A DNA stretch of 64,000 nucleotides from Candidatus Siliceabacter maunaloa (GTDB lineage Bacteria > Actinomycetota > Thermoleophilia > Solirubrobacterales > Solirubrobacteraceae), in NCBI GenBank assembly GCA_024330185.1, contig JANDLV010000001.1, positions 1-64,000 of the forward strand, given 5' to 3'. The notes beneath the pieces are model-generated. The model saw only the letters and a list, made by a program, of their open reading frames with translations, was not told the origin of the DNA and searched no databases. Every line of letters begins with the position of its first letter. The first letter of the stretch is position 1. Shown piece after piece: positions 1 to 64,000 of this stretch. The translations under genes and the position numbers were made by a program.

Positions 1-65
1 CGGCCTACATACCCCGGCGGTCAACCAATGCAGGCGACCGGCCATAGGGTCTAGCCTCGCACCCC

Positions 66-554
66 ATGGACGAGTCCTGGAAGCGCTTCGCCGCCCTCGC
101 CGTGGCCGTCGTGGCCATCATCGTCGCCTTCACCGTCTTCCAGCCGGCCGACGACGAGGCCACGGACGGCGACGACCAGGCTGCGCAGACGAGCGAGCCC
201 GCCGAGGAGGAGGAGTCCTCCGACGGGGACGCCGTGGGCGGCAGCGAGCCACTGCTGGGGGGCACCCGCAACGAGCCGGGCGCCGAGCCCGAGCCCGTGG
301 CGCTCGAGTTCGCGGACGGCGAGGTCGTCGGCGGCGTGCAGACCATCGAGATCACCTCGGGCGAGGAGATCGCCCTGACGGTGACCAGCGATGTCCAGGA
401 GGAGCTGCACGTCCACGGCGTCGATCTCTACGAGGATCTCCCGCCCGGCGAGGAGGCCGAGGTCACCTTCACCCCCGAGGCTGAGGGCATCTTCGAGATC
501 GAGCTGCACGATTCGGGCACGCAGATCGCGAGCTACGAGGTCTCCCCCTCGTAA
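66..554 (+). CDS. membrane-anchored cupredoxin-like protein
   Basis: This is a 162-residue protein. A single N-terminal hydrophobic segment (about residues 7-25) is followed by an acidic, low-complexity linker to about residue 75. The C-terminal half reads as a cupredoxin-like beta domain (EfeO/copper-oxidase type), with the stretch LHVHGVDLYEDLPPGEE and a terminal strand ending in IELHDSGTQI. The paired histidines could be metal ligands, but a full type-1 copper site is not obvious. It would sit outside the membrane, tethered by its N-terminus. A TAGCCT box at 52-57 lies 8 nt before the ATG, which suggests a leaderless transcript. The tandem repeat array starts directly after its stop. The fold call is inference from pattern and the partner is unknown. 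Confidence 0.75.
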   Translation: MDESWKRFAALAVAVVAIIVAFTVFQPADDEATDGDDQAAQTSEPAEEEESSDGDAVGGSEPLLGGTRNEPGAEPEPVALEFADGEVVGGVQTIEITSGEEIALTVTSDVQEELHVHGVDLYEDLPPGEEAEVTFTPEAEGIFEIELHDSGTQIASYEVSPS

Positions 555-560
555 CGTCGC

Positions 561-680
561 CGGAGGTCCGAACTTGAGAGGACCGCAGGCGAAAGCCGTT
601 CTCGGAGGTCCGAACTTGAGAGGACCGCAGGCGAAAGCCGTTCTCGGAGGTCCGAACTTGAGAGGACCGCAGGCGAAACC
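561..680. repeat. tandem 42-bp repeat, about 2.9 copies
   Basis: Three near-identical units start at 561, 603 and 645. Each opens with CGGAGGTCCGAACTTG, continues with AGAGGACCGCAGGCGAAA, and the first two end in GCCGTTCT. Inside each unit GGTCC and GGACC flank a 10-nt loop, so each could form a short hairpin. There are no spacers, so this is not a CRISPR. The array fills the gap between the cupredoxin-like gene and the S18 gene, whose likely -10 box (TACGCT, 691-696) follows the last copy. A related copy occurs at 36299-36332 on the other strand. Confidence 0.9.
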
Positions 681-706
681 CCTCCTTCGCTACGCTCCCT
701 CGCCGC

Positions 707-1015
707 ATGGCCCGCCCCCGCACCTCCAGCAAGCGCAAGCCCGTCCGCCCGGTCGGCAAGCGCAAGCGTCGCCAGATCAAGCCCGAGGACGAGGGACGGC
801 TCATCTACCGCGACCCCGAGTTCCTCATGCAGTTCCTGTCTCCCCGCGGAAAGATCCGCGCGCGGCGCCAGACCGGGCTCAGCCGTCGCCAGCAGGCCCG
901 CCTGGCCCGCGAGGTCAAGGTGGCCCGCGAGCTGGCCATCCTCCCCTACGTGGGCGAGGATCGCCGCGGCGACGGCGAGGAACGCCCGCGCCGCCGCCGC
1001 GACGACGACCGCTGA
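707..1015 (+). CDS. rpsR: ribosomal protein bS18, cysteine-free paralogue
   Basis: This 102-residue basic protein carries the S18 core: YRDPEFLMQFLSPRGKI, then ARRQTGLSRRQQARLAREVK and ARELAILPYV. S18 binds 16S rRNA next to S6 in the small-subunit platform. The N-terminal extension is all Lys/Arg/Pro/Ser and contains no cysteine, so this would be the zinc-independent (C-minus) form known from actinobacteria. The C-terminus is an Arg/Asp-rich tail. It is not in the usual rpsF-ssb-rpsR-rplI operon; its neighbours are a cupredoxin-like protein and aconitase, which fits a second, conditionally used copy. A TACGCT box at 691-696 lies 10 nt before the ATG. Whether a canonical S18 exists elsewhere cannot be seen here. 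Confidence 0.88.
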   Translation: MARPRTSSKRKPVRPVGKRKRRQIKPEDEGRLIYRDPEFLMQFLSPRGKIRARRQTGLSRRQQARLAREVKVARELAILPYVGEDRRGDGEERPRRRRDDDR

Positions 1016-1099
1016 TCTCGCGCCGGAGCGCGTGCCCGTAGGGTGAAGTCTGTTCGTCGTGCTGCCTGCCGACGCACCGAGCACCTGAGGAGGACCGAC

Positions 1100-3904
<2,805 letters not shown>

Positions 3905-3996
3905 CGCGGTCCGGACCGTTGCCTGACCGCGGGTGCGCTCCCGGACAGGCGCGCGAGCTGGAGGTGTCCAACGCCTGGAGTCGGTGGCCGGGTCGC

Positions 3997-4857
3997 TCAC
4001 TCGGCTGGGGCGTCTGTCGTGCTGTCCAGCCCGGTCAAGCGCCAGTCTCCGTGCACGATGCACCGCTGCTTCTCGATCTTGCCAACGGTGATCTTGGAGT
4101 CGCTGCGGTCGATCCGGAACTCCATGATCGGTCCGCGAGCGTCTACGACCTTGATGCGTGGAGCGTCAGCGTTGAACTCCGAGGCCGGAACGGCCTTCAG
4201 CACCTCGAAGTGGGACATGGGGATCTCGACCAGCTCGTAGTGCGGAGCTGGATCCACTTGGTAGTAGCGCAGGACGAAGATCCGACCGACCGCAGCGAGA
4301 AACTCGTCCAGGAACGCCATCGTCTTCTCGCGGCGCTTCCGTCCCGAGCGCATGTCTTGAATCCAGGCGGCCTCAGACAGCTTGGAGATGTGAAGTCTGT
4401 CGGCCTTCATGGATTTCGCGCCCTCGGTCTTCAGGGCAGTTTGCTCGCCATCCACGGTCACGTCGAAGAAGCGAGTCGTTCTGCTGGGCGCCTCATCCGT
4501 CGCGCGGCCCGCGGCACGACTGGCGGCAAGGAAGGCGTTCTCAAAGCTCAGGCGGTCCATCGGCGTTGTGTGGGTCGCATGGTGTGCCTGGAGACGCGCT
4601 CGGAACTCGGCGGCGAACTCGGCCGTGATCACCTTGCTCTCCGAGTCGATGGTCTCCTCGATCGGAAGCGCCATTGCCCGCGCCACGCCGAGAAGTTGAT
4701 TGACCTGCTGGTCGGATAGCTCGTGAACGACTGCAAATAGATCTGAGCGGGTACCGGACGCGTCTTTCGCGAGACCCTCCGCCAGCCGCCGCACCAGGGC
4801 CCGCGAGTCGTCGTCCAGCTCGCCGATGACGTGGGCCAGCTCGTCGCGAGGGCTCAT
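3997..4857 (-). CDS. type II restriction endonuclease, SmaI-like
   Basis: This is a 286-residue protein. The middle has FFDVTVDGEQTALKTEGAKS followed by LHISKLSEAAWIQDM. The C-terminal half has IFVLRYYQV, HYELVEIP and CIVHGDWRL. As I remember the SmaI sequence, it shares the LKTEAAK, LVEIP and CIVHG blocks in the same order, so I place this in that family of DNA-cutting enzymes. The acidic and lysine residues around DVTVDGEQTALK are candidate metal-site residues. Its ATG overlaps the stop of vsr (ATGA), and the C5 methylase lies upstream in the same operon, so it is the nuclease of a complete system. GC content is visibly lower than in the flanking genes, which is consistent with transfer. 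The recognition site is unknown. Confidence 0.78.
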   Translation of the reverse strand: MSPRDELAHVIGELDDDSRALVRRLAEGLAKDASGTRSDLFAVVHELSDQQVNQLLGVARAMALPIEETIDSESKVITAEFAAEFRARLQAHHATHTTPMDRLSFENAFLAASRAAGRATDEAPSRTTRFFDVTVDGEQTALKTEGAKSMKADRLHISKLSEAAWIQDMRSGRKRREKTMAFLDEFLAAVGRIFVLRYYQVDPAPHYELVEIPMSHFEVLKAVPASEFNADAPRIKVVDARGPIMEFRIDRSDSKITVGKIEKQRCIVHGDWRLTGLDSTTDAPAE

Positions 4858-5312
4858 GGGGTTGCCCTCGTGGCTACGACTTGAGCGATTCGCTCGACAG
4901 CAAGGTGCGGCGGTTCATGCTCCCAAACCCGAACGACCTTCCACCCGTCGGCAGCGAGTCGCGCGTCGGTATCCCGGTCCCGGCTCACGTTCTCTGCGAG
5001 CTTGCGGCGCCAGAAGCTCGCGTTGTTCATGGGCGAGGTGGCATGTTCGGGGCAGCCGTGCCAGAAGCAGCCGTCCACGAACACGGCTACCCGTGCGCGG
5101 GCGAACACGAGATCAACTTCGCGACGGGACCCCGCCAACAACCGCTGATGCAGGCGATAGCGAAGTCCGAGCGCATGAAGGCGCGTCCTGATGCGAAGCT
5201 CGACCGCTGTGTCGCGTTCGCGCTGTGCACGCATACGGGTGCGGACGACCTCATCGGCCGGAACCGGGTCGCGATTCAGCTTTCGATGACGTCCTCGGGG
5301 GTCAGGCTGCAT
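4854..5312 (-). CDS. vsr: very short patch repair endonuclease
   Basis: This 152-residue Vsr nicks next to T:G mismatches that arise when 5-methylcytosine deaminates, protecting sites methylated by the partner methylase. The family pattern is clear: TRMRAQRERDTAVELRIRT, then LHALGLRYRLH, REVDLVFARARVAVFVDGC continuing into FWHGC, and a final WKVVRVWEHE. The family's catalytic Asp falls in EVDLVF, and the zinc-binding Cys/His residues are in GCFWHGCPEH. I chose the ATG at 5312, which overlaps the methylase end by 37 bp. An ATG at 5363 would add unconserved residues, and a later ATG near the MRAQ block would remove conserved ones. The stop overlaps the nuclease start, so the three genes are probably translated as one operon. 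Confidence 0.93.
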   Translation of the reverse strand: MQPDPRGRHRKLNRDPVPADEVVRTRMRAQRERDTAVELRIRTRLHALGLRYRLHQRLLAGSRREVDLVFARARVAVFVDGCFWHGCPEHATSPMNNASFWRRKLAENVSRDRDTDARLAADGWKVVRVWEHEPPHLAVERIAQVVATRATP

Positions 5313-6523
5313 CCCGGAAGCACCATATCCGCGGGCCCGGGACGCTCGGCACCCAGGATCCAATGCACGAGCGCGGCGACCTGATACGAAACCAGCGGAG
5401 GAACTGCGTCACCCACGTGACGGTAGAGGTTGGTGAGGCTTGACGACACGAACTCGTAGTCGTCGGGGAAGCCCTGCAGCAGGGCGAGCTCGCGTACGGT
5501 GCAGAGCCGGTCCTGGTCCGGGTGAGCGTAGCGGCCGTTGCCGATGTGACCGCATTCCCGCTTGATGGTCGCGGCCGGCCTTTCCCATGCGAGCCGCCCG
5601 TAGACGTCAGGGTGACTCCCGAAATCGCGAATCGCGGCGCGCTTCTTCATCGAGGGCGTGAGTAGCTCGTCAGCGTCCGGGTGGTCGATCAGGTCGAACC
5701 ACGAACCGCCGTCACGAGGGATCGCCGCGAGCCGCCGCTGATTGACATCGGACGAGATCCGTGGAGAGACGTGCATCGGATCGTGCGCGTCAGCAACGCC
5801 CGCCGCTATTGGTGGCAAGTGAGCGATGGCGTGCCGAACGTGCTTCGCCTCCTGACGAACTTCGAGCCCCGTCCAGAGGTCCCTCAAGCCGAGAGCCGGA
5901 TGCTCCTCACGCACGGCTAGGACGAGGGCGCGTTCGCGACGTTGTGCAAGGCCGAACTCGGACAGGAAGTGGATATCGGGAACGACCCGATACCGCAGGT
6001 CTCGGAGCGTGGTTCGAAGCGCCTCGAAGTGCCGGGCGAATCGGCCCATGAGTAATTCGCGGGCGTTCTCGATCACGATGACCTCTGGCCCGAAGACGCG
6101 CGCAAACGCTCCGACGCGGCCCACGAGCGAGTTCCGCGTGTCGTCGACGATGTGGTTATGCGCCAGCGTCCGGGAGAATCCCGTGCACGGCGCGCATGCC
6201 GAGAGGACGGCGGGCCGATCCGGTAGTGACATCAGGTCCCGCAACTCCTCAGCCTCAAGCGTTCCCAAGTCGAGCGCGAGGGGTTCGATCCCGATGTTGC
6301 GCCTGAACGAGTCGTTGCAGCCGAGCGTGCCCAGTCCGCTGCTCGGCTTGCCGATCTCGGCGTCAACGGCCCCAACGACCTCAAAGGCCGGATGGCGATG
6401 AAAGCCACAGCTCATTCCGCCGGCCCCGGAGAAGAGGTCAAGGACCGAGTAAGTGGCGCGGGCGTGCCGAGATACCTCGGTGAGGGATGATCGACGCTCA
6501 AGCATGGGCAAGCCGAGGCGCAT
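5276..6523 (-). CDS. DNA (cytosine-5-)-methyltransferase
   Basis: This 415-residue C5 methylase shows the ordered family motifs. Motif I is VLDLFSGAGGMSCG (SAM binding). Motif IV is SACAPCTGFS, with the catalytic Cys after Pro. Motif VI is VIVIENARELL, motif VIII is QRRERALV, motif IX is LALLQGFPDDYEF and motif X is VGDAVPPLVS. The target-recognition region lies between VIII and IX and is short. It is the first gene of a methylase-vsr-nuclease operon and should protect the host from the SmaI-like enzyme; pairing with Vsr fits a 5-methylcytosine product. A TACCTT box at 6532-6537 lies 8 nt before the ATG at 6523, which favours that start over the internal ATG at 6505. Confidence 0.95.
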   Translation of the reverse strand: MRLGLPMLERRSSLTEVSRHARATYSVLDLFSGAGGMSCGFHRHPAFEVVGAVDAEIGKPSSGLGTLGCNDSFRRNIGIEPLALDLGTLEAEELRDLMSLPDRPAVLSACAPCTGFSRTLAHNHIVDDTRNSLVGRVGAFARVFGPEVIVIENARELLMGRFARHFEALRTTLRDLRYRVVPDIHFLSEFGLAQRRERALVLAVREEHPALGLRDLWTGLEVRQEAKHVRHAIAHLPPIAAGVADAHDPMHVSPRISSDVNQRRLAAIPRDGGSWFDLIDHPDADELLTPSMKKRAAIRDFGSHPDVYGRLAWERPAATIKRECGHIGNGRYAHPDQDRLCTVRELALLQGFPDDYEFVSSSLTNLYRHVGDAVPPLVSYQVAALVHWILGAERPGPADMVLPGCSLTPEDVIES

Positions 6524-6682
6524 CTGGCCGAAAGGTACCCGGCGTGTCGGAGGGATCGGAGTCTCCTTCGAGGGTTGCGGTCACCCTCATAGGCTCCGAA
6601 GCGATGAAGTTCGCCCCCCGATCATCCGGTGCTTTGTTTTTCCTGCTGACCGGCAAGCCTGGGCGGGCCGGAAGCCCTCCGC

Positions 6683-7252
6683 TCAGGCCGCCGGGATGGC
6701 CACCCGCAGGCGGCCGATCATGCGCTCCACCCGCTCGGCGTAGGCCTTGCCGTCGAGGCCCAGGGTCGAGGCGATCTCGGGGCCGGGCGTGCCGTCCAGC
6801 AGCATGCCGAGGATGGGCAGGTCCTCGGGGTCCAGGCGGCGGTTGGCCTCCTCGAGCTGCTCGCGGGTGACCGAGGGCAGCAAGGAGTCGCCCCGGGCCA
6901 CGGAGCGGATCGATTCGTAGAGCTCCTGGGCGGGAGCGCCCTTGTGCACCAGGCCGTCGGCGCCCGCCAGCACGGCGGGGATGGCCAGCGAGCCATCGGC
7001 GTAGGCCGAGTACAGCAGCACGGCCGGGGCGGGCAGCATCCGCTTGAGGCGGCGGCAGATCTGCAGGCCGTCCTCGCCCGGGATGTGGTAGTCGAGCACG
7101 ACCACGTCGGGGTGCGTGCGAGCCAGCAGGGGCTCGAGCTCGGCCGCGTTGGTGGCCGAGCCCAGAGGCACGAGCCCCGGCTCTGCGCGCAGCACGGCAC
7201 TCAGCCCCGCGCGCAGGGCGGGGTGGTCGTCGACGATGACCAGTCGGATCAT
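6683..7252 (-). CDS. NarL-type response regulator
   Basis: This 189-residue regulator has an N-terminal receiver with the acidic pair in VIVDDHPALRAG and the phospho-acceptor Asp in VVVLDYHIPGEDG. The threonine/serine position is in LLYSAYAD and the conserved Lys in DGLVHKGAP. The C-terminal domain (about residues 140-185) sits where a LuxR helix-turn-helix would be, but it is short and divergent (LPILGMLLDGTPGPEIASTL), so DNA binding is likely but not certain. Its start overlaps the stop of the sensor kinase gene (ATGA), so the two are coupled and the kinase is its presumed phospho-donor. The stimulus is not evident. Confidence 0.88.
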   Translation of the reverse strand: MIRLVIVDDHPALRAGLSAVLRAEPGLVPLGSATNAAELEPLLARTHPDVVVLDYHIPGEDGLQICRRLKRMLPAPAVLLYSAYADGSLAIPAVLAGADGLVHKGAPAQELYESIRSVARGDSLLPSVTREQLEEANRRLDPEDLPILGMLLDGTPGPEIASTLGLDGKAYAERVERMIGRLRVAIPAA

Positions 7253-8382
7253 GCGACCTCCTGGGAGACGGGGGTGAGAGGGACCTTCAGCGCGACGACG
7301 GTGCCGCCGCCCTCGGCGTGCTCGACCTCCAGCGTGCCACCGATGGTGGCGGCGCGCTCGCGCATCGAGCGCAGGCCGTTGGAACCGGGGCGCAGCTCGT
7401 CGGGCAGGCCGCAGCCGTCGTCGCGCACGGTGATGTGCAGCGTCTTGCGCGAGCCGCCGAGCTTCACGCTGATGTGCTGCGCCTCGGCGTGGCGCACGGC
7501 GTTGGTCAGCGCCTCGCCGGCGATGCGCGTGGCGTGGGCGGCCACCAGGGGCGGGAGGATCGGCGCGCGGCCCTGGACGCGGATGTCGGCCGGGGTGACG
7601 GCGCCCAGCTCCCGGGCACGCTGGGCGACGATCTCGCCCAGGGGGCGCCCGTCGATCGGGGTGCGCAGCTCGGCCACGCTGGTCTGCATGTCGCCGGTGG
7701 CCGCGCCCAGCTCACCCAGCGCCTGATCGAGCAGCGCGCGGTCGGTGTCCTGCACCCGGTCGCGGACCATCGTGAGGACGAGGTGCGCCGCGTGGACGCG
7801 CTGCTTGGCCGAGTCGTGCAGCTCCCACGCGATGCGCTGGCGCTCGGCCTGCACGGCGAGGCGCTCGGAGCGCTCGCGCTCCTCGCTCAGGCGGTTGAGC
7901 AGCCGCTGGGCGTAGGCCAGCGCGACGGCCACCATGAGCGGGGTGAGCACGCGCGTGGTGACCGTCTCCAGGCGCACGGCGCTGTCGACCGTGTTGGGCT
8001 CCAGCGTGGTGAGCAGGCCGACGACGAAGTAGCTGAGCGAGAAGGCGCCGCCCCAGGCGACGGCCTTGCGGAAGCCCAGCGCGGTGGCGGGCAGGATGAG
8101 CGAGGTGATGGCGAAGAGGTAGAACGGGGAGCGCCAGTTGCCGGCGACCAGGATCAGCCCGAAGCCGGCCACCGCGTCGATCATCCAGGCCGCGGGTGCG
8201 TACTGCAGCGCGGGCAGGCGGGCGAACGCCAAGCAGCTCACCGCGCAGTAGCCCAGGCACAACGACACGAGCAGCGCCGTGTCGGGCGTGTCGGTGGCCA
8301 GGAGCAGGATCGCCGCGACCGTCGCCGCGGCGATCCGCGTGACCAGGAAGAGGTCAAGCCAGCGGTTGGAGTGGTCGGTCAT
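7249..8382 (-). CDS. NarL-partner sensor histidine kinase
   Basis: This 377-residue kinase begins with several hydrophobic segments (about residues 10-165, five or six membrane spans). There is no large extracellular domain, so it probably senses within or near the membrane. The dimerisation helix has the phospho-acceptor His in IAWELHDSAKQRVHAAH, as in HisKA_3 kinases. The ATPase domain follows, with the N-box in AGEALTNAVRHAE, VRDDGCGLPDE, and NGLRSMRERAATIGG. It precedes and overlaps the response regulator gene. Its start lies only about 40 nt from that of the divergently transcribed M42 peptidase, with a palindromic control region between them (8396-8421). The ligand is unknown. Confidence 0.92.
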   Translation of the reverse strand: MTDHSNRWLDLFLVTRIAAATVAAILLLATDTPDTALLVSLCLGYCAVSCLAFARLPALQYAPAAWMIDAVAGFGLILVAGNWRSPFYLFAITSLILPATALGFRKAVAWGGAFSLSYFVVGLLTTLEPNTVDSAVRLETVTTRVLTPLMVAVALAYAQRLLNRLSEERERSERLAVQAERQRIAWELHDSAKQRVHAAHLVLTMVRDRVQDTDRALLDQALGELGAATGDMQTSVAELRTPIDGRPLGEIVAQRARELGAVTPADIRVQGRAPILPPLVAAHATRIAGEALTNAVRHAEAQHISVKLGGSRKTLHITVRDDGCGLPDELRPGSNGLRSMRERAATIGGTLEVEHAEGGGTVVALKVPLTPVSQEVA

Positions 8383-8395
8383 GGCGAGCCTTGAG

Positions 8396-8421
8396 CCTCG
8401 CAGGTAGCGTACGCTGCGAGG
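8396..8421. promoter_or_regulatory. inverted repeat with overlapping divergent -10 boxes
   Basis: CCTCGCAG (8396-8403) and CTGCGAGG (8414-8421) are perfect 8-bp arms around a 10-nt spacer. The centre contains the self-complementary AGCGTACGCT (8406-8415), so each strand presents a TACGCT hexamer suitable as a -10 box. The forward box sits 6 nt before the proposed ATC start of the peptidase. The reverse box lies about 23 nt before the kinase ATG. The symmetry suggests a dimeric regulator that could silence both directions, possibly the linked response regulator. That link is inference. Confidence 0.55.
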
Positions 8422-9486
8422 ATCGCCGCTCCGGAGGTCCTCCAGCGCCTGCTCACCGCCGCGGGGCCCTCGGGCCACGAGGGCGCGCCCGCCCTCGTGT
8501 GGCGCGAGGCGGCTGCCGCGTTCGCTGTGGTCGAGGGCGACCTGATGGGCTCCTCGACCGCACGGGTGGCGGGAACGCAGACCGACCCGCCCGGGCCGAC
8601 TCTCGCGATCATCGGCCACATCGACGAGATCGGCCTGATCGTCACCAACGTCGACGACAAGGGCTTCCTCGTCTTCGCCGGGATCGGCGGCTGGGACCCG
8701 CAGATCCTCGTCGGCCAGCGCGTCGAGGTGCTCACCGCCGGCGGGCCGGTGGCCGGGGTCATCGGCAAGAAGCCGATCCACCTGTTGCGCGAGGAGGAGC
8801 GAAAGAAGGTCGCCGAGCTGCGCGACCTGCACATCGACGTCGGCGCGGCGAGCGCCGAGGAGGCCGGCGAGGCCGTACGGGTGGGCGACGTCGCGGTCCT
8901 GGCCGGGGAGCCGCTCGAGCTGCACGGCGGGCGGGTGGCCTCGCGCGCGCTGGACAACCGCCTCGGAGCGTTCATCGCCCTGGAGGCCGCGCGTCTGGTC
9001 GCGCGTGACGGTGGCGCCCCCGGCGACGTGGTCGCGGTGGCCGGGGTGCAGGAGGAGGTCACCATGGCCGGCGCGCGCACGACCGCCTACGAGCTGCAGC
9101 CTGACGCGGCGATCGTCGTGGACGTCACGCACGCCTCCGACGCGCCGGGCATCGACGCGCGCGAGGTCGGCGAGCATCCGCTGGGCGGCGGCGCGGTGGT
9201 GGCCCGCGGGGCGACGCTGCACCCGGCCGTGAGCGGGCTGCTGCTCGACGTGGCGCGCGAGGACGGGATCGCCCACACCGTGGAGGCGACGACCGGCCGC
9301 ACGGGGACCGACGCCGACGCCGTCCACCTGACGCGCGGCGGGATTCCCACCGGCATGGTCTCGATCCCGCTGCGCTACATGCACTCGCCCGTCGAGGTGG
9401 TGCAGCTCTCGGACATCGAGGCCTGCGCGCAGCTCGTGGCCGCCTTTGCGCGGCGGCTGACGGCGGACGTCGCCTTCGCGCGGTGA
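8422..9486 (+). CDS. M42 family metallopeptidase, probable ATC start
   Basis: This M42 (glutamyl aminopeptidase/endoglucanase-like) enzyme is a cytosolic di-metal aminopeptidase. Expected ligands and catalytic residues are all present: His and Asp in IIGHIDEIG, Asp in RALDNRLG, the Glu pair in VQEEVT, Asp in VVDVTHA and His in RYMHSPVE. The conserved N-terminus APEVLQRLLTAAGPSGHEG is encoded from 8425, but no ATG, GTG or TTG lies between the upstream in-frame stop (8392-8394) and the GTG at 8497, which would cut it off. An ATC at 8422 lies 6 nt after a TACGCT box, so I propose initiation there on a leaderless mRNA (354 residues, normal family length). A sequencing error is the alternative. 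The stop overlaps the HAD gene. Confidence 0.87.
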   Translation: MAAPEVLQRLLTAAGPSGHEGAPALVWREAAAAFAVVEGDLMGSSTARVAGTQTDPPGPTLAIIGHIDEIGLIVTNVDDKGFLVFAGIGGWDPQILVGQRVEVLTAGGPVAGVIGKKPIHLLREEERKKVAELRDLHIDVGAASAEEAGEAVRVGDVAVLAGEPLELHGGRVASRALDNRLGAFIALEAARLVARDGGAPGDVVAVAGVQEEVTMAGARTTAYELQPDAAIVVDVTHASDAPGIDAREVGEHPLGGGAVVARGATLHPAVSGLLLDVAREDGIAHTVEATTGRTGTDADAVHLTRGGIPTGMVSIPLRYMHSPVEVVQLSDIEACAQLVAAFARRLTADVAFAR

Positions 9487-10178
9487 GCCGCCTCCTCCTG
9501 CTCTTCGACATCGACGGCACGCTGCTGCGGGGCGCCTCCGACGCCCACGCCGCCGCTGTCCACGAGGCGATCCGGGCGGTATGGGACTTGCCCGATCCGC
9601 GCGCCGCGCGGGTCGAGGCGGCGGGCCGGACCGACCCGGAGATCGTGCGCGCGATCCTGCTCAACCTGGGGGTGGACGCGGCTCGCATCGACGCGGGCAT
9701 GACCGACTTCCGCGTGGCCGCCGGCGAGGCCTACGGGCGCCTGGTGCCCGACGACCTCTCGGGGCGGGTCGTGCCGGGGATGGAGGCGGTGCTCGACGAG
9801 CTCGCCGGGCGGGAGGACGTAGTGCTGTCGCTGGTCACCGGCAACCTCGAGGTGATCGCACGGCTGAAGCTGCGCGCGGCGGGGATCGGCCGGCGGTTCG
9901 CATCGGGACAGGGGGGCTTCGGCTCGGACGACGAGGACCGGTCGGTGCTGCCGGGGGTCGCGCGGGCGCGGGCGGGGGACGATGGCCGGGCGTTCGCCCG
10001 CGAGCGGACGGTCGTGATCGGCGACACGCCGCGTGACATCGCGTGCGCGCGGGCGGATGGGGTGCGCTGCGTGGCGGTGACGACGGGGCCGTATGGGGCC
10101 ACCGAGCTGGCGGACGCCGACGCGGTGGTGGCTTCAGCGGGAGAGCTGTTGTGGGCGGTGGAGCGGTTGGTGGGGTAG
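9483..10178 (+). CDS. HAD-superfamily hydrolase, Gph-like
   Basis: This 231-residue haloacid dehalogenase-type phosphatase has motif I FDIDGTLLRG with the nucleophilic Asp and the acid/base Asp two residues later. Motif II is SLVTGN. A lysine for motif III is expected around AVIARLKLRAAG. Motif IV is VIGDTPRDIACARA. A helical cap domain sits between motifs I and II, as in phosphoglycolate phosphatase-like enzymes. The substrate cannot be set from sequence. The GTG start overlaps the peptidase stop (GTGA), so the two are translated together. The gene ends about 80 bp before the second restriction-modification cluster. Confidence 0.9.
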   Translation: MSRLLLLFDIDGTLLRGASDAHAAAVHEAIRAVWDLPDPRAARVEAAGRTDPEIVRAILLNLGVDAARIDAGMTDFRVAAGEAYGRLVPDDLSGRVVPGMEAVLDELAGREDVVLSLVTGNLEVIARLKLRAAGIGRRFASGQGGFGSDDEDRSVLPGVARARAGDDGRAFARERTVVIGDTPRDIACARADGVRCVAVTTGPYGATELADADAVVASAGELLWAVERLVG

Positions 10179-10257
10179 CAACAGCAGCAGCCGGACCGAT
10201 AAACGAACGTCTGTTCCCCCGTTCCGTCCGGGCTGGACGTTAGCTTTCGCGCGTGTG

Positions 10258-11943
10258 ATGTCCCGCTTGGAAGATTCCGCGGTTGCGCGCAAGACTCGAG
10301 GTGCCTTCTTCACGCCGCCGGCCATCGCGGACTTCTTGGCGCGCTGGGCCATCCGCTCACTCGACGCTCGCGTGCTTGATCCCACCTGCGGCGAGGCGGT
10401 TTTTCTGCTGGCTGCCGCGGAGCGGCTGCGCCGTCTCGGGGTGACTCCCGAGGCGATCGCCGGACAGCTCACCGGCGTAGATCTCCACCAGCCGTCACTC
10501 GACGCGTCGCGCGCGCTTCTGCGTGACGAAGGCGCAGGCTCCCGGTTCGTGAGGTCGGACTTCTTCGATCTGCCGACACCGGCGCAGATCGGGGACCGTA
10601 TCGGCTGGCAGGACGCCGTCATCGGCAATCCGCCTTTCGTGCGCTACCAGGAGCACCGCGGCGATACCCGTCGGCGGTCGGCTACTGCCGCGCTCGCCCA
10701 GGGCGTCCGGCTGTCCGGGATGGCTTCATCCTGGGCCGCCAGCCTGGTGCACGCCTCGGCCTTCCTGAATCCGACCGGCCGCTTGGCCATGGTGCTGCCG
10801 GCGGAACTGCTGACCGTGCAGTACGCCGAGCCCGTTCGCCGGTGGCTCAGGCGGCGCTTCGCAGTCGTCAACCTCGTCATGTTCGAGCGGCTGCAGTTCC
10901 GCGACGCCGAGGAGCACGTCGTGCTCCTCGTGGCGCACGGTACGGGCCCGTGCGACTCGTTCTGCCTCTACCACGTCGATGGCGCGGACGATCTCGTCCA
11001 GATCCATCCGATGGATCCGGTGGGAGCCAATCCGGCGGCCGAGGGCAAGTGGAGCGACCTGACGTTGCCGTTGGACACCCGCCAGCTCTTCAAGAGCGTG
11101 GCCGGCGAGCGGATGGCGCGCCTTGACAGCTACGGCACCCCCGAGTTGGGGACGGTCACCGGCGCCAACGACTTCTTCGCGATCTCCGAGGTGACTCGCC
11201 GCAAGTACGGTCTGACCAACGAGCACGTCAAGCCTCTGAGTCCTCCGGGAACACGCCACCTGAAGGGGCTGAGCTTCACGAGGGCTCAGTGGGAGGAGCT
11301 GAAGCTGGCTGGCGAGCGCGTCTGGCTGCTGCACCCCGAGAAGACCGCCAGGACGAAGGGGCTCAGCGAGTATCTCAAGCTCGGCGAGGAGCGTGGAGTC
11401 CCCGGCGCCTACAAGTGCCAGGTCCGGGAGCCTTGGTGGCGTCCGCCGGCGGTGTCGGTACCGGATCTCTTCTTCACCTACATGTCGCACCGCTATCCGC
11501 GGATGGTGACCAACACCTCTGGCGCCACGCTCGTCAATTCGATGCATGGCATCCGTCTGCGCGGAGACATTCCACGCGAAGCACGCGCTGCGCTGCCACT
11601 GCTTGGTCTCAACTCGGCCACCATGCTCGGGGCCGAGGTGCTGGGCCGGGCGTACGGGGGCGGCATCCTCAAGATGGAGCCGACTGAAGCCGCCAGTCTT
11701 CCCGTCCCCACGACCGAAGCGCTATTGAGTGCGTGGAAGGTGCTCGCTGCGCAGCGCCTCAACCTCGACGCCGCACTTCAGCGGGGCGAGTGGTGGACGG
11801 TCGTGGCGGAGGTCGATCGCGTGTTGCTGAAGAACGTGATGGGCTTGAGCGTCGATCAGGTTGGCGCGATCCGCGACGCGGCGGCCGTGCTTCGTGTCCG
11901 TCGTACCAGGCAGACTGAGCTCAATGGCTCAGCCAAAGCCTGA
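10258..11943 (+). CDS. DNA adenine-N6 methyltransferase (type II system 2)
   Basis: This 561-residue methylase has RKTRGAFFTPPAIADFLARW, then SAM motif I in LDPTCGEAVFL, and catalytic motif IV in VIGNPPFVRYQEH. The NPPF signature and order fit gamma-class N6-adenine methylases of the TaqI/Eco57I kind. The C-terminal half (about residues 290-550) should carry target recognition; it has the HLKGLSFTRAQWEEL and TNTSGATLVNSMHGIRLRG blocks seen in related enzymes. A TAGCTT box at 10241-10246 precedes adjacent GTG (10255) and ATG (10258) starts. The stop overlaps the next gene, a putative nuclease. It presumably protects the chromosome against that nuclease; the site is unknown. Confidence 0.9.
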   Translation: MSRLEDSAVARKTRGAFFTPPAIADFLARWAIRSLDARVLDPTCGEAVFLLAAAERLRRLGVTPEAIAGQLTGVDLHQPSLDASRALLRDEGAGSRFVRSDFFDLPTPAQIGDRIGWQDAVIGNPPFVRYQEHRGDTRRRSATAALAQGVRLSGMASSWAASLVHASAFLNPTGRLAMVLPAELLTVQYAEPVRRWLRRRFAVVNLVMFERLQFRDAEEHVVLLVAHGTGPCDSFCLYHVDGADDLVQIHPMDPVGANPAAEGKWSDLTLPLDTRQLFKSVAGERMARLDSYGTPELGTVTGANDFFAISEVTRRKYGLTNEHVKPLSPPGTRHLKGLSFTRAQWEELKLAGERVWLLHPEKTARTKGLSEYLKLGEERGVPGAYKCQVREPWWRPPAVSVPDLFFTYMSHRYPRMVTNTSGATLVNSMHGIRLRGDIPREARAALPLLGLNSATMLGAEVLGRAYGGGILKMEPTEAASLPVPTTEALLSAWKVLAAQRLNLDAALQRGEWWTVVAEVDRVLLKNVMGLSVDQVGAIRDAAAVLRVRRTRQTELNGSAKA

Positions 11944-12916
11944 CGCACTCAGCGACTTGGACTCCATCCTCGCCGCCTTCGACACATCGGCCTCGCCGTG
12001 GTACTCGGACTCGAGCGACGACGGTGCGCGAAGGTACGACCCAGACCGCGACCTTCTGCGGCGCATCCTTCAGGTGCCGATCGCAGCCGGCTACGCGGGC
12101 GAGCAGCAATCCGGACGCGTAGCCAAGGCGCTTGACGCATGGGTGGCGCACGAGCTCCGTCGCGGAGGCTTCCCCGAGCACGCCGTCTTCCCACGCTCCA
12201 GGCAACCGCGGGTCCTCTCGGGCGAGTTCGCGGCGCTCGAGGCCCAGCTCGACGTCGTCATGGATCTACTGGCGACCGAGGAGGCCAAGCTCAAGGACGC
12301 CGGCGAGGGCACCTACCTGCGTCCGGTGGGATTCCGCCATGCCGTCGCAAAGCTCCGCAAGCGCTCGCCCGGTGGCTCGGATGCGAACATCCTCGGCCGT
12401 TTCTATGTCAAGGAGGTCGATGTCGTCGTCTCCGACTGGCGACGCGGCCCCGACGTCCTGATATCGACCAAGACGCAGTTCAGCAGCTACCTCAACAACA
12501 AGAACAACCGCTACGAGGAAGCCATCGGCGAGGCCGTCAACCTGCGCGATCGCTACCCGATGGCCGCCATGGGCTACGTCTTCCTCGTCCGCGACAACGT
12601 CTTCGAGGAGCGCGCCTTCGAACTCCTGCGCGATCTCCTCGTCCGCTTGCGCAAGCCCGATGGGCCATTCGACGCGACCATGCTGCTCGTCGCCACCTGG
12701 GACGAGCAGCTCAACCTCGACTGGATCGAGGATCCCGCCGACAAGCTCAGGATGCCGGCCTTCTTCACTGACATCCTCGATGCCGTGATGACCAACACTC
12801 CCGTCGATATCCACCAGGAGCTCCGCCGCCGTCGGCTTGGCGAAGAGCCTCAGGGAGGCTTCCCGCCGCCGGAGGATGAGGTCATGCCGGAAACCGCCCC
12901 GCTGCCCGACTCGTAG
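11924..12916 (+). CDS. putative restriction endonuclease (system 2)
   Basis: This 330-residue protein has its start inside the methylase end (20-bp overlap), which is strong evidence of a functional pair. A likely PD-(D/E)XK core is GRFYVKEVDVVVSD followed by PDVLISTKTQFSSYL, giving Asp, then an S-T-K motif with the catalytic lysine. The following helix, NRYEEAIGEAVNLRDRYP, and the strand MGYVFLVRDN are typical of the nuclease fold. The N-terminus (residues 1-90) is probably a DNA-recognition region. The C-terminus is Pro/Glu-rich. The exact REase subfamily is not recognised, and a helper role cannot be excluded. The decayed ATPase gene follows on the same strand. Confidence 0.72.
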   Translation: MAQPKPDALSDLDSILAAFDTSASPWYSDSSDDGARRYDPDRDLLRRILQVPIAAGYAGEQQSGRVAKALDAWVAHELRRGGFPEHAVFPRSRQPRVLSGEFAALEAQLDVVMDLLATEEAKLKDAGEGTYLRPVGFRHAVAKLRKRSPGGSDANILGRFYVKEVDVVVSDWRRGPDVLISTKTQFSSYLNNKNNRYEEAIGEAVNLRDRYPMAAMGYVFLVRDNVFEERAFELLRDLLVRLRKPDGPFDATMLLVATWDEQLNLDWIEDPADKLRMPAFFTDILDAVMTNTPVDIHQELRRRRLGEEPQGGFPPPEDEVMPETAPLPDS

Positions 12917-13679
12917 CGTTACGCAGCTGTCCTGCGTCATGATTCTCCAATCTTCGCCTTCGTGGGTCCCCGCATCGAGGAGGTCCGAAAGGAACTGGTC
13001 GAGGACCAGCGCGCACACCGAGAGACCGAAGAGGCCAAGCGTCTGCGAAAGGAAGCACCAGATTGAGGACATCATCAGCCGTGACTTCGACTCCTTCCGT
13101 CAGCGACTGCAGAGGGTCAAGGCGGCCTCCGCCGGTACAGGCCCGGACGCAAGCGATACTCAGAAGCCGTCCGGCGGAACTGGCGACGACGACTTTTTGT
13201 TCGGAGGAGGAGAACCTGCGACGGTGGTCAGCGAGACGGGTGACGACGGAACGTCGATGGAGGGAACGGCGGCAGCGAGGGGCCCCCGCGTCGTCTCAAC
13301 CCGATGATCGAGCCAGTCGAGGGCGGCGAGGTCGCCGGTCACTACGAGGGCGGGAAAGCGGGCAAGCCTCGTCGGCGGGGTGGCTTCCACATCGAGTTCG
13401 ACAGCCAGGGTCGTGACTCGGCGCGAGCGACCTACCAAACGGAGAAGCGAACGATTTACGTCAATCTGGATCACCCTCAGATCGCGGCCGCGAAGCAGGG
13501 CCGAAGTGCTGAGGACCCGGCGTTTCGCAGGCTGGCCTACGAGGTGGCATTCACTGAGTATGCGATGGCCCTCGCATCGGAGCTCGACAACCGCGGCGAG
13601 TACATTGACCGGTCCGATCGTCGACATCCGGGACACGATCAATCGCGTCGCGCGCGAGGCCGCGCCGCTGTACGCCTAG
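12917..13679 (+). pseudogene. decayed Hsp90/MutL-like ATPase C-terminus
   Basis: Three reading frames encode consecutive parts of one protein. Frame A (to about 13050) gives FVGPRIEEVRKELVEDQ and a charged helix. Frame B (about 13051-13280) gives HQIEDIISRDFDSFRQRLQ. Frame C (about 13285-13606) gives LNPMIEPVEGG, RRGGFHIEFD, RTIYVNLDHPQ and LAYEVAFTEYAMALASEL. After a last shift near 13607 the frame ends in PIVDIRDTINRVAREAAPLY. This matches the C-terminal half of large ATP-binding (GHKL-type) proteins often found next to restriction or phage-defence genes. The ATPase half is missing and three frameshifts are needed, one in a C-rich run near 13278. Sequencing errors could explain some shifts but not the missing N-terminus. 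Confidence 0.72.
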
Positions 13680-13767
13680 CGCCGCTAGCGGCGGATGCGA
13701 CCCCAGGCATCGGAAGGTGGGAGGCCCCTGCCTGGTCCTGAGATTCTTGCTGCCGACGAGCTCCCGC

Positions 13768-14940
13768 TCACCGCGGCAACGGCGCCCCCGCCACCGCAGC
13801 CAGCGCCCCCGCGCAGGCCGCCAGCACCAGCACGAGCACCACGCCCCGGCGCGCGACGAGCAGGAGCGCCGCGCCGCCGGCCAGCACCCCCACCTGCCAG
13901 GCCTCGCTCAGCGCGAGCGTCAGCGGCACCGCGGAGCCGATGATCGCGCCTATCGCCGCGGGGCCCGCGCCGCGCAGGAAGGCCTGGGGCGCCGGGCTGG
14001 CGCGCAGACGGTCGAAGCGGTCGGCGCCCAGGATGATGAACCAGAAGGACGGCGCGAAGGCGACGACCGCGGCCAGCAGCGCCCCGCCGACCCCGGCGGC
14101 GGCGTAGCCGACCACCGCGACCGTGTGCACCACCGGGCCGGGGGTCGCCTGGCCCAGGGCGACCGCGTTGAGGAACTCGCCGTCGGTCATCCAGCCCTGG
14201 CCGACCGCGTCGGCCTGCATGAGCGGGATGATCACGAAGCCCCCGCCGTAGGACAGCGCGCCGACCTTGAACGCCGTCCAGGCCAGCGCGCCCAGCCCGC
14301 CGATCCCCGCGGTGGCCAGCAACAGCGCCACCGGCCAGGCGTGGACGCCGGCCGTCGGCGCGCGGGGCCCCGCGCGGCGCCACGTCAGCTCGGCGAACCC
14401 GCACGCCACCAGCACGAGGGCCAGCCAAACGCCGACGAGCACCGTGGCCGCCGCGCCCAGCACGACGTAGGCGACGAAGCGCACGCGCTCCCGGCCGGCG
14501 GTGCGCGCCCAGCCCGCCGGCAGCAGGCTCGCACCCGCCTGCACGGCCACGGCGGCGACCACCGCGCCCGCCCCCGCGCCGACGCCCAGCACCCAGTCGG
14601 GCGGTGCGCCGAGGAAGAGGGCGGCCAGCGCGATGATCGCCGCCAGGCCGGGCAGGATGAACGCCAGCCCGCCCACCAGCGCGCCCGGGACGCCCCGCAG
14701 CCGCCAGGCGCAGAAGACGGCGAGCTGGGTGGAGGCCGGGCCGGGGAGCAGGTTGGTCGCGGCGATCCCGTGCTCGAACTCCTCCTCGCTGATCCAGCGC
14801 TCGCGCGCCACGCACAGATCGCGCAGCAGCGCGATGTGGGCGGGCGGGCCGCCGAAGCCCACGCAGCCGATGCGCCCCCACTCGCGCAGGACCGTGCGCA
14901 GCGAGGGCGACGACGGCGGTGCGGCGCCGGTGTCGTCCAC
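13768..14940 (-). CDS. chrA: chromate transporter, two-domain ChrA family
   Basis: This 390-residue integral membrane protein is built from two homologous halves. The first has GRIGCVGFGGPPAHIALL, FEHGIAATNLLPGPASTQLA and an FILPGLAAII helix. The second has FKVGALSYGGGFVIIPLM, LNAVALGQATPGPVV and FAPSFWFIILG. The two glycine-rich GFGGP / SYGGG and LLPGP / ATPGP motifs are the CHR family signature. The family exports chromate, and some members may carry sulfate-like anions. About ten to twelve hydrophobic helices are visible. It lies 16 bp after the ABC-F gene on the same strand, so they are probably co-transcribed, though the functions look unrelated. Confidence 0.93.
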   Translation of the reverse strand: MDDTGAAPPSSPSLRTVLREWGRIGCVGFGGPPAHIALLRDLCVARERWISEEEFEHGIAATNLLPGPASTQLAVFCAWRLRGVPGALVGGLAFILPGLAAIIALAALFLGAPPDWVLGVGAGAGAVVAAVAVQAGASLLPAGWARTAGRERVRFVAYVVLGAAATVLVGVWLALVLVACGFAELTWRRAGPRAPTAGVHAWPVALLLATAGIGGLGALAWTAFKVGALSYGGGFVIIPLMQADAVGQGWMTDGEFLNAVALGQATPGPVVHTVAVVGYAAAGVGGALLAAVVAFAPSFWFIILGADRFDRLRASPAPQAFLRGAGPAAIGAIIGSAVPLTLALSEAWQVGVLAGGAALLLVARRGVVLVLVLAACAGALAAVAGAPLPR

Positions 14941-14956
14941 CGCCGAGGAAGACTAC

Positions 14957-16612
<1,656 letters not shown>

Positions 16613-16699
16613 CGGTCCGCAACGGTAGCCGTTGGCGGGTCGCAGGCGGGTGCGGTGCGGACCGCGCGCCACGCGCCCGGAGCTAGGCTGACGGGTGGT

Positions 16700-18010
16700 A
16701 TGGCCACAGTGCTGGATCTCGAGCAGTCGCTGCTCCTCCTGGAGCTCGAGCCTCCCTTCGGCAAGCGCGAGGTGCAGCTCGCGCGCCGGCGGCTGGCCAA
16801 GGTCTGGCACCCCGACCTCGCCCCGCCGGGCAAGCAGCTCGAGCACGAGCGTCACATCAAGGCCATCAACGACGCGGCCGATCAGCTCTCCCGCCTGGCC
16901 GAGGGCTCGCGCGGCGGGTCGGTCAGTGCCAACCACGTCCGGGCCAGCGCGGCAGCCGCGCGCGAGGCACGCGCCGAGGCGGGCCGCCGCGCCTACGAGT
17001 CGCGCATGCGCGAGCAGGAGGTCGGCGCCGACCGCCGCCGCCACGATCCGTTCGCCGGCCAGGTGCCCGACCACTCCGTCGTGCACCGCTACGCGCGCTG
17101 CCTCTCCTACCCCGAGTGGGGCGTGGGGACGGTGACCGGCATCTACTTCACCGGCGAGGGCGACGCGATGCAGCAGTGGGCCCGCATGCGCTTCGCCGCC
17201 GGCGTGCGCACGGTGCCCGCGGGAAGTCTCCAGTTCGTCGACTTCTCGAGGCCCGACCCGGGCGCCGAGCGCGTGCAGCGGTTCGTCACCGCCGCGCAGC
17301 ACGCGATGGCCGAGGGCGAGTTCAAGCTGGCCGCGCGGCGCCTCATCTACGCGCGCGACGCCGAGCCGCAGAACACGGCGGTGCTGCGCCTGATGACACT
17401 GGCCTTCTGGCAGGGCGGCGACCTCACCGCGGCCGCGCGCGCGGTGCGCGACTGGGCTCGCGCCGAGCGCGACCGCCCCGCGCCCCAGCGCTTCGCCGCG
17501 CGCATCTACGAGGACATGGGGGCACTCGACCTGGCCGCCGAGGCGGCCCAGCGGGCCGTCGACCGTGGGCCCGCCGACGCCGGCGCCTGGGAGCGCCTGG
17601 GCCGCCTGCGCCTGCGCCTGTACGACCGCAGGGCGGCGCGCGAGGCGCTCGAGCGCGCGCGCGAGCTCACGCCCTCCGTCGAGGGCCTGCTCGACCTGGC
17701 GCTGGCCTGCCAGCTCGCCGGCGACGTCGGCGGCGAGGTCACCGCCTGCGAGCAGGCCGTCGCCCTGGCGCAGGGCGGCGGGGAGCGTGACGAGGACGGC
17801 ACCGACGATCTCGACGCGGAGCGCGGACCTGCCGCCTCGCTCCTGCCCAGCGCCTGGTCGCGCCTGGCCCACGCGCTCGCGCGCACCGACCGCGCGTCTG
17901 ACGCCGCGCAGGCCTGCGAGTGCGCCCTCGCACTGGGCGAGGACCCCGAGGTCTCAGACCTGCTCGAGCACCTGCGCGCCCTCGAACCGCGCGGGCTTCC
18001 CGCGGCGTGA
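16700..18010 (+). CDS. J-domain-like protein with TPR repeats
   Basis: This is a 436-residue protein. The first 70 residues resemble a J domain, with [19 protein letters not shown] containing the diagnostic HPD that stimulates DnaK-type chaperones. A coiled, Arg/Ala-rich segment follows (about 75-125). Next comes a region with [18 protein letters not shown] and [17 protein letters not shown], which I do not recognise. From about 190 to 430 there are several TPR-like helical pairs (for example [40 protein letters not shown]), a protein-protein interaction scaffold. TAGGCT at 16684-16689 lies 10 nt before the ATG. It is divergent from ettA. A role as co-chaperone is inference. Confidence 0.75.
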
Positions 18011-18067
18011 GGAGACGTTCGAAGGATCACCCGCGCTGACCGCGGCGGATCTTCGGTTCCGCCGTGG

Positions 18068-18670
18068 TCAGCCCGCTCCCGGCTCGACCAGCCCGCTCTC
18101 GTAGGCGAGCACGACGGCCTGCACGCGCCCGCGCAGGGCGGCGCACGAAGTGCTCGATGAGGCGCCGCGTCGCCGTCGGCGCCAGCAGCGCCTCGCCGGC
18201 CGCGACGGTGCGAGATGCCGTCGGCGAGCCTGGCCGGCGGACGTCCTTGAGCAGGAAGCCCGCAGTGCCCGCGCGCATCGCCTCGTAGACGTACTCGTCG
18301 ACATCGAAGGTGGTGAGGACCAGGACGCGCGGAGCGTCCGGTCGGGCGGCCAGGCGCCGGGTGGCCTCGATCCCGTCCACGCCGGGCATACGGATGTCCA
18401 TCAGCACGACGTCCGGCCGACGCAGGCGCGACTGCTCGACCGCCTCCCCGCCATCGTGGGCCTCACCCACCACCTCGATGTCCTCGCGCGCCTCGAGCGT
18501 CCCGCCGTAGAGGCGGGTGCGCTCGCGCATCCCGACGATGCCGTGGCCCGGCGAGCCGTTCACCGTGCCGTCGGGGGTCTGACCGTCGGCGTTGGACACC
18601 TCCAGTGTCACCGCGTCTGTCCGGTAGCGCACGACGACCTCGGTGGGGACGGCGCCAGCGTGAGGATCCT
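18068..18670 (-). pseudogene. collapsed sensor kinase-response regulator remnant
   Basis: On the reverse strand the last part of a histidine kinase ATPase domain (SPGHGIVGMRERTRLYGGTL) runs in frame straight into the middle of a receiver domain (EDIEVVGEAHDGGEAVEQ, then PDVVLMDIRMPGVDGIEATR and VLVLTTFDVDEYVYEAMRAG). The kinase catalytic end and the receiver N-terminus with its acidic pair are missing. The shared junction residues LEA suggest deletion between short identities. Further on, the receiver reaches LIEHFVRRP, then most of the LuxR helix-turn-helix is absent, and the domain's final residues RVQAVVLAYESGLVEPGAG reappear in another frame. The upstream part of the kinase is cut where the toxin-antitoxin promoter begins. 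Confidence 0.8.
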
Positions 18671-18701
18671 TGACCGAGCACGCGTTGCAATCATAATGCA
18701 A
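18670..18701 (+). promoter_or_regulatory. toxin-antitoxin promoter and operator
   Basis: TTGACC (18670-18675) and CATAAT (18692-18697) are separated by 16 bp and make a clear sigma-70-like promoter. The -10 ends 6 nt before the antitoxin ATG, so the message should be leaderless. An inverted repeat, TTGCA (18685-18689) and TGCAA (18697-18701), overlaps the -10 region. That is where an antitoxin dimer or toxin-antitoxin complex would repress its own operon. Confidence 0.75.
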
Positions 18702-18703
18702 GC

Positions 18704-18934
18704 ATGCCGAATGTCCTCGTACGTGACCTCCCCGATGACGTCCACGCAGCCCTGCAACGCAAGGCAGCACAACGCCACCAGTCACTCCAGCAGTACCTGG
18801 CCGCGGAACTGCGCCATCTGGCCGAACGACACCAGCTGAGCGACGTCTTGGACGAACTCGAAGCACGCGATGGCGGCGGTCAGGTGGGGCTGCGTCAGGC
18901 CGCCGAGGACCTCGGCGATGAGCGCCGACGGTGA
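18704..18934 (+). CDS. FitA/VapB-type antitoxin
   Basis: This 76-residue protein has a ribbon-helix-helix N-terminus, MPNVLVRDLPDDVHAALQRK, then HQSLQQYLAAELRHLAE. FitA-like antitoxins begin this way, with VRDLPDDVH as the DNA-binding strand and turn. The C-terminal tail (about 50-76) is charged and should wrap the toxin. Its stop overlaps the PIN toxin start (GTGA). It should bind the inverted repeat in its own promoter. The pair is intact although the DNA on both sides is decayed, which fits an addiction module that has persisted in a degrading segment. Confidence 0.9.
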   Translation: MPNVLVRDLPDDVHAALQRKAAQRHQSLQQYLAAELRHLAERHQLSDVLDELEARDGGGQVGLRQAAEDLGDERRR

Positions 18935-19326
18935 TCGTCGTCGATGCGTCAGTCCTCGCCAATGCGCTCGCCGACGACCAGGAGCACGGGCGCATCGCGC
19001 GCAACGAGCTTCGTGCGGCCGGTGACCTCGCGGCGCCCGACCTGATCGACGTCGAAACGGTTGCCGTGCTTCGCAAGCGCTGGCTGGCCGGCACGATCTC
19101 CGACGAGCGCTTCGATGCCGCCGTCGGTGATTTGAAGCGACTGGACTTCGACCGGGTCCCGACGCTGCGGTTGATGCGCCGCGCATACGAGCTGCGCGCC
19201 AACGTCACCGCCTACGACGCGACGTACGTAGCGCTCGCGGAGGCCCTCGAGCGCGAACTGCTCACCGCAGACCAACGCCTTGCCAACGCCACCGGACCTC
19301 GATGCGCCATCCGAGTCCTGCCTTGA
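18931..19326 (+). CDS. vapC: PIN-domain toxin, VapC/FitB family
   Basis: This 131-residue PIN ribonuclease has the acidic metal-binding residues in MIVVDASVLANAL (first Asp), DLIDVETVAVLRKRW (Glu), AYDATYVALAEAL (Asp) and LLTADQRLA (Asp). VapC-family toxins cleave tRNA or rRNA when freed from the antitoxin. Length is normal for the family. GTG start overlaps the antitoxin stop by 4 nt, so the two are translationally coupled. The target RNA cannot be told from sequence. Confidence 0.93.
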   Translation: MIVVDASVLANALADDQEHGRIARNELRAAGDLAAPDLIDVETVAVLRKRWLAGTISDERFDAAVGDLKRLDFDRVPTLRLMRRAYELRANVTAYDATYVALAEALERELLTADQRLANATGPRCAIRVLP

Positions 19327-19388
19327 ACGGCGGTGGTTGGCCGAGCACGCCGTCGACCTCGCGGTAACGGGATCGCTCAGCGGCGCAG

Positions 19389-19600
19389 CTACGTGACGCC
19401 AGGCTGGCCGTGTAGTACGTGCGGGCGAAGCGGGGCCTGGTGTCGCTCTCGCCGCAGCTGCAGGCGCACAGGCTGCCCGTCAGTTGCCAGCAGCGGTGTG
19501 CCCGTCCCCAGCGCGACCGGTGCGATGAGCAGCTCGAGCTCGTCGACAGCCGGCGGCCAGCAGTGAGCGCATCAGGCGTGTCTACCGGTCCATCAGCATC
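19389..19600 (-). pseudogene. RibD C-terminal/dihydrofolate reductase-like remnant
   Basis: The reverse strand encodes VDELELLIAPVALGTGTPLL followed by ATDGQPVRLQL, ending at a stop at 19389-19391. This matches the strand-loop region near the C-terminus of RibD_C/dihydrofolate reductase-like proteins (usually VDEL-x-L-xx-APVxLGxGxxLF). Upstream, SLLAAG sits in another frame, as expected from a one- or two-base loss just before VDEL. Nothing earlier in the family pattern can be followed, and no start is present. It lies between the toxin-antitoxin pair and another broken gene. The match is short, so confidence is moderate. Confidence 0.5.
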
Positions 19601-19680
19601 TCGTCGATGGAGCCTCCCGTTGCGATGACCGCCAGAATCCGCCCTACGCGGGGCCGGGGAGGATCCCAACGCAGACCGAC

Positions 19681-20094
19681 TCAGTTGCCCGCCGTCTCTT
19701 TGACGTAGGAGGCGGTCTCGGTGATCTTGGCGTTCTTGCCGTGTCCGCCGAAGCGGTACACGTCGCAGAACTCCTACCTCGACGCGCTGTCGAGTTCGAT
19801 TGCGCCGTTGACGGCGGCCGTCGCACCATGGGTAATGATCGTGTTGATCACCAGCCGCGCCACATTGTCGGCGGCGGTCTCCGTCACGGACCGCTCGAAC
19901 TCGCTCCTCCCCTTGAGGACCCGCTCGCCGACGCGGTCCCATCTGATCTCATCGGATACCGCGCCCGCGACCCCCTCGAGATCGCCAGAGACCCACGCCA
20001 CGCTGAAGTCGCGTATCGCTTCAGCGGCGGTTGACGGAGAGAAGCCCCGCTCATGAGGCGGGGTTACCTGGGCGCGACTTGCCTCTGTCCGCAC
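19681..20094 (-). pseudogene. frameshifted SnoaL-like (NTF2-fold) gene
   Basis: From 20094 the reverse frame encodes AAEAIRDFSVAWVSGDLEGV, DEIRWDRVGERVLKGRSEF and ITHGATAAVNGAIELDSAS, then hits a stop at 19774-19776. Immediately after, in the next frame, the same protein continues as EFCDVYRFGGHGKNAKITET and ASYVKETAGN with its stop at 19681-19683. The two halves join to one SnoaL/NTF2-like small-molecule-binding domain with the terminal strands in the second frame. One indel near 19775-19785 is enough to break it. Recent loss is likely because both halves remain well conserved. A sequencing error would make the gene intact. Confidence 0.72.
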
Positions 20095-20113
20095 CGGCGC
20101 ATACGGTCCGCCT

Positions 20114-20782
20114 GTGCGCCTGATCGTCGCCCGCTGCGAGGTCCGCTACTCGGGCCGCCTGAACGCCGTGCTGCCCGAGGCTTTGCGGCTGCTGATGCTC
20201 AAGGCCGACGGGTCGGTGATGGTCCACGCCGACACGGGCGGATTCAAGCCCCAGAACTGGATGACGCCGCCGGCGGTCGTCGAGGAGTCGCCCGGGCGCA
20301 TCGTGGTGCGCAAGCTCAAGGACGACGACCGGCTGGACATCGCCATCACCGAGGTGCTCTCCGATGTCACGCACGACATGGGCGAGGCCGCGGCGCTGGA
20401 GAAGGACGGGGTGGAGGCCGACCTGCAGGAGCAGCTCGCCGCGGCGCCGGGCTGGTGCGGCGAGGGGCTTCGTCTCGTGCGCCGCGAGTGGCCAACCGAC
20501 ATCGGCCCGGTGGACCTGATGTGTCGCGACCCCGGCGACGGCTGGGTGGCCGTGGAGATCAAGCGGGTGGCCACCATCGACGCCGTCGAGCAGCTCACGC
20601 GCTACCTGGAGCGCATCCGCCTCGATCCCGAGAAGGCCGGCTGCGCCGGGGTGCTGGCAGCAGAGCGGATCAAGCCCCAGGCGCGTGTGCTGGCCCAAGC
20701 GCGCGGCCTGCGCTGCGTGGAGGTCGACCTCGCCGTCCTGCGCGGCGAGCGCGAGCCCGACCTCACGCTGTTCGCGGCCTGA
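20114..20782 (+). CDS. nucS: mismatch endonuclease NucS/EndoMS
   Basis: This 222-residue nuclease has the N-terminal dimerisation domain VARCEVRYSGRLNAVLPEAL and FKPQNWMTPP. The C-terminal RecB-like catalytic core has VDLMCRDPGDGWVAVEIKRV, with the Asp and the E-x-K active site, then QLTRYLERI. EndoMS cuts both strands at G:T, G:G and T:T mismatches and replaces MutS/MutL in most actinobacteria, so it supports the taxonomic placement. GTG start at 20114 is preceded by TACGGT (20102-20107), 6 nt away, predicting a leaderless mRNA. It is divergent from the broken SnoaL-like gene. Confidence 0.96.
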   Translation: MRLIVARCEVRYSGRLNAVLPEALRLLMLKADGSVMVHADTGGFKPQNWMTPPAVVEESPGRIVVRKLKDDDRLDIAITEVLSDVTHDMGEAAALEKDGVEADLQEQLAAAPGWCGEGLRLVRREWPTDIGPVDLMCRDPGDGWVAVEIKRVATIDAVEQLTRYLERIRLDPEKAGCAGVLAAERIKPQARVLAQARGLRCVEVDLAVLRGEREPDLTLFAA

Positions 20783-20791
20783 CCGTTGCTG

Positions 20792-20880
20792 TCAGGACGC
20801 TTCGGGCTCGACGAGCCCCTCTCACGGGCGAGCAGGGGGAGCATCGAGCGCGCGGTGCGCCAGGGGCGGCCAGGAGCGCG
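20792..20880 (-). pseudogene. possible LuxR-type regulator 3' remnant
   Basis: Reverse-strand codons ending at a stop at 20792-20794 read GLVEPEAS. A preceding frame reads LLARERG. Joined across one indel in the G-run, they resemble the last helix of NarL/LuxR regulators (compare VVLAYESGLVEPGAG at 18068). No other part of the domain is recoverable. It may be a second trace of the same two-component remnant on the other side of the insertions. The match is very short. Confidence 0.38.
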
Positions 20881-21042
20881 CGGAGAGGTGGCCGGGCCGC
20901 GGCGGTGACCACGGGCACGGACGAGCATTCGGCTCCTGACCGTCCGAGCTCCGACGCTCTAGATGTCGCTATCACTTACTTAGCTACGCGTTGCGCACAT
21001 AGGGTCGCGCGCCAGATGCTTCGACCTGGGAGGAACTTCTCG

Positions 21043-22827
21043 ATGCTGCGCAGCCGTCTGGTGCCACGGTCCGTCCTGGCAGGATTGGCCCTGGCGGCCG
21101 CCTTGTTCATGCCCGCGGCCGGGGCTCAAGAGCCCGAGCAGCCGCGCACGGTGCGGATCGCGATCAGCGGCTACGAGAACAACATCACCCCGTTCAACGT
21201 CAGCTTTGGGGCTTTTCCCGTTACCCACGACTTGATGCACCTGGTCTATGACAGCCTGTTCTGGTCGCAGGCGAAGTTGGAGCCGGAGCCGTGGCTGGCG
21301 GAGCGCGCCACGCCCAACGAGGACTTCACCGAGTGGACCGTCGAGCTACGGCCGGGCGTACGCTGGCACGACGGCGAGCCCTTCACTGCCGAGGATGTTG
21401 CGTTCAGCTTCGACTACTACGAGCGGTTTCCTGAGCTGAGCGGGCGCTACGCGCACCACGTGTTCGACGTCCCGCCACTCGAGGATGCAGAGGTGATCGA
21501 TCCACAGACTGTGCGGCTGACCTTTCGCCAGCCCGCGCCGCAGTTCCCGATCATGCCGGGTGCCGACCTGCCGATCATCCCCGAGCACATCTGGTCGGAG
21601 ATCGAGGATCCCGGCACCGTCGATGAGGAACTGCCGATCGGCACCGGGCCCTTCAAGGTCACTGAGATCGAGCCCGACCAGCGCTACGTGATGGAGGCCA
21701 ACCCGCAGTACTTCAAGGGCCGCCCGCTGGTCGATCGCATCGAGATGCCGATCGTCGAAGACCCGAGCTCCGCCTTCCAGGCGCTGCGCGCCGGGGAGAT
21801 CGACCAGGTCGCCCGCAACCTGCCCCCCGAGCTGGTCAACCAGTTCGCCGACGCATCGGGTCTGGAGGTGCTCGAGGGCACCCGCTTCGAGTCCACCCAG
21901 CTGTACTTCAACGCTCGCCGCGCGCCTTGGTCGGATCCGGCGGTCCGCAAGGCGATCAGCTTGGCCATCGACAGCCAGCAGCTCGTCGACCAGGTTCTCC
22001 TCGGGCAGGGACGCGAGGGTAACGACGGCTTCATTCATCCGGATTCACCTTGGGCCGGGGAGAACAACGGGCACGAGAGCGATCCCCAGCGTGCGGAGCG
22101 GATGCTCGAGGAGGCGGGCTACAACGCGGGGTCGGACGGAATCCGCCGCGATGAGCGGGGCCGACCGCTGAGCCTCGAGGTCTTGATCTCCTCCTTCGAC
22201 CCGCTCGGCTTGCGGGCCGTCGAGCAGGTCGCCCGTCAGGTGCGTCGGATCGGCGTCGAGGTGGTGCCCGTCGCGCTCGATCCGGCCACGCTGCGCGATC
22301 GTCGACAGGCGCCGGAGGGCGAGGCGCCCACGTATGACGCCTACCTCTCCACGCTGGAGACCCACGCCCACGCGGACCCCGACAGCCTCTACTACTTCTT
22401 CCACTCGCCGGGAGAGAAGGGCTTCGGCGCCGCCATCACCGGCTGGAGCAACGCGCGCTTTGACGAGCTCTCCGAGCGGGCGACCGCGCAACCGCCTCAG
22501 CAGCGCCAGGCGCTGTTCGACCAGATGCAGTCGATTCTCGCCGAGGAGGCCCCGGTTGTGGTCCTCTGGTATCCCGATGGGAACTACGCCTACCGCCCGG
22601 CCGCGTACGAGGGATGGATCTCCGATCCGGGGCACGGCATCTTTACCAAGCGCTCCTTCCTACCCGCCTACGCGGACACGGGAGCAGCCAGTACGGTCGA
22701 GGATGTCGGGGAGTCCTCCGTGTGGCCGTGGGTGGTGGTCGGCCTCGTGGCGCTCGTCGTGCTCGGCGGCATCGTCGCGGTGAGAAGGCGCCGGACCGAG
22801 GATCCGGAGGAGGACTGGGGCGGCTAG
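21043..22827 (+). CDS. ABC transporter substrate-binding protein, family 5
   Basis: This 594-residue extracytoplasmic solute receptor is of the DppA/OppA class (SBP_bac_5). It has a signal sequence (basic start, hydrophobic core, cleavage near MPAAGAQEP). Mature motifs are VELRPGVRWHDGEPFTAEDV, IGTGPFKVTEIEPD, ANPQYFKGRPLVDRIEM and AIDSQQLVDQVLLGQ. No lipobox cysteine is seen; instead the C-terminus ends in a membrane helix, VWPWVVVGLVALVVLGG, with a basic RRRR stop-transfer, so it is anchored from its C-terminal end. A strong Shine-Dalgarno (GGGAGGA, 21028-21034) selects the ATG at 21043 over the one at 21016. It starts a five-gene operon. The ligand is probably a peptide but is not determined. 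Confidence 0.93.
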   Translation: MLRSRLVPRSVLAGLALAAALFMPAAGAQEPEQPRTVRIAISGYENNITPFNVSFGAFPVTHDLMHLVYDSLFWSQAKLEPEPWLAERATPNEDFTEWTVELRPGVRWHDGEPFTAEDVAFSFDYYERFPELSGRYAHHVFDVPPLEDAEVIDPQTVRLTFRQPAPQFPIMPGADLPIIPEHIWSEIEDPGTVDEELPIGTGPFKVTEIEPDQRYVMEANPQYFKGRPLVDRIEMPIVEDPSSAFQALRAGEIDQVARNLPPELVNQFADASGLEVLEGTRFESTQLYFNARRAPWSDPAVRKAISLAIDSQQLVDQVLLGQGREGNDGFIHPDSPWAGENNGHESDPQRAERMLEEAGYNAGSDGIRRDERGRPLSLEVLISSFDPLGLRAVEQVARQVRRIGVEVVPVALDPATLRDRRQAPEGEAPTYDAYLSTLETHAHADPDSLYYFFHSPGEKGFGAAITGWSNARFDELSERATAQPPQQRQALFDQMQSILAEEAPVVVLWYPDGNYAYRPAAYEGWISDPGHGIFTKRSFLPAYADTGAASTVEDVGESSVWPWVVVGLVALVVLGGIVAVRRRRTEDPEEDWGG

Positions 22828-22831
22828 CCCG

Positions 22832-23815
22832 GTGCTCCGCCACGCAGGCCGCACCATCGCCCAGTACGGGCTGGTCGTTGCGGCGATCGTCGTCCTGAAC
22901 TTCGCGCTGCCGCGACTCGCCCCGGGCGACGCAGTCGACTACCTGATCCCGCCCGAGCAGGCCGGAACGCTGACGGTCGAGCAGCGTGATCGGATCCTGA
23001 GCCAGTACGGGCTCGATGAGCCGGTCCCGGTTCAGTTCGAGCGCTACGTCTCCGGATTGGTCACGGGCGACCTGCAGAGCTCCATTCGCTACGGGCAACC
23101 GGTGGTCGACGTGATCGGGGAGCGGATCGGCTGGACGGTGCTGCTGGTGGGCGGCGCCGTGATGCTCGCCATGCTGATCGGCACGCTGCTGGGATTCCGC
23201 TCGGCGTGGCGGCGCGGGCGACGCAGCGACGTGGGAACACTCTCAGGGGTCATGCTGGTCGATTCCATGCCGCCCTTCTTCGTCGGCATGTTGCTCATCC
23301 TGGTGTTCTCCGTGGCCCTGGGCTGGTTTCCGGTATTCGGAGCGCTGCCCGGCACGGAGATCGCAGGGCTGTCTGCGATCGGCGAGATTCTCCAGCGTCT
23401 CGTGCTGCCCCTCGTGACGCTGACCCTCGCGGCCATCGGGCCGATCTACCTGGTGGCGCGCTCGGCGCTCGTCTCCGAGCTGCGCGAGGACTATGTGCTG
23501 ATGGCTCGGGCCAAGGGTCTCGTCGGGCGGGCGGTGCGCCGCCACGCCCAGCGCAATGCGCTGATGCCGGTGGTCACCATCGGGCTGCTGGAGGTCGGCG
23601 CGCTGGTCGGTGGCGCAGCCGTGGTGGAGACGGTCTTCTCCTACCCGGGTCTCGGGCGGCTGATCTACGAGAGCGTGCTCGCCCGCGACTATCCGGTCCT
23701 GCAGGGCGTCTTCCTGCTGCTGGCCATCGGGGTAATCCTCGCCAATCTCATCGGCGATCTCCTCTACCCGCTGCTCGACCCGCGCGTGCGCCGCCCGCCC
23801 GCTGCCGCGGCATGA
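22832..23815 (+). CDS. ABC transporter permease, DppB type
   Basis: This 327-residue membrane protein has about six helices. The N-terminal helix and LPRLAPGDAVDYLIPPEQAG block is typical of DppB/OppB subunits, and the coupling-loop signature is EDYVLMARAKGLVGRAVRRH. The segment PVVTIGLLEVGALVGGAAVV and VFSYPGLGRLIYESVLARDY also match. It forms half of the membrane channel with the permease part of the next gene. GTG start lies 4 bp after the receptor gene stop. The stop overlaps the next start (ATGA). No SD is obvious, so coupling is likely. Confidence 0.94.
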   Translation: MLRHAGRTIAQYGLVVAAIVVLNFALPRLAPGDAVDYLIPPEQAGTLTVEQRDRILSQYGLDEPVPVQFERYVSGLVTGDLQSSIRYGQPVVDVIGERIGWTVLLVGGAVMLAMLIGTLLGFRSAWRRGRRSDVGTLSGVMLVDSMPPFFVGMLLILVFSVALGWFPVFGALPGTEIAGLSAIGEILQRLVLPLVTLTLAAIGPIYLVARSALVSELREDYVLMARAKGLVGRAVRRHAQRNALMPVVTIGLLEVGALVGGAAVVETVFSYPGLGRLIYESVLARDYPVLQGVFLLLAIGVILANLIGDLLYPLLDPRVRRPPAAAA

Positions 23816-25542
23816 GCGCAGGAGGCATCGCCGTCCAGCTCGGCCTGGGGCGGCTGCGCGGGCAGGTCTCCCCCGCCGGGCGGCGGCTCGCCGCCGTCGG
23901 CGCGGGCCTGCTCGGCGTGCTGTTCCTGCTCGCGCTCCTCGCCCCGCTCATCGCGCCGGGCGATCCCTCGGCGCCCGCCGGCATCGCGTATCAGGCCCCG
24001 AGCGCGGAGTACCTCCTGGGCACCGATGACGTCGGGCACGACCTGTTCGCCATGCTCGTTCACGGAGCGAGGGTCTCGCTGACGATCGGCGTGCTGTCGG
24101 CACTGGTGGCCACCGTCATCGGTCTAGGGGTGGCCCTGGCGGCCGGGTGGTTCCGCGGGCGGGTGGAGAGCGTCCTCATGCGGATCGTGGACCTGGCGCT
24201 GTCCTTGCCCTTCCTGGTGCTGGTCATCGTGCTCGCGGCCTTCTTCGGTCGAGGGCTGGTCACCACGGTGCTGGTGATCGCTGCCGTGCTCTGGGCCCGC
24301 CCGGCGCGCGTGCTGCGCTCGCAGGTCATCAAGGTGCGCGAGTTCCAGCATGTGGTGGCCGCCCGCGGGATAGGTGCCTCTCCGCTGAGGCTCATCTTCC
24401 GCCACATCCTTCCTCGAGTTGCCCCTCTGGGCGTCGCCCAGTTCGTGCGCTCGGCGACCATCGCGGTGCTCATCGAGTCCTCGCTGGCTTTTCTGGGTCT
24501 TGGAGACCCGAGCCGCGTGAGCTGGGGGAACATCCTGTTCTTCGCCAACCAGCGCAGTGCTTTCATCACCGACGCCTGGCTGTGGTGGGTGCTGCCGCCA
24601 GGCCTGGCCCTGACCGCCGCCATCCTCGGCTTCGCCTTTGTCGGCTACGCGGTGGAGGAATGGTCGGATCCGCGGCTGGGCGCCACGCCACGCCGACGGG
24701 CTCGGACCGGGAGACCGGCACGGCCCGAGGCCGCCGATGACATCGAGCAAGCCCCGGGCACGGTGCTCGACGTGCGCGATCTGGTGGTCGAGTACGGTCC
24801 GCCCGCCACGGCGATCAGGGCGGTCGACGGCGTGAGCTTCACGGTTGCCCCCGGCAGTATCGTCGGCTTGGTCGGCGAGTCGGGCAGCGGCAAGAGCACC
24901 ACGGCGATGGCCTTGCTGCGACTGCTGCCGCCGGGTGCGCGAGTCGTGCAGGGGGCAATGCTGTTCGACGGGCGTGATCTGCGGGCTTTGCCCCCCAGCG
25001 CGATGACGGCGCTTCGCGGGCGCGGCGTGAGCCTCATTCCCCAGAGCGCCATGAACGCTCTGAACCCTGCCTACACGGTGCGCCGCCAGGTGGCCGAGGC
25101 CGCGGCGCTCCTCCCGCGCACGGCGGCGGCCGCCGACGCCCGTGCGCGCGAGTTGCTCGAATTCGTGGGCATTCCGTCCGCGCGTCAGGACGCGTATCCG
25201 CACGAGCTGAGCGGTGGCATGCGCCAGCGCGTGGTCATCGCCATGGCCATCGCCAACGAACCGCATCTGATCGTGGCCGACGAGCCGGTCACGGGGCTGG
25301 ACGTGGTCACTCAGGTGCGTATCCTGCGGCTGCTGGCCGAGGTGCAGGAGCGCTGGGGCGCGGCCATCGTGCTCGTCTCACACGACCTCCCGCTGGTGTC
25401 CAGGGTGGCCAACGAGCTGGTGGTCATGCACGAGGGGCGGATCGTCGAGGCAGGGCCGGCCGCGGCTGTGACCGAGCGGCCCGAGCACGCCCACACTCGG
25501 GCACTGCTGGCGCCGCTCGCTGTCCAGGAGGGCCTGGCGTGA
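23812..25542 (+). CDS. ABC permease-ATPase fusion (DppC-DppD)
   Basis: This 576-residue polypeptide joins two normally separate subunits. Residues 1 to about 290 are a DppC-type permease: GTDDVGHDLFAMLVHGARVS, the coupling loop REFQHVVAARGIGASPLRLI, and FLGLGDPSRVSWGNILFFA. After a basic linker (about 290-320), residues 325-576 form an ATPase with Walker A VGESGSGKSTTAM, Q-loop LIPQSAMNALNP, signature LSGGMRQRVVIAM, Walker B LIVADEPVTGLD and the H-loop LVSHD. The reading frame is continuous and codon use uniform, so this is a real fusion. It fixes one ATPase per channel half. The partner ATPase gene overlaps its stop. Confidence 0.94.
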   Translation: MSAGGIAVQLGLGRLRGQVSPAGRRLAAVGAGLLGVLFLLALLAPLIAPGDPSAPAGIAYQAPSAEYLLGTDDVGHDLFAMLVHGARVSLTIGVLSALVATVIGLGVALAAGWFRGRVESVLMRIVDLALSLPFLVLVIVLAAFFGRGLVTTVLVIAAVLWARPARVLRSQVIKVREFQHVVAARGIGASPLRLIFRHILPRVAPLGVAQFVRSATIAVLIESSLAFLGLGDPSRVSWGNILFFANQRSAFITDAWLWWVLPPGLALTAAILGFAFVGYAVEEWSDPRLGATPRRRARTGRPARPEAADDIEQAPGTVLDVRDLVVEYGPPATAIRAVDGVSFTVAPGSIVGLVGESGSGKSTTAMALLRLLPPGARVVQGAMLFDGRDLRALPPSAMTALRGRGVSLIPQSAMNALNPAYTVRRQVAEAAALLPRTAAAADARARELLEFVGIPSARQDAYPHELSGGMRQRVVIAMAIANEPHLIVADEPVTGLDVVTQVRILRLLAEVQERWGAAIVLVSHDLPLVSRVANELVVMHEGRIVEAGPAAAVTERPEHAHTRALLAPLAVQEGLA

Positions 25543-26339
25543 TCGATGTGCGCGACGCTAACAAGAGGTTCGTCGCACCAGGGCTCCGCCGGCGCGACGA
25601 GGGCCCCGTGGTGGCGGTCGACCACGTCTCCTTCTCGGTGGGGGCTGGCGAGATCCTGGCCGTAGTCGGCGAGAGCGGAGCCGGGAAGAGCACGGTCGGG
25701 CGTATGTTGTTGGGGCTCGAGCGTCCCGACTCCGGCGAGGTATGGGTCGACGGCCATGAGCTGGGTGACGCATCCGAGCGCGCGCTGCGGCGCATTCGCC
25801 GGCGCATGTCCCTCGTGCTCCAGGACCCCTACCAGTCCCTGCATCCGGGTTGGCGTGTGCGCACGGCGGTCGCCGAGCCGCTTGCCATCGCCGGCGTCTC
25901 GCAGCTCGAGCGGTCCGAGCGGGCCGCATCGGCGCTCGAGGAGGTCGGCCTGGCGCCGGCCGCCGACTTCGTGGACCGGTTCCCGCACGAGCTGTCCGGC
26001 GGCCAGCGTCAGCGCGTCGCGTTCGCCCGCGCGCTGGCGGGGCGGCCGCGGGTGGTGGTCGCCGACGAGCCGACGTCGATGCTTGACGCGTCGCTGCGGC
26101 GCGGCATCCTCGACCTCATCACCGCAATGCGCGAGCGGCTGGAGACCACCTTCGTGGTCATCACCCACGACCTGGCCGCAGCGCGCTATGTGGCGGACCG
26201 CGTGGTCGTCATGCTGAACGGACAGATAGTCGAGAGCGGGGAGATCGGGCAGGTGCTCGACCACCCCGCCAACGAGTACACCAAGATGCTCCTCGCCGCG
26301 AGCGAGGGGCGACTCCCAGAGGAGGCGTCATGCGGCTGA
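25539..26339 (+). CDS. ABC transporter ATP-binding protein, DppF type
   Basis: This 266-residue ATPase has Walker A VVGESGAGKSTVGRM, Q-loop LVLQDPYQSLHP, signature LSGGQRQRVAFARAL, Walker B VVVADEPTSMLD and switch His in VITHDLAAARY. It pairs with the ATPase half of the upstream fusion protein. The short C-terminal zone (LDHPANEYTKMLLAASEG) matches the oligopeptide-transporter C-terminal region, although the usual CPxA-x-C-x-C element is absent. GTG start overlaps the upstream stop (GTGA), and the 3' end overlaps the DsrE-like gene by 10 bp. Confidence 0.94.
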   Translation: MIDVRDANKRFVAPGLRRRDEGPVVAVDHVSFSVGAGEILAVVGESGAGKSTVGRMLLGLERPDSGEVWVDGHELGDASERALRRIRRRMSLVLQDPYQSLHPGWRVRTAVAEPLAIAGVSQLERSERAASALEEVGLAPAADFVDRFPHELSGGQRQRVAFARALAGRPRVVVADEPTSMLDASLRRGILDLITAMRERLETTFVVITHDLAAARYVADRVVVMLNGQIVESGEIGQVLDHPANEYTKMLLAASEGRLPEEASCG

Positions 26340-26692
26340 TCTTCTTTGCATCATCCGATCCGGGCTCGGAGCCCAAGCCGATCTGGTCGGCCTACCACTT
26401 CGCCGAGGTGGCCGCCCGCTCCGGGCTGGACGCCGAGGTGCGCCTTGCCGGCGATGCCGTGCGCGTCGCCCAGGAGGGCGCGGTGGCCGACACCGAGCTG
26501 GGCCTCGAGGTTCGAGCGAAGGTCATCCACGGGGCGGACGCGCCCTATCTGGTGTCCCTCTGACCGGGCTGCCTCGACACCCGTGCGGTGTCGCAGGAGC
26601 AGGTCGAGGGGATCGGTGGCGTGCCCCGCCCGCTGGCGGAGATCCTCACCGAGGTGTCGGAGGGGCGCTCGACGCTGATCTACCTTGGATGA
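26330..26692 (+). CDS. DsrE-like protein, candidate selenoprotein (UxxC)
   Basis: The frame from ATG 26330 encodes 77 residues (MRLIFFASSDPGSEPKPIWS, HFAEVAARSGLDAEVRLAG, ending APYLVSL), meets TGA at 26561-26563, and continues in the same frame as PGCLDTRAVSQEQVEGIGGV to a second TGA at 26690-26692. The whole is 120 residues, the length and alpha/beta pattern of DsrE/DsrF-like proteins, whose redox or sulfur-carrying cysteines sit here. With Sec at the TGA the site reads U-P-G-C. A SECIS-like hairpin follows at the correct distance. It overlaps the ABC ATPase gene by 10 bp. The alternative is a nonsense mutation that truncated the gene. Sec synthesis genes are not in the window. Confidence 0.7.
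26561..26597 (+). promoter_or_regulatory. candidate bacterial SECIS element
   Basis: Starting 11 nt after the in-frame TGA, CGACACC (26575-26581) pairs perfectly with GGTGTCG (26587-26593) around the loop CGTGC (26582-26586). CCT (26572-26574) and AGG (26595-26597) can extend the stem past a bulged C at 26594. The loop begins 18 nt after the TGA, has a G in its first two positions and contains GU. Those are the published general features of bacterial SECIS elements, which bind SelB and recode UGA. This was read by eye, not computed. Confidence 0.6.
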
Positions 26693-26774
26693 GATTCGTT
26701 CTGACGCTGGGCTCGATCACAGTACGTGGAGACGAACGCTCGCAGCCTCGACGGGGCCAGAGATGTCGGGGCGC

Positions 26775-27149
26775 TCAGAGGCCACGCACGACGAGCCCGC
26801 GGAAGTACTGGGCCAGGGCATGCATGTCGGCGGCATCGGTTGTGACCAGCACCATGCCGCGGCGTGCCGCGCTGGCGGCGACGAGCGCGTCGCCCAGCCC
26901 GGCGCCGATCGCGCCGATCGCTTCACCGGCGGCGCGGGCCAGCGGCTCGTCGACTGGTTCGACCTCGCAGCCGGCCAACGCCCGCGTGACGGAGGGTGAC
27001 GGTGGTCGGCGCCACACCTCGGCGACCACTGCGACATTGACCAGTGGCTCCTCGCCGCGCTCCGCGGCGCGACGCAGCCAGGCCCAGGCGTGCGCGGAGC
27101 CCCGCTCGAGCGCGATGAGCACCCCGGCGTCGAGCGCTATACGTGCCAA
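26775..27149 (-). CDS. vapC: PIN-domain toxin VapC
   Basis: This 124-residue PIN domain has acidic residues in RIALDAGVLIALERG (first Asp), NVAVVAEVWRR (Glu), IGAGLGDALVAASAARRG (Asp) and VLVTTDAADMHAL (Asp). It is predicted to be an RNase toxin. The start is a TTG at 27149 that overlaps the end of the antitoxin frame by 13 nt; no better start fits the conserved first strand. Together with the upstream ribbon-helix-helix gene it makes a VapBC module placed between the ABC operon and the MBL gene, and pointing against the operon. Confidence 0.9.
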   Translation of the reverse strand: MARIALDAGVLIALERGSAHAWAWLRRAAERGEEPLVNVAVVAEVWRRPPSPSVTRALAGCEVEPVDEPLARAAGEAIGAIGAGLGDALVAASAARRGMVLVTTDAADMHALAQYFRGLVVRGL

Positions 27150-27352
27150 GCCTCGTCGACCCTGGCAAGGGCCTCGGGCGGAATCTTGCCGTGCTCGGCC
27201 TCGAAATCGGTGACCGCCAGGCGAAGGCGCTCGACACGCACCTGGTGCTCCAGCGCCGTGGTGACGAATGCTGAGACGTTGCCACCGGCCAGCTCCTCGA
27301 CGGCGCGTGCCGTCTCCCGGGGGATGGTGACTGTCTTGCGGACGTAGCTCAT
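27137..27352 (-). CDS. vapB: ribbon-helix-helix antitoxin (VapB-like)
   Basis: This 71-residue protein begins MSYVRKTVTIPRETARAVEE. The TVTIP strand followed by a helix pair (GGNVSAFVTTALEHQVRVER) is typical of CopG/Arc-type antitoxins. The acidic tail ending in ARVDEAWHV should neutralise the PIN toxin encoded by the overlapping downstream gene. TAAGGT on the reverse strand (27360-27365) lies 7 nt before the ATG, so the transcript is probably leaderless and the promoter close enough to be covered by the antitoxin itself. Confidence 0.88.
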   Translation of the reverse strand: MSYVRKTVTIPRETARAVEELAGGNVSAFVTTALEHQVRVERLRLAVTDFEAEHGKIPPEALARVDEAWHV

Positions 27353-27399
27353 ACCAGCGACCTTACCGAGTCGTGCCACGAGCGACCGGGCTGGGGCGG

Positions 27400-28053
27400 C
27401 TACAGCCCGTCCACGAACGCGCGCAGCTTCGGCGCGGCGTCCGTGAGCACCGGCCCGTGGCCGAAGCCGGCGATCGCCGGCTCCAGCTCGGCCAGGCGAC
27501 GCATCGACTCGCGGTTGCGGGTCGGGTCGGCGGTCACGAAGGCGGGCGGCTCGTGGAGGCCGAAGCGCGTCGTGACCAGGCTCATGTTCAGGAACACGTC
27601 GCCGCAGATCAGGACGCGATCGTGCGCACGCCAGAAGGCGATGTGACCCGGCGTGTGCCCGGGGGCGTCGAGCACCGTGAACCCTCCCACCTCGTCGCCC
27701 TCGCGCAGCTCGCGAGCGACCTCCACGCCGGGCCAGCGGATCCGCGCCTGCACCGGGTCCATGAAGCTGTTGGGCGGCGAGGACAGGCCCGCGCGCGCCG
27801 CGGGGACGTCGGCGACGCCGGCCCAGCAGGGCACGCCCAGCGTGTCGCAGACCTGCCTGGAGCCGCCCGCATGGTCGGGATGGGCGTGGGTGAGCGCGTG
27901 GGCGGCGATGTGGCGCCCGTGCAACTGGCCCAGGACCTTCTTGGCGCTGCCCTTCAGCCCAGCGTCGACGACGACGTCGCCGACCGCGTAGGCGTTGACG
28001 CCGAAGCGCGGCGCGAGCGGCAGATGCCAGACGTCGGGAGCGAGCTCGTGCAC
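27400..28053 (-). CDS. metallo-beta-lactamase fold hydrolase
   Basis: This 217-residue MBL-fold protein has the zinc motif ALTHAHPDHAGGS, then GHTPGHIAFWRAHD, the bridging Asp in LICGDVFLNMS and the last His in IAGFGHGPVLTD. The fold covers glyoxalase II, lactonase and related thioesterases. Residues VAGVADVPAARAGL may line the substrate pocket, but the substrate is unknown. The GTG start at 28053 is backed by a TAGGGT box (reverse strand, 28062-28067) 8 nt away. That box overlaps the promoter of the divergent enoyl-CoA hydratase. Confidence 0.9.
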   Translation of the reverse strand: MHELAPDVWHLPLAPRFGVNAYAVGDVVVDAGLKGSAKKVLGQLHGRHIAAHALTHAHPDHAGGSRQVCDTLGVPCWAGVADVPAARAGLSSPPNSFMDPVQARIRWPGVEVARELREGDEVGGFTVLDAPGHTPGHIAFWRAHDRVLICGDVFLNMSLVTTRFGLHEPPAFVTADPTRNRESMRRLAELEPAIAGFGHGPVLTDAAPKLRAFVDGL

Positions 28054-28060
28054 GGTCGCG

Positions 28061-28071
28061 TACCCTATAAG
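28061..28071. promoter_or_regulatory. divergent -10 boxes between MBL and hydratase genes
   Basis: Only 26 bp separate the two starts. On the forward strand TATAAG (28066-28071) lies 8 nt before ATG 28080. On the reverse strand TAGGGT (28067-28062) lies 8 nt before GTG 28053. Both messages would be leaderless and the two promoters overlap, so one RNA polymerase should exclude the other. Confidence 0.5.
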
Positions 28072-28079
28072 GTCGCCCG

Positions 28080-28847
28080 ATGGCCGATGATCCCGTGCTC
28101 ACGCAGCGGCGCGACGGCGTCCTGCTCATCACCCTCAACCGCCCCGAGGCGCGCAACGCCGTCAACACGGCATTGGCCGAGGGCGTCGCCGCCGCCCTCG
28201 ACGAGCTCGACGCCGACGACGCCCTGAACGTCGGCGTGCTCACCGGCGCGGGCCGCAGCTTCTGCGCGGGGATGGACCTCAAGGCCTTCGTCGCCGGTGA
28301 GCGCCCCTGGGTGGGCGACCGGGGCTTCGCGGGCATCGCCCAGCGCGCGTCGCGCAAGCCGCTCATCGCCGCGGTCGAGGGCTTCGCGGTCGCCGGCGGC
28401 TTCGAGATCGCCCTGGCCTGCGATCTGCTCGTGGCCGCGCGCAACGCCAAGCTCGGCGTCCCCGAGGTCAGGCGCTCACTCGTGGCCGCCGGCGGCGCGC
28501 TGCTGCGCATGCCCCAGCGGATGCCCTACGCGCTGGCCATGGAGCTCGCCCTCACCGGCGACCCGATCGAGGCGCAGCGCGGCTACGAGCTTGGCGTCGT
28601 CAACCGCGTCACCGAGGCGGGCCGAGCGGTCGAGGTCGCCCTCGAGCTGGCCGAGCGGATCGCCGCCAACGGCCCGCTCGCCCTCGCGGCCACCAAGGAG
28701 GTGCTGCAGGCTCAGCGCGACTGGTCGCAGGAGGAGTTCTGGGAGCGCCAGAGCACCATCGTGGACCCGGTCTTCGCCTCGCAGGACGCCCGGGAGGGCG
28801 CGACCGCCTTCGCCGAGAAGCGTCCACCGGTCTGGCAGGGCCACTGA
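28080..28847 (+). CDS. enoyl-CoA hydratase/isomerase family protein
   Basis: This 255-residue crotonase-fold enzyme has LLITLNRPEARNAVNTALAE, the CoA-binding oxyanion strand GRSFCAGMDLKAF, and the second oxyanion region AVEGFAVAGGFEIALACDLL. The residues just after it, KLGVPEVRRSLVAAGGALLR, supply one catalytic Glu (in PEV). The second hydratase Glu position is less clear, so a related crotonase activity is possible. Length is normal. It is monocistronic and divergent from the MBL hydrolase. Fatty-acid or branched-chain acyl-CoA degradation is the usual role. Confidence 0.92.
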   Translation: MADDPVLTQRRDGVLLITLNRPEARNAVNTALAEGVAAALDELDADDALNVGVLTGAGRSFCAGMDLKAFVAGERPWVGDRGFAGIAQRASRKPLIAAVEGFAVAGGFEIALACDLLVAARNAKLGVPEVRRSLVAAGGALLRMPQRMPYALAMELALTGDPIEAQRGYELGVVNRVTEAGRAVEVALELAERIAANGPLALAATKEVLQAQRDWSQEEFWERQSTIVDPVFASQDAREGATAFAEKRPPVWQGH

Positions 28848-28917
28848 GCGCCCTTGCCGGCACGCTTCGCGCCGGGTCGATCGCCGATCTCTCGGGAGGG
28901 GGAGCATCGGCTACCAT

Positions 28918-29175
28918 ATGGCCGTGGCGCGGACGCAGACGCTCGTGCAGCTCAACGACGAGCTCCTCGCACTCCTGGACGAGCGGGCCTCGCGCGAACG
29001 CCGCTCCCGTTCCACCCTCATCCGCGAGGCGCTCGAGATGTTCCTGCGCGAAGAGCTCGAAGACGCGGTCGGAAGGCGGATCGTCGAGGGCTACCGACGG
29101 ATCCCGCAGACCTGCGAGGAGGATGCCTGGGCGCAGTCGGCGGCGCGCGACGCCATCCGCGAAGAGCCTTGGTGA
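28918..29175 (+). CDS. mazE: MazE-type antitoxin
   Basis: This 85-residue protein has a ribbon-helix-helix start, ARTQTLVQLNDELLALLDER, then RRSRSTLIREALEMFLREE, followed by an acidic/aromatic C-terminal tail (RIPQTCEEDAWAQSA) of the kind that occupies the MazF active site. A purine-rich GGGAGGGGGAG lies upstream at 28895-28905 as a possible ribosome binding site. The stop overlaps the MazF-like start (GTGA). It probably represses its own promoter. Confidence 0.88.
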   Translation: MAVARTQTLVQLNDELLALLDERASRERRSRSTLIREALEMFLREELEDAVGRRIVEGYRRIPQTCEEDAWAQSAARDAIREEPW

Positions 29176-29483
29176 GCCGCGGCGACGTCTGTTGGCTCGA
29201 GCTTCCCGAGGAGGGCCGCCGTCCGGTCTGCGTGCTCACCCGCCGCGAGGCCATCCCGGTCCTGCGCAATGTCCTCGTCGCGCTCGTGACCCGGACCGTA
29301 CGCGACATCCCGACGGAGGTCCGCCTGACGGAGGACGACGGCATGGCGTTTGCGTGCGCGATCAGCCTCGACAACGTCCGCACCGTTCCCCACGCGCTGC
29401 TGACCGAGCGGATCACGTCCCTGTCGGGGGCACGAATGCACGAGGTCTGCGTGGCGCTCGCCGCAGCGACCGGCTGCGATTGA
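29172..29483 (+). CDS. mazF: MazF/PemK-family mRNA interferase
   Basis: This 103-residue toxin begins SRGDVCWLELPEEGRRPVCV, the standard PemK/MazF first strands with the catalytic-loop Arg. It continues VLVALVTRTVRDIPTEVRL, CAISLDNVRTVPHALL and a final helix MHEVCVALAAATG. MazF enzymes cleave single-stranded mRNA at short motifs; the motif is not predictable here. GTG start is coupled to the antitoxin gene. Confidence 0.92.
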   Translation: MSRGDVCWLELPEEGRRPVCVLTRREAIPVLRNVLVALVTRTVRDIPTEVRLTEDDGMAFACAISLDNVRTVPHALLTERITSLSGARMHEVCVALAAATGCD

Positions 29484-29787
29484 CAGCCTGGGGGCCCGTG
29501 GCTGGCGACGCGGCGGTTGTTGCGCATACGCCGGGTCCCGATCGACGAGCGAGCCGTTGTCCACGCCCTGATCAGCGACCTGCATAGCGGATCCACGGCG
29601 AGCCGTGAAGGCAGGCGATGGGTAGCGTCCAGCAGCGAGCTGGGCGCTGCGCTCGAGCGCCCGGCCCTCAGCCCGGAGAGCCGCCGGCTGCGGGCCGCCT
29701 GGCTATCGGTGGCTCCGTGGTGCCTGGCCGGGCTTCGAGGGTGACCGGCGCCGCGGTGCAGGGGGTTCGGGTATCACGTGGGGGACC
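29484..29787. other. intergenic region, nothing recognised
   Basis: About 300 bp between MazF and the nuclease gene. Short open frames are present but show no family pattern, and no RNA gene or clear terminator is visible. The phrase VDERAVVHALISDLHSG in one frame could be a remnant, but I cannot assign it. Confidence 0.5.
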
Positions 29788-30627
29788 GTGAGTGCTGAGG
29801 GCGACGCCAAGTCTGACAACGAGCTGCCGTGGTGGGGCACGCTGTTGGTGCTCGCGTTCTTGGCGGCCGGTGTCTACGGGCTGTATGTCGCGGGCGCCGC
29901 AGCCGTGGGCTTGGTGGCCGGATCGGATGAGCCGGAGCGCGCCGAAGAGCGGGATGAGCGCGCCGAGGCGCCTTCGGGCGCGACCGGCGGCGATGGCTCC
30001 GGCGAGAGCGGGGTCCTGGTGACCGACGTGATCGACGGGGACACTGTCGAGCTGGAAGGGGTGGGCCGGTCACGGCTGATCGGGGTGGATACGCCGGAGG
30101 AGGGCGAGTGCTACGAGACGGCGGCAAAGGAGTACATGGAGCGCACGGTCCTCGGGAAGCGGGTGCGCGTCGCCTACCAGCAGGAGCGCCAGGATCGCTA
30201 CGACCGCGCGCTGGTCGACATCTTCAAGAACGACCGGCTCATCGGGCTCGAGCTCGCGCGGCTGGGCTACGCGGAGGAGCTGACGATCGCGCCGAACGAT
30301 CGCTACGCGCCGCGGATCCGCCGAGCTGTGGCGCGCGCGGAGTCCGTGCAGCGGGGGCGATGGGAGAGCTGCGAGGACGATCGTGACCGCGACCAGGGCG
30401 ACGACGACGATCGCCGCGATCGCGACCGGGATAGGGCGCCGTCGCCTGCTCCGGCCCCTGAGCCCGAGCCAGAGCCGGAGCCCGAGCCAGAACCGGAGCC
30501 CGAGCCCGAGCCGGACACGCCGTCGGTGCCGTCGGGAGCCTGCTCAGAGGTCGGGATCACCGACTTCCCGGTGCCGCCTGGTGATCCTCGTGACCGTGAC
30601 GGGGACGGGGTCGCATGCGAATCTTGA
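29788..30627 (+). CDS. membrane-anchored SNase-like nuclease with Excalibur domain
   Basis: This is a 279-residue protein. One N-terminal membrane helix (about residues 14-42, LLVLAFLAAGVYGLYVAGA) is followed by an acidic linker. The thermonuclease domain spans about 75-200: VIDGDTVELEGVGRSRLIGV, DTPEEGECYETAAKEY, LGKRVRVAYQQERQDRYDRA. The Arg-Asp-Glu pattern matches the staphylococcal nuclease active site. After a charged Asp/Arg stretch, a Pro-Glu repeat (about 222-248) leads to a C-terminal Excalibur calcium-binding motif (DPRDRDGDGVACES). This is a surface nuclease for extracellular DNA with Ca2+ dependence expected. GTG start; no strong SD seen. Confidence 0.88.
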   Translation: MSAEGDAKSDNELPWWGTLLVLAFLAAGVYGLYVAGAAAVGLVAGSDEPERAEERDERAEAPSGATGGDGSGESGVLVTDVIDGDTVELEGVGRSRLIGVDTPEEGECYETAAKEYMERTVLGKRVRVAYQQERQDRYDRALVDIFKNDRLIGLELARLGYAEELTIAPNDRYAPRIRRAVARAESVQRGRWESCEDDRDRDQGDDDDRRDRDRDRAPSPAPAPEPEPEPEPEPEPEPEPEPDTPSVPSGACSEVGITDFPVPPGDPRDRDGDGVACES

Positions 30628-30709
30628 CCACCACGGCCACGCTGCTCGCCTGGCGCCCATCGAAGCGGTTGTCAGGTCAGGGCCAGACGATCAACAGCTA
30701 CACGCCAGA

Positions 30710-31141
30710 TCACTCCCTGACTTCGCCCGTCAGCGTGACCACCAGCGACCGCGCGCCCCCACTGTCGCGGTGCTCGCAGAGGTAGATGCCCTGCCAGGTG
30801 CCCAGGGCCAAGCGCCCGTCGCGCACCGGCAGGGTGAGCGAGGGGCCCAGCAACGACGCCTTGACGTGGGCGGGCATGTCGTCGGCGCCCTCCAAGGTAT
30901 GGGTCCAGGCGAAGTCCTCGGGCACCGCGTCGTCGAACCAGGTGCGAAAGTCGCGCAGCACGTCGGGGGAGGCGTTCTCGTTGAGCGTGAGCGCGGCCGA
31001 GGTGTGCAGCAGGTGCAGGTGGGCCAGCCCGATGCGCACGCCGCGCAGATCGTCGCCCAGCGCACGCACGACCTCGTCGGTGACCAGGTGGAACCCGCGC
31101 GGGCGGGCCTCCAGCTCCACCGTGCGCTGCGCCCAGCTCAC
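30710..31141 (-). CDS. YjbQ/UPF0047 family protein
   Basis: This 143-residue YjbQ-like protein has FHLVTDEVVRAL, then HLLHTSAALTLNENASPDVL, WTHTLEGADDMPAHVKAS and LGTWQGIYLCEHRD. The conserved His and acidic residues form the family's putative metal/active site. YjbQ proteins have weak thiamine-phosphate synthase activity, but the physiological role is unclear. I chose the GTG at 31141 because the family's first strand starts there; an earlier ATG at 31234 would add residues that belong to the repeat region. It is the last gene on this strand after the alkyltransferase-like gene. Confidence 0.9.
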   Translation of the reverse strand: MSWAQRTVELEARPRGFHLVTDEVVRALGDDLRGVRIGLAHLHLLHTSAALTLNENASPDVLRDFRTWFDDAVPEDFAWTHTLEGADDMPAHVKASLLGPSLTLPVRDGRLALGTWQGIYLCEHRDSGGARSLVVTLTGEVRE

Positions 31142-31150
31142 CCTAGTGGC

Positions 31151-31302
31151 CGTCCCCGCACATACGCATCGTACCGGCGGCCGCCGATCACCGGCTGGAG
31201 CCACCCGGCGACCGGTCATGTGCCAGAGGCGCACTCCCGGATCGCCGTGCGGCCCCAGCCGGCGCCGGCGACCCCCGGCGACGGCACGTATGTCCGGGGA
31301 CG
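31151..31302. repeat. inverted repeat pair, dispersed GTCCCCG-ATACG family
   Basis: CGTCCCCGCACATACG (31151-31166) and CGTATGTCCGGGGACG (31287-31302) are inverted copies matching at 15 of 16 positions, 120 bp apart. They lie at the junction of yjbQ and the alkyltransferase-like gene, and the right arm is inside the latter's 3' end. A third copy (14 of 16) is at 58807-58822. The arms could form a long-range stem in an RNA of either strand. Confidence 0.6.
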
Positions 31303-31613
31303 ACCACCAGCCACCGCGCCACGCCCATCTCCACCCGCGCGCCGCTGAAGGGCACGCCCTCGGCCTCCAGTGCCGCCCGCTGGCGCGCTCCCTTGGCCAG
31401 CGAGCCGTCGGCGCGCACCACGCGCCACCACGGCAGCGACGGGTCGTCGGCCCGGGAGAGCGCCGCTCCTGTCGCCCTCGGGGCGCCGGGCGACACGTCG
31501 CCGTAGGCGGCCACGAACCCCTCCGGGATCGCCCGCACGCGAGCGAGGAGCGGCTGATCGGGCTTGCTGCCAGCCGGCGGCTGCTCGGGCTCGCCGCCGG
31601 TCCGGCGCTCCAC
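31188..31613 (-). CDS. alkyltransferase-like (ATL/MGMT C-terminal) protein
   Basis: This 141-residue protein has the O6-alkylguanine transferase DNA-binding domain: LLARVRAIPEGFVAAYGDVS, then TGAALSRADDPSLPWWRVVR and LAKGARQRAALEAEGVPF. The catalytic PCHR motif is replaced in this region (LPWWRVV), as in ATL proteins, which bind alkylated guanine and hand it to nucleotide excision repair. GTG start at 31613 is 14 bp after the dehydrogenase stop, so it is the fourth gene of that operon. The last 35 or so residues are encoded by the repeat region and look unconserved, so the original C-terminus may have been near 31320. Confidence 0.85.
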   Translation of the reverse strand: MERRTGGEPEQPPAGSKPDQPLLARVRAIPEGFVAAYGDVSPGAPRATGAALSRADDPSLPWWRVVRADGSLAKGARQRAALEAEGVPFSGARVEMGVARWLVVVPGHTCRRRGSPAPAGAARRSGSAPLAHDRSPGGSSR

Positions 31614-31627
31614 TGGCTCGCCGGGGC

Positions 31628-34600
31628 TCAGCGCTCCCCCGGCGGCTTGCGCGGGTACAGGCTGACCGGCGTCGACAGGTCCAGCGCGGTGCGGATGATG
31701 CGCGACTGCTCGGTCACGTGTGCGGCGGGATAGCCCTCGCCCGGCGAGGCGCGCTCGGGCCGCCCGACGTACCCGAAGGCCAGGTGCTCGGGCAGGATCT
31801 GCATGAGCCTGGGGAACATGTGCGCACGGGCGCCCATGTTGCGGGGCTCCTCCTGGACCCATACGACCTCCTTGAGGTTGGGATAGGCGGTGATGAGCTC
31901 GAGCACCTGCGCCTCGGGGAAGGGGTAGAGCAGCTCGATGCGCCCGATGGCCACTCCCTCGTTGTCGGCGCGGTCCTCGTGGCTGACGAGGTCGTAGTAG
32001 ACCTTCCCCGTGCACAGGATGAGCCGGGTGACCTTGTCCGCGGGCACCCTGGGCTCACCCAGCACCCCGAAGAAGCGCGACTCGGCCAGGTGCTCGATGC
32101 GGTTGGTGGCCTGGGGCAGGCGCAGCAGCGACTTGGGGGTCATGATGACCAGCGGGCGCTGCTTGGCCACCCGCGCCTGGCGGCGCAGCAGGTGGAAGTA
32201 CTGCGCGGGCGTGGTCAGGTTGGCCACGCGGATGTTGCCCTCGGCGGCCACCGTGAGGAAGCGCTCCAGGCGGGCCGAGGAGTGCTCGGGCCCGGACCCC
32301 TCGTAGCCGTGGGGCAGCAGCATGGTCAGGCGGGTGGTCTGGCCCCACTTGGCCAGTCCGCTGACGATGAACTGGTCGATGATGACCTGGGCGCTGTTGA
32401 CGAAGTCCCCGAACTGGGCCTCCCACAGCACCAGCGACTCGGGCGCCTCGGCGCTGTAGCCGTACTCGAAGCCCAGGCACGCGATCTCGCTCAGCGGTGA
32501 GTTGTGCAGCTCGAAGGGGGCCAGCGCCCCGGGCAGGTGCTGGATCGGCGACCACTCCTGCCCCGTCCTGGCGTCGTGGAAGACCAGGTGACGCTGGGAG
32601 AAGGTTCCGCGCTCGGTGTCCTGGCCGGTGAGGCGCACCGGGATGCCCTCCGTGAGCAAGGCGGAGAAGGCCAGCGACTCGGCATGGGCCCAGTCGATCC
32701 CGCCCTGGGGGCCCACGGCGTCGCGGCGACGCTCGAGCTGCTTGCTCAGCTTGGGGTGGATCGTGAAGCCCTCGGGGACCTGCAGCAGCTCCTCGTTGAT
32801 GCTGCGCAGCCGGTCGCCCGAGACGGCGGTCTTGACCTCCGGGCTGGGGGAGCGGTCGAGCTGGTACTCCCCGGTGCTCTGCTCGACGGTGCCGGCCTCG
32901 TTGGCCGCCCTGATCTTGTCCTTGAGCTGCTGGTGGAGCTGGGTGAGCTCCTCCCACACCTTGGACTTGCGCTCCTCGACATCCTCGGGGGTGACCCCGC
33001 CGCGTTCCACGAGCTGCTGCGCGAAGAGGTCCACCACCCGCGTGTGGGACTTGATCTGCGCGTACATCTCGGGCTGCGTGTAGGCGGGCTCGTCGGCCTC
33101 GTTGTGACCGAAGCGCCGGTAGCCGATGAGGTCGATGAGCACGTCGTGGCCGAACTCCTCGCGGAAGGCGAAGGCCAGGCGCAGCGCGGAGACGCACGCG
33201 GCCACGTCGTCGGCGTTGACGTGGATGATCGGCACGTCGAAGCCCTTGGCCAGGTCGGAGGCCATGCGGGTGGAGCGGCTGTCGTCGGGGTCCGTCGTGA
33301 AGCCGACCTGGTTGTTCTGGATGAGGTGGACGGTGCCGCCGACCTTGTAGCCGTCCAGGCCCTGCAGGTTGAGGGCCTCGGCCACGACGCCCTGGCCCGG
33401 GAAGGCCGCGTCGCCGTGGAGCACGACCGGTACCGCGGCGTTGGTGTCCTGGTGGGGGTGGGGGCCCTGGCGGGTCGTCTGCGCCGCGCGCGAGGCGCCG
33501 ACCACGACCGGGTGGACGAACTCGAGGTGGCTGGGATTGGACTCCAGGTTGACCAGGATGGAGTCGCCGCTGGCCACCTGGTAGGAGCCCTGCGCGCCGT
33601 GGTGGTACTTGACGTCGCCCGTGCCGCCCTGGGGGATCGTGGTGATGGCGTCCAGCGTGGAGGCGCCCTCGAACTCGGCGAAGATCGTGTCGTAGGGGCG
33701 GCCCAGGTTGTGGGCCAGCACGCTGAGCCGGCCGCGGTGGGCCATGCCGATGATCACCTCCCGGGCGCCGTGTGCGGCGGCGAGCTGGATGAGCTCGTCG
33801 AGCATGGGCACGGTCATGTCCAGGCCCTCGACCGAGAACTGCTTCTGGCCCAGGTAGGCCTTGTGCATGAACCGCTCGAAGGCGTCCACGCGGATGAGGC
33901 GGTCGAGCAGCCCGCTCTCCTCCTCGGCGCTGAGCGGCGTGCGGTATGCGTTGGACTCGATCTTCTGGCGCAGCCAGGTGCGCTGGCGGTGCGAGGCGAT
34001 GTGCTCGATCTCGTAGGCGATCGTGCCGCAGTAGGTCTCGTGCAGGTGGGGCAGCGCGTCGGCCAGCGTCGCGCCCGGCACGTGGATGCGCAGCACCCTG
34101 GCCGGGATGCGCGCCTGCAGCTCGGGCGTGAGACCCAGGGTCTCGGGCTCCAGCGACGGGTCGCCCTCGGGCGCGGTGTTCTGCAGCGGGTCCAGCCGCG
34201 CGGCCAGGTGGCCGTGGGTGCGGTGGGCCTTGATCAGCGAGGTCGCGGCCTGGACCGCCTGGAGCAACTCCTCGTCGACCGCTGCGGGCGCGGTGGGAGC
34301 GGTCGCGGGCGCCGCGAGGCCGTCGAGCTGGGGCGCGGGCCGACGGGGCGCGGGGCCGAGCTGGGCGCCCAGCTCGGTGAAGATCTGGTCGTAGAAGGCG
34401 TGCTCGCCCTGCAGGCGCTCCTCGATGGCCTTGAGGAAGCGACCCGACTCGGCGCCCTGGATGACCCGGTGGTCGTAGGTCGAGGTCATCGACATCACCT
34501 TCTCGGCGCCGATCTGCGCGCCGATGGCCTCCAGGCCGACGGGGAAGGCGATCGAGCCGGTGGCCACGATGGTGCCCTGGCCGACCATCAGGCGGGGAAC

Positions 34601-35986
34601 CGAGGCCACGGTCCCGAGCCCGCCCGGGTTGGTCAGCGAGACGTTGGCGCCGGAGAGGTCGTCGGCGGTGAGCTTGTTGTCGCGCGCGCGGGCGATCAGG
34701 TCGCCGAAGGCCGCGACGAACTGAGGGAAGGTCATGCGCCCGGCGTCGCGGATGACCGGGACCATCAGCGTGCGGCTGCCGTCCTTCTTCTCCACGTCGA
34801 CGGCGATGCCCAGGTTGACCTGTCCGTCGTCGACGCGGGTCGGCCCACCGTCGGCGTCGGCGAAGTGGTGGGCCATGACCGGCATGTCGTCCTGCACGGC
34901 CTTCGCGACGGCGTGGGCGATGAGGTGGGTGAAGGAGACCCGGTGGCCGGCTGCCTTGAGCTCCTCGCGGCGGCCGGCGAGCGTGGTGACGGTCAGGGTG
35001 CGAAATGAGGTCGCCGTGGGGATCGAGCGGCTCTCGTCCATGTAGCGCGCGAGCATCGCCGCGGCGCCCTTGAGCTGGGTCGTCGTGCCGCTCGTGGGCG
35101 TGGGCGTGGGGGCAGGCGCGAGCTCGGGTGCGAGCGCGGCCTGCGCGCCCGCGCCGCCGTTGCCTGCGGCCTCCACGTCGGCCTTGACGATGCGCCCGTG
35201 CGGGCCGCTGCCCCGGACGCCGTCGATGTCAACGCCCAGCACGGCGGCCATGCGCCGCGCGACGGGGGAGATGCGGGCATCGGAGGGGATCTCGGGAGGC
35301 GCGGAGGGTGCCCCACCGGCGGGCGCGGTCTGCCCGCCCGCGCCGTCGCCCGTCGCCGCGCCGTTGCCGGAGCTCGTCCCTGCGGTGTGCGCCGACGCGC
35401 CGGCGCTCGCGCGCATGCGCGCGATGACCTGTCCCACGGTGACCGTGTCGCCCTCGGCGGCCAGCAGCTCGGTGATCGTGCCGGCGCCCGGTGCGGGCAG
35501 CTCGACATCGACCTTGTCGGTGGAGATCTCGCAGATGGTCTGGTCGGCCCGGACGCTGTCGCCCTCGGCCACGTGCCACCCCAGCAGCGTGCCCTCGGTG
35601 ACCGACTCGCCCGCGCCCGGGGTGACGATGTCGACGGTCTCGCCCTGGCCCCGGTCGCCCCGGGGCTCGGGGGCATCGGCCGCGCCGGTGGTGATGGTCG
35701 CGCCGTTCCCGCCGGCCGTGGCCGGCGCCACGCCGTCGCCCGGGGCGATCTCGGCCAGCACCGCGCCGACCGCGACGGCGTCGCCCTGGGCGGCGTGGAT
35801 CTTGACCAGCGTGCCCGCAGCCGGTGCGGGGACCTCGGCGTCGACCTTGTCGGTGGAGACCTCGACCAGCGTCTGGTCGGCCTCGACGGTCTCGCCCTCC
35901 TGCACGTGCCACTCGAGGACCGTGCCCTCGGTGACCGATTCTCCCATCGCTGGGAGGACGACCTCGACCGTCGTGTTCACTGCCAT
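31628..35986 (-). CDS. single-chain 2-oxoglutarate dehydrogenase E2-E1 with two lipoyl domains
   Basis: This is a 1452-residue protein. Lipoyl domain 1 spans about 5-80 (VEVSTDKVDA, Lys47) and lipoyl domain 2 about 117-190 (CEISTDKVDV, Lys158). An Ala/Pro linker follows, then a peripheral-subunit-binding domain (about 240-285, ISPVARRMAAVLGVDIDGV). The E2 acyltransferase domain (about 320-560) ends in STYDHRVIQGAESGRFL. The thiamine-dependent E1 part fills the rest: VIIGMAHRGRLSVLAHNLG, VLHGDAAFPGQGVVAEAL, HLIQNNQVGFTTDP. It oxidises 2-oxoglutarate to succinyl-CoA in the TCA cycle and needs only a separate lipoamide dehydrogenase. Mycobacterial Kgd, the closest known design, lacks lipoyl domains. 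It follows nudix and DUF3817 genes with overlaps. Confidence 0.95.
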   Translation of the reverse strand: MAVNTTVEVVLPAMGESVTEGTVLEWHVQEGETVEADQTLVEVSTDKVDAEVPAPAAGTLVKIHAAQGDAVAVGAVLAEIAPGDGVAPATAGGNGATITTGAADAPEPRGDRGQGETVDIVTPGAGESVTEGTLLGWHVAEGDSVRADQTICEISTDKVDVELPAPGAGTITELLAAEGDTVTVGQVIARMRASAGASAHTAGTSSGNGAATGDGAGGQTAPAGGAPSAPPEIPSDARISPVARRMAAVLGVDIDGVRGSGPHGRIVKADVEAAGNGGAGAQAALAPELAPAPTPTPTSGTTTQLKGAAAMLARYMDESRSIPTATSFRTLTVTTLAGRREELKAAGHRVSFTHLIAHAVAKAVQDDMPVMAHHFADADGGPTRVDDGQVNLGIAVDVEKKDGSRTLMVPVIRDAGRMTFPQFVAAFGDLIARARDNKLTADDLSGANVSLTNPGGLGTVASVPRLMVGQGTIVATGSIAFPVGLEAIGAQIGAEKVMSMTSTYDHRVIQGAESGRFLKAIEERLQGEHAFYDQIFTELGAQLGPAPRRPAPQLDGLAAPATAPTAPAAVDEELLQAVQAATSLIKAHRTHGHLAARLDPLQNTAPEGDPSLEPETLGLTPELQARIPARVLRIHVPGATLADALPHLHETYCGTIAYEIEHIASHRQRTWLRQKIESNAYRTPLSAEEESGLLDRLIRVDAFERFMHKAYLGQKQFSVEGLDMTVPMLDELIQLAAAHGAREVIIGMAHRGRLSVLAHNLGRPYDTIFAEFEGASTLDAITTIPQGGTGDVKYHHGAQGSYQVASGDSILVNLESNPSHLEFVHPVVVGASRAAQTTRQGPHPHQDTNAAVPVVLHGDAAFPGQGVVAEALNLQGLDGYKVGGTVHLIQNNQVGFTTDPDDSRSTRMASDLAKGFDVPIIHVNADDVAACVSALRLAFAFREEFGHDVLIDLIGYRRFGHNEADEPAYTQPEMYAQIKSHTRVVDLFAQQLVERGGVTPEDVEERKSKVWEELTQLHQQLKDKIRAANEAGTVEQSTGEYQLDRSPSPEVKTAVSGDRLRSINEELLQVPEGFTIHPKLSKQLERRRDAVGPQGGIDWAHAESLAFSALLTEGIPVRLTGQDTERGTFSQRHLVFHDARTGQEWSPIQHLPGALAPFELHNSPLSEIACLGFEYGYSAEAPESLVLWEAQFGDFVNSAQVIIDQFIVSGLAKWGQTTRLTMLLPHGYEGSGPEHSSARLERFLTVAAEGNIRVANLTTPAQYFHLLRRQARVAKQRPLVIMTPKSLLRLPQATNRIEHLAESRFFGVLGEPRVPADKVTRLILCTGKVYYDLVSHEDRADNEGVAIGRIELLYPFPEAQVLELITAYPNLKEVVWVQEEPRNMGARAHMFPRLMQILPEHLAFGYVGRPERASPGEGYPAAHVTEQSRIIRTALDLSTPVSLYPRKPPGER

Positions 35987-36318
35987 GCCACGTCCACCAT
36001 ACCCCGTTGATTCGCGCGTCTGGCACGGCGCTGCAGGCGCAGGAACTCGAGCGTTCCGAAGAAGGGCCCGACGCCGCCCAGCACGGCGATCGCGACGGCC
36101 AGGCGCAGGGGGATCACACGCAGGCGCACGGCGGCCAGGGCGGCCAGGGTCATGACGATCCAGCCCACGCCGTGGGCCCAGCCCAGCACCGTCTTGAGCT
36201 CGGGCAGCACGTCGGCGAGCGCGGTGATCAGCAGGCCCACGTAGACCACCGAGTGGGCGAACGACCCCCACTTGAGGCGGTTGAAGGTGAGAAAGGTGTT
36301 TCGCCCTCCGGTCCTCAC
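35977..36318 (-). CDS. DUF3817 family membrane protein
   Basis: This 113-residue protein has three hydrophobic segments: SFAHSVVYVGLLITALADVL, WIVMTLAALAAVRLRVIPL and LAVAIAVLGGVGPFFGTLEF. The pattern matches the small DUF3817 (YdzA-like) integral membrane family of unknown function. The start is a GTG inside the dispersed repeat copy (36316-36318), overlapping the nudix stop as GTGA. The 3' end overlaps the dehydrogenase start by 10 bp. It is thus translationally sandwiched in the operon; why it travels with the dehydrogenase is unknown. Confidence 0.85.
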   Translation of the reverse strand: MRTGGRNTFLTFNRLKWGSFAHSVVYVGLLITALADVLPELKTVLGWAHGVGWIVMTLAALAAVRLRVIPLRLAVAIAVLGGVGPFFGTLEFLRLQRRARRANQRGMVDVAWQ

Positions 36319-36332
36319 AAGTTCGGACCTTC
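36299..36332 (-). repeat. remote copy of the 42-bp repeat motif
   Basis: Read on the reverse strand this is AGGTCCGAACTTGTGAGGAC followed by CGGAGGGCGAAA. It matches the units at 561-680 except for A-to-T in the loop (giving GTG), one C-to-G change and one extra G. Here the loop supplies both the nudix TGA and the DUF3817 GTG start. The hairpin arms GGTCC/GGACC are kept. Confidence 0.75.
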
Positions 36333-36989
36333 GGTCGACGTCAGGAGGGCCGCCATGCGCAGCAGCGGGCCGTCGCCCTCGGGCGGCCAGTCGGCCGGGT
36401 CGGGTGGCCACCAGGCGAAGGTGTCGTGCTCGGCGTCCATGGCCAGCGTGTCCTCGGCGCCTTCGGCCAGCCAGGCCTGCCCGACGAGCATGACCATCTC
36501 GTGGGGGAGGCGGATGAGCGCCTCGACGGTCGTGCGCGCCGGCGTCAGCGCCCACTCCTCCTCGAGCTCCCGGGTGAGCGTGTGCGCAGGGCTCTCGCCC
36601 AGGTCGACCGCGCCGCCGGCGCCCAGCGCCCAGCGCCCGGGCCAGGTCGACAGCCACGCCGCGCGGCGGCCGGCCAGCCAGGCGCCGTCGGCGCGGCGGG
36701 TCACGCACAGCGCGGCCAGGCTGTGGGAGGCGTCGTGGGCGACCAGGCGCAGCGCCCAGCGCATGGGCTGCAGGTCGAGGCGCAGGCAGCCGTCGCGCTC
36801 GTCGTAGCCGGCCAGCCGCGCGGCCACGCCGTCGTGGCTGGGCGAGCCCCGCTCGTGCAGCGCGGCAATCGCGGCGTCGGCGGCTGCGTCCTTCTCCGGC
36901 GGCGGCTCGAAGCGATCGTCGGACCATCGCGCGTCCACCGCCCCTGCCGGCCACGGGCCCCGGGCGAGGATGGCGGCGTGAGAGGCCAT
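36315..36989 (-). CDS. Nudix hydrolase
   Basis: This is a 224-residue protein. The Nudix box is GGAVDLGESPAHTLTRELEE followed by EW, matching G-x5-E-x7-REU-x-EE; it binds Mg2+ and hydrolyses a nucleoside diphosphate-linked substrate. The N-terminal 100 residues form a separate region with an ALHERGSPSHDGVAARLAG segment that I do not recognise. A final DTFAWWPPDPADWPPEG block is probably the substrate lid. It opens the operon nudix-DUF3817-dehydrogenase-ATL. TACCCT (reverse, 36996-37001) lies 6 nt before the ATG. Its last codons (EGPNL) come from the repeat, so the repeat has probably replaced the original 3' end. The substrate is unknown. Confidence 0.88.
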   Translation of the reverse strand: MASHAAILARGPWPAGAVDARWSDDRFEPPPEKDAAADAAIAALHERGSPSHDGVAARLAGYDERDGCLRLDLQPMRWALRLVAHDASHSLAALCVTRRADGAWLAGRRAAWLSTWPGRWALGAGGAVDLGESPAHTLTRELEEEWALTPARTTVEALIRLPHEMVMLVGQAWLAEGAEDTLAMDAEHDTFAWWPPDPADWPPEGDGPLLRMAALLTSTEGPNL

Positions 36990-37053
36990 GGGGGGAGGGT
37001 AATGCCGACGATCGAAGGATCGCTGGAGCCCGCGCTACGATCGCCGCGAGCGC

Positions 37054-37365
37054 ATGAGCGACACGTCGAAGATCGCCAAGAACCTGCGCGTGTTCCAGAT
37101 CGCCGTCAACGCGCACGACCGCGAGAACCCCACCCACAACGCCTGGGGTATCGGCCTGGCGCCCTTCGACCTGGAACGTCTGGGCTTCGACGAGGGTGAG
37201 GAGATCCTGCCCGGCATCGTAATCCAGGCCGACGGCGGCGTGACCGGCAACTTCCGGGTCCTGTGCGACGGCGACCACGACGAGGAGCTCTCCGAGGAGG
37301 CGCGGGAGGCCGAGGTCGTGGAGGCCGTGGGGACCCAGCAGGTCGAGGCCCCCCGGCAGGCCTGA
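37054..37365 (+). CDS. conserved hypothetical protein
   Basis: This 103-residue protein begins MSDTSKIAKNLRVFQIAVNA and has a central block GIGLAPFDLERLGFDEGEEI followed by LPGIVIQADGG and NFRVLCDGDHDEELSEEA. I do not recognise a family. There is no signal peptide or membrane helix. The acidic C-terminal tail looks disordered. A TACGAT box (37036-37041) precedes the ATG by 12 nt, and codon use matches the neighbours, so the gene is real. It is divergent from the nudix gene and upstream of ppx. Confidence 0.7.
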   Translation: MSDTSKIAKNLRVFQIAVNAHDRENPTHNAWGIGLAPFDLERLGFDEGEEILPGIVIQADGGVTGNFRVLCDGDHDEELSEEAREAEVVEAVGTQQVEAPRQA

Positions 37366-37411
37366 ACAGCCGCGAGGCTCGACCGCCCCCGCCGGGCATA
37401 CCCTCCGCCCC

Positions 37412-38929
37412 ATGGGCCCTCGCCGGACCGCCGTCATCGACCTCGGCTCCAACTCGTTTCGCCTCGTGGTCTTCACCGCGGACGAGGGCTGGTGGCAGCG
37501 CACGGACGAGATCTTCGAGGCGGTGCGCATCGGGGAGGGACAGGCACCGGGCGGGCCCCTCGGCGACGAGCCGATGGAGCGCGCGCTGTCGACCATCGAG
37601 GTCTTCTCGCACTTCTGCTCGGCCGCGGGCCTGCTGCCCCAGGACGTCGACGCGGTGGCCACCAGCGCCATCCGCGACGCCGCCAACCGCGACGACTTCC
37701 TGCGCCGCGCGCGCGAGAAGTCGGGCCTGGCCGTGCGTGTCCTCAGCCGCGACGAGGAGGCGCGCGCCGGCTACCTGGCCGCCGTCAACACCACGACGCT
37801 GGCCGACGGCGTCGTGGCCGATCTCGGCGGCGGCTCGCTGCAGCTCGTCGAGGTGCGGGGACGCCACGCGCGCGAGCTGCGCTCCTGGCCCCTCGGGGCG
37901 GTGCGCATGACCGAGCGCTTCCTGCCCGGCGGGGGGCCCGTGAAGTCCAAGGCGCTCAAGGCGCTGCGTACGCATGCGCGCGAGGAGGTCGGCACCGCGC
38001 CGTGGCTCGCGCGCGCCGACCGGCTCGTGGGCCTGGGCGGCACGGTGCGCAACCTGGCCACCGCGACGCAGGCGGCCGCCGGGCTGCCCTCGTTCGGCGT
38101 GCAGGGCTTCGTGCTCGACCGCGACGCCCTGGACGGCCTGATCGAGCGGCTGGCCGGCATGGACGCGCGCGACCGCAGCAAGGTCCCGGGCATCAAGGCC
38201 GGGCGCGCCGACGTGATCCTGGCCGGGGCGGTGGTCCTCGAGGCCGTGCTGCGCGAGGCCGGCTGCGACGAGCTGGAGGTCACCGAGGCGGGCCTGCGCG
38301 AGGGGGTCTTCTTCGAGCGCGCGCTGCCCGGCGACCCGCCCCTGGTCGACGACGTGCGCCGCGCCAGCGTGCGCAACCTGGCCGCCCGCCACGGCGCGGA
38401 CACCGAGCACACCGAGCACGTGGCCACGCTGTCCCTGGGCCTGTTCGACGAGCTGGCCGCCCACGGCCTGCACGGCGGCGACCCGATCGAGCGTGAGCTG
38501 CTGTGGGCCGCGGCGCGCCTGCACGACATCGGGATGACCGTCGACTACGACGACCACCACAAGCACTCGCGCTACCTCATCCTCAATGCGGGGCTTCCGG
38601 GCTTCGCGCCGGCCGAGCTGGCGCTGATAGCCCAGGCCGCGCGCTATCACCGCAAGGGCATGCCCGACCTCGGCCCCTTCGCCGGCCTGGCCCGCCCGGG
38701 GGATGCGCAGCGCCTGGATCGCCTGTCCGTCCTGCTGCGCCTGGCCGAGGACCTGGAGCGCAGTCGCGACCAGCTCGTGCGCGCCGCCCATGTGGCCCAG
38801 GCCGACGGCGAGGTGCGCCTGGAGCTCGACGCGCCCGGTGACGCGCGCGTGGCGCGCTGGGCGGCCGAGCGCGAGACCGACCTCTTCGCGCGTGCCTTCG
38901 GGCGGGACCTGGCCATCGCGAAGCGGTAG
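37412..38929 (+). CDS. Ppx/GppA exopolyphosphatase family protein
   Basis: This 505-residue protein has the actin-like ASKHA start TAVIDLGSNSFRLVVFTADE. It continues VDAVATSAIRDAANRDDFLR, the second phosphate loop VVADLGGGSLQLVEVRG, and VGLGGTVRNLATAT. The C-terminal half (about 310-505) carries an HD-like helical domain with LHDIGMTVDYDDHHKHSRYL and AQAARYHRKGMPDLGP, the two-domain form of Ppx/GppA enzymes that degrade polyphosphate or pppGpp. TACCCT at 37399-37404 lies 7 nt before the ATG (leaderless). Which of the two substrates it uses cannot be told. Confidence 0.94.
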   Translation: MGPRRTAVIDLGSNSFRLVVFTADEGWWQRTDEIFEAVRIGEGQAPGGPLGDEPMERALSTIEVFSHFCSAAGLLPQDVDAVATSAIRDAANRDDFLRRAREKSGLAVRVLSRDEEARAGYLAAVNTTTLADGVVADLGGGSLQLVEVRGRHARELRSWPLGAVRMTERFLPGGGPVKSKALKALRTHAREEVGTAPWLARADRLVGLGGTVRNLATATQAAAGLPSFGVQGFVLDRDALDGLIERLAGMDARDRSKVPGIKAGRADVILAGAVVLEAVLREAGCDELEVTEAGLREGVFFERALPGDPPLVDDVRRASVRNLAARHGADTEHTEHVATLSLGLFDELAAHGLHGGDPIERELLWAAARLHDIGMTVDYDDHHKHSRYLILNAGLPGFAPAELALIAQAARYHRKGMPDLGPFAGLARPGDAQRLDRLSVLLRLAEDLERSRDQLVRAAHVAQADGEVRLELDAPGDARVARWAAERETDLFARAFGRDLAIAKR

Positions 38930-38959
38930 GGCGCCGGCGCCGGCGGGTAGCCGCCGCCC

Positions 38960-39613
38960 ATGGCGATCCAGTTCGGCACCGGACCCCTGGCCGGCGGCGG
39001 CGAGCCGCACGTCCTCGACGAGCCGCGCCGCCTGCGCGCGGTGGTCGGCGACCGTGTCGTGCTCGACTCCACCCGTGCCAAGCTCGTCTTCGCGCCCCGC
39101 TCGTTCATGGCTCCGTGCGTCCCGCGCGAGGACGTCGCCGAGGGCGTCGCCGTCGAGGACGCGCCGGTGGCCGGTCACGTCACGCTGGCGCAGGAGGACG
39201 CGCAGTGGTTCCTCGAGGAGGAAAGGGTCTTCGGCCACCTGCGCGACCCCTACCACCGCGTCGACGTGGTCGAGGCCTCCCGTCCGGCCACCGTGACCGC
39301 GGCGGGAGCGACCATCGCGAGCACACCACGGGCCAAGCTCCTCTACGAGACCAGCCTGCCGCTGCGCGTCTACGTGCCCGCAGCCGCGGTCCAGGTGGGC
39401 GTGCTCGCGCCCAGCGAGAAGCGCACGCTGTGCCCCTACAAGGGGGAGGCCAGCTACTGGCACGTCACCGTCGACGGCCGGCGCCTCGAGGATGCCGCGT
39501 GGAGCTACGAGACCGCGCTGCCCGAGTCCATCGGCGTGCGCCACCACGTGTGCTTCCTGGCCGACGGGATGGAGACCCGCCTCGAGGAGCCCGCGCAGCG
39601 CTTCACGCTCTGA
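38960..39613 (+). CDS. DUF427 domain protein
   Basis: This 217-residue protein is built from two similar beta-rich halves. The second has the DUF427 signature: ASTPRAKLLYETSLPLRVYV, then KRTLCPYKGEASYWHVTVDG and AAWSYETALPESIGVRHHV. The first half has VVLDSTRAKLVFAPRSFMAP and a partial copy of the pattern. The CPYKG and Trp residues are the strongest markers. The biochemical role of this family is unknown. It lies 30 bp after ppx on the same strand and may be co-transcribed. Confidence 0.87.
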   Translation: MAIQFGTGPLAGGGEPHVLDEPRRLRAVVGDRVVLDSTRAKLVFAPRSFMAPCVPREDVAEGVAVEDAPVAGHVTLAQEDAQWFLEEERVFGHLRDPYHRVDVVEASRPATVTAAGATIASTPRAKLLYETSLPLRVYVPAAAVQVGVLAPSEKRTLCPYKGEASYWHVTVDGRRLEDAAWSYETALPESIGVRHHVCFLADGMETRLEEPAQRFTL

Positions 39614-39643
39614 GCGTGAGCGGCTGGGCCCGCGGCGCGGCGA

Positions 39644-40003
39644 TCAGGCCTGCGCCATCCGGTAGAAGAAGGCGCCGGTCGCCGCTCCGAAGGTCCCGGC
39701 GACGGCGACCGCCACGTTGATGTCGGTCGGGGCGCCGCTCAGCAGCGCCAGCACGACGGCCAGGCCGGCAGGAGGCACGATGGCCGCCGCCAGGCCCGAT
39801 CCGTCGACGCGGTGGTCGTCCACGGTCACCTGCCAGGCGCCCAGCGCCCCGGCGGCGATGGCACTCGACGCGGCGATGACGACCCCGAGCAGGTTGCGCG
39901 TCTCACTCGAGCTGTCGAAGGCGCCCTCGACGGTGGCGAGCAGGAACACCAGGGCAGCGAAGGCCACCAGGCTGGTCAGCGCGATGCGGAGGAGCCTCAC
40001 CAT
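39644..40003 (-). CDS. small four-helix membrane protein, unknown
   Basis: This 119-residue protein is predicted to have four membrane segments: LLRIALTSLVAFAALVFLLA, LGVVIAASSAIAAGALGAW, LAAAIVPPAGLAVVLALLSG and VAVAVAGTFGAATGAFFYRM. No family is recognised. It is convergent with the DUF427 gene and divergent from the epimerase-like gene. The ATG at 40003 is chosen because upstream residues in the frame are low-complexity and antisense to the epimerase gene. Confidence 0.7.
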   Translation of the reverse strand: MVRLLRIALTSLVAFAALVFLLATVEGAFDSSSETRNLLGVVIAASSAIAAGALGAWQVTVDDHRVDGSGLAAAIVPPAGLAVVLALLSGAPTDINVAVAVAGTFGAATGAFFYRMAQA

Positions 40004-40112
40004 GGCGCCGCAGACTAGTCGTGAGCCGGGCGGGCGGTCGGAGGCGGCGCCCGGCAGTGCGCCAAGGAGGTCAGAGGTGGCGCTCGCTACCCGTGGCGCG
40101 TACCCTGGCTGG

Positions 40113-41522
40113 ATGCCGGGGGTTACCGGGAGCCTGTGGGAAGGCCTGACGAGGGCGACGGGCGTGCTGGCCGCCGTCGTGCTGCTGGCGCTCGCCGCGC
40201 TGCTGTGGTCGGCGCGGCCCGCCGAGGCCAGCCCGCTGGTCATCGTCGACGGCGACCTGCTGGAGATCGTCGAGGACCCGCTGCTGCCCCCGCCGGCGGG
40301 CGCGCCCTCTGACCAGCCGCCATCCGACCGGCGCGGTGCCGACCAGCGCGATCTCTCCGATCTGCTCGGTGACCTGCTGCCCTTCCTGGATCCGGGTCCG
40401 CCGCCTCCGGCGCCCGACGAGCCGCCACCCGGACCCCCGCCGTCGCCCGATCCCGAGCCGCCCGATCCCGACCCGGCCCCCGAGCCCGAGCCCGACGAGC
40501 CCCGACGCGGCAAGCAGGCCCTGGGCAGGGGCTCCGTGGGAACGGTGCTCGACCGCGCCCGCAGCCGTCGCGCGATCAGCGCGAGCGAACGGCGCGCGAT
40601 GGGGCGCACCATCACCCGCGCGCGCAAGACCCGCTCGCGGCTGGGCGGCCGCCGGCAGCGGGAGCTGTCGCGGGTCATCGTCGACGTCGAGCGCCTGGCC
40701 GCCCGTGGGCGCCTGACCACCGGGCGCCTGGAGGTCGCCTTCCTCCAGGTCAAGCGCAACGCCGAGTACTGGAGCGATCACGCCACGGCCCGCAACGGCC
40801 AGCGGGTCGCCTTCCGGGGCAGCCCGATCATCTTCCAGTACTTCCCTGGTCAGGGCCTGCAGTTCCACCCCCTGGCCAACTTCGGCAAGGCCAACGCGCT
40901 CTACAACCAGTGCGTCTCCGGGGACGGGCCGTGCCGGCGCAACGCCCTGCGCACCTACCTCGACGAGCTGGCCGCGCTCGGTTCCACGCGCGGCGGGGGC
41001 TTCCTCACGTGGGAGTACTTCTTCCGCTTCGGCGGAGGGTCGCCGCCGTGGACCAGCGGCATGTCCCAGGGCACCGCGCTGCAGGCCTTCTCGCGCTCGG
41101 CCCGCCTGCTCGACGAGCCGCGCTACGAGCGCTACGCGGGGGCGACGCTGGGCGCCTTCTCCAAGCGCCCGGGCAACGGCGTGCGCGTCGACTCCTCGGG
41201 CGGGCGCCACTACCTCCTGTACTCCTACGACCGCCGCCTGCGCGTGCTCAACGGCCACCTGCAGTCCGTCATCGGCCTCTTCGACCACGCCCGCGCCTCG
41301 GACAGCACCCGCGCCCGGGACCTCTACCGCGCCGGCAGCCGCTCGGCGCTGCGCGAACTGCGCCGCTACGACCTGGGCAACTGGTCGCGCTACGCGCAGG
41401 GCGGCGGCCGCGCGTCCCGCGAGTACCACGAGCTGGTCACGGTCTTCCTCGAGCGCCTCTGCGAGCGCACCGAGCATCGGACCTACTGCACCTACGCCAA
41501 GCGCTTCCGCGGCTACCTCTAG
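40113..41522 (+). CDS. secreted D-glucuronyl C5-epimerase-like protein
   Basis: This is a 469-residue protein. A signal or anchor helix (ATGVLAAVVLLALAALLWSA) is followed by a long Pro/Glu/Asp-rich stretch (about 55-135) and a basic helical region. The C-terminal domain (about 230-469) shows the C5-epimerase signature: FLTWEYFFRFGGGSPPWTSG continuing MSQGTALQAFSRSARLLDE, then HYLLYSYDRRLRVLNGHLQS. That family acts on uronic acids of polysaccharides, or on related (alpha/alpha) toroid substrates. The enzyme would be outside the membrane, acting on the cell envelope or capsule. TACCCT (40101-40106) lies 6 nt before the ATG (leaderless). Confidence 0.82.
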   Translation: MPGVTGSLWEGLTRATGVLAAVVLLALAALLWSARPAEASPLVIVDGDLLEIVEDPLLPPPAGAPSDQPPSDRRGADQRDLSDLLGDLLPFLDPGPPPPAPDEPPPGPPPSPDPEPPDPDPAPEPEPDEPRRGKQALGRGSVGTVLDRARSRRAISASERRAMGRTITRARKTRSRLGGRRQRELSRVIVDVERLAARGRLTTGRLEVAFLQVKRNAEYWSDHATARNGQRVAFRGSPIIFQYFPGQGLQFHPLANFGKANALYNQCVSGDGPCRRNALRTYLDELAALGSTRGGGFLTWEYFFRFGGGSPPWTSGMSQGTALQAFSRSARLLDEPRYERYAGATLGAFSKRPGNGVRVDSSGGRHYLLYSYDRRLRVLNGHLQSVIGLFDHARASDSTRARDLYRAGSRSALRELRRYDLGNWSRYAQGGGRASREYHELVTVFLERLCERTEHRTYCTYAKRFRGYL

Positions 41523-41579
41523 GCCTCCGGCGACGTCCCCATCCGCCGGGCGACGCGGATGGCCTCCTCGGCGTCCCGG

Positions 41580-41957
41580 CTACCGCTTCTCGATCAGCTC
41601 GATGCGGTAGCCGTCGGGGTCGCGCACGAAGCAGATGCGCGAGCCGCCGGCCCTGACCTGGTAGGGCGGCTTCTCGGGCTCGATGCCCTGCTCGCCCAGG
41701 GCGGCGAGCTTGGCGTCGAGGTCGTCCACCGTGACCGCGACGTGGTTGTAGCCGGTACCCAGGTCGTAGGAGTCCACGCCCGGGTTCTTGGTGAGCTCGA
41801 GACGGTCGCCGTCGCCGGGCAGGCCCATGAACACGTTGGTGGCGCCGTCGGGGAGGTCCATCCGCCGGCGCTCCTCGAAGCCCAGGGCCCCGTAGAAGAT
41901 CACCGACCGATCGATCTCGCCGATGCGATAGCAGGTATGGATGAGTTCTTCGCTCAT
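41580..41957 (-). CDS. gloA: glyoxalase I/VOC family protein
   Basis: This 125-residue single-domain VOC protein has metal ligands at the expected places: His in ELIHTCYRIGEID, Glu in DRLELTKNPG, His in GYNHVAVTVDD and Glu in DGYRIELIEKR. Its length and order match lactoylglutathione lyase. In actinobacteria the thiol cofactor would be mycothiol rather than glutathione, so the exact thiol is uncertain. It detoxifies methylglyoxal. The ATG at 41957 overlaps the RTX gene stop by one base, so they share a transcript. Confidence 0.92.
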   Translation of the reverse strand: MSEELIHTCYRIGEIDRSVIFYGALGFEERRRMDLPDGATNVFMGLPGDGDRLELTKNPGVDSYDLGTGYNHVAVTVDDLDAKLAALGEQGIEPEKPPYQVRAGGSRICFVRDPDGYRIELIEKR

Positions 41958-43027
41958 CACAGGGACTCCAGGCACGCGATGACCGCCTCGCGGCCGCCGC
42001 CGGTCGCCGAGGCGCAGGCCACCTGGCCCAGGTCGCCACGCTCGGCGCGCCGCGGGGGCGAGGGCGCCGTCTTGTTGCGGTACACGCGCTCGCAGTCCGA
42101 GCGCACGCTGTCGCCGCGGTCGACGTAGACGCGGTCGAAGCCGGGGCCGCAGTCGATGAAGTCACGCCCGCCGCCAACGGCGACGATGATGTCGTTCCCG
42201 CCCCCGCCGTAGAGCCGGTCGGGATCGAAGCCGCCGTTGATGTAGTCGTCGCCGTCCTCGCCGCGGATGTAGTCCTCGCCCCGCCCGCCCTGGAGCTCGT
42301 CGTCGCCGGGTCCTCCGTAGAGGCGATCGTCGCCGGTGCGCCCGAAGATCTGGTCGAAGCCATCGCCGCCGCGCAGCGTGTCGCGGCCGCTGGAGCCCTC
42401 CAGGTCGTCGTCGCCTCCGCGGCCGAAGCACTCCCCGCCGCGGGTGGTCATGCGCAGCGCCTCGGCCGCATCGGTGCCGCCCGCCCTGCACGTGCGCGTG
42501 TTGATCCCACTCTCGAACTTGACCCGGTTCTCGCACCCGCCCATGCGGTCAAGCTCGCTGTCGAGGTTGTAGATCGCCCAGTCCTCGCCCGGCCCGCAGT
42601 CGATCGTGTCCACGCCCGAGCCTCCCACGACGAAGTCGTCGCCGTGGCCGCCGAAGACGCGGTCGCTGCCCCGGCCCGCGTCGATGCGGTCGCTCCCGTT
42701 CCCGCCGACGATGCGGTCGTCGCCGAAGCGCTCCTCGACGATCAGGTCGTCGCCGTCGTTGCCGTAGAGGCGGTCGTCCCCGTCGTCGCCGTCGATGGTG
42801 TCCTCGTCGTCGCCGCCGAGGACGGTGTCGTCGCCGGTCTCCCCGAAGAGGCGGTCGTCCCCGCCGCGACCCTCGATGCGGTCGTCGCCGCTGCGCCCGG
42901 AGATCAGGTCGTCGCCGTTGGTGCCGGTCAGGTCGTTGGGGCCGTTGCTGCCCACGATGTTCTTGGCCAGCGCGGCGGCCGGGAGCACCAGCAGGGCGCA
43001 CAGCACGAGGGTGAGGACGGATCGCAT
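41957..43027 (-). CDS. secreted RTX calcium-binding repeat protein 1
   Basis: This 356-residue protein has a signal peptide (VLTLVLCALLVLPAAALA). Tandem nonapeptides of the GGxGxDxUx type run through residues 25-155 and 195-290, for example GDDRLFGETGDDTVLGGDDE and GGPGDDELQGGRGEDYIRGE. Such repeats bind Ca2+ and form parallel beta-rolls outside the cell. Between and after the repeats are DCGPGEDWAIYN and DCGPGFDRVYVD, cysteine-containing turns repeated also in RTX protein 2. No catalytic domain is seen. TACGGT (reverse, 43034-43039) lies 6 nt before the ATG. The gene precedes gloA. Confidence 0.9.
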   Translation of the reverse strand: MRSVLTLVLCALLVLPAAALAKNIVGSNGPNDLTGTNGDDLISGRSGDDRIEGRGGDDRLFGETGDDTVLGGDDEDTIDGDDGDDRLYGNDGDDLIVEERFGDDRIVGGNGSDRIDAGRGSDRVFGGHGDDFVVGGSGVDTIDCGPGEDWAIYNLDSELDRMGGCENRVKFESGINTRTCRAGGTDAAEALRMTTRGGECFGRGGDDDLEGSSGRDTLRGGDGFDQIFGRTGDDRLYGGPGDDELQGGRGEDYIRGEDGDDYINGGFDPDRLYGGGGNDIIVAVGGGRDFIDCGPGFDRVYVDRGDSVRSDCERVYRNKTAPSPPRRAERGDLGQVACASATGGGREAVIACLESL

Positions 43028-43065
43028 GAGCGGACCGTAGCCGCGCGAGTACCCTCGCTGGCCGA

Positions 43066-44448
43066 ATGGCCGACAAGGATCCGATCCCGACCTCCCGGCT
43101 GCGCCGGTCCGGGCAGATGGCGCGCCTGGGAGCGGAGACCGCCGCCCGCAGCCTGGGCACCAAAGCGGCCAACCTGACCCGCGACGAGGAGGCTCGCCAC
43201 GAGGCCGCCTCCCGCCGTCAACTGGAGACCGCCGAGCAGATCGTCGCCGCCCTGGGCACGATGAAGGGCGCGGCCATGAAGCTCGGCCAGGTGATGTCGT
43301 TCCTCGACGTCGGCATGGTCCCCGACGAGCACCGCGAGGCCTTCCAGGCCAAGCTCGCCGAGCTGCGCGACGCCGCGCCCAAGGTGTCCTTCCAGGACAT
43401 GAAGCGCGTGCTGGAGGGCGAGTACGGCGACAAGCTCGACAACGTCTTCGAGACCTTCGACCCCGTGCCGATCGCCGCGGCCTCGATCGGGCAGGTCTAC
43501 CGGGCGCGCACGCTGGACGGCCGCGACGTCGCGGTCAAGGTCCAGTACCCCGGCGTGGCCACCGCGGTGCGCTCGGACATGCAGAACCTCGGGATGATCA
43601 TGCGCCTGATGAAACGCGTCGCGCCGGGCCTCGACGTCAAGGCGGTGGCCCACGAGGTCCGCGAGCGCATCGAGGAGGAGCTCGACTACGAGCTCGAGGC
43701 CCAGAACCAGCGCACGCTGGAGCGCATCTTCCGTGGCCATCCGTTCATCCACGTGCCCGGCGTGCTGACCTCGCTGTCCCACGAGAAGGTCGTGGTGAGC
43801 GAGTTCGTCGAGGGCCGGGGCTTCGAGGAGCTCAAGCAGCTCGACCAGGCCGAGCGCGACCGCATCGGCGAGATCATCTTCCGCTTCTACTTCGGCTGCA
43901 TGTACCGCCACCACCAGTTCAGCGGCGATCCCCACCCGGGCAACTCGCTGCTCATGGACGACGGGCGCATGGCCTTCATCGACTTCGGCCTGTTCAAGCG
44001 CATCCCGGCGCAGGCGGCCGAGCTGGAGCTCGAGCACCAGCGCCTGGGCATCGCGCGCGACGGCGACGGGCTGATCGCCCAACTCAACCGCGCGGGCTGG
44101 ATCCAGGACACCTCGCGCTACAGCGCCGAGGGCATCCTCTCCCAGTTCGACGACCTGACCTGGTGGTACACGCGCGACGAGGAGGTCGCGCTCACGCCGG
44201 AGATCGCCACGGAGGTGTTCATCGAGATGGGCGACATGCGCTCCAAGCACTTCCAGCAGATGCGCCACGAGACCCTGCCGCCCGACCACCTCTTCGGCCG
44301 CCGCCTGGAGACGCTGACCCTGGCGGTCATGAGCCAACTGCGCGCGCGGGGCAACTGGCACCGCACGGCGCGCGAGTGGATCTACGCCGACCCGCCGGCC
44401 ACCGAGCTGGGCCGCCAGGAGGCCGAGTTCTACGCACGCGCCGCGTAG
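43066..44448 (+). CDS. ABC1/UbiB-family atypical kinase
   Basis: This 460-residue protein carries the UbiB/ADCK signature: KxGQ helix AAMKLGQVMSFLD, Ala-rich nucleotide loop VPIAAASIGQVYRARTLDG, VAVKVQYPG with the ATP-binding Lys, catalytic HHQFSGDPHPGNSLLMDDG, and metal-binding MAFIDFGLFKRI. Family members are ATPases/kinases that support isoprenoid quinone metabolism or membrane lipid handling. There is no membrane helix. TACCCT (43050-43055) is 10 nt from the ATG, divergent from the RTX gene with a very short shared promoter region. Confidence 0.93.
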   Translation: MADKDPIPTSRLRRSGQMARLGAETAARSLGTKAANLTRDEEARHEAASRRQLETAEQIVAALGTMKGAAMKLGQVMSFLDVGMVPDEHREAFQAKLAELRDAAPKVSFQDMKRVLEGEYGDKLDNVFETFDPVPIAAASIGQVYRARTLDGRDVAVKVQYPGVATAVRSDMQNLGMIMRLMKRVAPGLDVKAVAHEVRERIEEELDYELEAQNQRTLERIFRGHPFIHVPGVLTSLSHEKVVVSEFVEGRGFEELKQLDQAERDRIGEIIFRFYFGCMYRHHQFSGDPHPGNSLLMDDGRMAFIDFGLFKRIPAQAAELELEHQRLGIARDGDGLIAQLNRAGWIQDTSRYSAEGILSQFDDLTWWYTRDEEVALTPEIATEVFIEMGDMRSKHFQQMRHETLPPDHLFGRRLETLTLAVMSQLRARGNWHRTAREWIYADPPATELGRQEAEFYARAA

Positions 44449-44470
44449 GGGCGCGGCCACGGGCACCCTC

Positions 44471-45097
44471 GTGCGGCTGCGCCTCATCGGGCTGGCCGTC
44501 GCGCTGGCGGCCGTCGCGCTGGCGGTGCTGCTCGTGGTCGCCCGCTCGCCGGAGGACGTGCGCCGCGCCGTGGACGACGCGGGCGCCTGGGCTCCGGTGG
44601 CCTTCGTGGTCGCCGCCACGCTGCTGACCTGCGCGTTCTTCCCCTTCCCGATCATGGCCGCGTCGGCCGGGCTGCTCTTCGGGGTGACCGCGGGGACCGC
44701 ACTCTCCATCACGGGCGGGACGCTGGGCGCGTTCGTCGCCTTCCTCGTCGCCCGCTACATCGCGCGCCAGGGTGCGGAGGACCTCGCCGGCGACCGCCTC
44801 GCGCGGGTGCGCGCATTCGTGGCGCGCCGGGGCTTCGTCGCGGTCCTCTACGCGCGGATCTTCCCCGGCGTCCCCCGCGACCTGGCCAACTACGTCTTCG
44901 GCGTCACGCGCGTGGGCTTCGCCGCCTACGCGACGGCCACGCTGCTGGGCATCGCCCCGCGCGCGTACGCCTACACGGCGCTGGGCGGGACCCTCGGCGA
45001 CCTCACGTCGACCCAGAGCATCGTCGCGGTCTCGGTGCTCGTGGCGATGGGGGCGCTGGGCCTCGCGCTCGTGGCGCTCGAGCGCCGCCGCGCGTGA
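44471..45097 (+). CDS. TVP38/TMEM64 (DedA-like) membrane protein
   Basis: This 208-residue protein is predicted to have five or six helices. The core motif is TCAFFPFPIMAASAGLLFG, then TAGTALSITGGTLGAFVAF-like glycine-rich helix pairs and FVAVLYARIFPGVPRDLANY, followed by VFGVTRVGFAAYATATLLGI. Those match the VTT/SNARE-associated (DedA-like) domain, whose bacterial members are linked to lipid scrambling and membrane homeostasis. GTG start is 22 bp after the ABC1 kinase gene, so they likely form an operon. Confidence 0.9.
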   Translation: MRLRLIGLAVALAAVALAVLLVVARSPEDVRRAVDDAGAWAPVAFVVAATLLTCAFFPFPIMAASAGLLFGVTAGTALSITGGTLGAFVAFLVARYIARQGAEDLAGDRLARVRAFVARRGFVAVLYARIFPGVPRDLANYVFGVTRVGFAAYATATLLGIAPRAYAYTALGGTLGDLTSTQSIVAVSVLVAMGALGLALVALERRRA

Positions 45098-45155
45098 GCG
45101 TGCGCAGTTCCTACGCAGTGTTGTTGCGAACGGGGGCTGATCTGTTGCAAACGCC

Positions 45156-45740
45156 GTGACGCAGGGAGGGATCGAGCTGCACCGCACGCGCACGCTCACC
45201 CCTCCCTCGGTGACCGTCGTTCGAGGCATCGTCACGACCACGGTGAGCCGCACGCTCATCGACCTCACCGAGTGCTCGCCCGACAACCACCTGCGCCGCG
45301 CCGTCGACGAGGCCGACCGCCTGGGCTGGCTGAACCTCCGCGACCTCGACGCGCGCATGACAGAGGCCACCGGCCGCCACGGCCTCCCCAGGCTCCAACG
45401 GCTGCTGCAAAGACACCGCCCCACCGGCTTCAGCAGATCAGATCTGGAGCGCCGCTTCCTCTCCCTCACCGCTGCAGTCGGTCTACCGACACCGCTGGTC
45501 AACCACACCATCGAGGGCCTCGAGGTCGACTTCCACTGGCCCGACCGCCGCCTCGTCGTCGAGATCGACAGCTACGAGTACCACCGCACCCGGGCGCGGT
45601 TCGAGGCCGACCGGGCGCGAGACCGCCACCTCACGCTCGCCGGCTGGCGCGTCCTGCGCATCACCGACCACGCCCTCGTCCACGAACCGCAAGCGGTCGA
45701 GGCGGATCTCCGTGCGGCTACTAGGTCTCCTGCACCGTGA
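45156..45740 (+). CDS. AbiEi-like/DUF559 protein, N-terminally truncated
   Basis: This 194-residue frame begins within the expected sequence. GIELHRTRTLTPPSVTVVRG and TTTVSRTLIDLTECSPDNHL belong to the second domain of AbiEi-like proteins. The C-terminal half (about 95-190) is a DUF559, Vsr-like nuclease fold: LERRFLSLTAAVGLPTPLVN, LEVDFHWPDRRLVVEIDSYE, DRARDRHLTLAGWRVLRITD. The Glu/Asp of the VEIDS strand fit the active site. The usual N-terminal winged-helix domain is absent: upstream only about 60 bp separate it from the TVP38 gene. It may be a remnant translated from the GTG at 45156. Its end overlaps the convergent pyruvate kinase by 20 bp. Confidence 0.68.
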   Translation: MTQGGIELHRTRTLTPPSVTVVRGIVTTTVSRTLIDLTECSPDNHLRRAVDEADRLGWLNLRDLDARMTEATGRHGLPRLQRLLQRHRPTGFSRSDLERRFLSLTAAVGLPTPLVNHTIEGLEVDFHWPDRRLVVEIDSYEYHRTRARFEADRARDRHLTLAGWRVLRITDHALVHEPQAVEADLRAATRSPAP

Positions 45741-47130
45741 ACAGCGACGTCGTGCCCGGGTGGCCGCTGGGCAGGCCGGCGGTGACCCCGACGCGGCTGC
45801 CCGGCCGGACCCAGCCCAGTTCGACGACGCGGCGCACGGCGTCGTGGATGAGCGCCTCGGTGACCTCGTGACGGCGCATCGACGCGGCCTGCACCCCCCA
45901 CATCAGGCCACATCTCCGCACGGTCTCCTTGCCCGGCGACAGCGCCAGAATGGGGACGTTGGGGCGGTGTGCGCTGACCAGGCGGGCCGAGCGCCCCGAC
46001 AGGGTCGGCACCACCAGTGCGTCCAGGTGCAGTTCGCCGGCCGCGACGCAGGCCGAGTGGGCCAGGGTGTAGGCGGGGTCGCGGTCGTCGCGGCGCACGC
46101 GGCCCTCGTTCCACTCGCGGTAGGGCAGCGCCGTCTCGGTGTGGCGCGCGATCGCGGCCATCATCGACACCGCCCCCACGGGGTGGTCGCCCACGGCGGT
46201 CTCCTGGGAGAGCATGACGGCGTCGGTGCCGTCGAGGATCGCGTTGGCCACGTCGGCCACCTCGGCGCGCGTCGGACGGCTGCTGGAGACCATCGAGTCG
46301 AGCATCTGCGTGGCTGTGATGGACGGGCGGGCCAGCCGGCCGGCCAGGGCCAGCAGGCGCTTCTGCACCAGCGGCACCTCCTCGATGGGCAGCTCGATCC
46401 CCAGGTCCCCGCGCGCGACCATGACGCAGTCGGCGACGTGCAGGATGTCCTCGGCGCGGTCCACGGCCTGGGGCTTCTCGATCTTGGCGATGAGTGGCAG
46501 GCGGGTGTGGCGGCGCACCTCGGAGACGTCCTCGGGCCGGCGGACGAAGCTCAGCGCGACGAGATCGGCGCCCATGCGCTCCCCGGCCGCGAGCAGCTCG
46601 AGATCCTCCTGGGGCACGGCGGGCAGCACGTCCGTCGGGCCGGGCACGTTGAGCCCCTGGCGGGAGGCCACCGGACCGCCGACCTCCACCTCGGCGTCGA
46701 TCTCACCCTCGCCCGCCCGCACGGCCAGCACCCGCAGGCGGATGGAGCCGTCGGCGAGGTACATCACAGCGCCGGACTCGACGGCGCCGGCCAGCCCGGC
46801 GTAGGCGACGCTCATGCGCTCCCTCGTCCCGGCGCCGTCCGCGCCGCACACGAACGTCACGGTGTCGCCGGTGCCCAGCTCGACGTGGTCCTCGACCAGG
46901 GGGCCGATGCGCAGCTTGGGGCCGGGAAGGTCCTGCAGGATGGCCACGGGCCGCCCGGCCCGTCCGGCGGCGTCACGGATGCGGCCCACCGTCTCGGCGT
47001 GCTCCTCGACGCTGCCGTGGGAGAAGTTCAGCCGCGCCACGTCCATTCCCGCCTCGACCAGGCGCACCAGCACCTCGGGCTCGCGCGAGGCGGGCCCGAT
47101 CGTGGCCACGATCTTGGTGCGCCGGTCCAT
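45721..47130 (-). CDS. pyk: pyruvate kinase
   Basis: This 469-residue enzyme has the N-terminal RTKIVATIGPASREPEVLV and RLNFSHGSVEEH. The active site LIAKIEKPQAVDRAEDIL contains the catalytic Lys and Mg2+-binding Glu, then VARGDLGIELPIEEVPLVQK and ITATQMLDSMVSSSRPTRAE. The C-terminal allosteric domain is complete (LVVPTLSGRSARLVSAHRPN). It converts phosphoenolpyruvate and ADP to pyruvate and ATP. TATCGT (reverse, 47139-47144) lies 8 nt before the ATG. Length and motif order are ordinary. Confidence 0.97.
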   Translation of the reverse strand: MDRRTKIVATIGPASREPEVLVRLVEAGMDVARLNFSHGSVEEHAETVGRIRDAAGRAGRPVAILQDLPGPKLRIGPLVEDHVELGTGDTVTFVCGADGAGTRERMSVAYAGLAGAVESGAVMYLADGSIRLRVLAVRAGEGEIDAEVEVGGPVASRQGLNVPGPTDVLPAVPQEDLELLAAGERMGADLVALSFVRRPEDVSEVRRHTRLPLIAKIEKPQAVDRAEDILHVADCVMVARGDLGIELPIEEVPLVQKRLLALAGRLARPSITATQMLDSMVSSSRPTRAEVADVANAILDGTDAVMLSQETAVGDHPVGAVSMMAAIARHTETALPYREWNEGRVRRDDRDPAYTLAHSACVAAGELHLDALVVPTLSGRSARLVSAHRPNVPILALSPGKETVRRCGLMWGVQAASMRRHEVTEALIHDAVRRVVELGWVRPGSRVGVTAGLPSGHPGTTSLFTVQET

Positions 47131-47177
47131 GACGCGCAACGATACGGGCCGCCGGGCCGGGCGGCCGATGGGCGGTG

Positions 47178-48271
<1,094 letters not shown>

Positions 48272-48275
<4 letters not shown>

Positions 48276-49426
48276 GCGCGCCAGGCCTCGTCCAGGGCGG
48301 CCAGCGCGTCGGTGGGGTCGGCGCCCAGCTCGCCGGCCAGCGCGCTGACCAGGCGGCGCTGTGGCTGACGCCGCGCGCCGGCGCCCATGACGCCGATGCG
48401 CCACGCGCGGCCGGCCATCGGGCCCAGGCCTCCCGAGACCTCGATGCCGTGGTCGAGCAGGAGGCTGCGCCGCAGGGCCGCCTCGTCGACGCCCTCGGGC
48501 ACCGTCACGGCCAGCAGCGGCCACAGTGCCTCGCCCTCGGGCGCGATGCGCTCGAAGCCCAGGCCTCCCAGCGCGGCGCGCAGCGCCTCGTGCGCGCGCT
48601 CGTGGCGCGCCCAGCGCGCCTCCAGGCCCTCGTCGTGCACGATGCACAGCGCCTCCCGCAGCGCGTAGACCAGGTTGATCGGCGCCGTGTGGTGGTAGGC
48701 GCGGCCACCGTCGCCGGTCCAGTAGGACAGAACCAGCGACAGATCGAAGTACCACGACCGCCCGGGTGCCGACCGTGCCGCCAGCTTGGCCAGCGCCCGC
48801 TCCCCCGCCGTGAAGGGCGCGAGCCCCGGCGGCACGTTGAGGCACTTCTGGGTCCCGCTGAAGGCGGCGTCCACGCCGGCCTCGTCCAGCGCGAGCGGGT
48901 GGCCTGATAGCGAGGTGACGCAGTCGATCATCAATAGCGCGTCGCGCTCCCGGCAGGCCTCGGCCAGCCCGTCCAGCGGCTGGGCCACGCCCGTGGAGGT
49001 CTCGCCGTGCACGACCACCATCGCGTCCAGCCCCTCGCGTGCGGCCTCGATCAGCCGCTCGACCTCGATCGCCCGCCCCCACTCCGCCTCCACGCGCACC
49101 ACATCGGCCCCCGCGCGCGCGAGCTGGTCGGCCATCCGCTCGCCGAAGAGCCCGTGCACGCCGCACACGACCCGGTCGCCGGGATCGACGAAGTTGCTGA
49201 CCAGCGCGTCCATCCCCGCGCTCCCGGTCCCGCTGATCGGCAGCGTGGCCCGGTTGGCCGTGGCAAACGTCGCGCGCAGCCCCGTCGCGACCTCCTCCAT
49301 GATCTCGGCGAAGGCCGGGTCCATGTGCCCGATCGTGGGCAGCGCGAGCGCGTCGAGCACCTCGCGCGGCACCGGGCTGGGGCCCGAGCCCAGCAGCAGC
49401 CGCTCGGGTGGGGCGTCCGCGTTCAC
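48272..49426 (-). CDS. class V aminotransferase (alanine-glyoxylate type)
   Basis: This 384-residue PLP enzyme has LLGSGPSPVPREVLDALALP and GHMDPAFAEIMEEVATGLRA, the typical start of serine/alanine-glyoxylate aminotransferases. PLP contacts are ISGTGSAGMDALVSNF, MVVVHGETSTGVAQPL, LLMIDCVTSLSGHPLALDE and the Schiff-base Lys in FSGTQKCLNVPPGLAPF. It transfers amino groups from alanine or serine to glyoxylate. GTG start overlaps the stop of the upstream small gene, and the 3' end overlaps the M29 peptidase. Substrate preference is not decided by sequence. Confidence 0.93.
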
Positions 49427-49803
49427 GGGGCCTCCACCTCGGGAAAGTGCTCGACCAGGTGCTCGCGCAGCGCCTCGCGCACGAAACGTCGCTGCGCCTG
49501 CGAGGCCATCCGGTAGCGGCCCAGCAGCTCGTGCTGGCCCTCGGTGGCGACGCCATCGATGTCCCAGCGCACGGCCAGGCGCTCGAAGAGGAACTCCACC
49601 GCCCGCTGCCAGGTGTCCTCGGTGGAGCGCGCCTGGTCGTGCAGGACGGCCGCGTACTCGCGCCGGGTGGCCGGCGTGAGCGCGCCGCGCAGCTCGAGTA
49701 CCGCGTCGCCCTCGGGCGAGCGGTACTCGCACGATGGCGCGGTCAGCGGCGGCAGGGCCCCGCCGCCGTCGGTCCGCGCCCGCTGGCGGCTGCGCTTCCC
49801 CAT
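49423..49803 (-). CDS. conserved hypothetical protein
   Basis: This 126-residue protein starts basic (MGKRSRQRARTDGGGALPPL), followed by an acidic-hydrophobic region with VLELRGALTPATRREYAAVL and WQRAVEFLFERLAVRWDIDG, then HELLGRYRMASQAQRRFVRE. The pattern is all-helical with no membrane segment. I do not recognise a family. It lies between the MBL fusion gene and the aminotransferase, and its stop overlaps the aminotransferase start, so it is translated as part of the operon. Confidence 0.72.
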   Translation of the reverse strand: MGKRSRQRARTDGGGALPPLTAPSCEYRSPEGDAVLELRGALTPATRREYAAVLHDQARSTEDTWQRAVEFLFERLAVRWDIDGVATEGQHELLGRYRMASQAQRRFVREALREHLVEHFPEVEAP

Positions 49804-49813
49804 CAGTTGCCCC

Positions 49814-51133
49814 TCACTGGCTCGCTGCGCGCTCCAGCGCCCCGCGCACGTCTCCGCGCGCCGGCTCGGCGTGGCCGGGGAAGGCCACCGCGGGCCCGAG
49901 CTCGGCGAGCTTGTGCAACGAGGCCCGGGCCTGCTGCGTGTCGAGGTTGTAGGCCTCGGGGGGCAACGCCGGTTCCTGGGGGCGGCCCCACAGGTCCAGG
50001 GTGTAGAAGGCGTCGCTGCACAACAGGACCCGGTCGCGCTCGCGCCACAGCGCGATCAGCCCGGGCGCGTGGCCGGGGACGTGGACGACCTGGAAGCCGG
50101 CCACCGTGTCGCCCGCGACCACGGTATCGGCGATGCGCACCGGCCCGCCGTCCCAGAAGCGGGGGTGGAGCACGCGCGTGTGGGCCTGGCGGTGCACCCA
50201 GGGCAGCTTGTCCACCTGCCAGTAGCGCCACCCGCCCGTGCCCTCGGCGTCGGCCACCTCGTCGGGGTGGCAGAGCACGGGAACGTCGGGGAAGGCCGGG
50301 GCGGTGCCGCGGTTGTCGCTGTGGCCGTGGCTGAGCACGATGCGCTCGAGCCCGCCCATGCGGGCCACGGCGGCGCGCACCTGCGCCGTCATGTAGCGCC
50401 CCCCGGCGTCGAACATCACGGTTCCGCCCGTGCGCGATGGGCCCGAGCCGGCCTGGCCGTCGCCGTCGAGGTCGCGCAGCAGGTAGACGTTGCAGTCGGC
50501 CGGCCAGCCCCCCTGCACCCGCCAGACGCCGTCGGCGACCTCCTCGGCCTCCTCGGAGCCGCCGAAGCGGGCCATCAGCCCGGTCCTGACGTTGAGCGCC
50601 GCGGTCATGCGCGCCTCGGTGACCGATCCACGGGCGGGCAGCGCGCCGAGCTGGCGCGCCAGGGACATCCCGTCGGTGTAGGCCAGGACGCGGCCCACCT
50701 TCCCCTCACGCGGCCACACCAGGTCGGTGCCCTCGAGCTCGACGGCCGCGCCGGTGGGCGCCATCCCGTTGAAGCGCCCGGGCCCGGCGAAGGTTCCCCG
50801 CGCGCGCCAGCGCACGGCGGCGTGCCGGCCGTCGGCCACAAGGTCGAGCACGCGGAAGCGGAAGTCGGGGAAGGCCGCGTAGAGCTCGTCGAACCAGGCG
50901 ACCAGCTCGTCGCGGCCCGCCGGACCCACGACGCCGTGGACCGTCCCCTCCATCTCGGGGTGGTACCAGTCGCGTTGCGCGGTGCGCTCGCCGCGCTCCA
51001 GGGCCGAGAAGTAGCCGCGGGCGACGGTCTCGGCGTCGTCGGTCTGCTCCGGGCGGGCCGGCTGCTCGGAGCGCGCCGCCTCCTCCTGGCCGGCCAGGGC
51101 CGCGAACTCCGCTGTGCTCTCCTCCTGCGCCAT
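49814..51133 (-). CDS. NTF2/SnoaL-metallo-beta-lactamase fusion protein
   Basis: This is a 439-residue protein with two domains. Residues about 30-155 are a SnoaL-like NTF2 fold (VARGYFSALERGERTAQRDW, FDELYAAFPDFRFRVLDLVA, VRWRARGTFAGPGRFNG). Residues about 205-435 are an MBL domain with IVLSHGHSDNRGTAPAF, HPDEVADAEGTG, VVHVPGHAPGLIALWRERD and LLCSDAFYTLDLWG, ending AVAFPGHAEPAR. The first motif, HGHSDN, keeps His-x-His-x-Asp but replaces the last usual His, so the metal site may be altered. A strong SD (GAGGAGG) precedes the ATG at 51133. The fusion suggests that a small molecule bound by the first domain is hydrolysed by the second; this is inference. Confidence 0.85.
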   Translation of the reverse strand: MAQEESTAEFAALAGQEEAARSEQPARPEQTDDAETVARGYFSALERGERTAQRDWYHPEMEGTVHGVVGPAGRDELVAWFDELYAAFPDFRFRVLDLVADGRHAAVRWRARGTFAGPGRFNGMAPTGAAVELEGTDLVWPREGKVGRVLAYTDGMSLARQLGALPARGSVTEARMTAALNVRTGLMARFGGSEEAEEVADGVWRVQGGWPADCNVYLLRDLDGDGQAGSGPSRTGGTVMFDAGGRYMTAQVRAAVARMGGLERIVLSHGHSDNRGTAPAFPDVPVLCHPDEVADAEGTGGWRYWQVDKLPWVHRQAHTRVLHPRFWDGGPVRIADTVVAGDTVAGFQVVHVPGHAPGLIALWRERDRVLLCSDAFYTLDLWGRPQEPALPPEAYNLDTQQARASLHKLAELGPAVAFPGHAEPARGDVRGALERAASQ

Positions 51134-51441
51134 CCGTCCTCCTCTCGACTCCCGGCCGCTCAGGCTATCGACCATCCAGGGTCCGCGACCATGCCCCAGC
51201 CCGCGCGCAAGAGGGACCCCGGGCCACGGCGAGCGCGTGCTGCCCAGCGTGTGGCGCGTCGCCTGCCGCTGCCCCATCGAGGGGTGCCCCACTGCAACGC
51301 CCGCCTGTGCCTCTCGGGCCACGGGCGCACGTTCACCGACGTGCTGGCCCACATCGAGGCCAACCGCCCTCTGGTGGCCGATGGCCTGGACCGGGTCGTC
51401 ACGTCGCAGAGACGGACACCTGGGTTAGCGTGTAGGGCCTC
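51134..51441. other. intergenic region upstream of metF
   Basis: About 300 bp between divergent genes. A forward frame from about 51190 (MPQPARKRDPGPRRARAAQR, later SGHGRTFTDVLAHIEANRP) shows weak protein-like pattern, but it shares space with other open frames and no family is recognised. TAGGGC at 51433-51438 lies 3 nt before the metF ATG and is too close to be a normal -10 box. No RNA element is seen. Confidence 0.4.
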
Positions 51442-52341
51442 ATGCGCGTCGACGAGCTGTTCGAGCGGGCCGACGAGCCCGTCTTCTCCTTCGAGTTCTT
51501 CCCTCCCAAGACCCCCGAGGGCGAGGCCAACCTCTTCCGTGCCCTGGAGGAGCTGGCGCGCATGCGCCCCGACTACGTCTCGGTCACCTACGGGGCCGGC
51601 GGCTCCACGAGCGACAAGACCATCGAGGTGGTCTCGCGGATCCGCGAGGAGTTCGACCTCGAGGCCATGGCGCACTTCACGTGCGTGAGCGCCACCGAGA
51701 CGCAGCTGCGCTCCACCCTGGACGAGCTCCAGCGCCGCGGGATCGAGAACGTGCTGGCCCTGCGCGGCGACCCGCCCCGGGGTCAGGAGGAGTGGACCAA
51801 GACGGAGGGCGGCCTGGAGTACAGCCGCGAGCTGGTCGCGCTCATCGATAGCGACTACGACTTCTCGATCGGCGCCGCGTGCTTCCCCGAGACCCACATC
51901 CACGCGACCGACACGGAGAGCGACCTGCGCTATCTCAAGGAGAAGGTGGATGCGGGTGCGCGCTTCCTCATCACCCAGCTCTTCTTCGACAACGCCTACT
52001 TCGACGACTTCGTGGCCCGCGCGCGGGACATCGGCATCGACGTGCCGATCGTGGCGGGCATCATGCCCATCACCAACGTGGGCCAGATCGCGCGGATCAC
52101 CTCGATGTGCGGCTCGGTCATCCCCGAGGGCCTGCAGGAGCAGCTCGACGCGCGCGCCGACGACCCGCAGGCGGTCACGGAGTTCGGCGTGGCCTACGCG
52201 ACGCTGCAGTGCGCCGACCTCCTGGCCAAGGGCGCCCCGGGCGTTCATTTCTACACCCTCAACCGCTCCCCGGCCACCCGCGCGATCCTCTCCGCGCTGC
52301 GCCTCATGCCCCCGTGGGAGCGGGCCGGCGCGCCGGCGTAA
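51442..52341 (+). CDS. metF: 5,10-methylenetetrahydrofolate reductase
   Basis: This 299-residue flavoprotein has the MTHFR beginning FSFEFFPPKTPEGEANLFRA, then YVSVTYGAGGSTSDKTIEVV, HFTCVSATETQLRSTLDEL, NVLALRGDPPRGQEEW, and IGAACFPETHIHATDTESDL with the usual RFLITQLFFDN and VPIVAGIMPITN blocks. The catalytic Glu lies in FEFFPPK. It reduces methylene-THF to 5-methyl-THF for methionine synthesis. It starts at ATG 51442, divergent from the MBL fusion gene. No S-adenosylmethionine riboswitch is evident upstream. Confidence 0.96.
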   Translation: MRVDELFERADEPVFSFEFFPPKTPEGEANLFRALEELARMRPDYVSVTYGAGGSTSDKTIEVVSRIREEFDLEAMAHFTCVSATETQLRSTLDELQRRGIENVLALRGDPPRGQEEWTKTEGGLEYSRELVALIDSDYDFSIGAACFPETHIHATDTESDLRYLKEKVDAGARFLITQLFFDNAYFDDFVARARDIGIDVPIVAGIMPITNVGQIARITSMCGSVIPEGLQEQLDARADDPQAVTEFGVAYATLQCADLLAKGAPGVHFYTLNRSPATRAILSALRLMPPWERAGAPA

Positions 52342-52468
52342 AGACGGCCTCGCGGCCGCCGAGACGGGCCCCCGGCCGCCGAGACGGGGCGATCGCACCC
52401 GACTCCTTCCTCACCGCTGCCGTTCGTCGAGCCCGCCGCTACGGCCTAACAGGCCGGGCAAGCCCGGG

Positions 52469-52759
52469 TCAGGCCGTCGCCTCGACCGGCCTGGGCTCGA
52501 GCCCCTCGGCGAGCATCGGCCGCCCGTCGAGCTCGTAGCGCACGTCCACGGAGTGGTGGGCGCGGTAGGTCCCGATGCCCCAGGCGCCCAGGAACCAGCG
52601 CCAGAAGCCCAGGCGGCCCTCCTGGGCGAGCTGGGCGGCGAAGTGCAGCTCCCGGCCACGGACCTCGAAGGCCTCTCCCCGGACCTGATGCACCCCGTTG
52701 ATGTAGACCTCGAAGTCGCCGCGCACCTGCGGCGGGAGGTCCACTACCGAGCCGGCCAT
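52469..52759 (-). CDS. conserved hypothetical protein
   Basis: This 96-residue protein has EVYINGVHQVRGEAFEVRGR, HFAAQLAQEGRLGFWRWFLG and AWGIGTYRAHHSVDVRYELD. It looks like a small beta-rich domain with many aromatics and no signal. No family is recognised. Its ATG forms a CATG overlap with an upstream ATG in the frame of the divergent peptidase gene, so I place that gene's start further downstream. Confidence 0.65.
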   Translation of the reverse strand: MAGSVVDLPPQVRGDFEVYINGVHQVRGEAFEVRGRELHFAAQLAQEGRLGFWRWFLGAWGIGTYRAHHSVDVRYELDGRPMLAEGLEPRPVEATA

Positions 52760-52802
52760 GGCCCGAGCGTATCCGCCTGTGCCGTCCCTACCCTCCAGAG
52801 CC

Positions 52803-53474
52803 GTGCCCGCTCCCGCCTCCGCCGGTGATCTCGCCTACGCCGTGCGCCGCTCCTCGCGCGCGCGGCGCGTGCGGGTGGCCGTGGACCCGCGCGGGGGGGT
52901 GGAGGTCGTCCTGCCCGGGCCGGCGCCCGAGCGCGCCGCGGCCGAGGCCGTGGTCGAGCTGCGCCCCTGGATCGACCGCCGGCTGGCCGAGGTGGCCGCG
53001 GTGCACGACCGCCTGGCCGCCCGGGCTGGCAACGTTCCCTACCTCGATGAGACACTGCGCCTGGCGCCCCAAGCCGGGCGAACCCGCGTGCACCGTCGCG
53101 GCGACGTGCTCCACGTGCCCGCCGGCGACGCGCGCCCGGCCCTGGAGCGCTGGTACCGCCGCGCGGCCCGGGCCGAGGTGGCCCAGCGCCTGGACGCCGC
53201 GGTGGCCGCGCTGGACACCGCCTACACGCGCCTGACCATCCGCGACCAGCGGACGCGCTGGGGCTCGTGCTCGGCCGAGGGAGCGATCGCCATCAACTGG
53301 CGCCTCCTGCTGGGGCCGGCCGAGGTGCTCGACTACGTCGTCTGGCACGAGGCGTGCCATCTCGTAATCCACGATCACTCGCCCGCCTTCTGGTCGCTGC
53401 TGGAGGCGAAGGCGGGCGATCAGAGGCAGGCCAGGCGTTGGCTGCGCATCAACGCCATGCTGTTGACGCTCTAG
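52803..53474 (+). CDS. YgjP/SprT-like zinc metallopeptidase
   Basis: This 223-residue protein has the DUF45/YgjP core RLTIRDQRTRWGSCSAEGAI followed by NWRLLLGPAEVLDYVVWHEA. The zinc motif HEACH and the third ligand in IHDHSPAFWSLLE are intact, giving a complete gluzincin-like site. The N-terminal 100 residues include RRSSRARRVRVAVDPRGGVE, a small beta unit typical of the family. The function in cells is not settled. GTG 52803 is chosen over ATG 52758: a TACCCT box at 52789-52794 is 8 nt upstream, consistent with leaderless starts elsewhere here. Confidence 0.9.
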   Translation: MPAPASAGDLAYAVRRSSRARRVRVAVDPRGGVEVVLPGPAPERAAAEAVVELRPWIDRRLAEVAAVHDRLAARAGNVPYLDETLRLAPQAGRTRVHRRGDVLHVPAGDARPALERWYRRAARAEVAQRLDAAVAALDTAYTRLTIRDQRTRWGSCSAEGAIAINWRLLLGPAEVLDYVVWHEACHLVIHDHSPAFWSLLEAKAGDQRQARRWLRINAMLLTL

Positions 53475-53564
53475 TGCTCTGTGAGGCGGCCAAGCAGGCC
53501 GACGTGCGCGTGGCGGGGGTCTCCTGCGGAGGGGGGTCGACCCTTCGATGGTTGCTCGCCGGGA

Positions 53565-53978
53565 TTACGGGGCGCTCGTGCTCAGCGCCCGGCGCAGCGC
53601 GGCGAAGGCGTCCTCGCCCGGTGCCTGCTCGACGATCGTACGCCGCACGCGGCCGCGGTAGGCCTCCGCCGAGCCGTCCCCGCGCACGTCGATCCCCCCG
53701 CGCACGCGGCCGGGGCCGGCGACCTCTCCGCGCGCCGCGACCTGGGCCACCGGCTCGTACTCGCGTGCAAGCGCGCGGGTGTGCCCGCGCGTGGCGCCCA
53801 GGTCGGCCAGGCGGGCCTCCAGCGCTGCGAGCGCGTCGTCGAGGCGCTCGTGGCGCGTGCGCTCGACCCGCGGGCCGACGCGCACCGTCAGCTTGTAGGG
53901 CCCGGGCCGCAGCGAAGAAGGCACGCGGGTCCCGCCTCCGGCAGAGGCAATGCCGCGGGACCCGCCTGGGGTCGTCAC
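53565..53978 (-). CDS. conserved hypothetical protein
   Basis: This 137-residue protein has PGPYKLTVRVGPRVERTRHE then RLDDALAALEARLADLGATR, AREYEPVAQVAARGEVAGPG and GGIDVRGDGSAEAYRGRVRR, finishing with a helix FAALRRAL. It is a small alpha/beta protein with no membrane part. I do not recognise a named family, though the pattern looks conserved rather than random. The GTG at 53978 is chosen because earlier residues in the frame are low-complexity. It lies just downstream of citrate synthase on the same strand. Confidence 0.65.
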   Translation of the reverse strand: MTTPGGSRGIASAGGGTRVPSSLRPGPYKLTVRVGPRVERTRHERLDDALAALEARLADLGATRGHTRALAREYEPVAQVAARGEVAGPGRVRGGIDVRGDGSAEAYRGRVRRTIVEQAPGEDAFAALRRALSTSAP

Positions 53979-54016
53979 CTGACCGCCGCCACCCACGTGA
54001 CGGCCGTCGGCACCCG

Positions 54017-55342
<1,326 letters not shown>

Positions 55343-55406
55343 GCTCGCCTGCTCCTCTCGCGCTCCATCGACCTCACAGGTTATGCCCGGGAGGAGCCCG
55401 AGGCGA

Positions 55407-55619
55407 TCAGGCGCTGCTGATGACCGACGCGGCCATGGTGAAGACGACCAGGACCACGGAGACCACCATGACCGCCCGCGCGCCACCCTCGGGGAACCGG
55501 GAGCGCCTGAGGCCGGCGGCCGAGATGGCCACGGCGAAGACGGCGAGGACGATGCCCGCGGTGTAGAAGAGGGTCGGGGCTCCCTCTTCCTCGACGGCGG
55601 CCAGCAGGACGGCGATCAT
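55407..55619 (-). CDS. small two-helix membrane protein
   Basis: This 70-residue protein has two membrane helices, LFYTAGIVLAVFAVAISAAG and AVMVVSVVLVVFTMAASVIS, joined by LRRSRFPEGGAR. No family is firmly recognised. It could be a small subunit of a respiratory complex, but no such genes are nearby. It lies between the dCTP deaminase and citrate synthase genes, about 10 bp after the former's stop, so it may be co-transcribed with it. Confidence 0.7.
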   Translation of the reverse strand: MIAVLLAAVEEEGAPTLFYTAGIVLAVFAVAISAAGLRRSRFPEGGARAVMVVSVVLVVFTMAASVISSA

Positions 55620-55628
55620 GGCGCCAGC

Positions 55629-57245
55629 CTACCGCGACCTGGCGGGCCCGCCCTCGTAGCGGCTCTCGGTCGCGTCGGCCTGCCCGTGGTAGTGGCTGCC
55701 CAGCTCGGGATGGCCGTAGGGCCGTTGCGCCGGCGCATCGAGGGTCATGAACGAGAGCTGCGCGATCGGCTTGCCGGGCCGCAGCACGATCGGGACGCTG
55801 TTGAAGTTGGCGATCTCCAGCGTGAGGCTGCCCTCGAAGCCGGGGTCCACGAAGCCCGCGGTCGCGTGCACCACCAGCCCGAGGCGGCCAAGCGAGCTGT
55901 TGTGGGTCGTGATGAACGACCGGCTGGCGAGGAACAGTCCCCATGGGTGGGCGACCTGGATGCACCGCACCGGCACGCTGTCCACCGGACGGACGTCGAC
56001 GATGGCGCGATCGAAGTAGAAGCGCCCACCGAGCTTCTGGCGCGCAAGCTTGCGGGGGAGGCGGAATACCGGCTCGTGAGGAGTGAACGTGACGTCGTAC
56101 TTCAGCCCGCAGTCCTTGCCGTACAGCGTTGCCGTCTTGACGGCGATCACCGCCTTGAAGCCAAGGCTCGCGATGAGCTCGCGATATTGCTCCGCGAGGT
56201 GGGCGCGGACCGTGGTCAGCTCGCAACGACCCAGCTTGTCCACATACCCGTCGGTGTCCATCAGGCCGTCGAGGAGGGCGCGACGCTGCTCGACGCTCGC
56301 CTCGAGATAGACCCGAGGGATGTGCTTGTTCATCATCAGGCCGGTGTCGCGAAGGATGCTCGAGAACGATCCGTTGCGGCAGTAGCGCCCGCTGATCGGA
56401 TCTCTAGTGCGTCCTTCCCCGCCAAGGCGGTAGGAGAGGGGTCTGGCCCTCGAGGCCGGGGCGACTGCGTATCCGGCCCGGGCGATCTCGGCGAGGATCG
56501 ACTCGTCGACGGTCGTGATCTCGGCCGCCGCGCTGGTCCCGTCCCCGATCCAGGCGCCGAGCACGTACGGATCGATCGGCAGTGCGCGCTCCGGATAGCT
56601 CACCGGATCGCACTGGGCGACGTGGTGGTTGTACTCCTGAGCACCGATCTTGAGCGTCCGCTCGATCTGTGCTGTGGTGAGAATGCTCGGGGGGCGTTTG
56701 CGGGCGCGAGCCGTCTTGGTCCAGCTCTCCCACTGGTGGTCGACGTCAGCGACGATCGTGGTCCCGTCGGAGAAGACGACCTCGCGGCACTCGCGACCGG
56801 TCAGAACCTCGGTCGCGGCGACGACCGCCGTCGGCTGCCCCCAGGCGTCGAAGACCTGATCGCCGACCGCCAGGTCCTCCATGGTCGTCCACCCGTCCGG
56901 CGTGGGGATCGGGGTGTCGAGCGCGAGGGCCTTCCCCTCGATCCTCGCGACGACGTCGTCGGGCAGGGCGACCCGCTCGGCGGTGCTGCCCAGCACGAAC
57001 TCCCCGGGGTGGATCACGAAGTGGTCGTCGTCCGCGACGACGACGTGCTCGGTCAGGTCCTTGGGGGGCGCATCCAGGTCGATGGCCTGGATGCGGTGGT
57101 TGTGAAAGACGCGGAACGAGCCGCCGAGGCGCAGGTCGACCGATGCCGGCTGGACCATCGTCGGGTCCCATGGGTCGATGCGGATGCGGCCCTTCTCGAC
57201 CAGGCGGCGGATGGTGCCGTCGGACAGGACGGAGGTCGGCGCCAT
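55629..57245 (-). CDS. dcd: dCTP deaminase interrupted by an intein
   Basis: This is a 538-residue precursor. The N-extein (1-105) has SVLSDGTIRRLVEKGRIRID, VQPASVDLRLGGSFRVFHNH and FVLGSTAERVALPDDVVARI then EGK. The C-extein (450-538) has SSLGRLGLVVHATAGFVDPG, FEGSLTLEIANFNSVPIVL and GKPIAQLSFM. Joined, they give a normal 194-residue Dcd. The insertion falls in the active-site motif EGK/SSLGR, so unspliced protein would be inactive. Dcd makes dUTP (or dUMP in bifunctional forms) for thymidylate synthesis. No frameshift is needed. The intein is listed separately. Confidence 0.96.
   Translation of the reverse strand: MAPTSVLSDGTIRRLVEKGRIRIDPWDPTMVQPASVDLRLGGSFRVFHNHRIQAIDLDAPPKDLTEHVVVADDDHFVIHPGEFVLGSTAERVALPDDVVARIEGKALALDTPIPTPDGWTTMEDLAVGDQVFDAWGQPTAVVAATEVLTGRECREVVFSDGTTIVADVDHQWESWTKTARARKRPPSILTTAQIERTLKIGAQEYNHHVAQCDPVSYPERALPIDPYVLGAWIGDGTSAAAEITTVDESILAEIARAGYAVAPASRARPLSYRLGGEGRTRDPISGRYCRNGSFSSILRDTGLMMNKHIPRVYLEASVEQRRALLDGLMDTDGYVDKLGRCELTTVRAHLAEQYRELIASLGFKAVIAVKTATLYGKDCGLKYDVTFTPHEPVFRLPRKLARQKLGGRFYFDRAIVDVRPVDSVPVRCIQVAHPWGLFLASRSFITTHNSSLGRLGLVVHATAGFVDPGFEGSLTLEIANFNSVPIVLRPGKPIAQLSFMTLDAPAQRPYGHPELGSHYHGQADATESRYEGGPARSR
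55899..56930 (-). other. class 3 intein with LAGLIDADG endonuclease in Dcd
   Basis: This 344-residue intein (precursor residues 106-449) begins with Ala (ALALDTPIPTPDGWTTMEDL), not Cys or Ser, and ends THN followed by Ser. Block B has DVDHQW, block F has VRCIQVAHPWGLFLASRS and block G ends FITTHN. Trp after DHQ, Cys in VRCIQ and Thr before HN are the W-C-T triplet of class 3 inteins. The splicing endonuclease region has two dodecapeptide motifs, VLGAWIGDGT and LLDGLMDTDGYVD, so it is probably mobile. Confidence 0.9.
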
Positions 57246-57312
57246 CGGCCGGATGCTACGGGCCGGCGCGGCGGCCGAGTCGTGCTCGGCCCGCCGCGCC
57301 CGCCTGCGTCGC

Positions 57313-58728
57313 CTACCTCGACGCGCGCTTGGCCTCCAGGCGGTCCATCGCGCGGGCGACGGCGCTGGTGTCGTAGCGGCTCACGATCTCCTCGCAGTTG
57401 CGCGTGATGGGCTTGCGCCGGCCTACGTGGACGACGTCGAAGCCCGGGCCGCAGTCGATCGTCGTCCGACCGCCGTTGACCAGTGCGTGGATCACGTCGT
57501 TGCCACGCCCGGCCATGACCGTGTTGGGGCCCGTGCCGCGCAGTCGGATCTCGTCGTCGTCGTCGCCGCCGAAGATGGTGTTGCGCCGGTCGCCGCCCTG
57601 GAGGTAGTCGCTCCCGCCGCCGCCGCTGATGAAGTTGCGCCCGCGGCCGCCGTAGATCGTGTCGTTGCCGTCCTTGCCGTAGAGGCGGTCGAAGGCACGC
57701 CGCCCGCCGTTGCCCGGATGACGGTCGCCCCAGATGATGTCGTCGCCGCCCATGCCCAGGAGGCGGTCGGAGCCGGAGCCGCCCAGCAGGTTGTCGTTGC
57801 GCGCGGTGCCCTTCTTGCTCCCGCCGCGGGCGCCCATGAGGTGGGTGGTGCCCTTGGTGGGGTCGACGGACGGTGGTGCCTCGATGACCTGCTCGCAGTT
57901 GGCGATGCGGCCCCCACGCAGCGCCTGGGCGTTGGAGATCCCACCCCGCATCCCGTACGGGTTGACCACGATGACGTCGTTGCCCGGCCCGCACTCGACC
58001 GACTTCACCGCGGTGGCGTTGTTGACGAACACGACGTCGTCGCCGGAGCCCGCGTCGATGACGTCCGCGCCCGAGTCGCTGTGGATGACGTCGTTCCCCG
58101 CGCCGCCATCGATCCTGTCAGCCCCGGTGCCGCCGTGGATGAGGTCGCTCCCGTCGCCGCCGATCAGCACGTCGGGCGCCGGGCCGCCGAGGAGCACGTC
58201 GTCGCCCGGGCCGCCGTCGACGCGGTCGTGCCCGAACCCGCCGACGAGCCGATCGTTCCCCGGGCCGCCGAACAGGCGGTCGTCACCGGAGCTGCCATCG
58301 AGGAGGTCGTCGCCGCCGTAGCCGAACAGGGTGTCGTGGCCGGTACTGCCGAACAGGCGGTCTGGGCCGTCGCCACCCAGCAGGCGGTCCGAGCCCTCCA
58401 GCCCGTGGACCTCGCCGCCGCGCGTCGAGCCCACGCGGATGCGGTCCGGACCCGGGCGCCCGTACTGCGGCGAGCCGGCCGGCTCGGGCAGCGGCGGCAG
58501 GGTGGCCAGGGAGGGGAGCCCCCCCGGCAGCGAGGCCAGCTCGGGCGGGAGCTGAGGCGCCGGCGTCGGCGTCGGCGTGGCCCCGTCGGGCTCGGCGCCC
58601 AGCAGGACCGGCAGGCGGGGGAGGTTCACGTCGAGCGCGTGGGCGGGGGCGGCTATGACCAAGGGCAGTCCGGCCAGGGCCAGCACGGTCACGACGCGGG
58701 GGAGGAGGTGGGAGCGCAGAGGGGTCAC
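57313..58728 (-). CDS. secreted RTX calcium-binding repeat protein 2
   Basis: This 471-residue protein has a signal peptide ([20 protein letters not shown]) and a Pro-rich region (about 45-85). Most of residues 95-250 and 320-430 are RTX nonapeptides such as [20 protein letters not shown] and [20 protein letters not shown]. It shares with RTX protein 1 the turns with CGPGND/CGPGFD and a closing NCEE. No enzyme domain is found, so it is likely a Ca2+-stabilised extracellular structural or adhesive protein. It lies upstream of a dispersed repeat copy. Confidence 0.9.
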
Positions 58729-58806
58729 GCTCCTGTTCTCGGCCCTCGCACCGACACGCTTGAGCGCGCAGTCTGCGCCTGGACACCCGGCCCCGGGGCT
58801 AGCGGT

Positions 58807-58822
58807 CGCCCCCGCAGATACG
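58807..58822 (+). repeat. third copy of the GTCCCCG-ATACG repeat
   Basis: CGCCCCCGCAGATACG matches the 31151-31166 arm at 14 of 16 bases and, like it, is followed by TACCG and GCGGCCGC. It sits in the gap between RTX protein 2 and the small membrane protein gene. No partner arm was found within a few hundred bases. Confidence 0.5.
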
Positions 58823-58839
58823 TACCGTTCCAGCGGCCG

Positions 58840-59097
58840 CTAGGAGCGCACGCGACGGCCCCTGGCCACCGTGCGCACGCGCGGTGGCGCTGGAGCCGCC
58901 GGGTCGCCGTGCGGGCCACGACGGGGCCGCCGCGGGCGCGGGGCGGGCGGATGGTCGGGGCGGTCCTTGGCCCCGCCGTCGCCCTCCTCGCCGGTCTCGG
59001 CCTCGGGCTGCGCGCGCACTGACCACCACACGAGCCACAGCAGCGCGAGCAGCGGGAGCTTCAGCCCGATCATCAGGTAGAAGAAAGCCCAATCCAC
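58840..59097 (-). CDS. small membrane protein with Pro/Arg-rich tail
   Basis: This protein of about 85 residues has one strong membrane helix (WAFFYLMIGLKLPLLALLWL) near its N-terminus, then an acidic and Pro/Arg-rich cytoplasmic tail (RPDHPPAPRPRRPRRGPHGD). No family is recognised. GTG at 59097 is chosen so that the helix is near the start; a GTG at 59136 would add 13 residues. It lies 70 bp downstream of the sugar kinase gene on the same strand. Confidence 0.6.
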   Translation of the reverse strand: MDWAFFYLMIGLKLPLLALLWLVWWSVRAQPEAETGEEGDGGAKDRPDHPPAPRPRRPRRGPHGDPAAPAPPRVRTVARGRRVRS

Positions 59098-59170
59098 GAC
59101 GGGGCCATGGTACCCGTCCGACGGCCCAGTGGGCACCTTTCTTCGCGCGCCGTCTCGCAGCGCGGGCCGC

Positions 59171-60106
59171 TCAGGCGCGCAGCGCGAGCGGGGTGTCGTC
59201 GAAGCGCGTCATGCGCTGCAGGTCGGCCACGCGGGCCGAGACCTCGTATGGCTCCAAGCGCGCGACGCGCTCGGTGCCGAACTCCTGCACGTTGTAGGAG
59301 GCGATGGCCGTGCCGTAGGCCATCGCGCGGCACAGCAGCGCGTGGTCGACCTCCTCGTCGGGGTGCGCGGCGACGTAGCCGACGAAGCCACCGGCGAACG
59401 AGTCGCCGGCGCCCGTGGGGTCGACCACGGCCTCCATGGGGAAGGCGGGCAGGGCGAAGAAGCCCTCCTGCGTGATCAGCGCAGCGCCGTACTTGCCCTG
59501 CTTGGCCACCACGGCCGTCGGCCCCCACGAGAGGACCTCACGCGCCGCGGTGAGCGCGTTGGGCTTGCCCGTGAGCTGCTCGAGCTCCTCGTCGTTGAGG
59601 ATGACGCAGTCGACCATGGATATCGCTCGGTCGAGGGACTCGCGCGCGATGTTGATCCACAGGTCCATGCTGTCCAGCGCGACGAAGCGCGCCTTCTCGC
59701 ACTGCTCGCGCACGCCGATCTGCAGGTCGGGCACGATGTTGGCCAGGAAGAGGACGTCGCAGGCGCGCGAGGCGTCCGAGAGCTTGGGCTCGAAGGTCTC
59801 GAAGACGTTGAGGTCGGTCGCCAGCGTCTCGCGCGAGTTGAGGTCCTCGGAGTAGACGCCGCTCCAGAAGAACGTCTTCCCGCCCGGCACGTGCTCGATG
59901 TCGTCGGTGTTGATGCCGCGGCCGTGCAGGACGGCGTACTCGGCCTCCCCGAAGTCGTCGCCCACCGGGCCGACGACGCGGATCTCGTCGAAGAAGGAGG
60001 CGCCCAGCGAGAAGTGCACGGCGGCGCCGCCCAGCATCCTCTCGCGCTCGCCGAAGGGCGTGCGCACGGCGTCGAAGGCGATGGATCCGACCACGGTCAG
60101 GCTCAT
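59171..60106 (-). CDS. PfkB-family carbohydrate/nucleoside kinase
   Basis: This 311-residue ribokinase-fold kinase begins LTVVGSIAFDAVRTPFGERE with GGAAVHFSLGASFF. The ATP/active-site motif is EAVVDPTGAGDSFAGGFVGY, where the Asp of GAGD is the catalytic base. Between lie VILNDEELEQLTG and VVAKQGKYGAALI, typical of PfkB members. Specific substrate (sugar or nucleoside) cannot be set. TAGGGT (reverse, 60116-60121) lies 9 nt before the ATG, divergent from the toxin-antitoxin pair. Confidence 0.92.
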   Translation of the reverse strand: MSLTVVGSIAFDAVRTPFGERERMLGGAAVHFSLGASFFDEIRVVGPVGDDFGEAEYAVLHGRGINTDDIEHVPGGKTFFWSGVYSEDLNSRETLATDLNVFETFEPKLSDASRACDVLFLANIVPDLQIGVREQCEKARFVALDSMDLWINIARESLDRAISMVDCVILNDEELEQLTGKPNALTAAREVLSWGPTAVVAKQGKYGAALITQEGFFALPAFPMEAVVDPTGAGDSFAGGFVGYVAAHPDEEVDHALLCRAMAYGTAIASYNVQEFGTERVARLEPYEVSARVADLQRMTRFDDTPLALRA

Positions 60107-60126
60107 GAGCCGCCGACCCTAACGAC

Positions 60127-60156
60127 TTGCCTTGGCCACATCTCTGCACCTACACT
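60127..60156 (+). promoter_or_regulatory. promoter of the second VapBC pair
   Basis: TTGCCT (60127-60132) and TACACT (60151-60156), 18 bp apart, form a plausible sigma-70-type promoter 7 nt before the antitoxin ATG at 60164. It is back to back with the PfkB TAGGGT box. A leaderless mRNA is expected. Confidence 0.6.
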
Positions 60157-60163
60157 GTGATGC

Positions 60164-60406
60164 ATGCGCACCACCGTGACCCTGGAGCCGGACGTCGCCG
60201 CCCGCATCGAGCAGCGCCGTCGCGACGGCGAACGCTCCTTCAAGGAGGAGATCAACAGCCTGCTGCGTGTGGGGCTGGAGCACATCGACGAGGAGCCGGC
60301 GCCTCGGGAGCCGTTTCGCACGGAGCCGATGATCGGGCGCCTGCTCATCGACATCGATGACGTCGAGGCCGCGCTCGACTACGCGGAGGGCCCCTGGCGT
60401 ACGTGA
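60164..60406 (+). CDS. vapB: VapB-type antitoxin
   Basis: This 80-residue protein begins MRTTVTLEPDVAARIEQRRR then GERSFKEEINSLLRVGLEHI. The TTVTLEPDV strand and helix pair are a ribbon-helix-helix DNA-binding unit. The C-terminal tail (GRLLIDIDDVEAALDYAEGP) is the toxin-binding part, with the acidic VEAALDYAEG typical of this subtype. The stop overlaps the PIN toxin start (GTGA). It should autoregulate the promoter just upstream. Confidence 0.92.
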   Translation: MRTTVTLEPDVAARIEQRRRDGERSFKEEINSLLRVGLEHIDEEPAPREPFRTEPMIGRLLIDIDDVEAALDYAEGPWRT

Positions 60407-60831
60407 TCCTCCTCGACGTCAATCTCCTCGTGTACGCGTTCTCTGTCGAGGCGCCCGAGAACGTCGCCGCGCGTGACTGGCTCGACGACAAGCTGAACGG
60501 CTCAGCCCGAGTCGGCCTCCCATGGCACTCGCTGCTGGGCTTCGTCCGCCTGTCGAGCAACCCCAGAGTGACGGCACCCCACGTGTCGGTGCCCCAGGCG
60601 TGGGCGCAGGCCCGGGCCTGGCTCGCCCAGCCGCCCGTCTGGATTCCGCAGCCGACCGACCGCCACGCCGACGTGCTCGAGACGGCGCTCGAACAGGCTC
60701 CATCCTCGAGCAAGGTCTCCGACTGCCACCTCGCAGCCCTTGCCATCGAGCACGGGCTCACGCTCTGCAGCACCGACGGTGACTTCGCCCGGTTCTCCGC
60801 TCTGCGCTGGGAGAATCCGCTGCTCGGGTAG
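60403..60831 (+). CDS. vapC: PIN-domain toxin VapC
   Basis: This 142-residue PIN RNase has MILLDVNLLVYAFSVEAPE (first Asp), WHSLLGFVRLSSNPRV, PQAWAQARAWLAQPPVWI, and the closing acids in SSKVSDCHLAALAIEHGLTL and CSTDGDFARFS. It belongs to the longer VapC subgroup with the LDVNLLVYA start, usually paired with the antitoxin type seen here. GTG start is coupled to the antitoxin. The target RNA is unknown. Confidence 0.93.
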   Translation: MILLDVNLLVYAFSVEAPENVAARDWLDDKLNGSARVGLPWHSLLGFVRLSSNPRVTAPHVSVPQAWAQARAWLAQPPVWIPQPTDRHADVLETALEQAPSSSKVSDCHLAALAIEHGLTLCSTDGDFARFSALRWENPLLG

Positions 60832-60847
60832 CTAGAGTCAACGGCAC

Positions 60848-62281
60848 ATGACGAACTTCTCCGACCTGCGGCTCTCCGAATCGAGCATGCAGGCTCTCAC
60901 CGACGTGGGCTACGACAAGCCCAGCCCCATCCAGGAGCAGGCGATCCCGCCCATGCTCGACGGCCTCGACGTGATCGGCCAGGCCCAGACGGGCTCCGGC
61001 AAGACGGCCGCCTTCGGCCTCCCGATCGTCGAGTACGTGGACCCCTCGGTCGCCGAGGTGCAGGCCCTCGTGCTCACCCCGACCCGCGAGCTGTGCATCC
61101 AGGTCACCCAGGCGCTGCGCACCTACGGCTCACGCAAGGGCATCGACGTGGTCGCCGTCTTCGGCGGCGCGCCGATCCGCTCCCAGCAGGCCCAGCTTCG
61201 CGGCGGCGGCCAGGTCGTCGTGGGGACGGTCGGCCGCGTGCTTGACCTCATCCAGCGCGCCTCGCTCATCCTCAACTCCTGTCGCTTCGTCGTCCTCGAC
61301 GAGGCCGACGAGATGCTCGACCTGGGCTTCCTGGAGGACGTGGAGCGGATCCTCGCGCTCACGCCCAACTCGCGCCAGACCTCGCTGTTCAGCGCGACCA
61401 TGCCCCCGCCCATCCGCGCGCTGGCCGACCGCTACCTCTACGACCCGGTCACCGTGTCGGTGCAGTCGGCGACGATGACCGTGGACTCCGTGGAGCAGTT
61501 CCAGCTCCCGGTCGAGGCCAAGGACAAGGCCGACAAGCTGGTCGACGTGCTGCGCGCGGAAAGACCGGACCAGGCGATCGTCTTCGTGCGCACCAAGATC
61601 GCCACCGACCGGCTCTACAAGAAGCTGCGCGACCGCGGGCTCAACGTCAAGGCGCTGCACGGCGACATGAGCCAGGGTGCGCGCGACGGCGTGATGCTCG
61701 GCTTCAAGGGCGGGCGCGTGCCCATCCTGGTGGCCACCGACGTCGCCGCCCGCGGCCTGGACATCTCGACGGTCACCCACGTCGTCAACTTCGACGTACC
61801 GAGGTCCCCCGACGTGTACGTGCACCGCATCGGGCGCACCGGCCGCGTCGGCCGCGCCGGCCGGGCCATCACCTTCGTGGAGTCGCGTCAGCGCCGCGAG
61901 CTGGTCGCCATCGAGGAGCACATCGGCATCACGGTCTCCCCGTGGGCGCAGGGCGCCCGCGTCGCGCCCGCGCCCGTGGAGGAGCGCCCGCGGCGCCACA
62001 GCAAGCCCAGCGTGTCCACCAACGGCGCGCAGGCCGACGAGGCCGCCTTCGCCCGGCTCATGGCCGGCGCGGGGAGCGCCGACGGGCTGCGCGTGGCCGA
62101 CCTGGTGGGCGCCGTGACCCGCGAGGCCGGGGTGGACGGCGAGGCCGTGCGAGACGTGCTCGTGCTCGAGCGCTTCGCGTTCCTGTCGGTGCCCGAGGCC
62201 GACGCCGCGCGCATCGCCGACGCCGTGAGCGGCGCGCAGGTGAGCGGCGTGACGCTGAAGCTGGAGCGTGCCCGGGCGTAG
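60848..62281 (+). CDS. DEAD-box RNA helicase with DbpA-like C-terminus
   Basis: This is a 477-residue protein. The helicase core has the Q motif DKPSPIQEQAIPPMLDG, motif I GQAQTGSGKTAAFG, Ia VLTPTRELCIQ, DEAD in VVLDEADEMLDLGF, SAT in FSATMPPP, motif V ATDVAARGLDIS and VI HRIGRTGRVGRAG. Residues about 415-477 (VADLVGAVTREAGVDGEAVR, VLERFAFLSVPEADAARI) form a DbpA-type RNA-binding domain, suggesting action on rRNA or structured RNA. TAGAGT (60833-60838) is 9 nt before the ATG. It is on the same strand as the VapBC pair but probably has its own promoter. Confidence 0.95.
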   Translation: MTNFSDLRLSESSMQALTDVGYDKPSPIQEQAIPPMLDGLDVIGQAQTGSGKTAAFGLPIVEYVDPSVAEVQALVLTPTRELCIQVTQALRTYGSRKGIDVVAVFGGAPIRSQQAQLRGGGQVVVGTVGRVLDLIQRASLILNSCRFVVLDEADEMLDLGFLEDVERILALTPNSRQTSLFSATMPPPIRALADRYLYDPVTVSVQSATMTVDSVEQFQLPVEAKDKADKLVDVLRAERPDQAIVFVRTKIATDRLYKKLRDRGLNVKALHGDMSQGARDGVMLGFKGGRVPILVATDVAARGLDISTVTHVVNFDVPRSPDVYVHRIGRTGRVGRAGRAITFVESRQRRELVAIEEHIGITVSPWAQGARVAPAPVEERPRRHSKPSVSTNGAQADEAAFARLMAGAGSADGLRVADLVGAVTREAGVDGEAVRDVLVLERFAFLSVPEADAARIADAVSGAQVSGVTLKLERARA

Positions 62282-62412
62282 GGTCCGCGCGCCGGGGGCC
62301 CTCCCCCGGGCGGAGCGGGCGCCCCCTCGCGAGCCCCGCAACTCTCGCCGCCACCGCCCGTTTGGACCATCGATCCCACCGACGCCCGAGGATCTGCCAC
62401 TCTCCCACACTT

Positions 62413-63627
62413 ATGAAATTGCTCAACCGCAACCGAGACGACGACCTGACGCAGGTGCACGAGCCCGTCGAGGCGGATACCGATGCGGTTTCCGCCGCTG
62501 GCACAGGCACCAATGCGGTTTCCGCCGCTGGCACAGGCACCAATGCGGCTTCCGCCGCTGGCACAGGCACCAATGCGGCTTCCGCCGCTGGCACAGGCAC
62601 CAATGCGGTTTCCGCCGCTGGCACAGGCGAGCACGAGCACGAGGTCCTGCCCGAGGTCCCCGACTTCGCCTGCCCGAGCTGTGGCGCGGGCATGAACGCC
62701 GGCCAGGACTGGTGCCTGGAGTGCGGCACCGCAGCCCCCGGCCGCCTCGGCACGCGCCCCGGCTGGCGCGCCGCGCTGACCGTGACCTCGGTGACAGTGG
62801 TGCTCGTGCTGGGCGCCGTCATGGCCGCCTACGCGGCCATGACCACTGACGCCACGCGCGACACGCGCGACGGGCAGCCCGATGACGGCGCGCCCATCCA
62901 GGCCCAGGTACCTCCGCCCCCGGCTCCCCCGGCGCCGACCACCACGCCCCCGGCCACCGGCGAGGGGCCCACGATCCCCGCGCCCCAGGCCGGGTCCTCG
63001 GACAGCGAGGCCGAGCCCATCCCCGGTGGCGACGGTAGCGGGATCCCCGCCCCCGGCGGCGGGGATGGCGGCGGCGCCGCTCCGTCCGGCGGTGGCGGCG
63101 CTCCGGCGCCCAGCGGCGGTGGCGGCGGTTCCTCCACTCCGGCTCCGCCAGCGGTCGGCCCGATCTCCCTGGCCGCCGAGTCGGGCTCCAAGTACGATCC
63201 CTCCGAGCGCAGCGGCGCGCGCTTCTCCGATCCCACCGGGGCCTACGACGGCAGCGAGGCCAGGGGCTTCACCATCAGCGTCCCCGGCGACGGGGACCCG
63301 TTCGGCGCGGGCATCGCCTTCCGCCTCGCCGAGCCGCGCGACCTGCGCTCGCTGGAGATCTCGACGGAGACTGAGGGCTTCACCGTCGAGGTCTACGGCT
63401 CGGCCAGCGGCACACGGCCACCCGACATCCTCGACAACCGCTGGGCCAACCTGGGCCGGCGCACCGACGTCCAGGACGGCACCCGCATCTCGCTGGACAG
63501 CGACGAGGTCAACCGGGTGCGCCACGTGGCCGTGTGGATCACCACCGTGCCTCGGGGCACCGGGGCCGAAGAGGGCAGCAGCCGGCGCACGGTGAACCTC
63601 AACGAGCTGCGCTTCCGCGGAAGGTGA
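62413..63627 (+). CDS. zinc-ribbon membrane protein with Ala/Gly/Thr repeats
   Basis: This is a 404-residue protein. Residues about 23-72 are tandem decapeptides of the [10 protein letters not shown] type from the DNA minisatellite at 62481-62630. A zinc ribbon follows, [19 protein letters not shown], with four cysteines. One membrane helix ([20 protein letters not shown]) comes next, then a long Pro/Gly/Ala-rich outer region (about 155-255) and a terminal beta-rich domain with [20 protein letters not shown] and [19 protein letters not shown], which resembles discoidin-like carbohydrate-binding folds. The topology places the ribbon inside and the beta domain outside. Function is unknown; signal transfer or wall binding is possible. 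Confidence 0.72.
62481..62630 (+). repeat. 30-bp coding minisatellite, five copies
   Basis: Five units of 30 bp begin at 62481, 62511, 62541, 62571 and 62601, each like CAATGCGGTTTCCGCCGCTG plus GCACAGGCAC. Units 3 and 4 share one C-for-T change; the first and last differ at their edges. The length is a multiple of three and encodes a decapeptide in the zinc-ribbon protein. Copy number is likely to vary by slippage. Confidence 0.9.
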
Positions 63628-63634
63628 ACCACTG

Positions 63635-64000
63635 ATGCCCAGCACCGCCACCATGAGCACCAGCGAGGGCGAGCTCGTCATCGAGCTCTTCGACGAGGAG
63701 GCCCCCAAGACCGTGGAGAACTTCCGCGAGCTGTCACAGAAGGGCTTCTACGACGGGCTGACCTTCCACCGGATCATCCCCAAGTTCATGATCCAGGGCG
63801 GTTGTCCGCTGGGCACCGGCACCGGGGACCCCGGCTACAAGTTCGAGGACGAGATCAACGAGCACAAGATCGTCCGCGGCGCGCTTGCCATGGCCAACGC
63901 CGGGCCGGACACCAACGGCTCGCAGTTCTTCATCGTCACCATCGAGGCCGCGCCATGGCTGGACGGCAAGCACACGGTCTTTGGCCAGGTGACCGAGGGG
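63635..64000 (+). CDS. cyclophilin-type peptidyl-prolyl isomerase (partial)
   Basis: This is the first 122 codons, cut by the window end. It has [20 protein letters not shown], then [60 protein letters not shown] and [14 protein letters not shown]. The catalytic Arg is in FHRII and the rest of the active site is in MIQGG and SQFFI. This is a cytosolic cyclophilin with no signal peptide seen. GGAAGG upstream may be its ribosome binding site. The expected remaining part is about 40-50 residues. Confidence 0.95.

What the first reader, a model, noticed from the sequence alone, without database searches (positions are those of the whole stretch)
8404..8510. M42 peptidase appears to start at ATC on a leaderless transcript
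The conserved N-terminus (APEVLQRLLTAAGPSGHEG) is encoded from 8425 but there is no ATG, GTG or TTG between the preceding in-frame stop (8392-8394) and a GTG at 8497, which would delete it. A TACGCT box at 8410-8415 is followed after 6 nt by an in-frame ATC at 8422, the same spacing as many genes here. Non-canonical AUC initiation on a leaderless mRNA would be unusual.
Basis: partly seen in the sequence, partly recalled or inferred. Interest (0 to 1): 0.62.

Follow-up and report, generated by a model that had tools for sequence, protein, structure and literature searches.

The report
Lost start codon in peptidase gene
A conserved aminopeptidase gene in a draft soil-bacterium-type genome has ATC exactly where 77 relatives have ATG, GTG or TTG; this most likely reflects a single-base loss of its start codon (a real mutation or an assembly error) rather than a new way of starting protein synthesis.

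Summary
The M42 aminopeptidase frame (8395-9486) has no ATG, GTG or TTG between its upstream stop (8392-8394) and GTG 8497, and a TACGCT box (8410-8415) ends 6 nt before ATC 8422. Among 93 distinct Solirubrobacteraceae orthologues, 77 have ATG (58), GTG (17) or TTG (2) at exactly that codon, 68 of them with TAnnnT 4-12 nt upstream; the other 16 have shifted N-termini with canonical starts nearby. ATC 8422 is therefore the ancestral leaderless start position, altered.

In 2.07 Mb of this genome, TAnnnT 6-10 nt upstream is strongly enriched before ATG (211 vs 15.5) and GTG (123 vs 19.5) but not before ATC (14 vs 23), CTG or TTG. This is the only leaderless ATC found without a canonical alternative. 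In M. smegmatis only ATG or GTG initiates on leaderless mRNA, and ATC was the negative control (PMC4633059). The protein is otherwise intact and normally constrained, so the change is recent, erroneous, or tolerated.

Best reading: start-codon substitution with strongly reduced translation (0.45). Rivals: consensus error in the draft genome (0.25), functional AUC initiation (0.22). No second sequence of the species was available to separate them.

The parts
8422..9486 (+). M42 aminopeptidase gene, read from ATC 8422 to TGA 9484-9486
   Evidence: PF05343 285 bits; PDB M42 enzymes E 2.5e-62; frame open, metal-site motifs present
8422..8424 (+). ATC at the ancestral start-codon position
   Evidence: 77 of 93 distinct orthologues have ATG/GTG/TTG at the aligned codon, none ATC
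8410..8415 (+). TACGCT, probable -10 box of a leaderless promoter, 6 nt before ATC
   Evidence: sequence; spacing matches this genome's leaderless genes and orthologues
8405..8410 (+). TAGCGT, overlapping alternative TAnnnT, 11 nt before ATC
   Evidence: sequence
8392..8394 (+). TGA, in-frame stop upstream of the gene
8497..8499 (+). GTG, first canonical start codon in frame; would remove 25 conserved residues
   Evidence: it encodes a Val shared with the same-genus orthologue
8386..8431 (.). imperfect inverted repeat (arms 8386-8403 and 8414-8431, 78%), perfect 8-bp core CCTCGCAG/CTGCGAGG; possible operator or two-way promoter
   Evidence: single copy in the genome
9483..10178 (+). HAD-like hydrolase, GTG start overlapping the M42 stop (GTGA); probably same operon
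   Evidence: PF12710/PF00702; M42-HAD pair kept in G001 and G005
7249..8382 (-). divergent histidine kinase, ATG at 8382-8380
   Evidence: PF02518, PF07730
6683..7252 (-). response regulator following the histidine kinase
   Evidence: PF00072

Best explanation
ATC 8422 is the ancestral start codon of a leaderless M42 aminopeptidase gene after a substitution (most simply ATG to ATC). Transcription probably still starts at or next to A8422 from the TACGCT promoter. The mRNA then begins with AUC, which leaderless initiation reads very poorly, so the peptidase is made at a very low level or not at all, and the overlapping HAD gene may lose coupled translation too. Shown: position homology, promoter layout, intact frame. 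Inferred: transcription start, that the base is real, and loss of translation.
For: 77 of 93 distinct orthologues have a canonical start at exactly this codon, none ATC; the same-genus genome has TAGGCT-CCCGGC-ATG. ATC is not enriched behind leaderless promoters in 2.07 Mb of this genome, and this is the only such case without a canonical start nearby. In M. smegmatis only ATG or GTG initiates on leaderless mRNA and ATC is the negative control (PMC4633059). Start-codon substitutions that lower expression are known: an E. coli O104:H4 isolate has rpoS ATG>ATA with reduced RpoS (abstract of PMC12864459).
Against: The protein is under normal constraint and fully intact (NG86 dN 0.18, dS 0.47 against G001; 2 departures from 81 near-invariant columns; no faster than G001), so the loss would have to be recent. 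The base itself has not been verified in reads or in another strain.
Confidence: 0.45

Rival explanations
1. Consensus base error in the draft genome: the organism has ATG (or GTG) at 8422 and the gene is an ordinary leaderless gene.
For: The genome is a 120-contig draft. Only this one sequence has ATC, and everything else about gene and promoter is normal. A strong inverted repeat ends directly before ATC, a setting in which short-read errors are known to be commoner (own knowledge).
Against: Consensus errors at a given base are rare in ordinary short-read assemblies (own knowledge). No neighbouring frameshift or stop was seen in this gene.
Confidence: 0.25
2. Functional non-canonical initiation: 70S ribosomes start on the 5'-terminal AUC with initiator tRNA and make enough peptidase for selection to keep the gene.
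For: Correct leaderless spacing and exact homologous position; full constraint on the protein, including the 25 codons before GTG 8497. A second ATC candidate, Shine-Dalgarno led, exists at C44:18937. Unusual initiation codons were reported in Deinococcus deserti (title seen in the references of PMC3305630).
Against: No enrichment of ATC at leaderless positions; no orthologue shares it; direct tests in M. smegmatis found only ATG/GTG active on leaderless mRNA (PMC4633059); in E. coli even GUG, UUG and CUG work poorly there (PMC9031893).
Confidence: 0.22
3. Translation starts at GTG 8497 and makes a shortened peptidase.
For: GTG 8497 is the first canonical start in frame.
Against: It removes the LLTAAGPSGHE segment conserved in relatives and aligned near the N-termini of PDB M42 enzymes. 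The codon encodes a Val shared with the same-genus orthologue. Direct reading shows no Shine-Dalgarno or TAnnnT box before it; a 10-bp inverted repeat (8476-8485/8490-8499) reaches it instead.
Confidence: 0.06

Closest known systems
Leaderless genes of Actinobacteria (TAnnnT about 12 nt upstream of the start codon; PMC3160421, PMC4633059)
   Same: TAnnnT box 6 nt before the start position, no Shine-Dalgarno at a usable distance, same layout in orthologues
   Different: the first codon is ATC instead of ATG or GTG
Start-codon substitution alleles (for example rpoS ATG>ATA in an E. coli O104:H4 isolate, PMC12864459)
   Same: substitution in the start codon of an otherwise intact gene
   Different: leaderless mRNA here; effect on expression and presence in the living population unproven
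Non-AUG (AUU/AUC) initiation in bacteria, such as infC AUU in E. coli (own knowledge) and ATC/ATT with a Shine-Dalgarno in M. smegmatis reporters (PMC4633059)
   Same: AUN codon at an authentic start position
   Different: those have a Shine-Dalgarno or special context; this one is leaderless, unique to one genome, and unproven. infC of this genome has an in-frame GTG before the matched domain and needs no non-canonical start
M42 (tetrahedral) aminopeptidases such as PDB 5ds0 and 1y0r
   Same: family, metal-site motifs, length, N-terminal segment
   Different: nothing notable in the protein itself

Membership tests
Leaderless genes (TAnnnT promoter type) | TAnnnT about 6-10 nt upstream of the start position | tested here: met
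   TACGCT 6 nt before ATC; genome-wide enrichment at this spacing; 68 of 77 orthologues
Leaderless genes (TAnnnT promoter type) | ATG or GTG as first codon | tested here: not met
   ATC 8422-8424
Leaderless genes (TAnnnT promoter type) | mRNA 5' end at or within a few nt of the first codon | not testable with these tools
   needs dRNA-seq
Genes initiated at a non-canonical AUC codon | codon at the homologous start position with no canonical alternative | tested here: met
Genes initiated at a non-canonical AUC codon | non-canonical codon kept in relatives or recurrent in the genome | tested here: not met
   0 of 93 orthologues; no leaderless ATC enrichment; one further SD-led candidate only
Genes initiated at a non-canonical AUC codon | N-terminal peptide or reporter activity | not testable with these tools
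   needs proteomics or a reporter
Old pseudogene | relaxed constraint or further lesions | tested here: not met
   intact frame, dN/dS about 0.38 against G001, no acceleration
M42 aminopeptidase | PF05343 match and conserved metal-site motifs (GHxDE, LDNR, QEE, D before THA, HSP) | tested here: met

The most novel reading that the evidence does not exclude
The gene is translated at a useful level from a 5'-terminal AUC on a leaderless mRNA in a Solirubrobacteraceae bacterium, breaking the ATG/GTG-only rule measured for actinobacterial leaderless initiation; the SD-led ATC candidate at C44:18937 would then hint at a relaxed start-codon check in this organism.
Probability: 0.15. Interest if true: 0.6.

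Novelty: new member of a known kind. Interest (0 to 1): 0.25.

Why it matters
If AUC did initiate here it would contradict the requirement for ATG or GTG on leaderless mRNAs, and it would be simple to test. As it stands, the case shows how one base at a leaderless start can hide a conserved gene from annotation. The survey also extends to a Solirubrobacteraceae genome the rule that leaderless genes use ATG or GTG and practically never TTG.

Tried and rejected
Systematic ATC use at leaderless starts: not supported by the scans; the other ATC hits with a TAnnnT box had ATG/GTG close by. A start upstream of ATC: no canonical codon before the TGA, and relatives start at this codon. A Shine-Dalgarno start: GAGG 8418-8421 abuts ATC and no start codon lies 5-9 nt further on. 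Long-standing pseudogene: not supported by constraint and relative-rate checks. Copies of the inverted repeat elsewhere in the genome: none. Templated correction of the quasi-palindrome: C8424 can pair with G8393 in the imperfect repeat, but A8422/G8395 stays mismatched, so this is not argued. Folding of the first 60 nt of the mRNA is no stronger than in shuffles. Papers on all-64-codon initiation in E. coli and on D. deserti non-canonical starts were not held.

Full report
What is there. The window lies on contig 1 of a 3.79-Mb, 120-contig draft genome, 95% complete. Its closest named relatives are Solirubrobacteraceae genomes, nearly all metagenome-assembled; that the window's own genome is also metagenome-assembled is inferred. 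The frame 8395-9486 encodes an M42 aminopeptidase (PF05343, 285 bits; PDB M42 enzymes to E 2.5e-62). The metal-site motifs are present. The frame is bounded by TGA 8392-8394 and its first ATG/GTG/TTG is GTG 8497. TACGCT (8410-8415) ends 6 nt before ATC 8422.

Homologous start. Orthologues were found in 107 of 121 genomes searched in the family, the window's own included; loci were taken for the best-scoring ones and from public contigs. I read the codon aligned with ATC 8422. In 93 distinct sequences it is ATG (58), GTG (17) or TTG (2). The other 16 have N-termini extended or shifted, with canonical starts of their own nearby. None has ATC. Of the 77 with a start at this codon, 68 have TAnnnT 4-12 nt upstream, mostly 6-9. 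The only other genome of the genus that is held has TAGGCT-CCCGGC-ATG. ATC 8422 therefore sits where the ancestor's leaderless start codon was.

Is ATC used elsewhere in this genome? On 2.07 Mb (55% of the genome) I scored coding onsets and counted TAnnnT 6-10 nt upstream by codon, with boxes 21-40 nt upstream as control. ATG 211 vs 15.5; GTG 123 vs 19.5; TTG 0 vs 3.0; CTG 10 vs 28.5; ATC 14 vs 23; ATT 1 vs 1.2. Leaderless starts here are ATG or GTG. With no canonical start nearby, the M42 gene is the single ATC case. With a Shine-Dalgarno, one further convincing ATC candidate appeared, a peptide-binding-type protein with GGAGG-N5-ATC at C44:18937. It has no close orthologue with which to test its start. 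The other 45% of the genome was not read.

Constraint. Against G001, NG86 dN is 0.18 and dS 0.47. The protein shares on average 8 more residues with 108 other sequences than the G001 protein does, and departs from 2 of 81 near-invariant columns, which is ordinary. The M42-HAD pair is kept in G001 and G005, and here the HAD GTG overlaps the M42 stop (GTGA). There is no sign of old decay.

What the literature allows. In M. smegmatis a library of all 64 codons showed that ATG or GTG at the 5' end is necessary for leaderless translation. ATC served as the negative control in that study; with a Shine-Dalgarno it persisted at 0.2% of reads, low but above background (PMC4633059). In E. [quoted passage not shown] TAnnnT about 12 nt upstream marks leaderless genes, on average 19% of genes in Actinobacteria (PMC3160421). 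Non-canonical starts in Deinococcus deserti were reported by proteomics, but only the title could be seen here.

Reading. The simplest account is one substitution in the start codon of a leaderless gene. If the base is real, an AUC-headed leaderless mRNA should be translated poorly, so the allele is probably a recent loss or strong reduction of function. If the base is a draft-genome error, the gene is ordinary. Working AUC initiation is not excluded, because the protein looks fully constrained, but it has little positive support beyond that. No reads, second strain, transcript ends or N-terminal peptides were available, so these three cannot be separated here. The confidences given are judgements, not computed values.

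Surroundings. A divergent histidine kinase (ATG 8382-8380) and its response regulator share the 39-nt interval. The interval holds an imperfect inverted repeat with 18-nt arms and a perfect 8-bp core that covers the -10 box and reaches past ATC. It is unique in the genome and may be an operator or a two-way promoter (inference). The upstream neighbour differs between relatives: an aconitase-like gene in G005 and a PIN-like gene in G001, so this flank is variable; the assignments of these two neighbours are from reading their sequences, not from a profile search.

Noticed in passing
G000:C44:18937-18939 (locus L144): Second ATC start candidate, this one with a Shine-Dalgarno (GGAGG-CCACC-ATC) in front of a signal-peptide-like N-terminus of a peptide-binding-type protein; the next canonical codon is a GTG inside the signal peptide. 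No close orthologue to test it.
   Followed up: partly
G000:C44:5199-5202 and C44:6633-6636 (locus L144): Two genes (one with a GIGGGGDVVGAL N-terminus, one PIN-toxin-like) have no canonical start near the coding onset but a CTG overlapping the upstream TGA (CTGA), as if CTG were used by translational coupling.
   Followed up: no
G000, 2.07 Mb sampled: Leaderless promoters (TAnnnT 6-10 nt upstream) precede ATG and GTG but never TTG (0 of 155 TTG onsets, 3.0 expected), matching the ATG/GTG rule found in mycobacteria.
   Followed up: yes
window 8386-8431: Imperfect 18-nt-arm inverted repeat, with the 10-bp palindrome AGCGTACGCT at 8406-8415 that places TACGCT on both strands, between the divergent kinase and peptidase genes; possible shared operator or two-way promoter.
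   Followed up: partly
window 5276-6523 (-) and 10180-11943 (+): The M42-HAD and kinase-regulator genes are flanked by two DNA methyltransferase genes, a C-5 cytosine methylase and an Eco57I-type N6 methylase, suggesting a variable, restriction-modification-rich locus.
   Followed up: no
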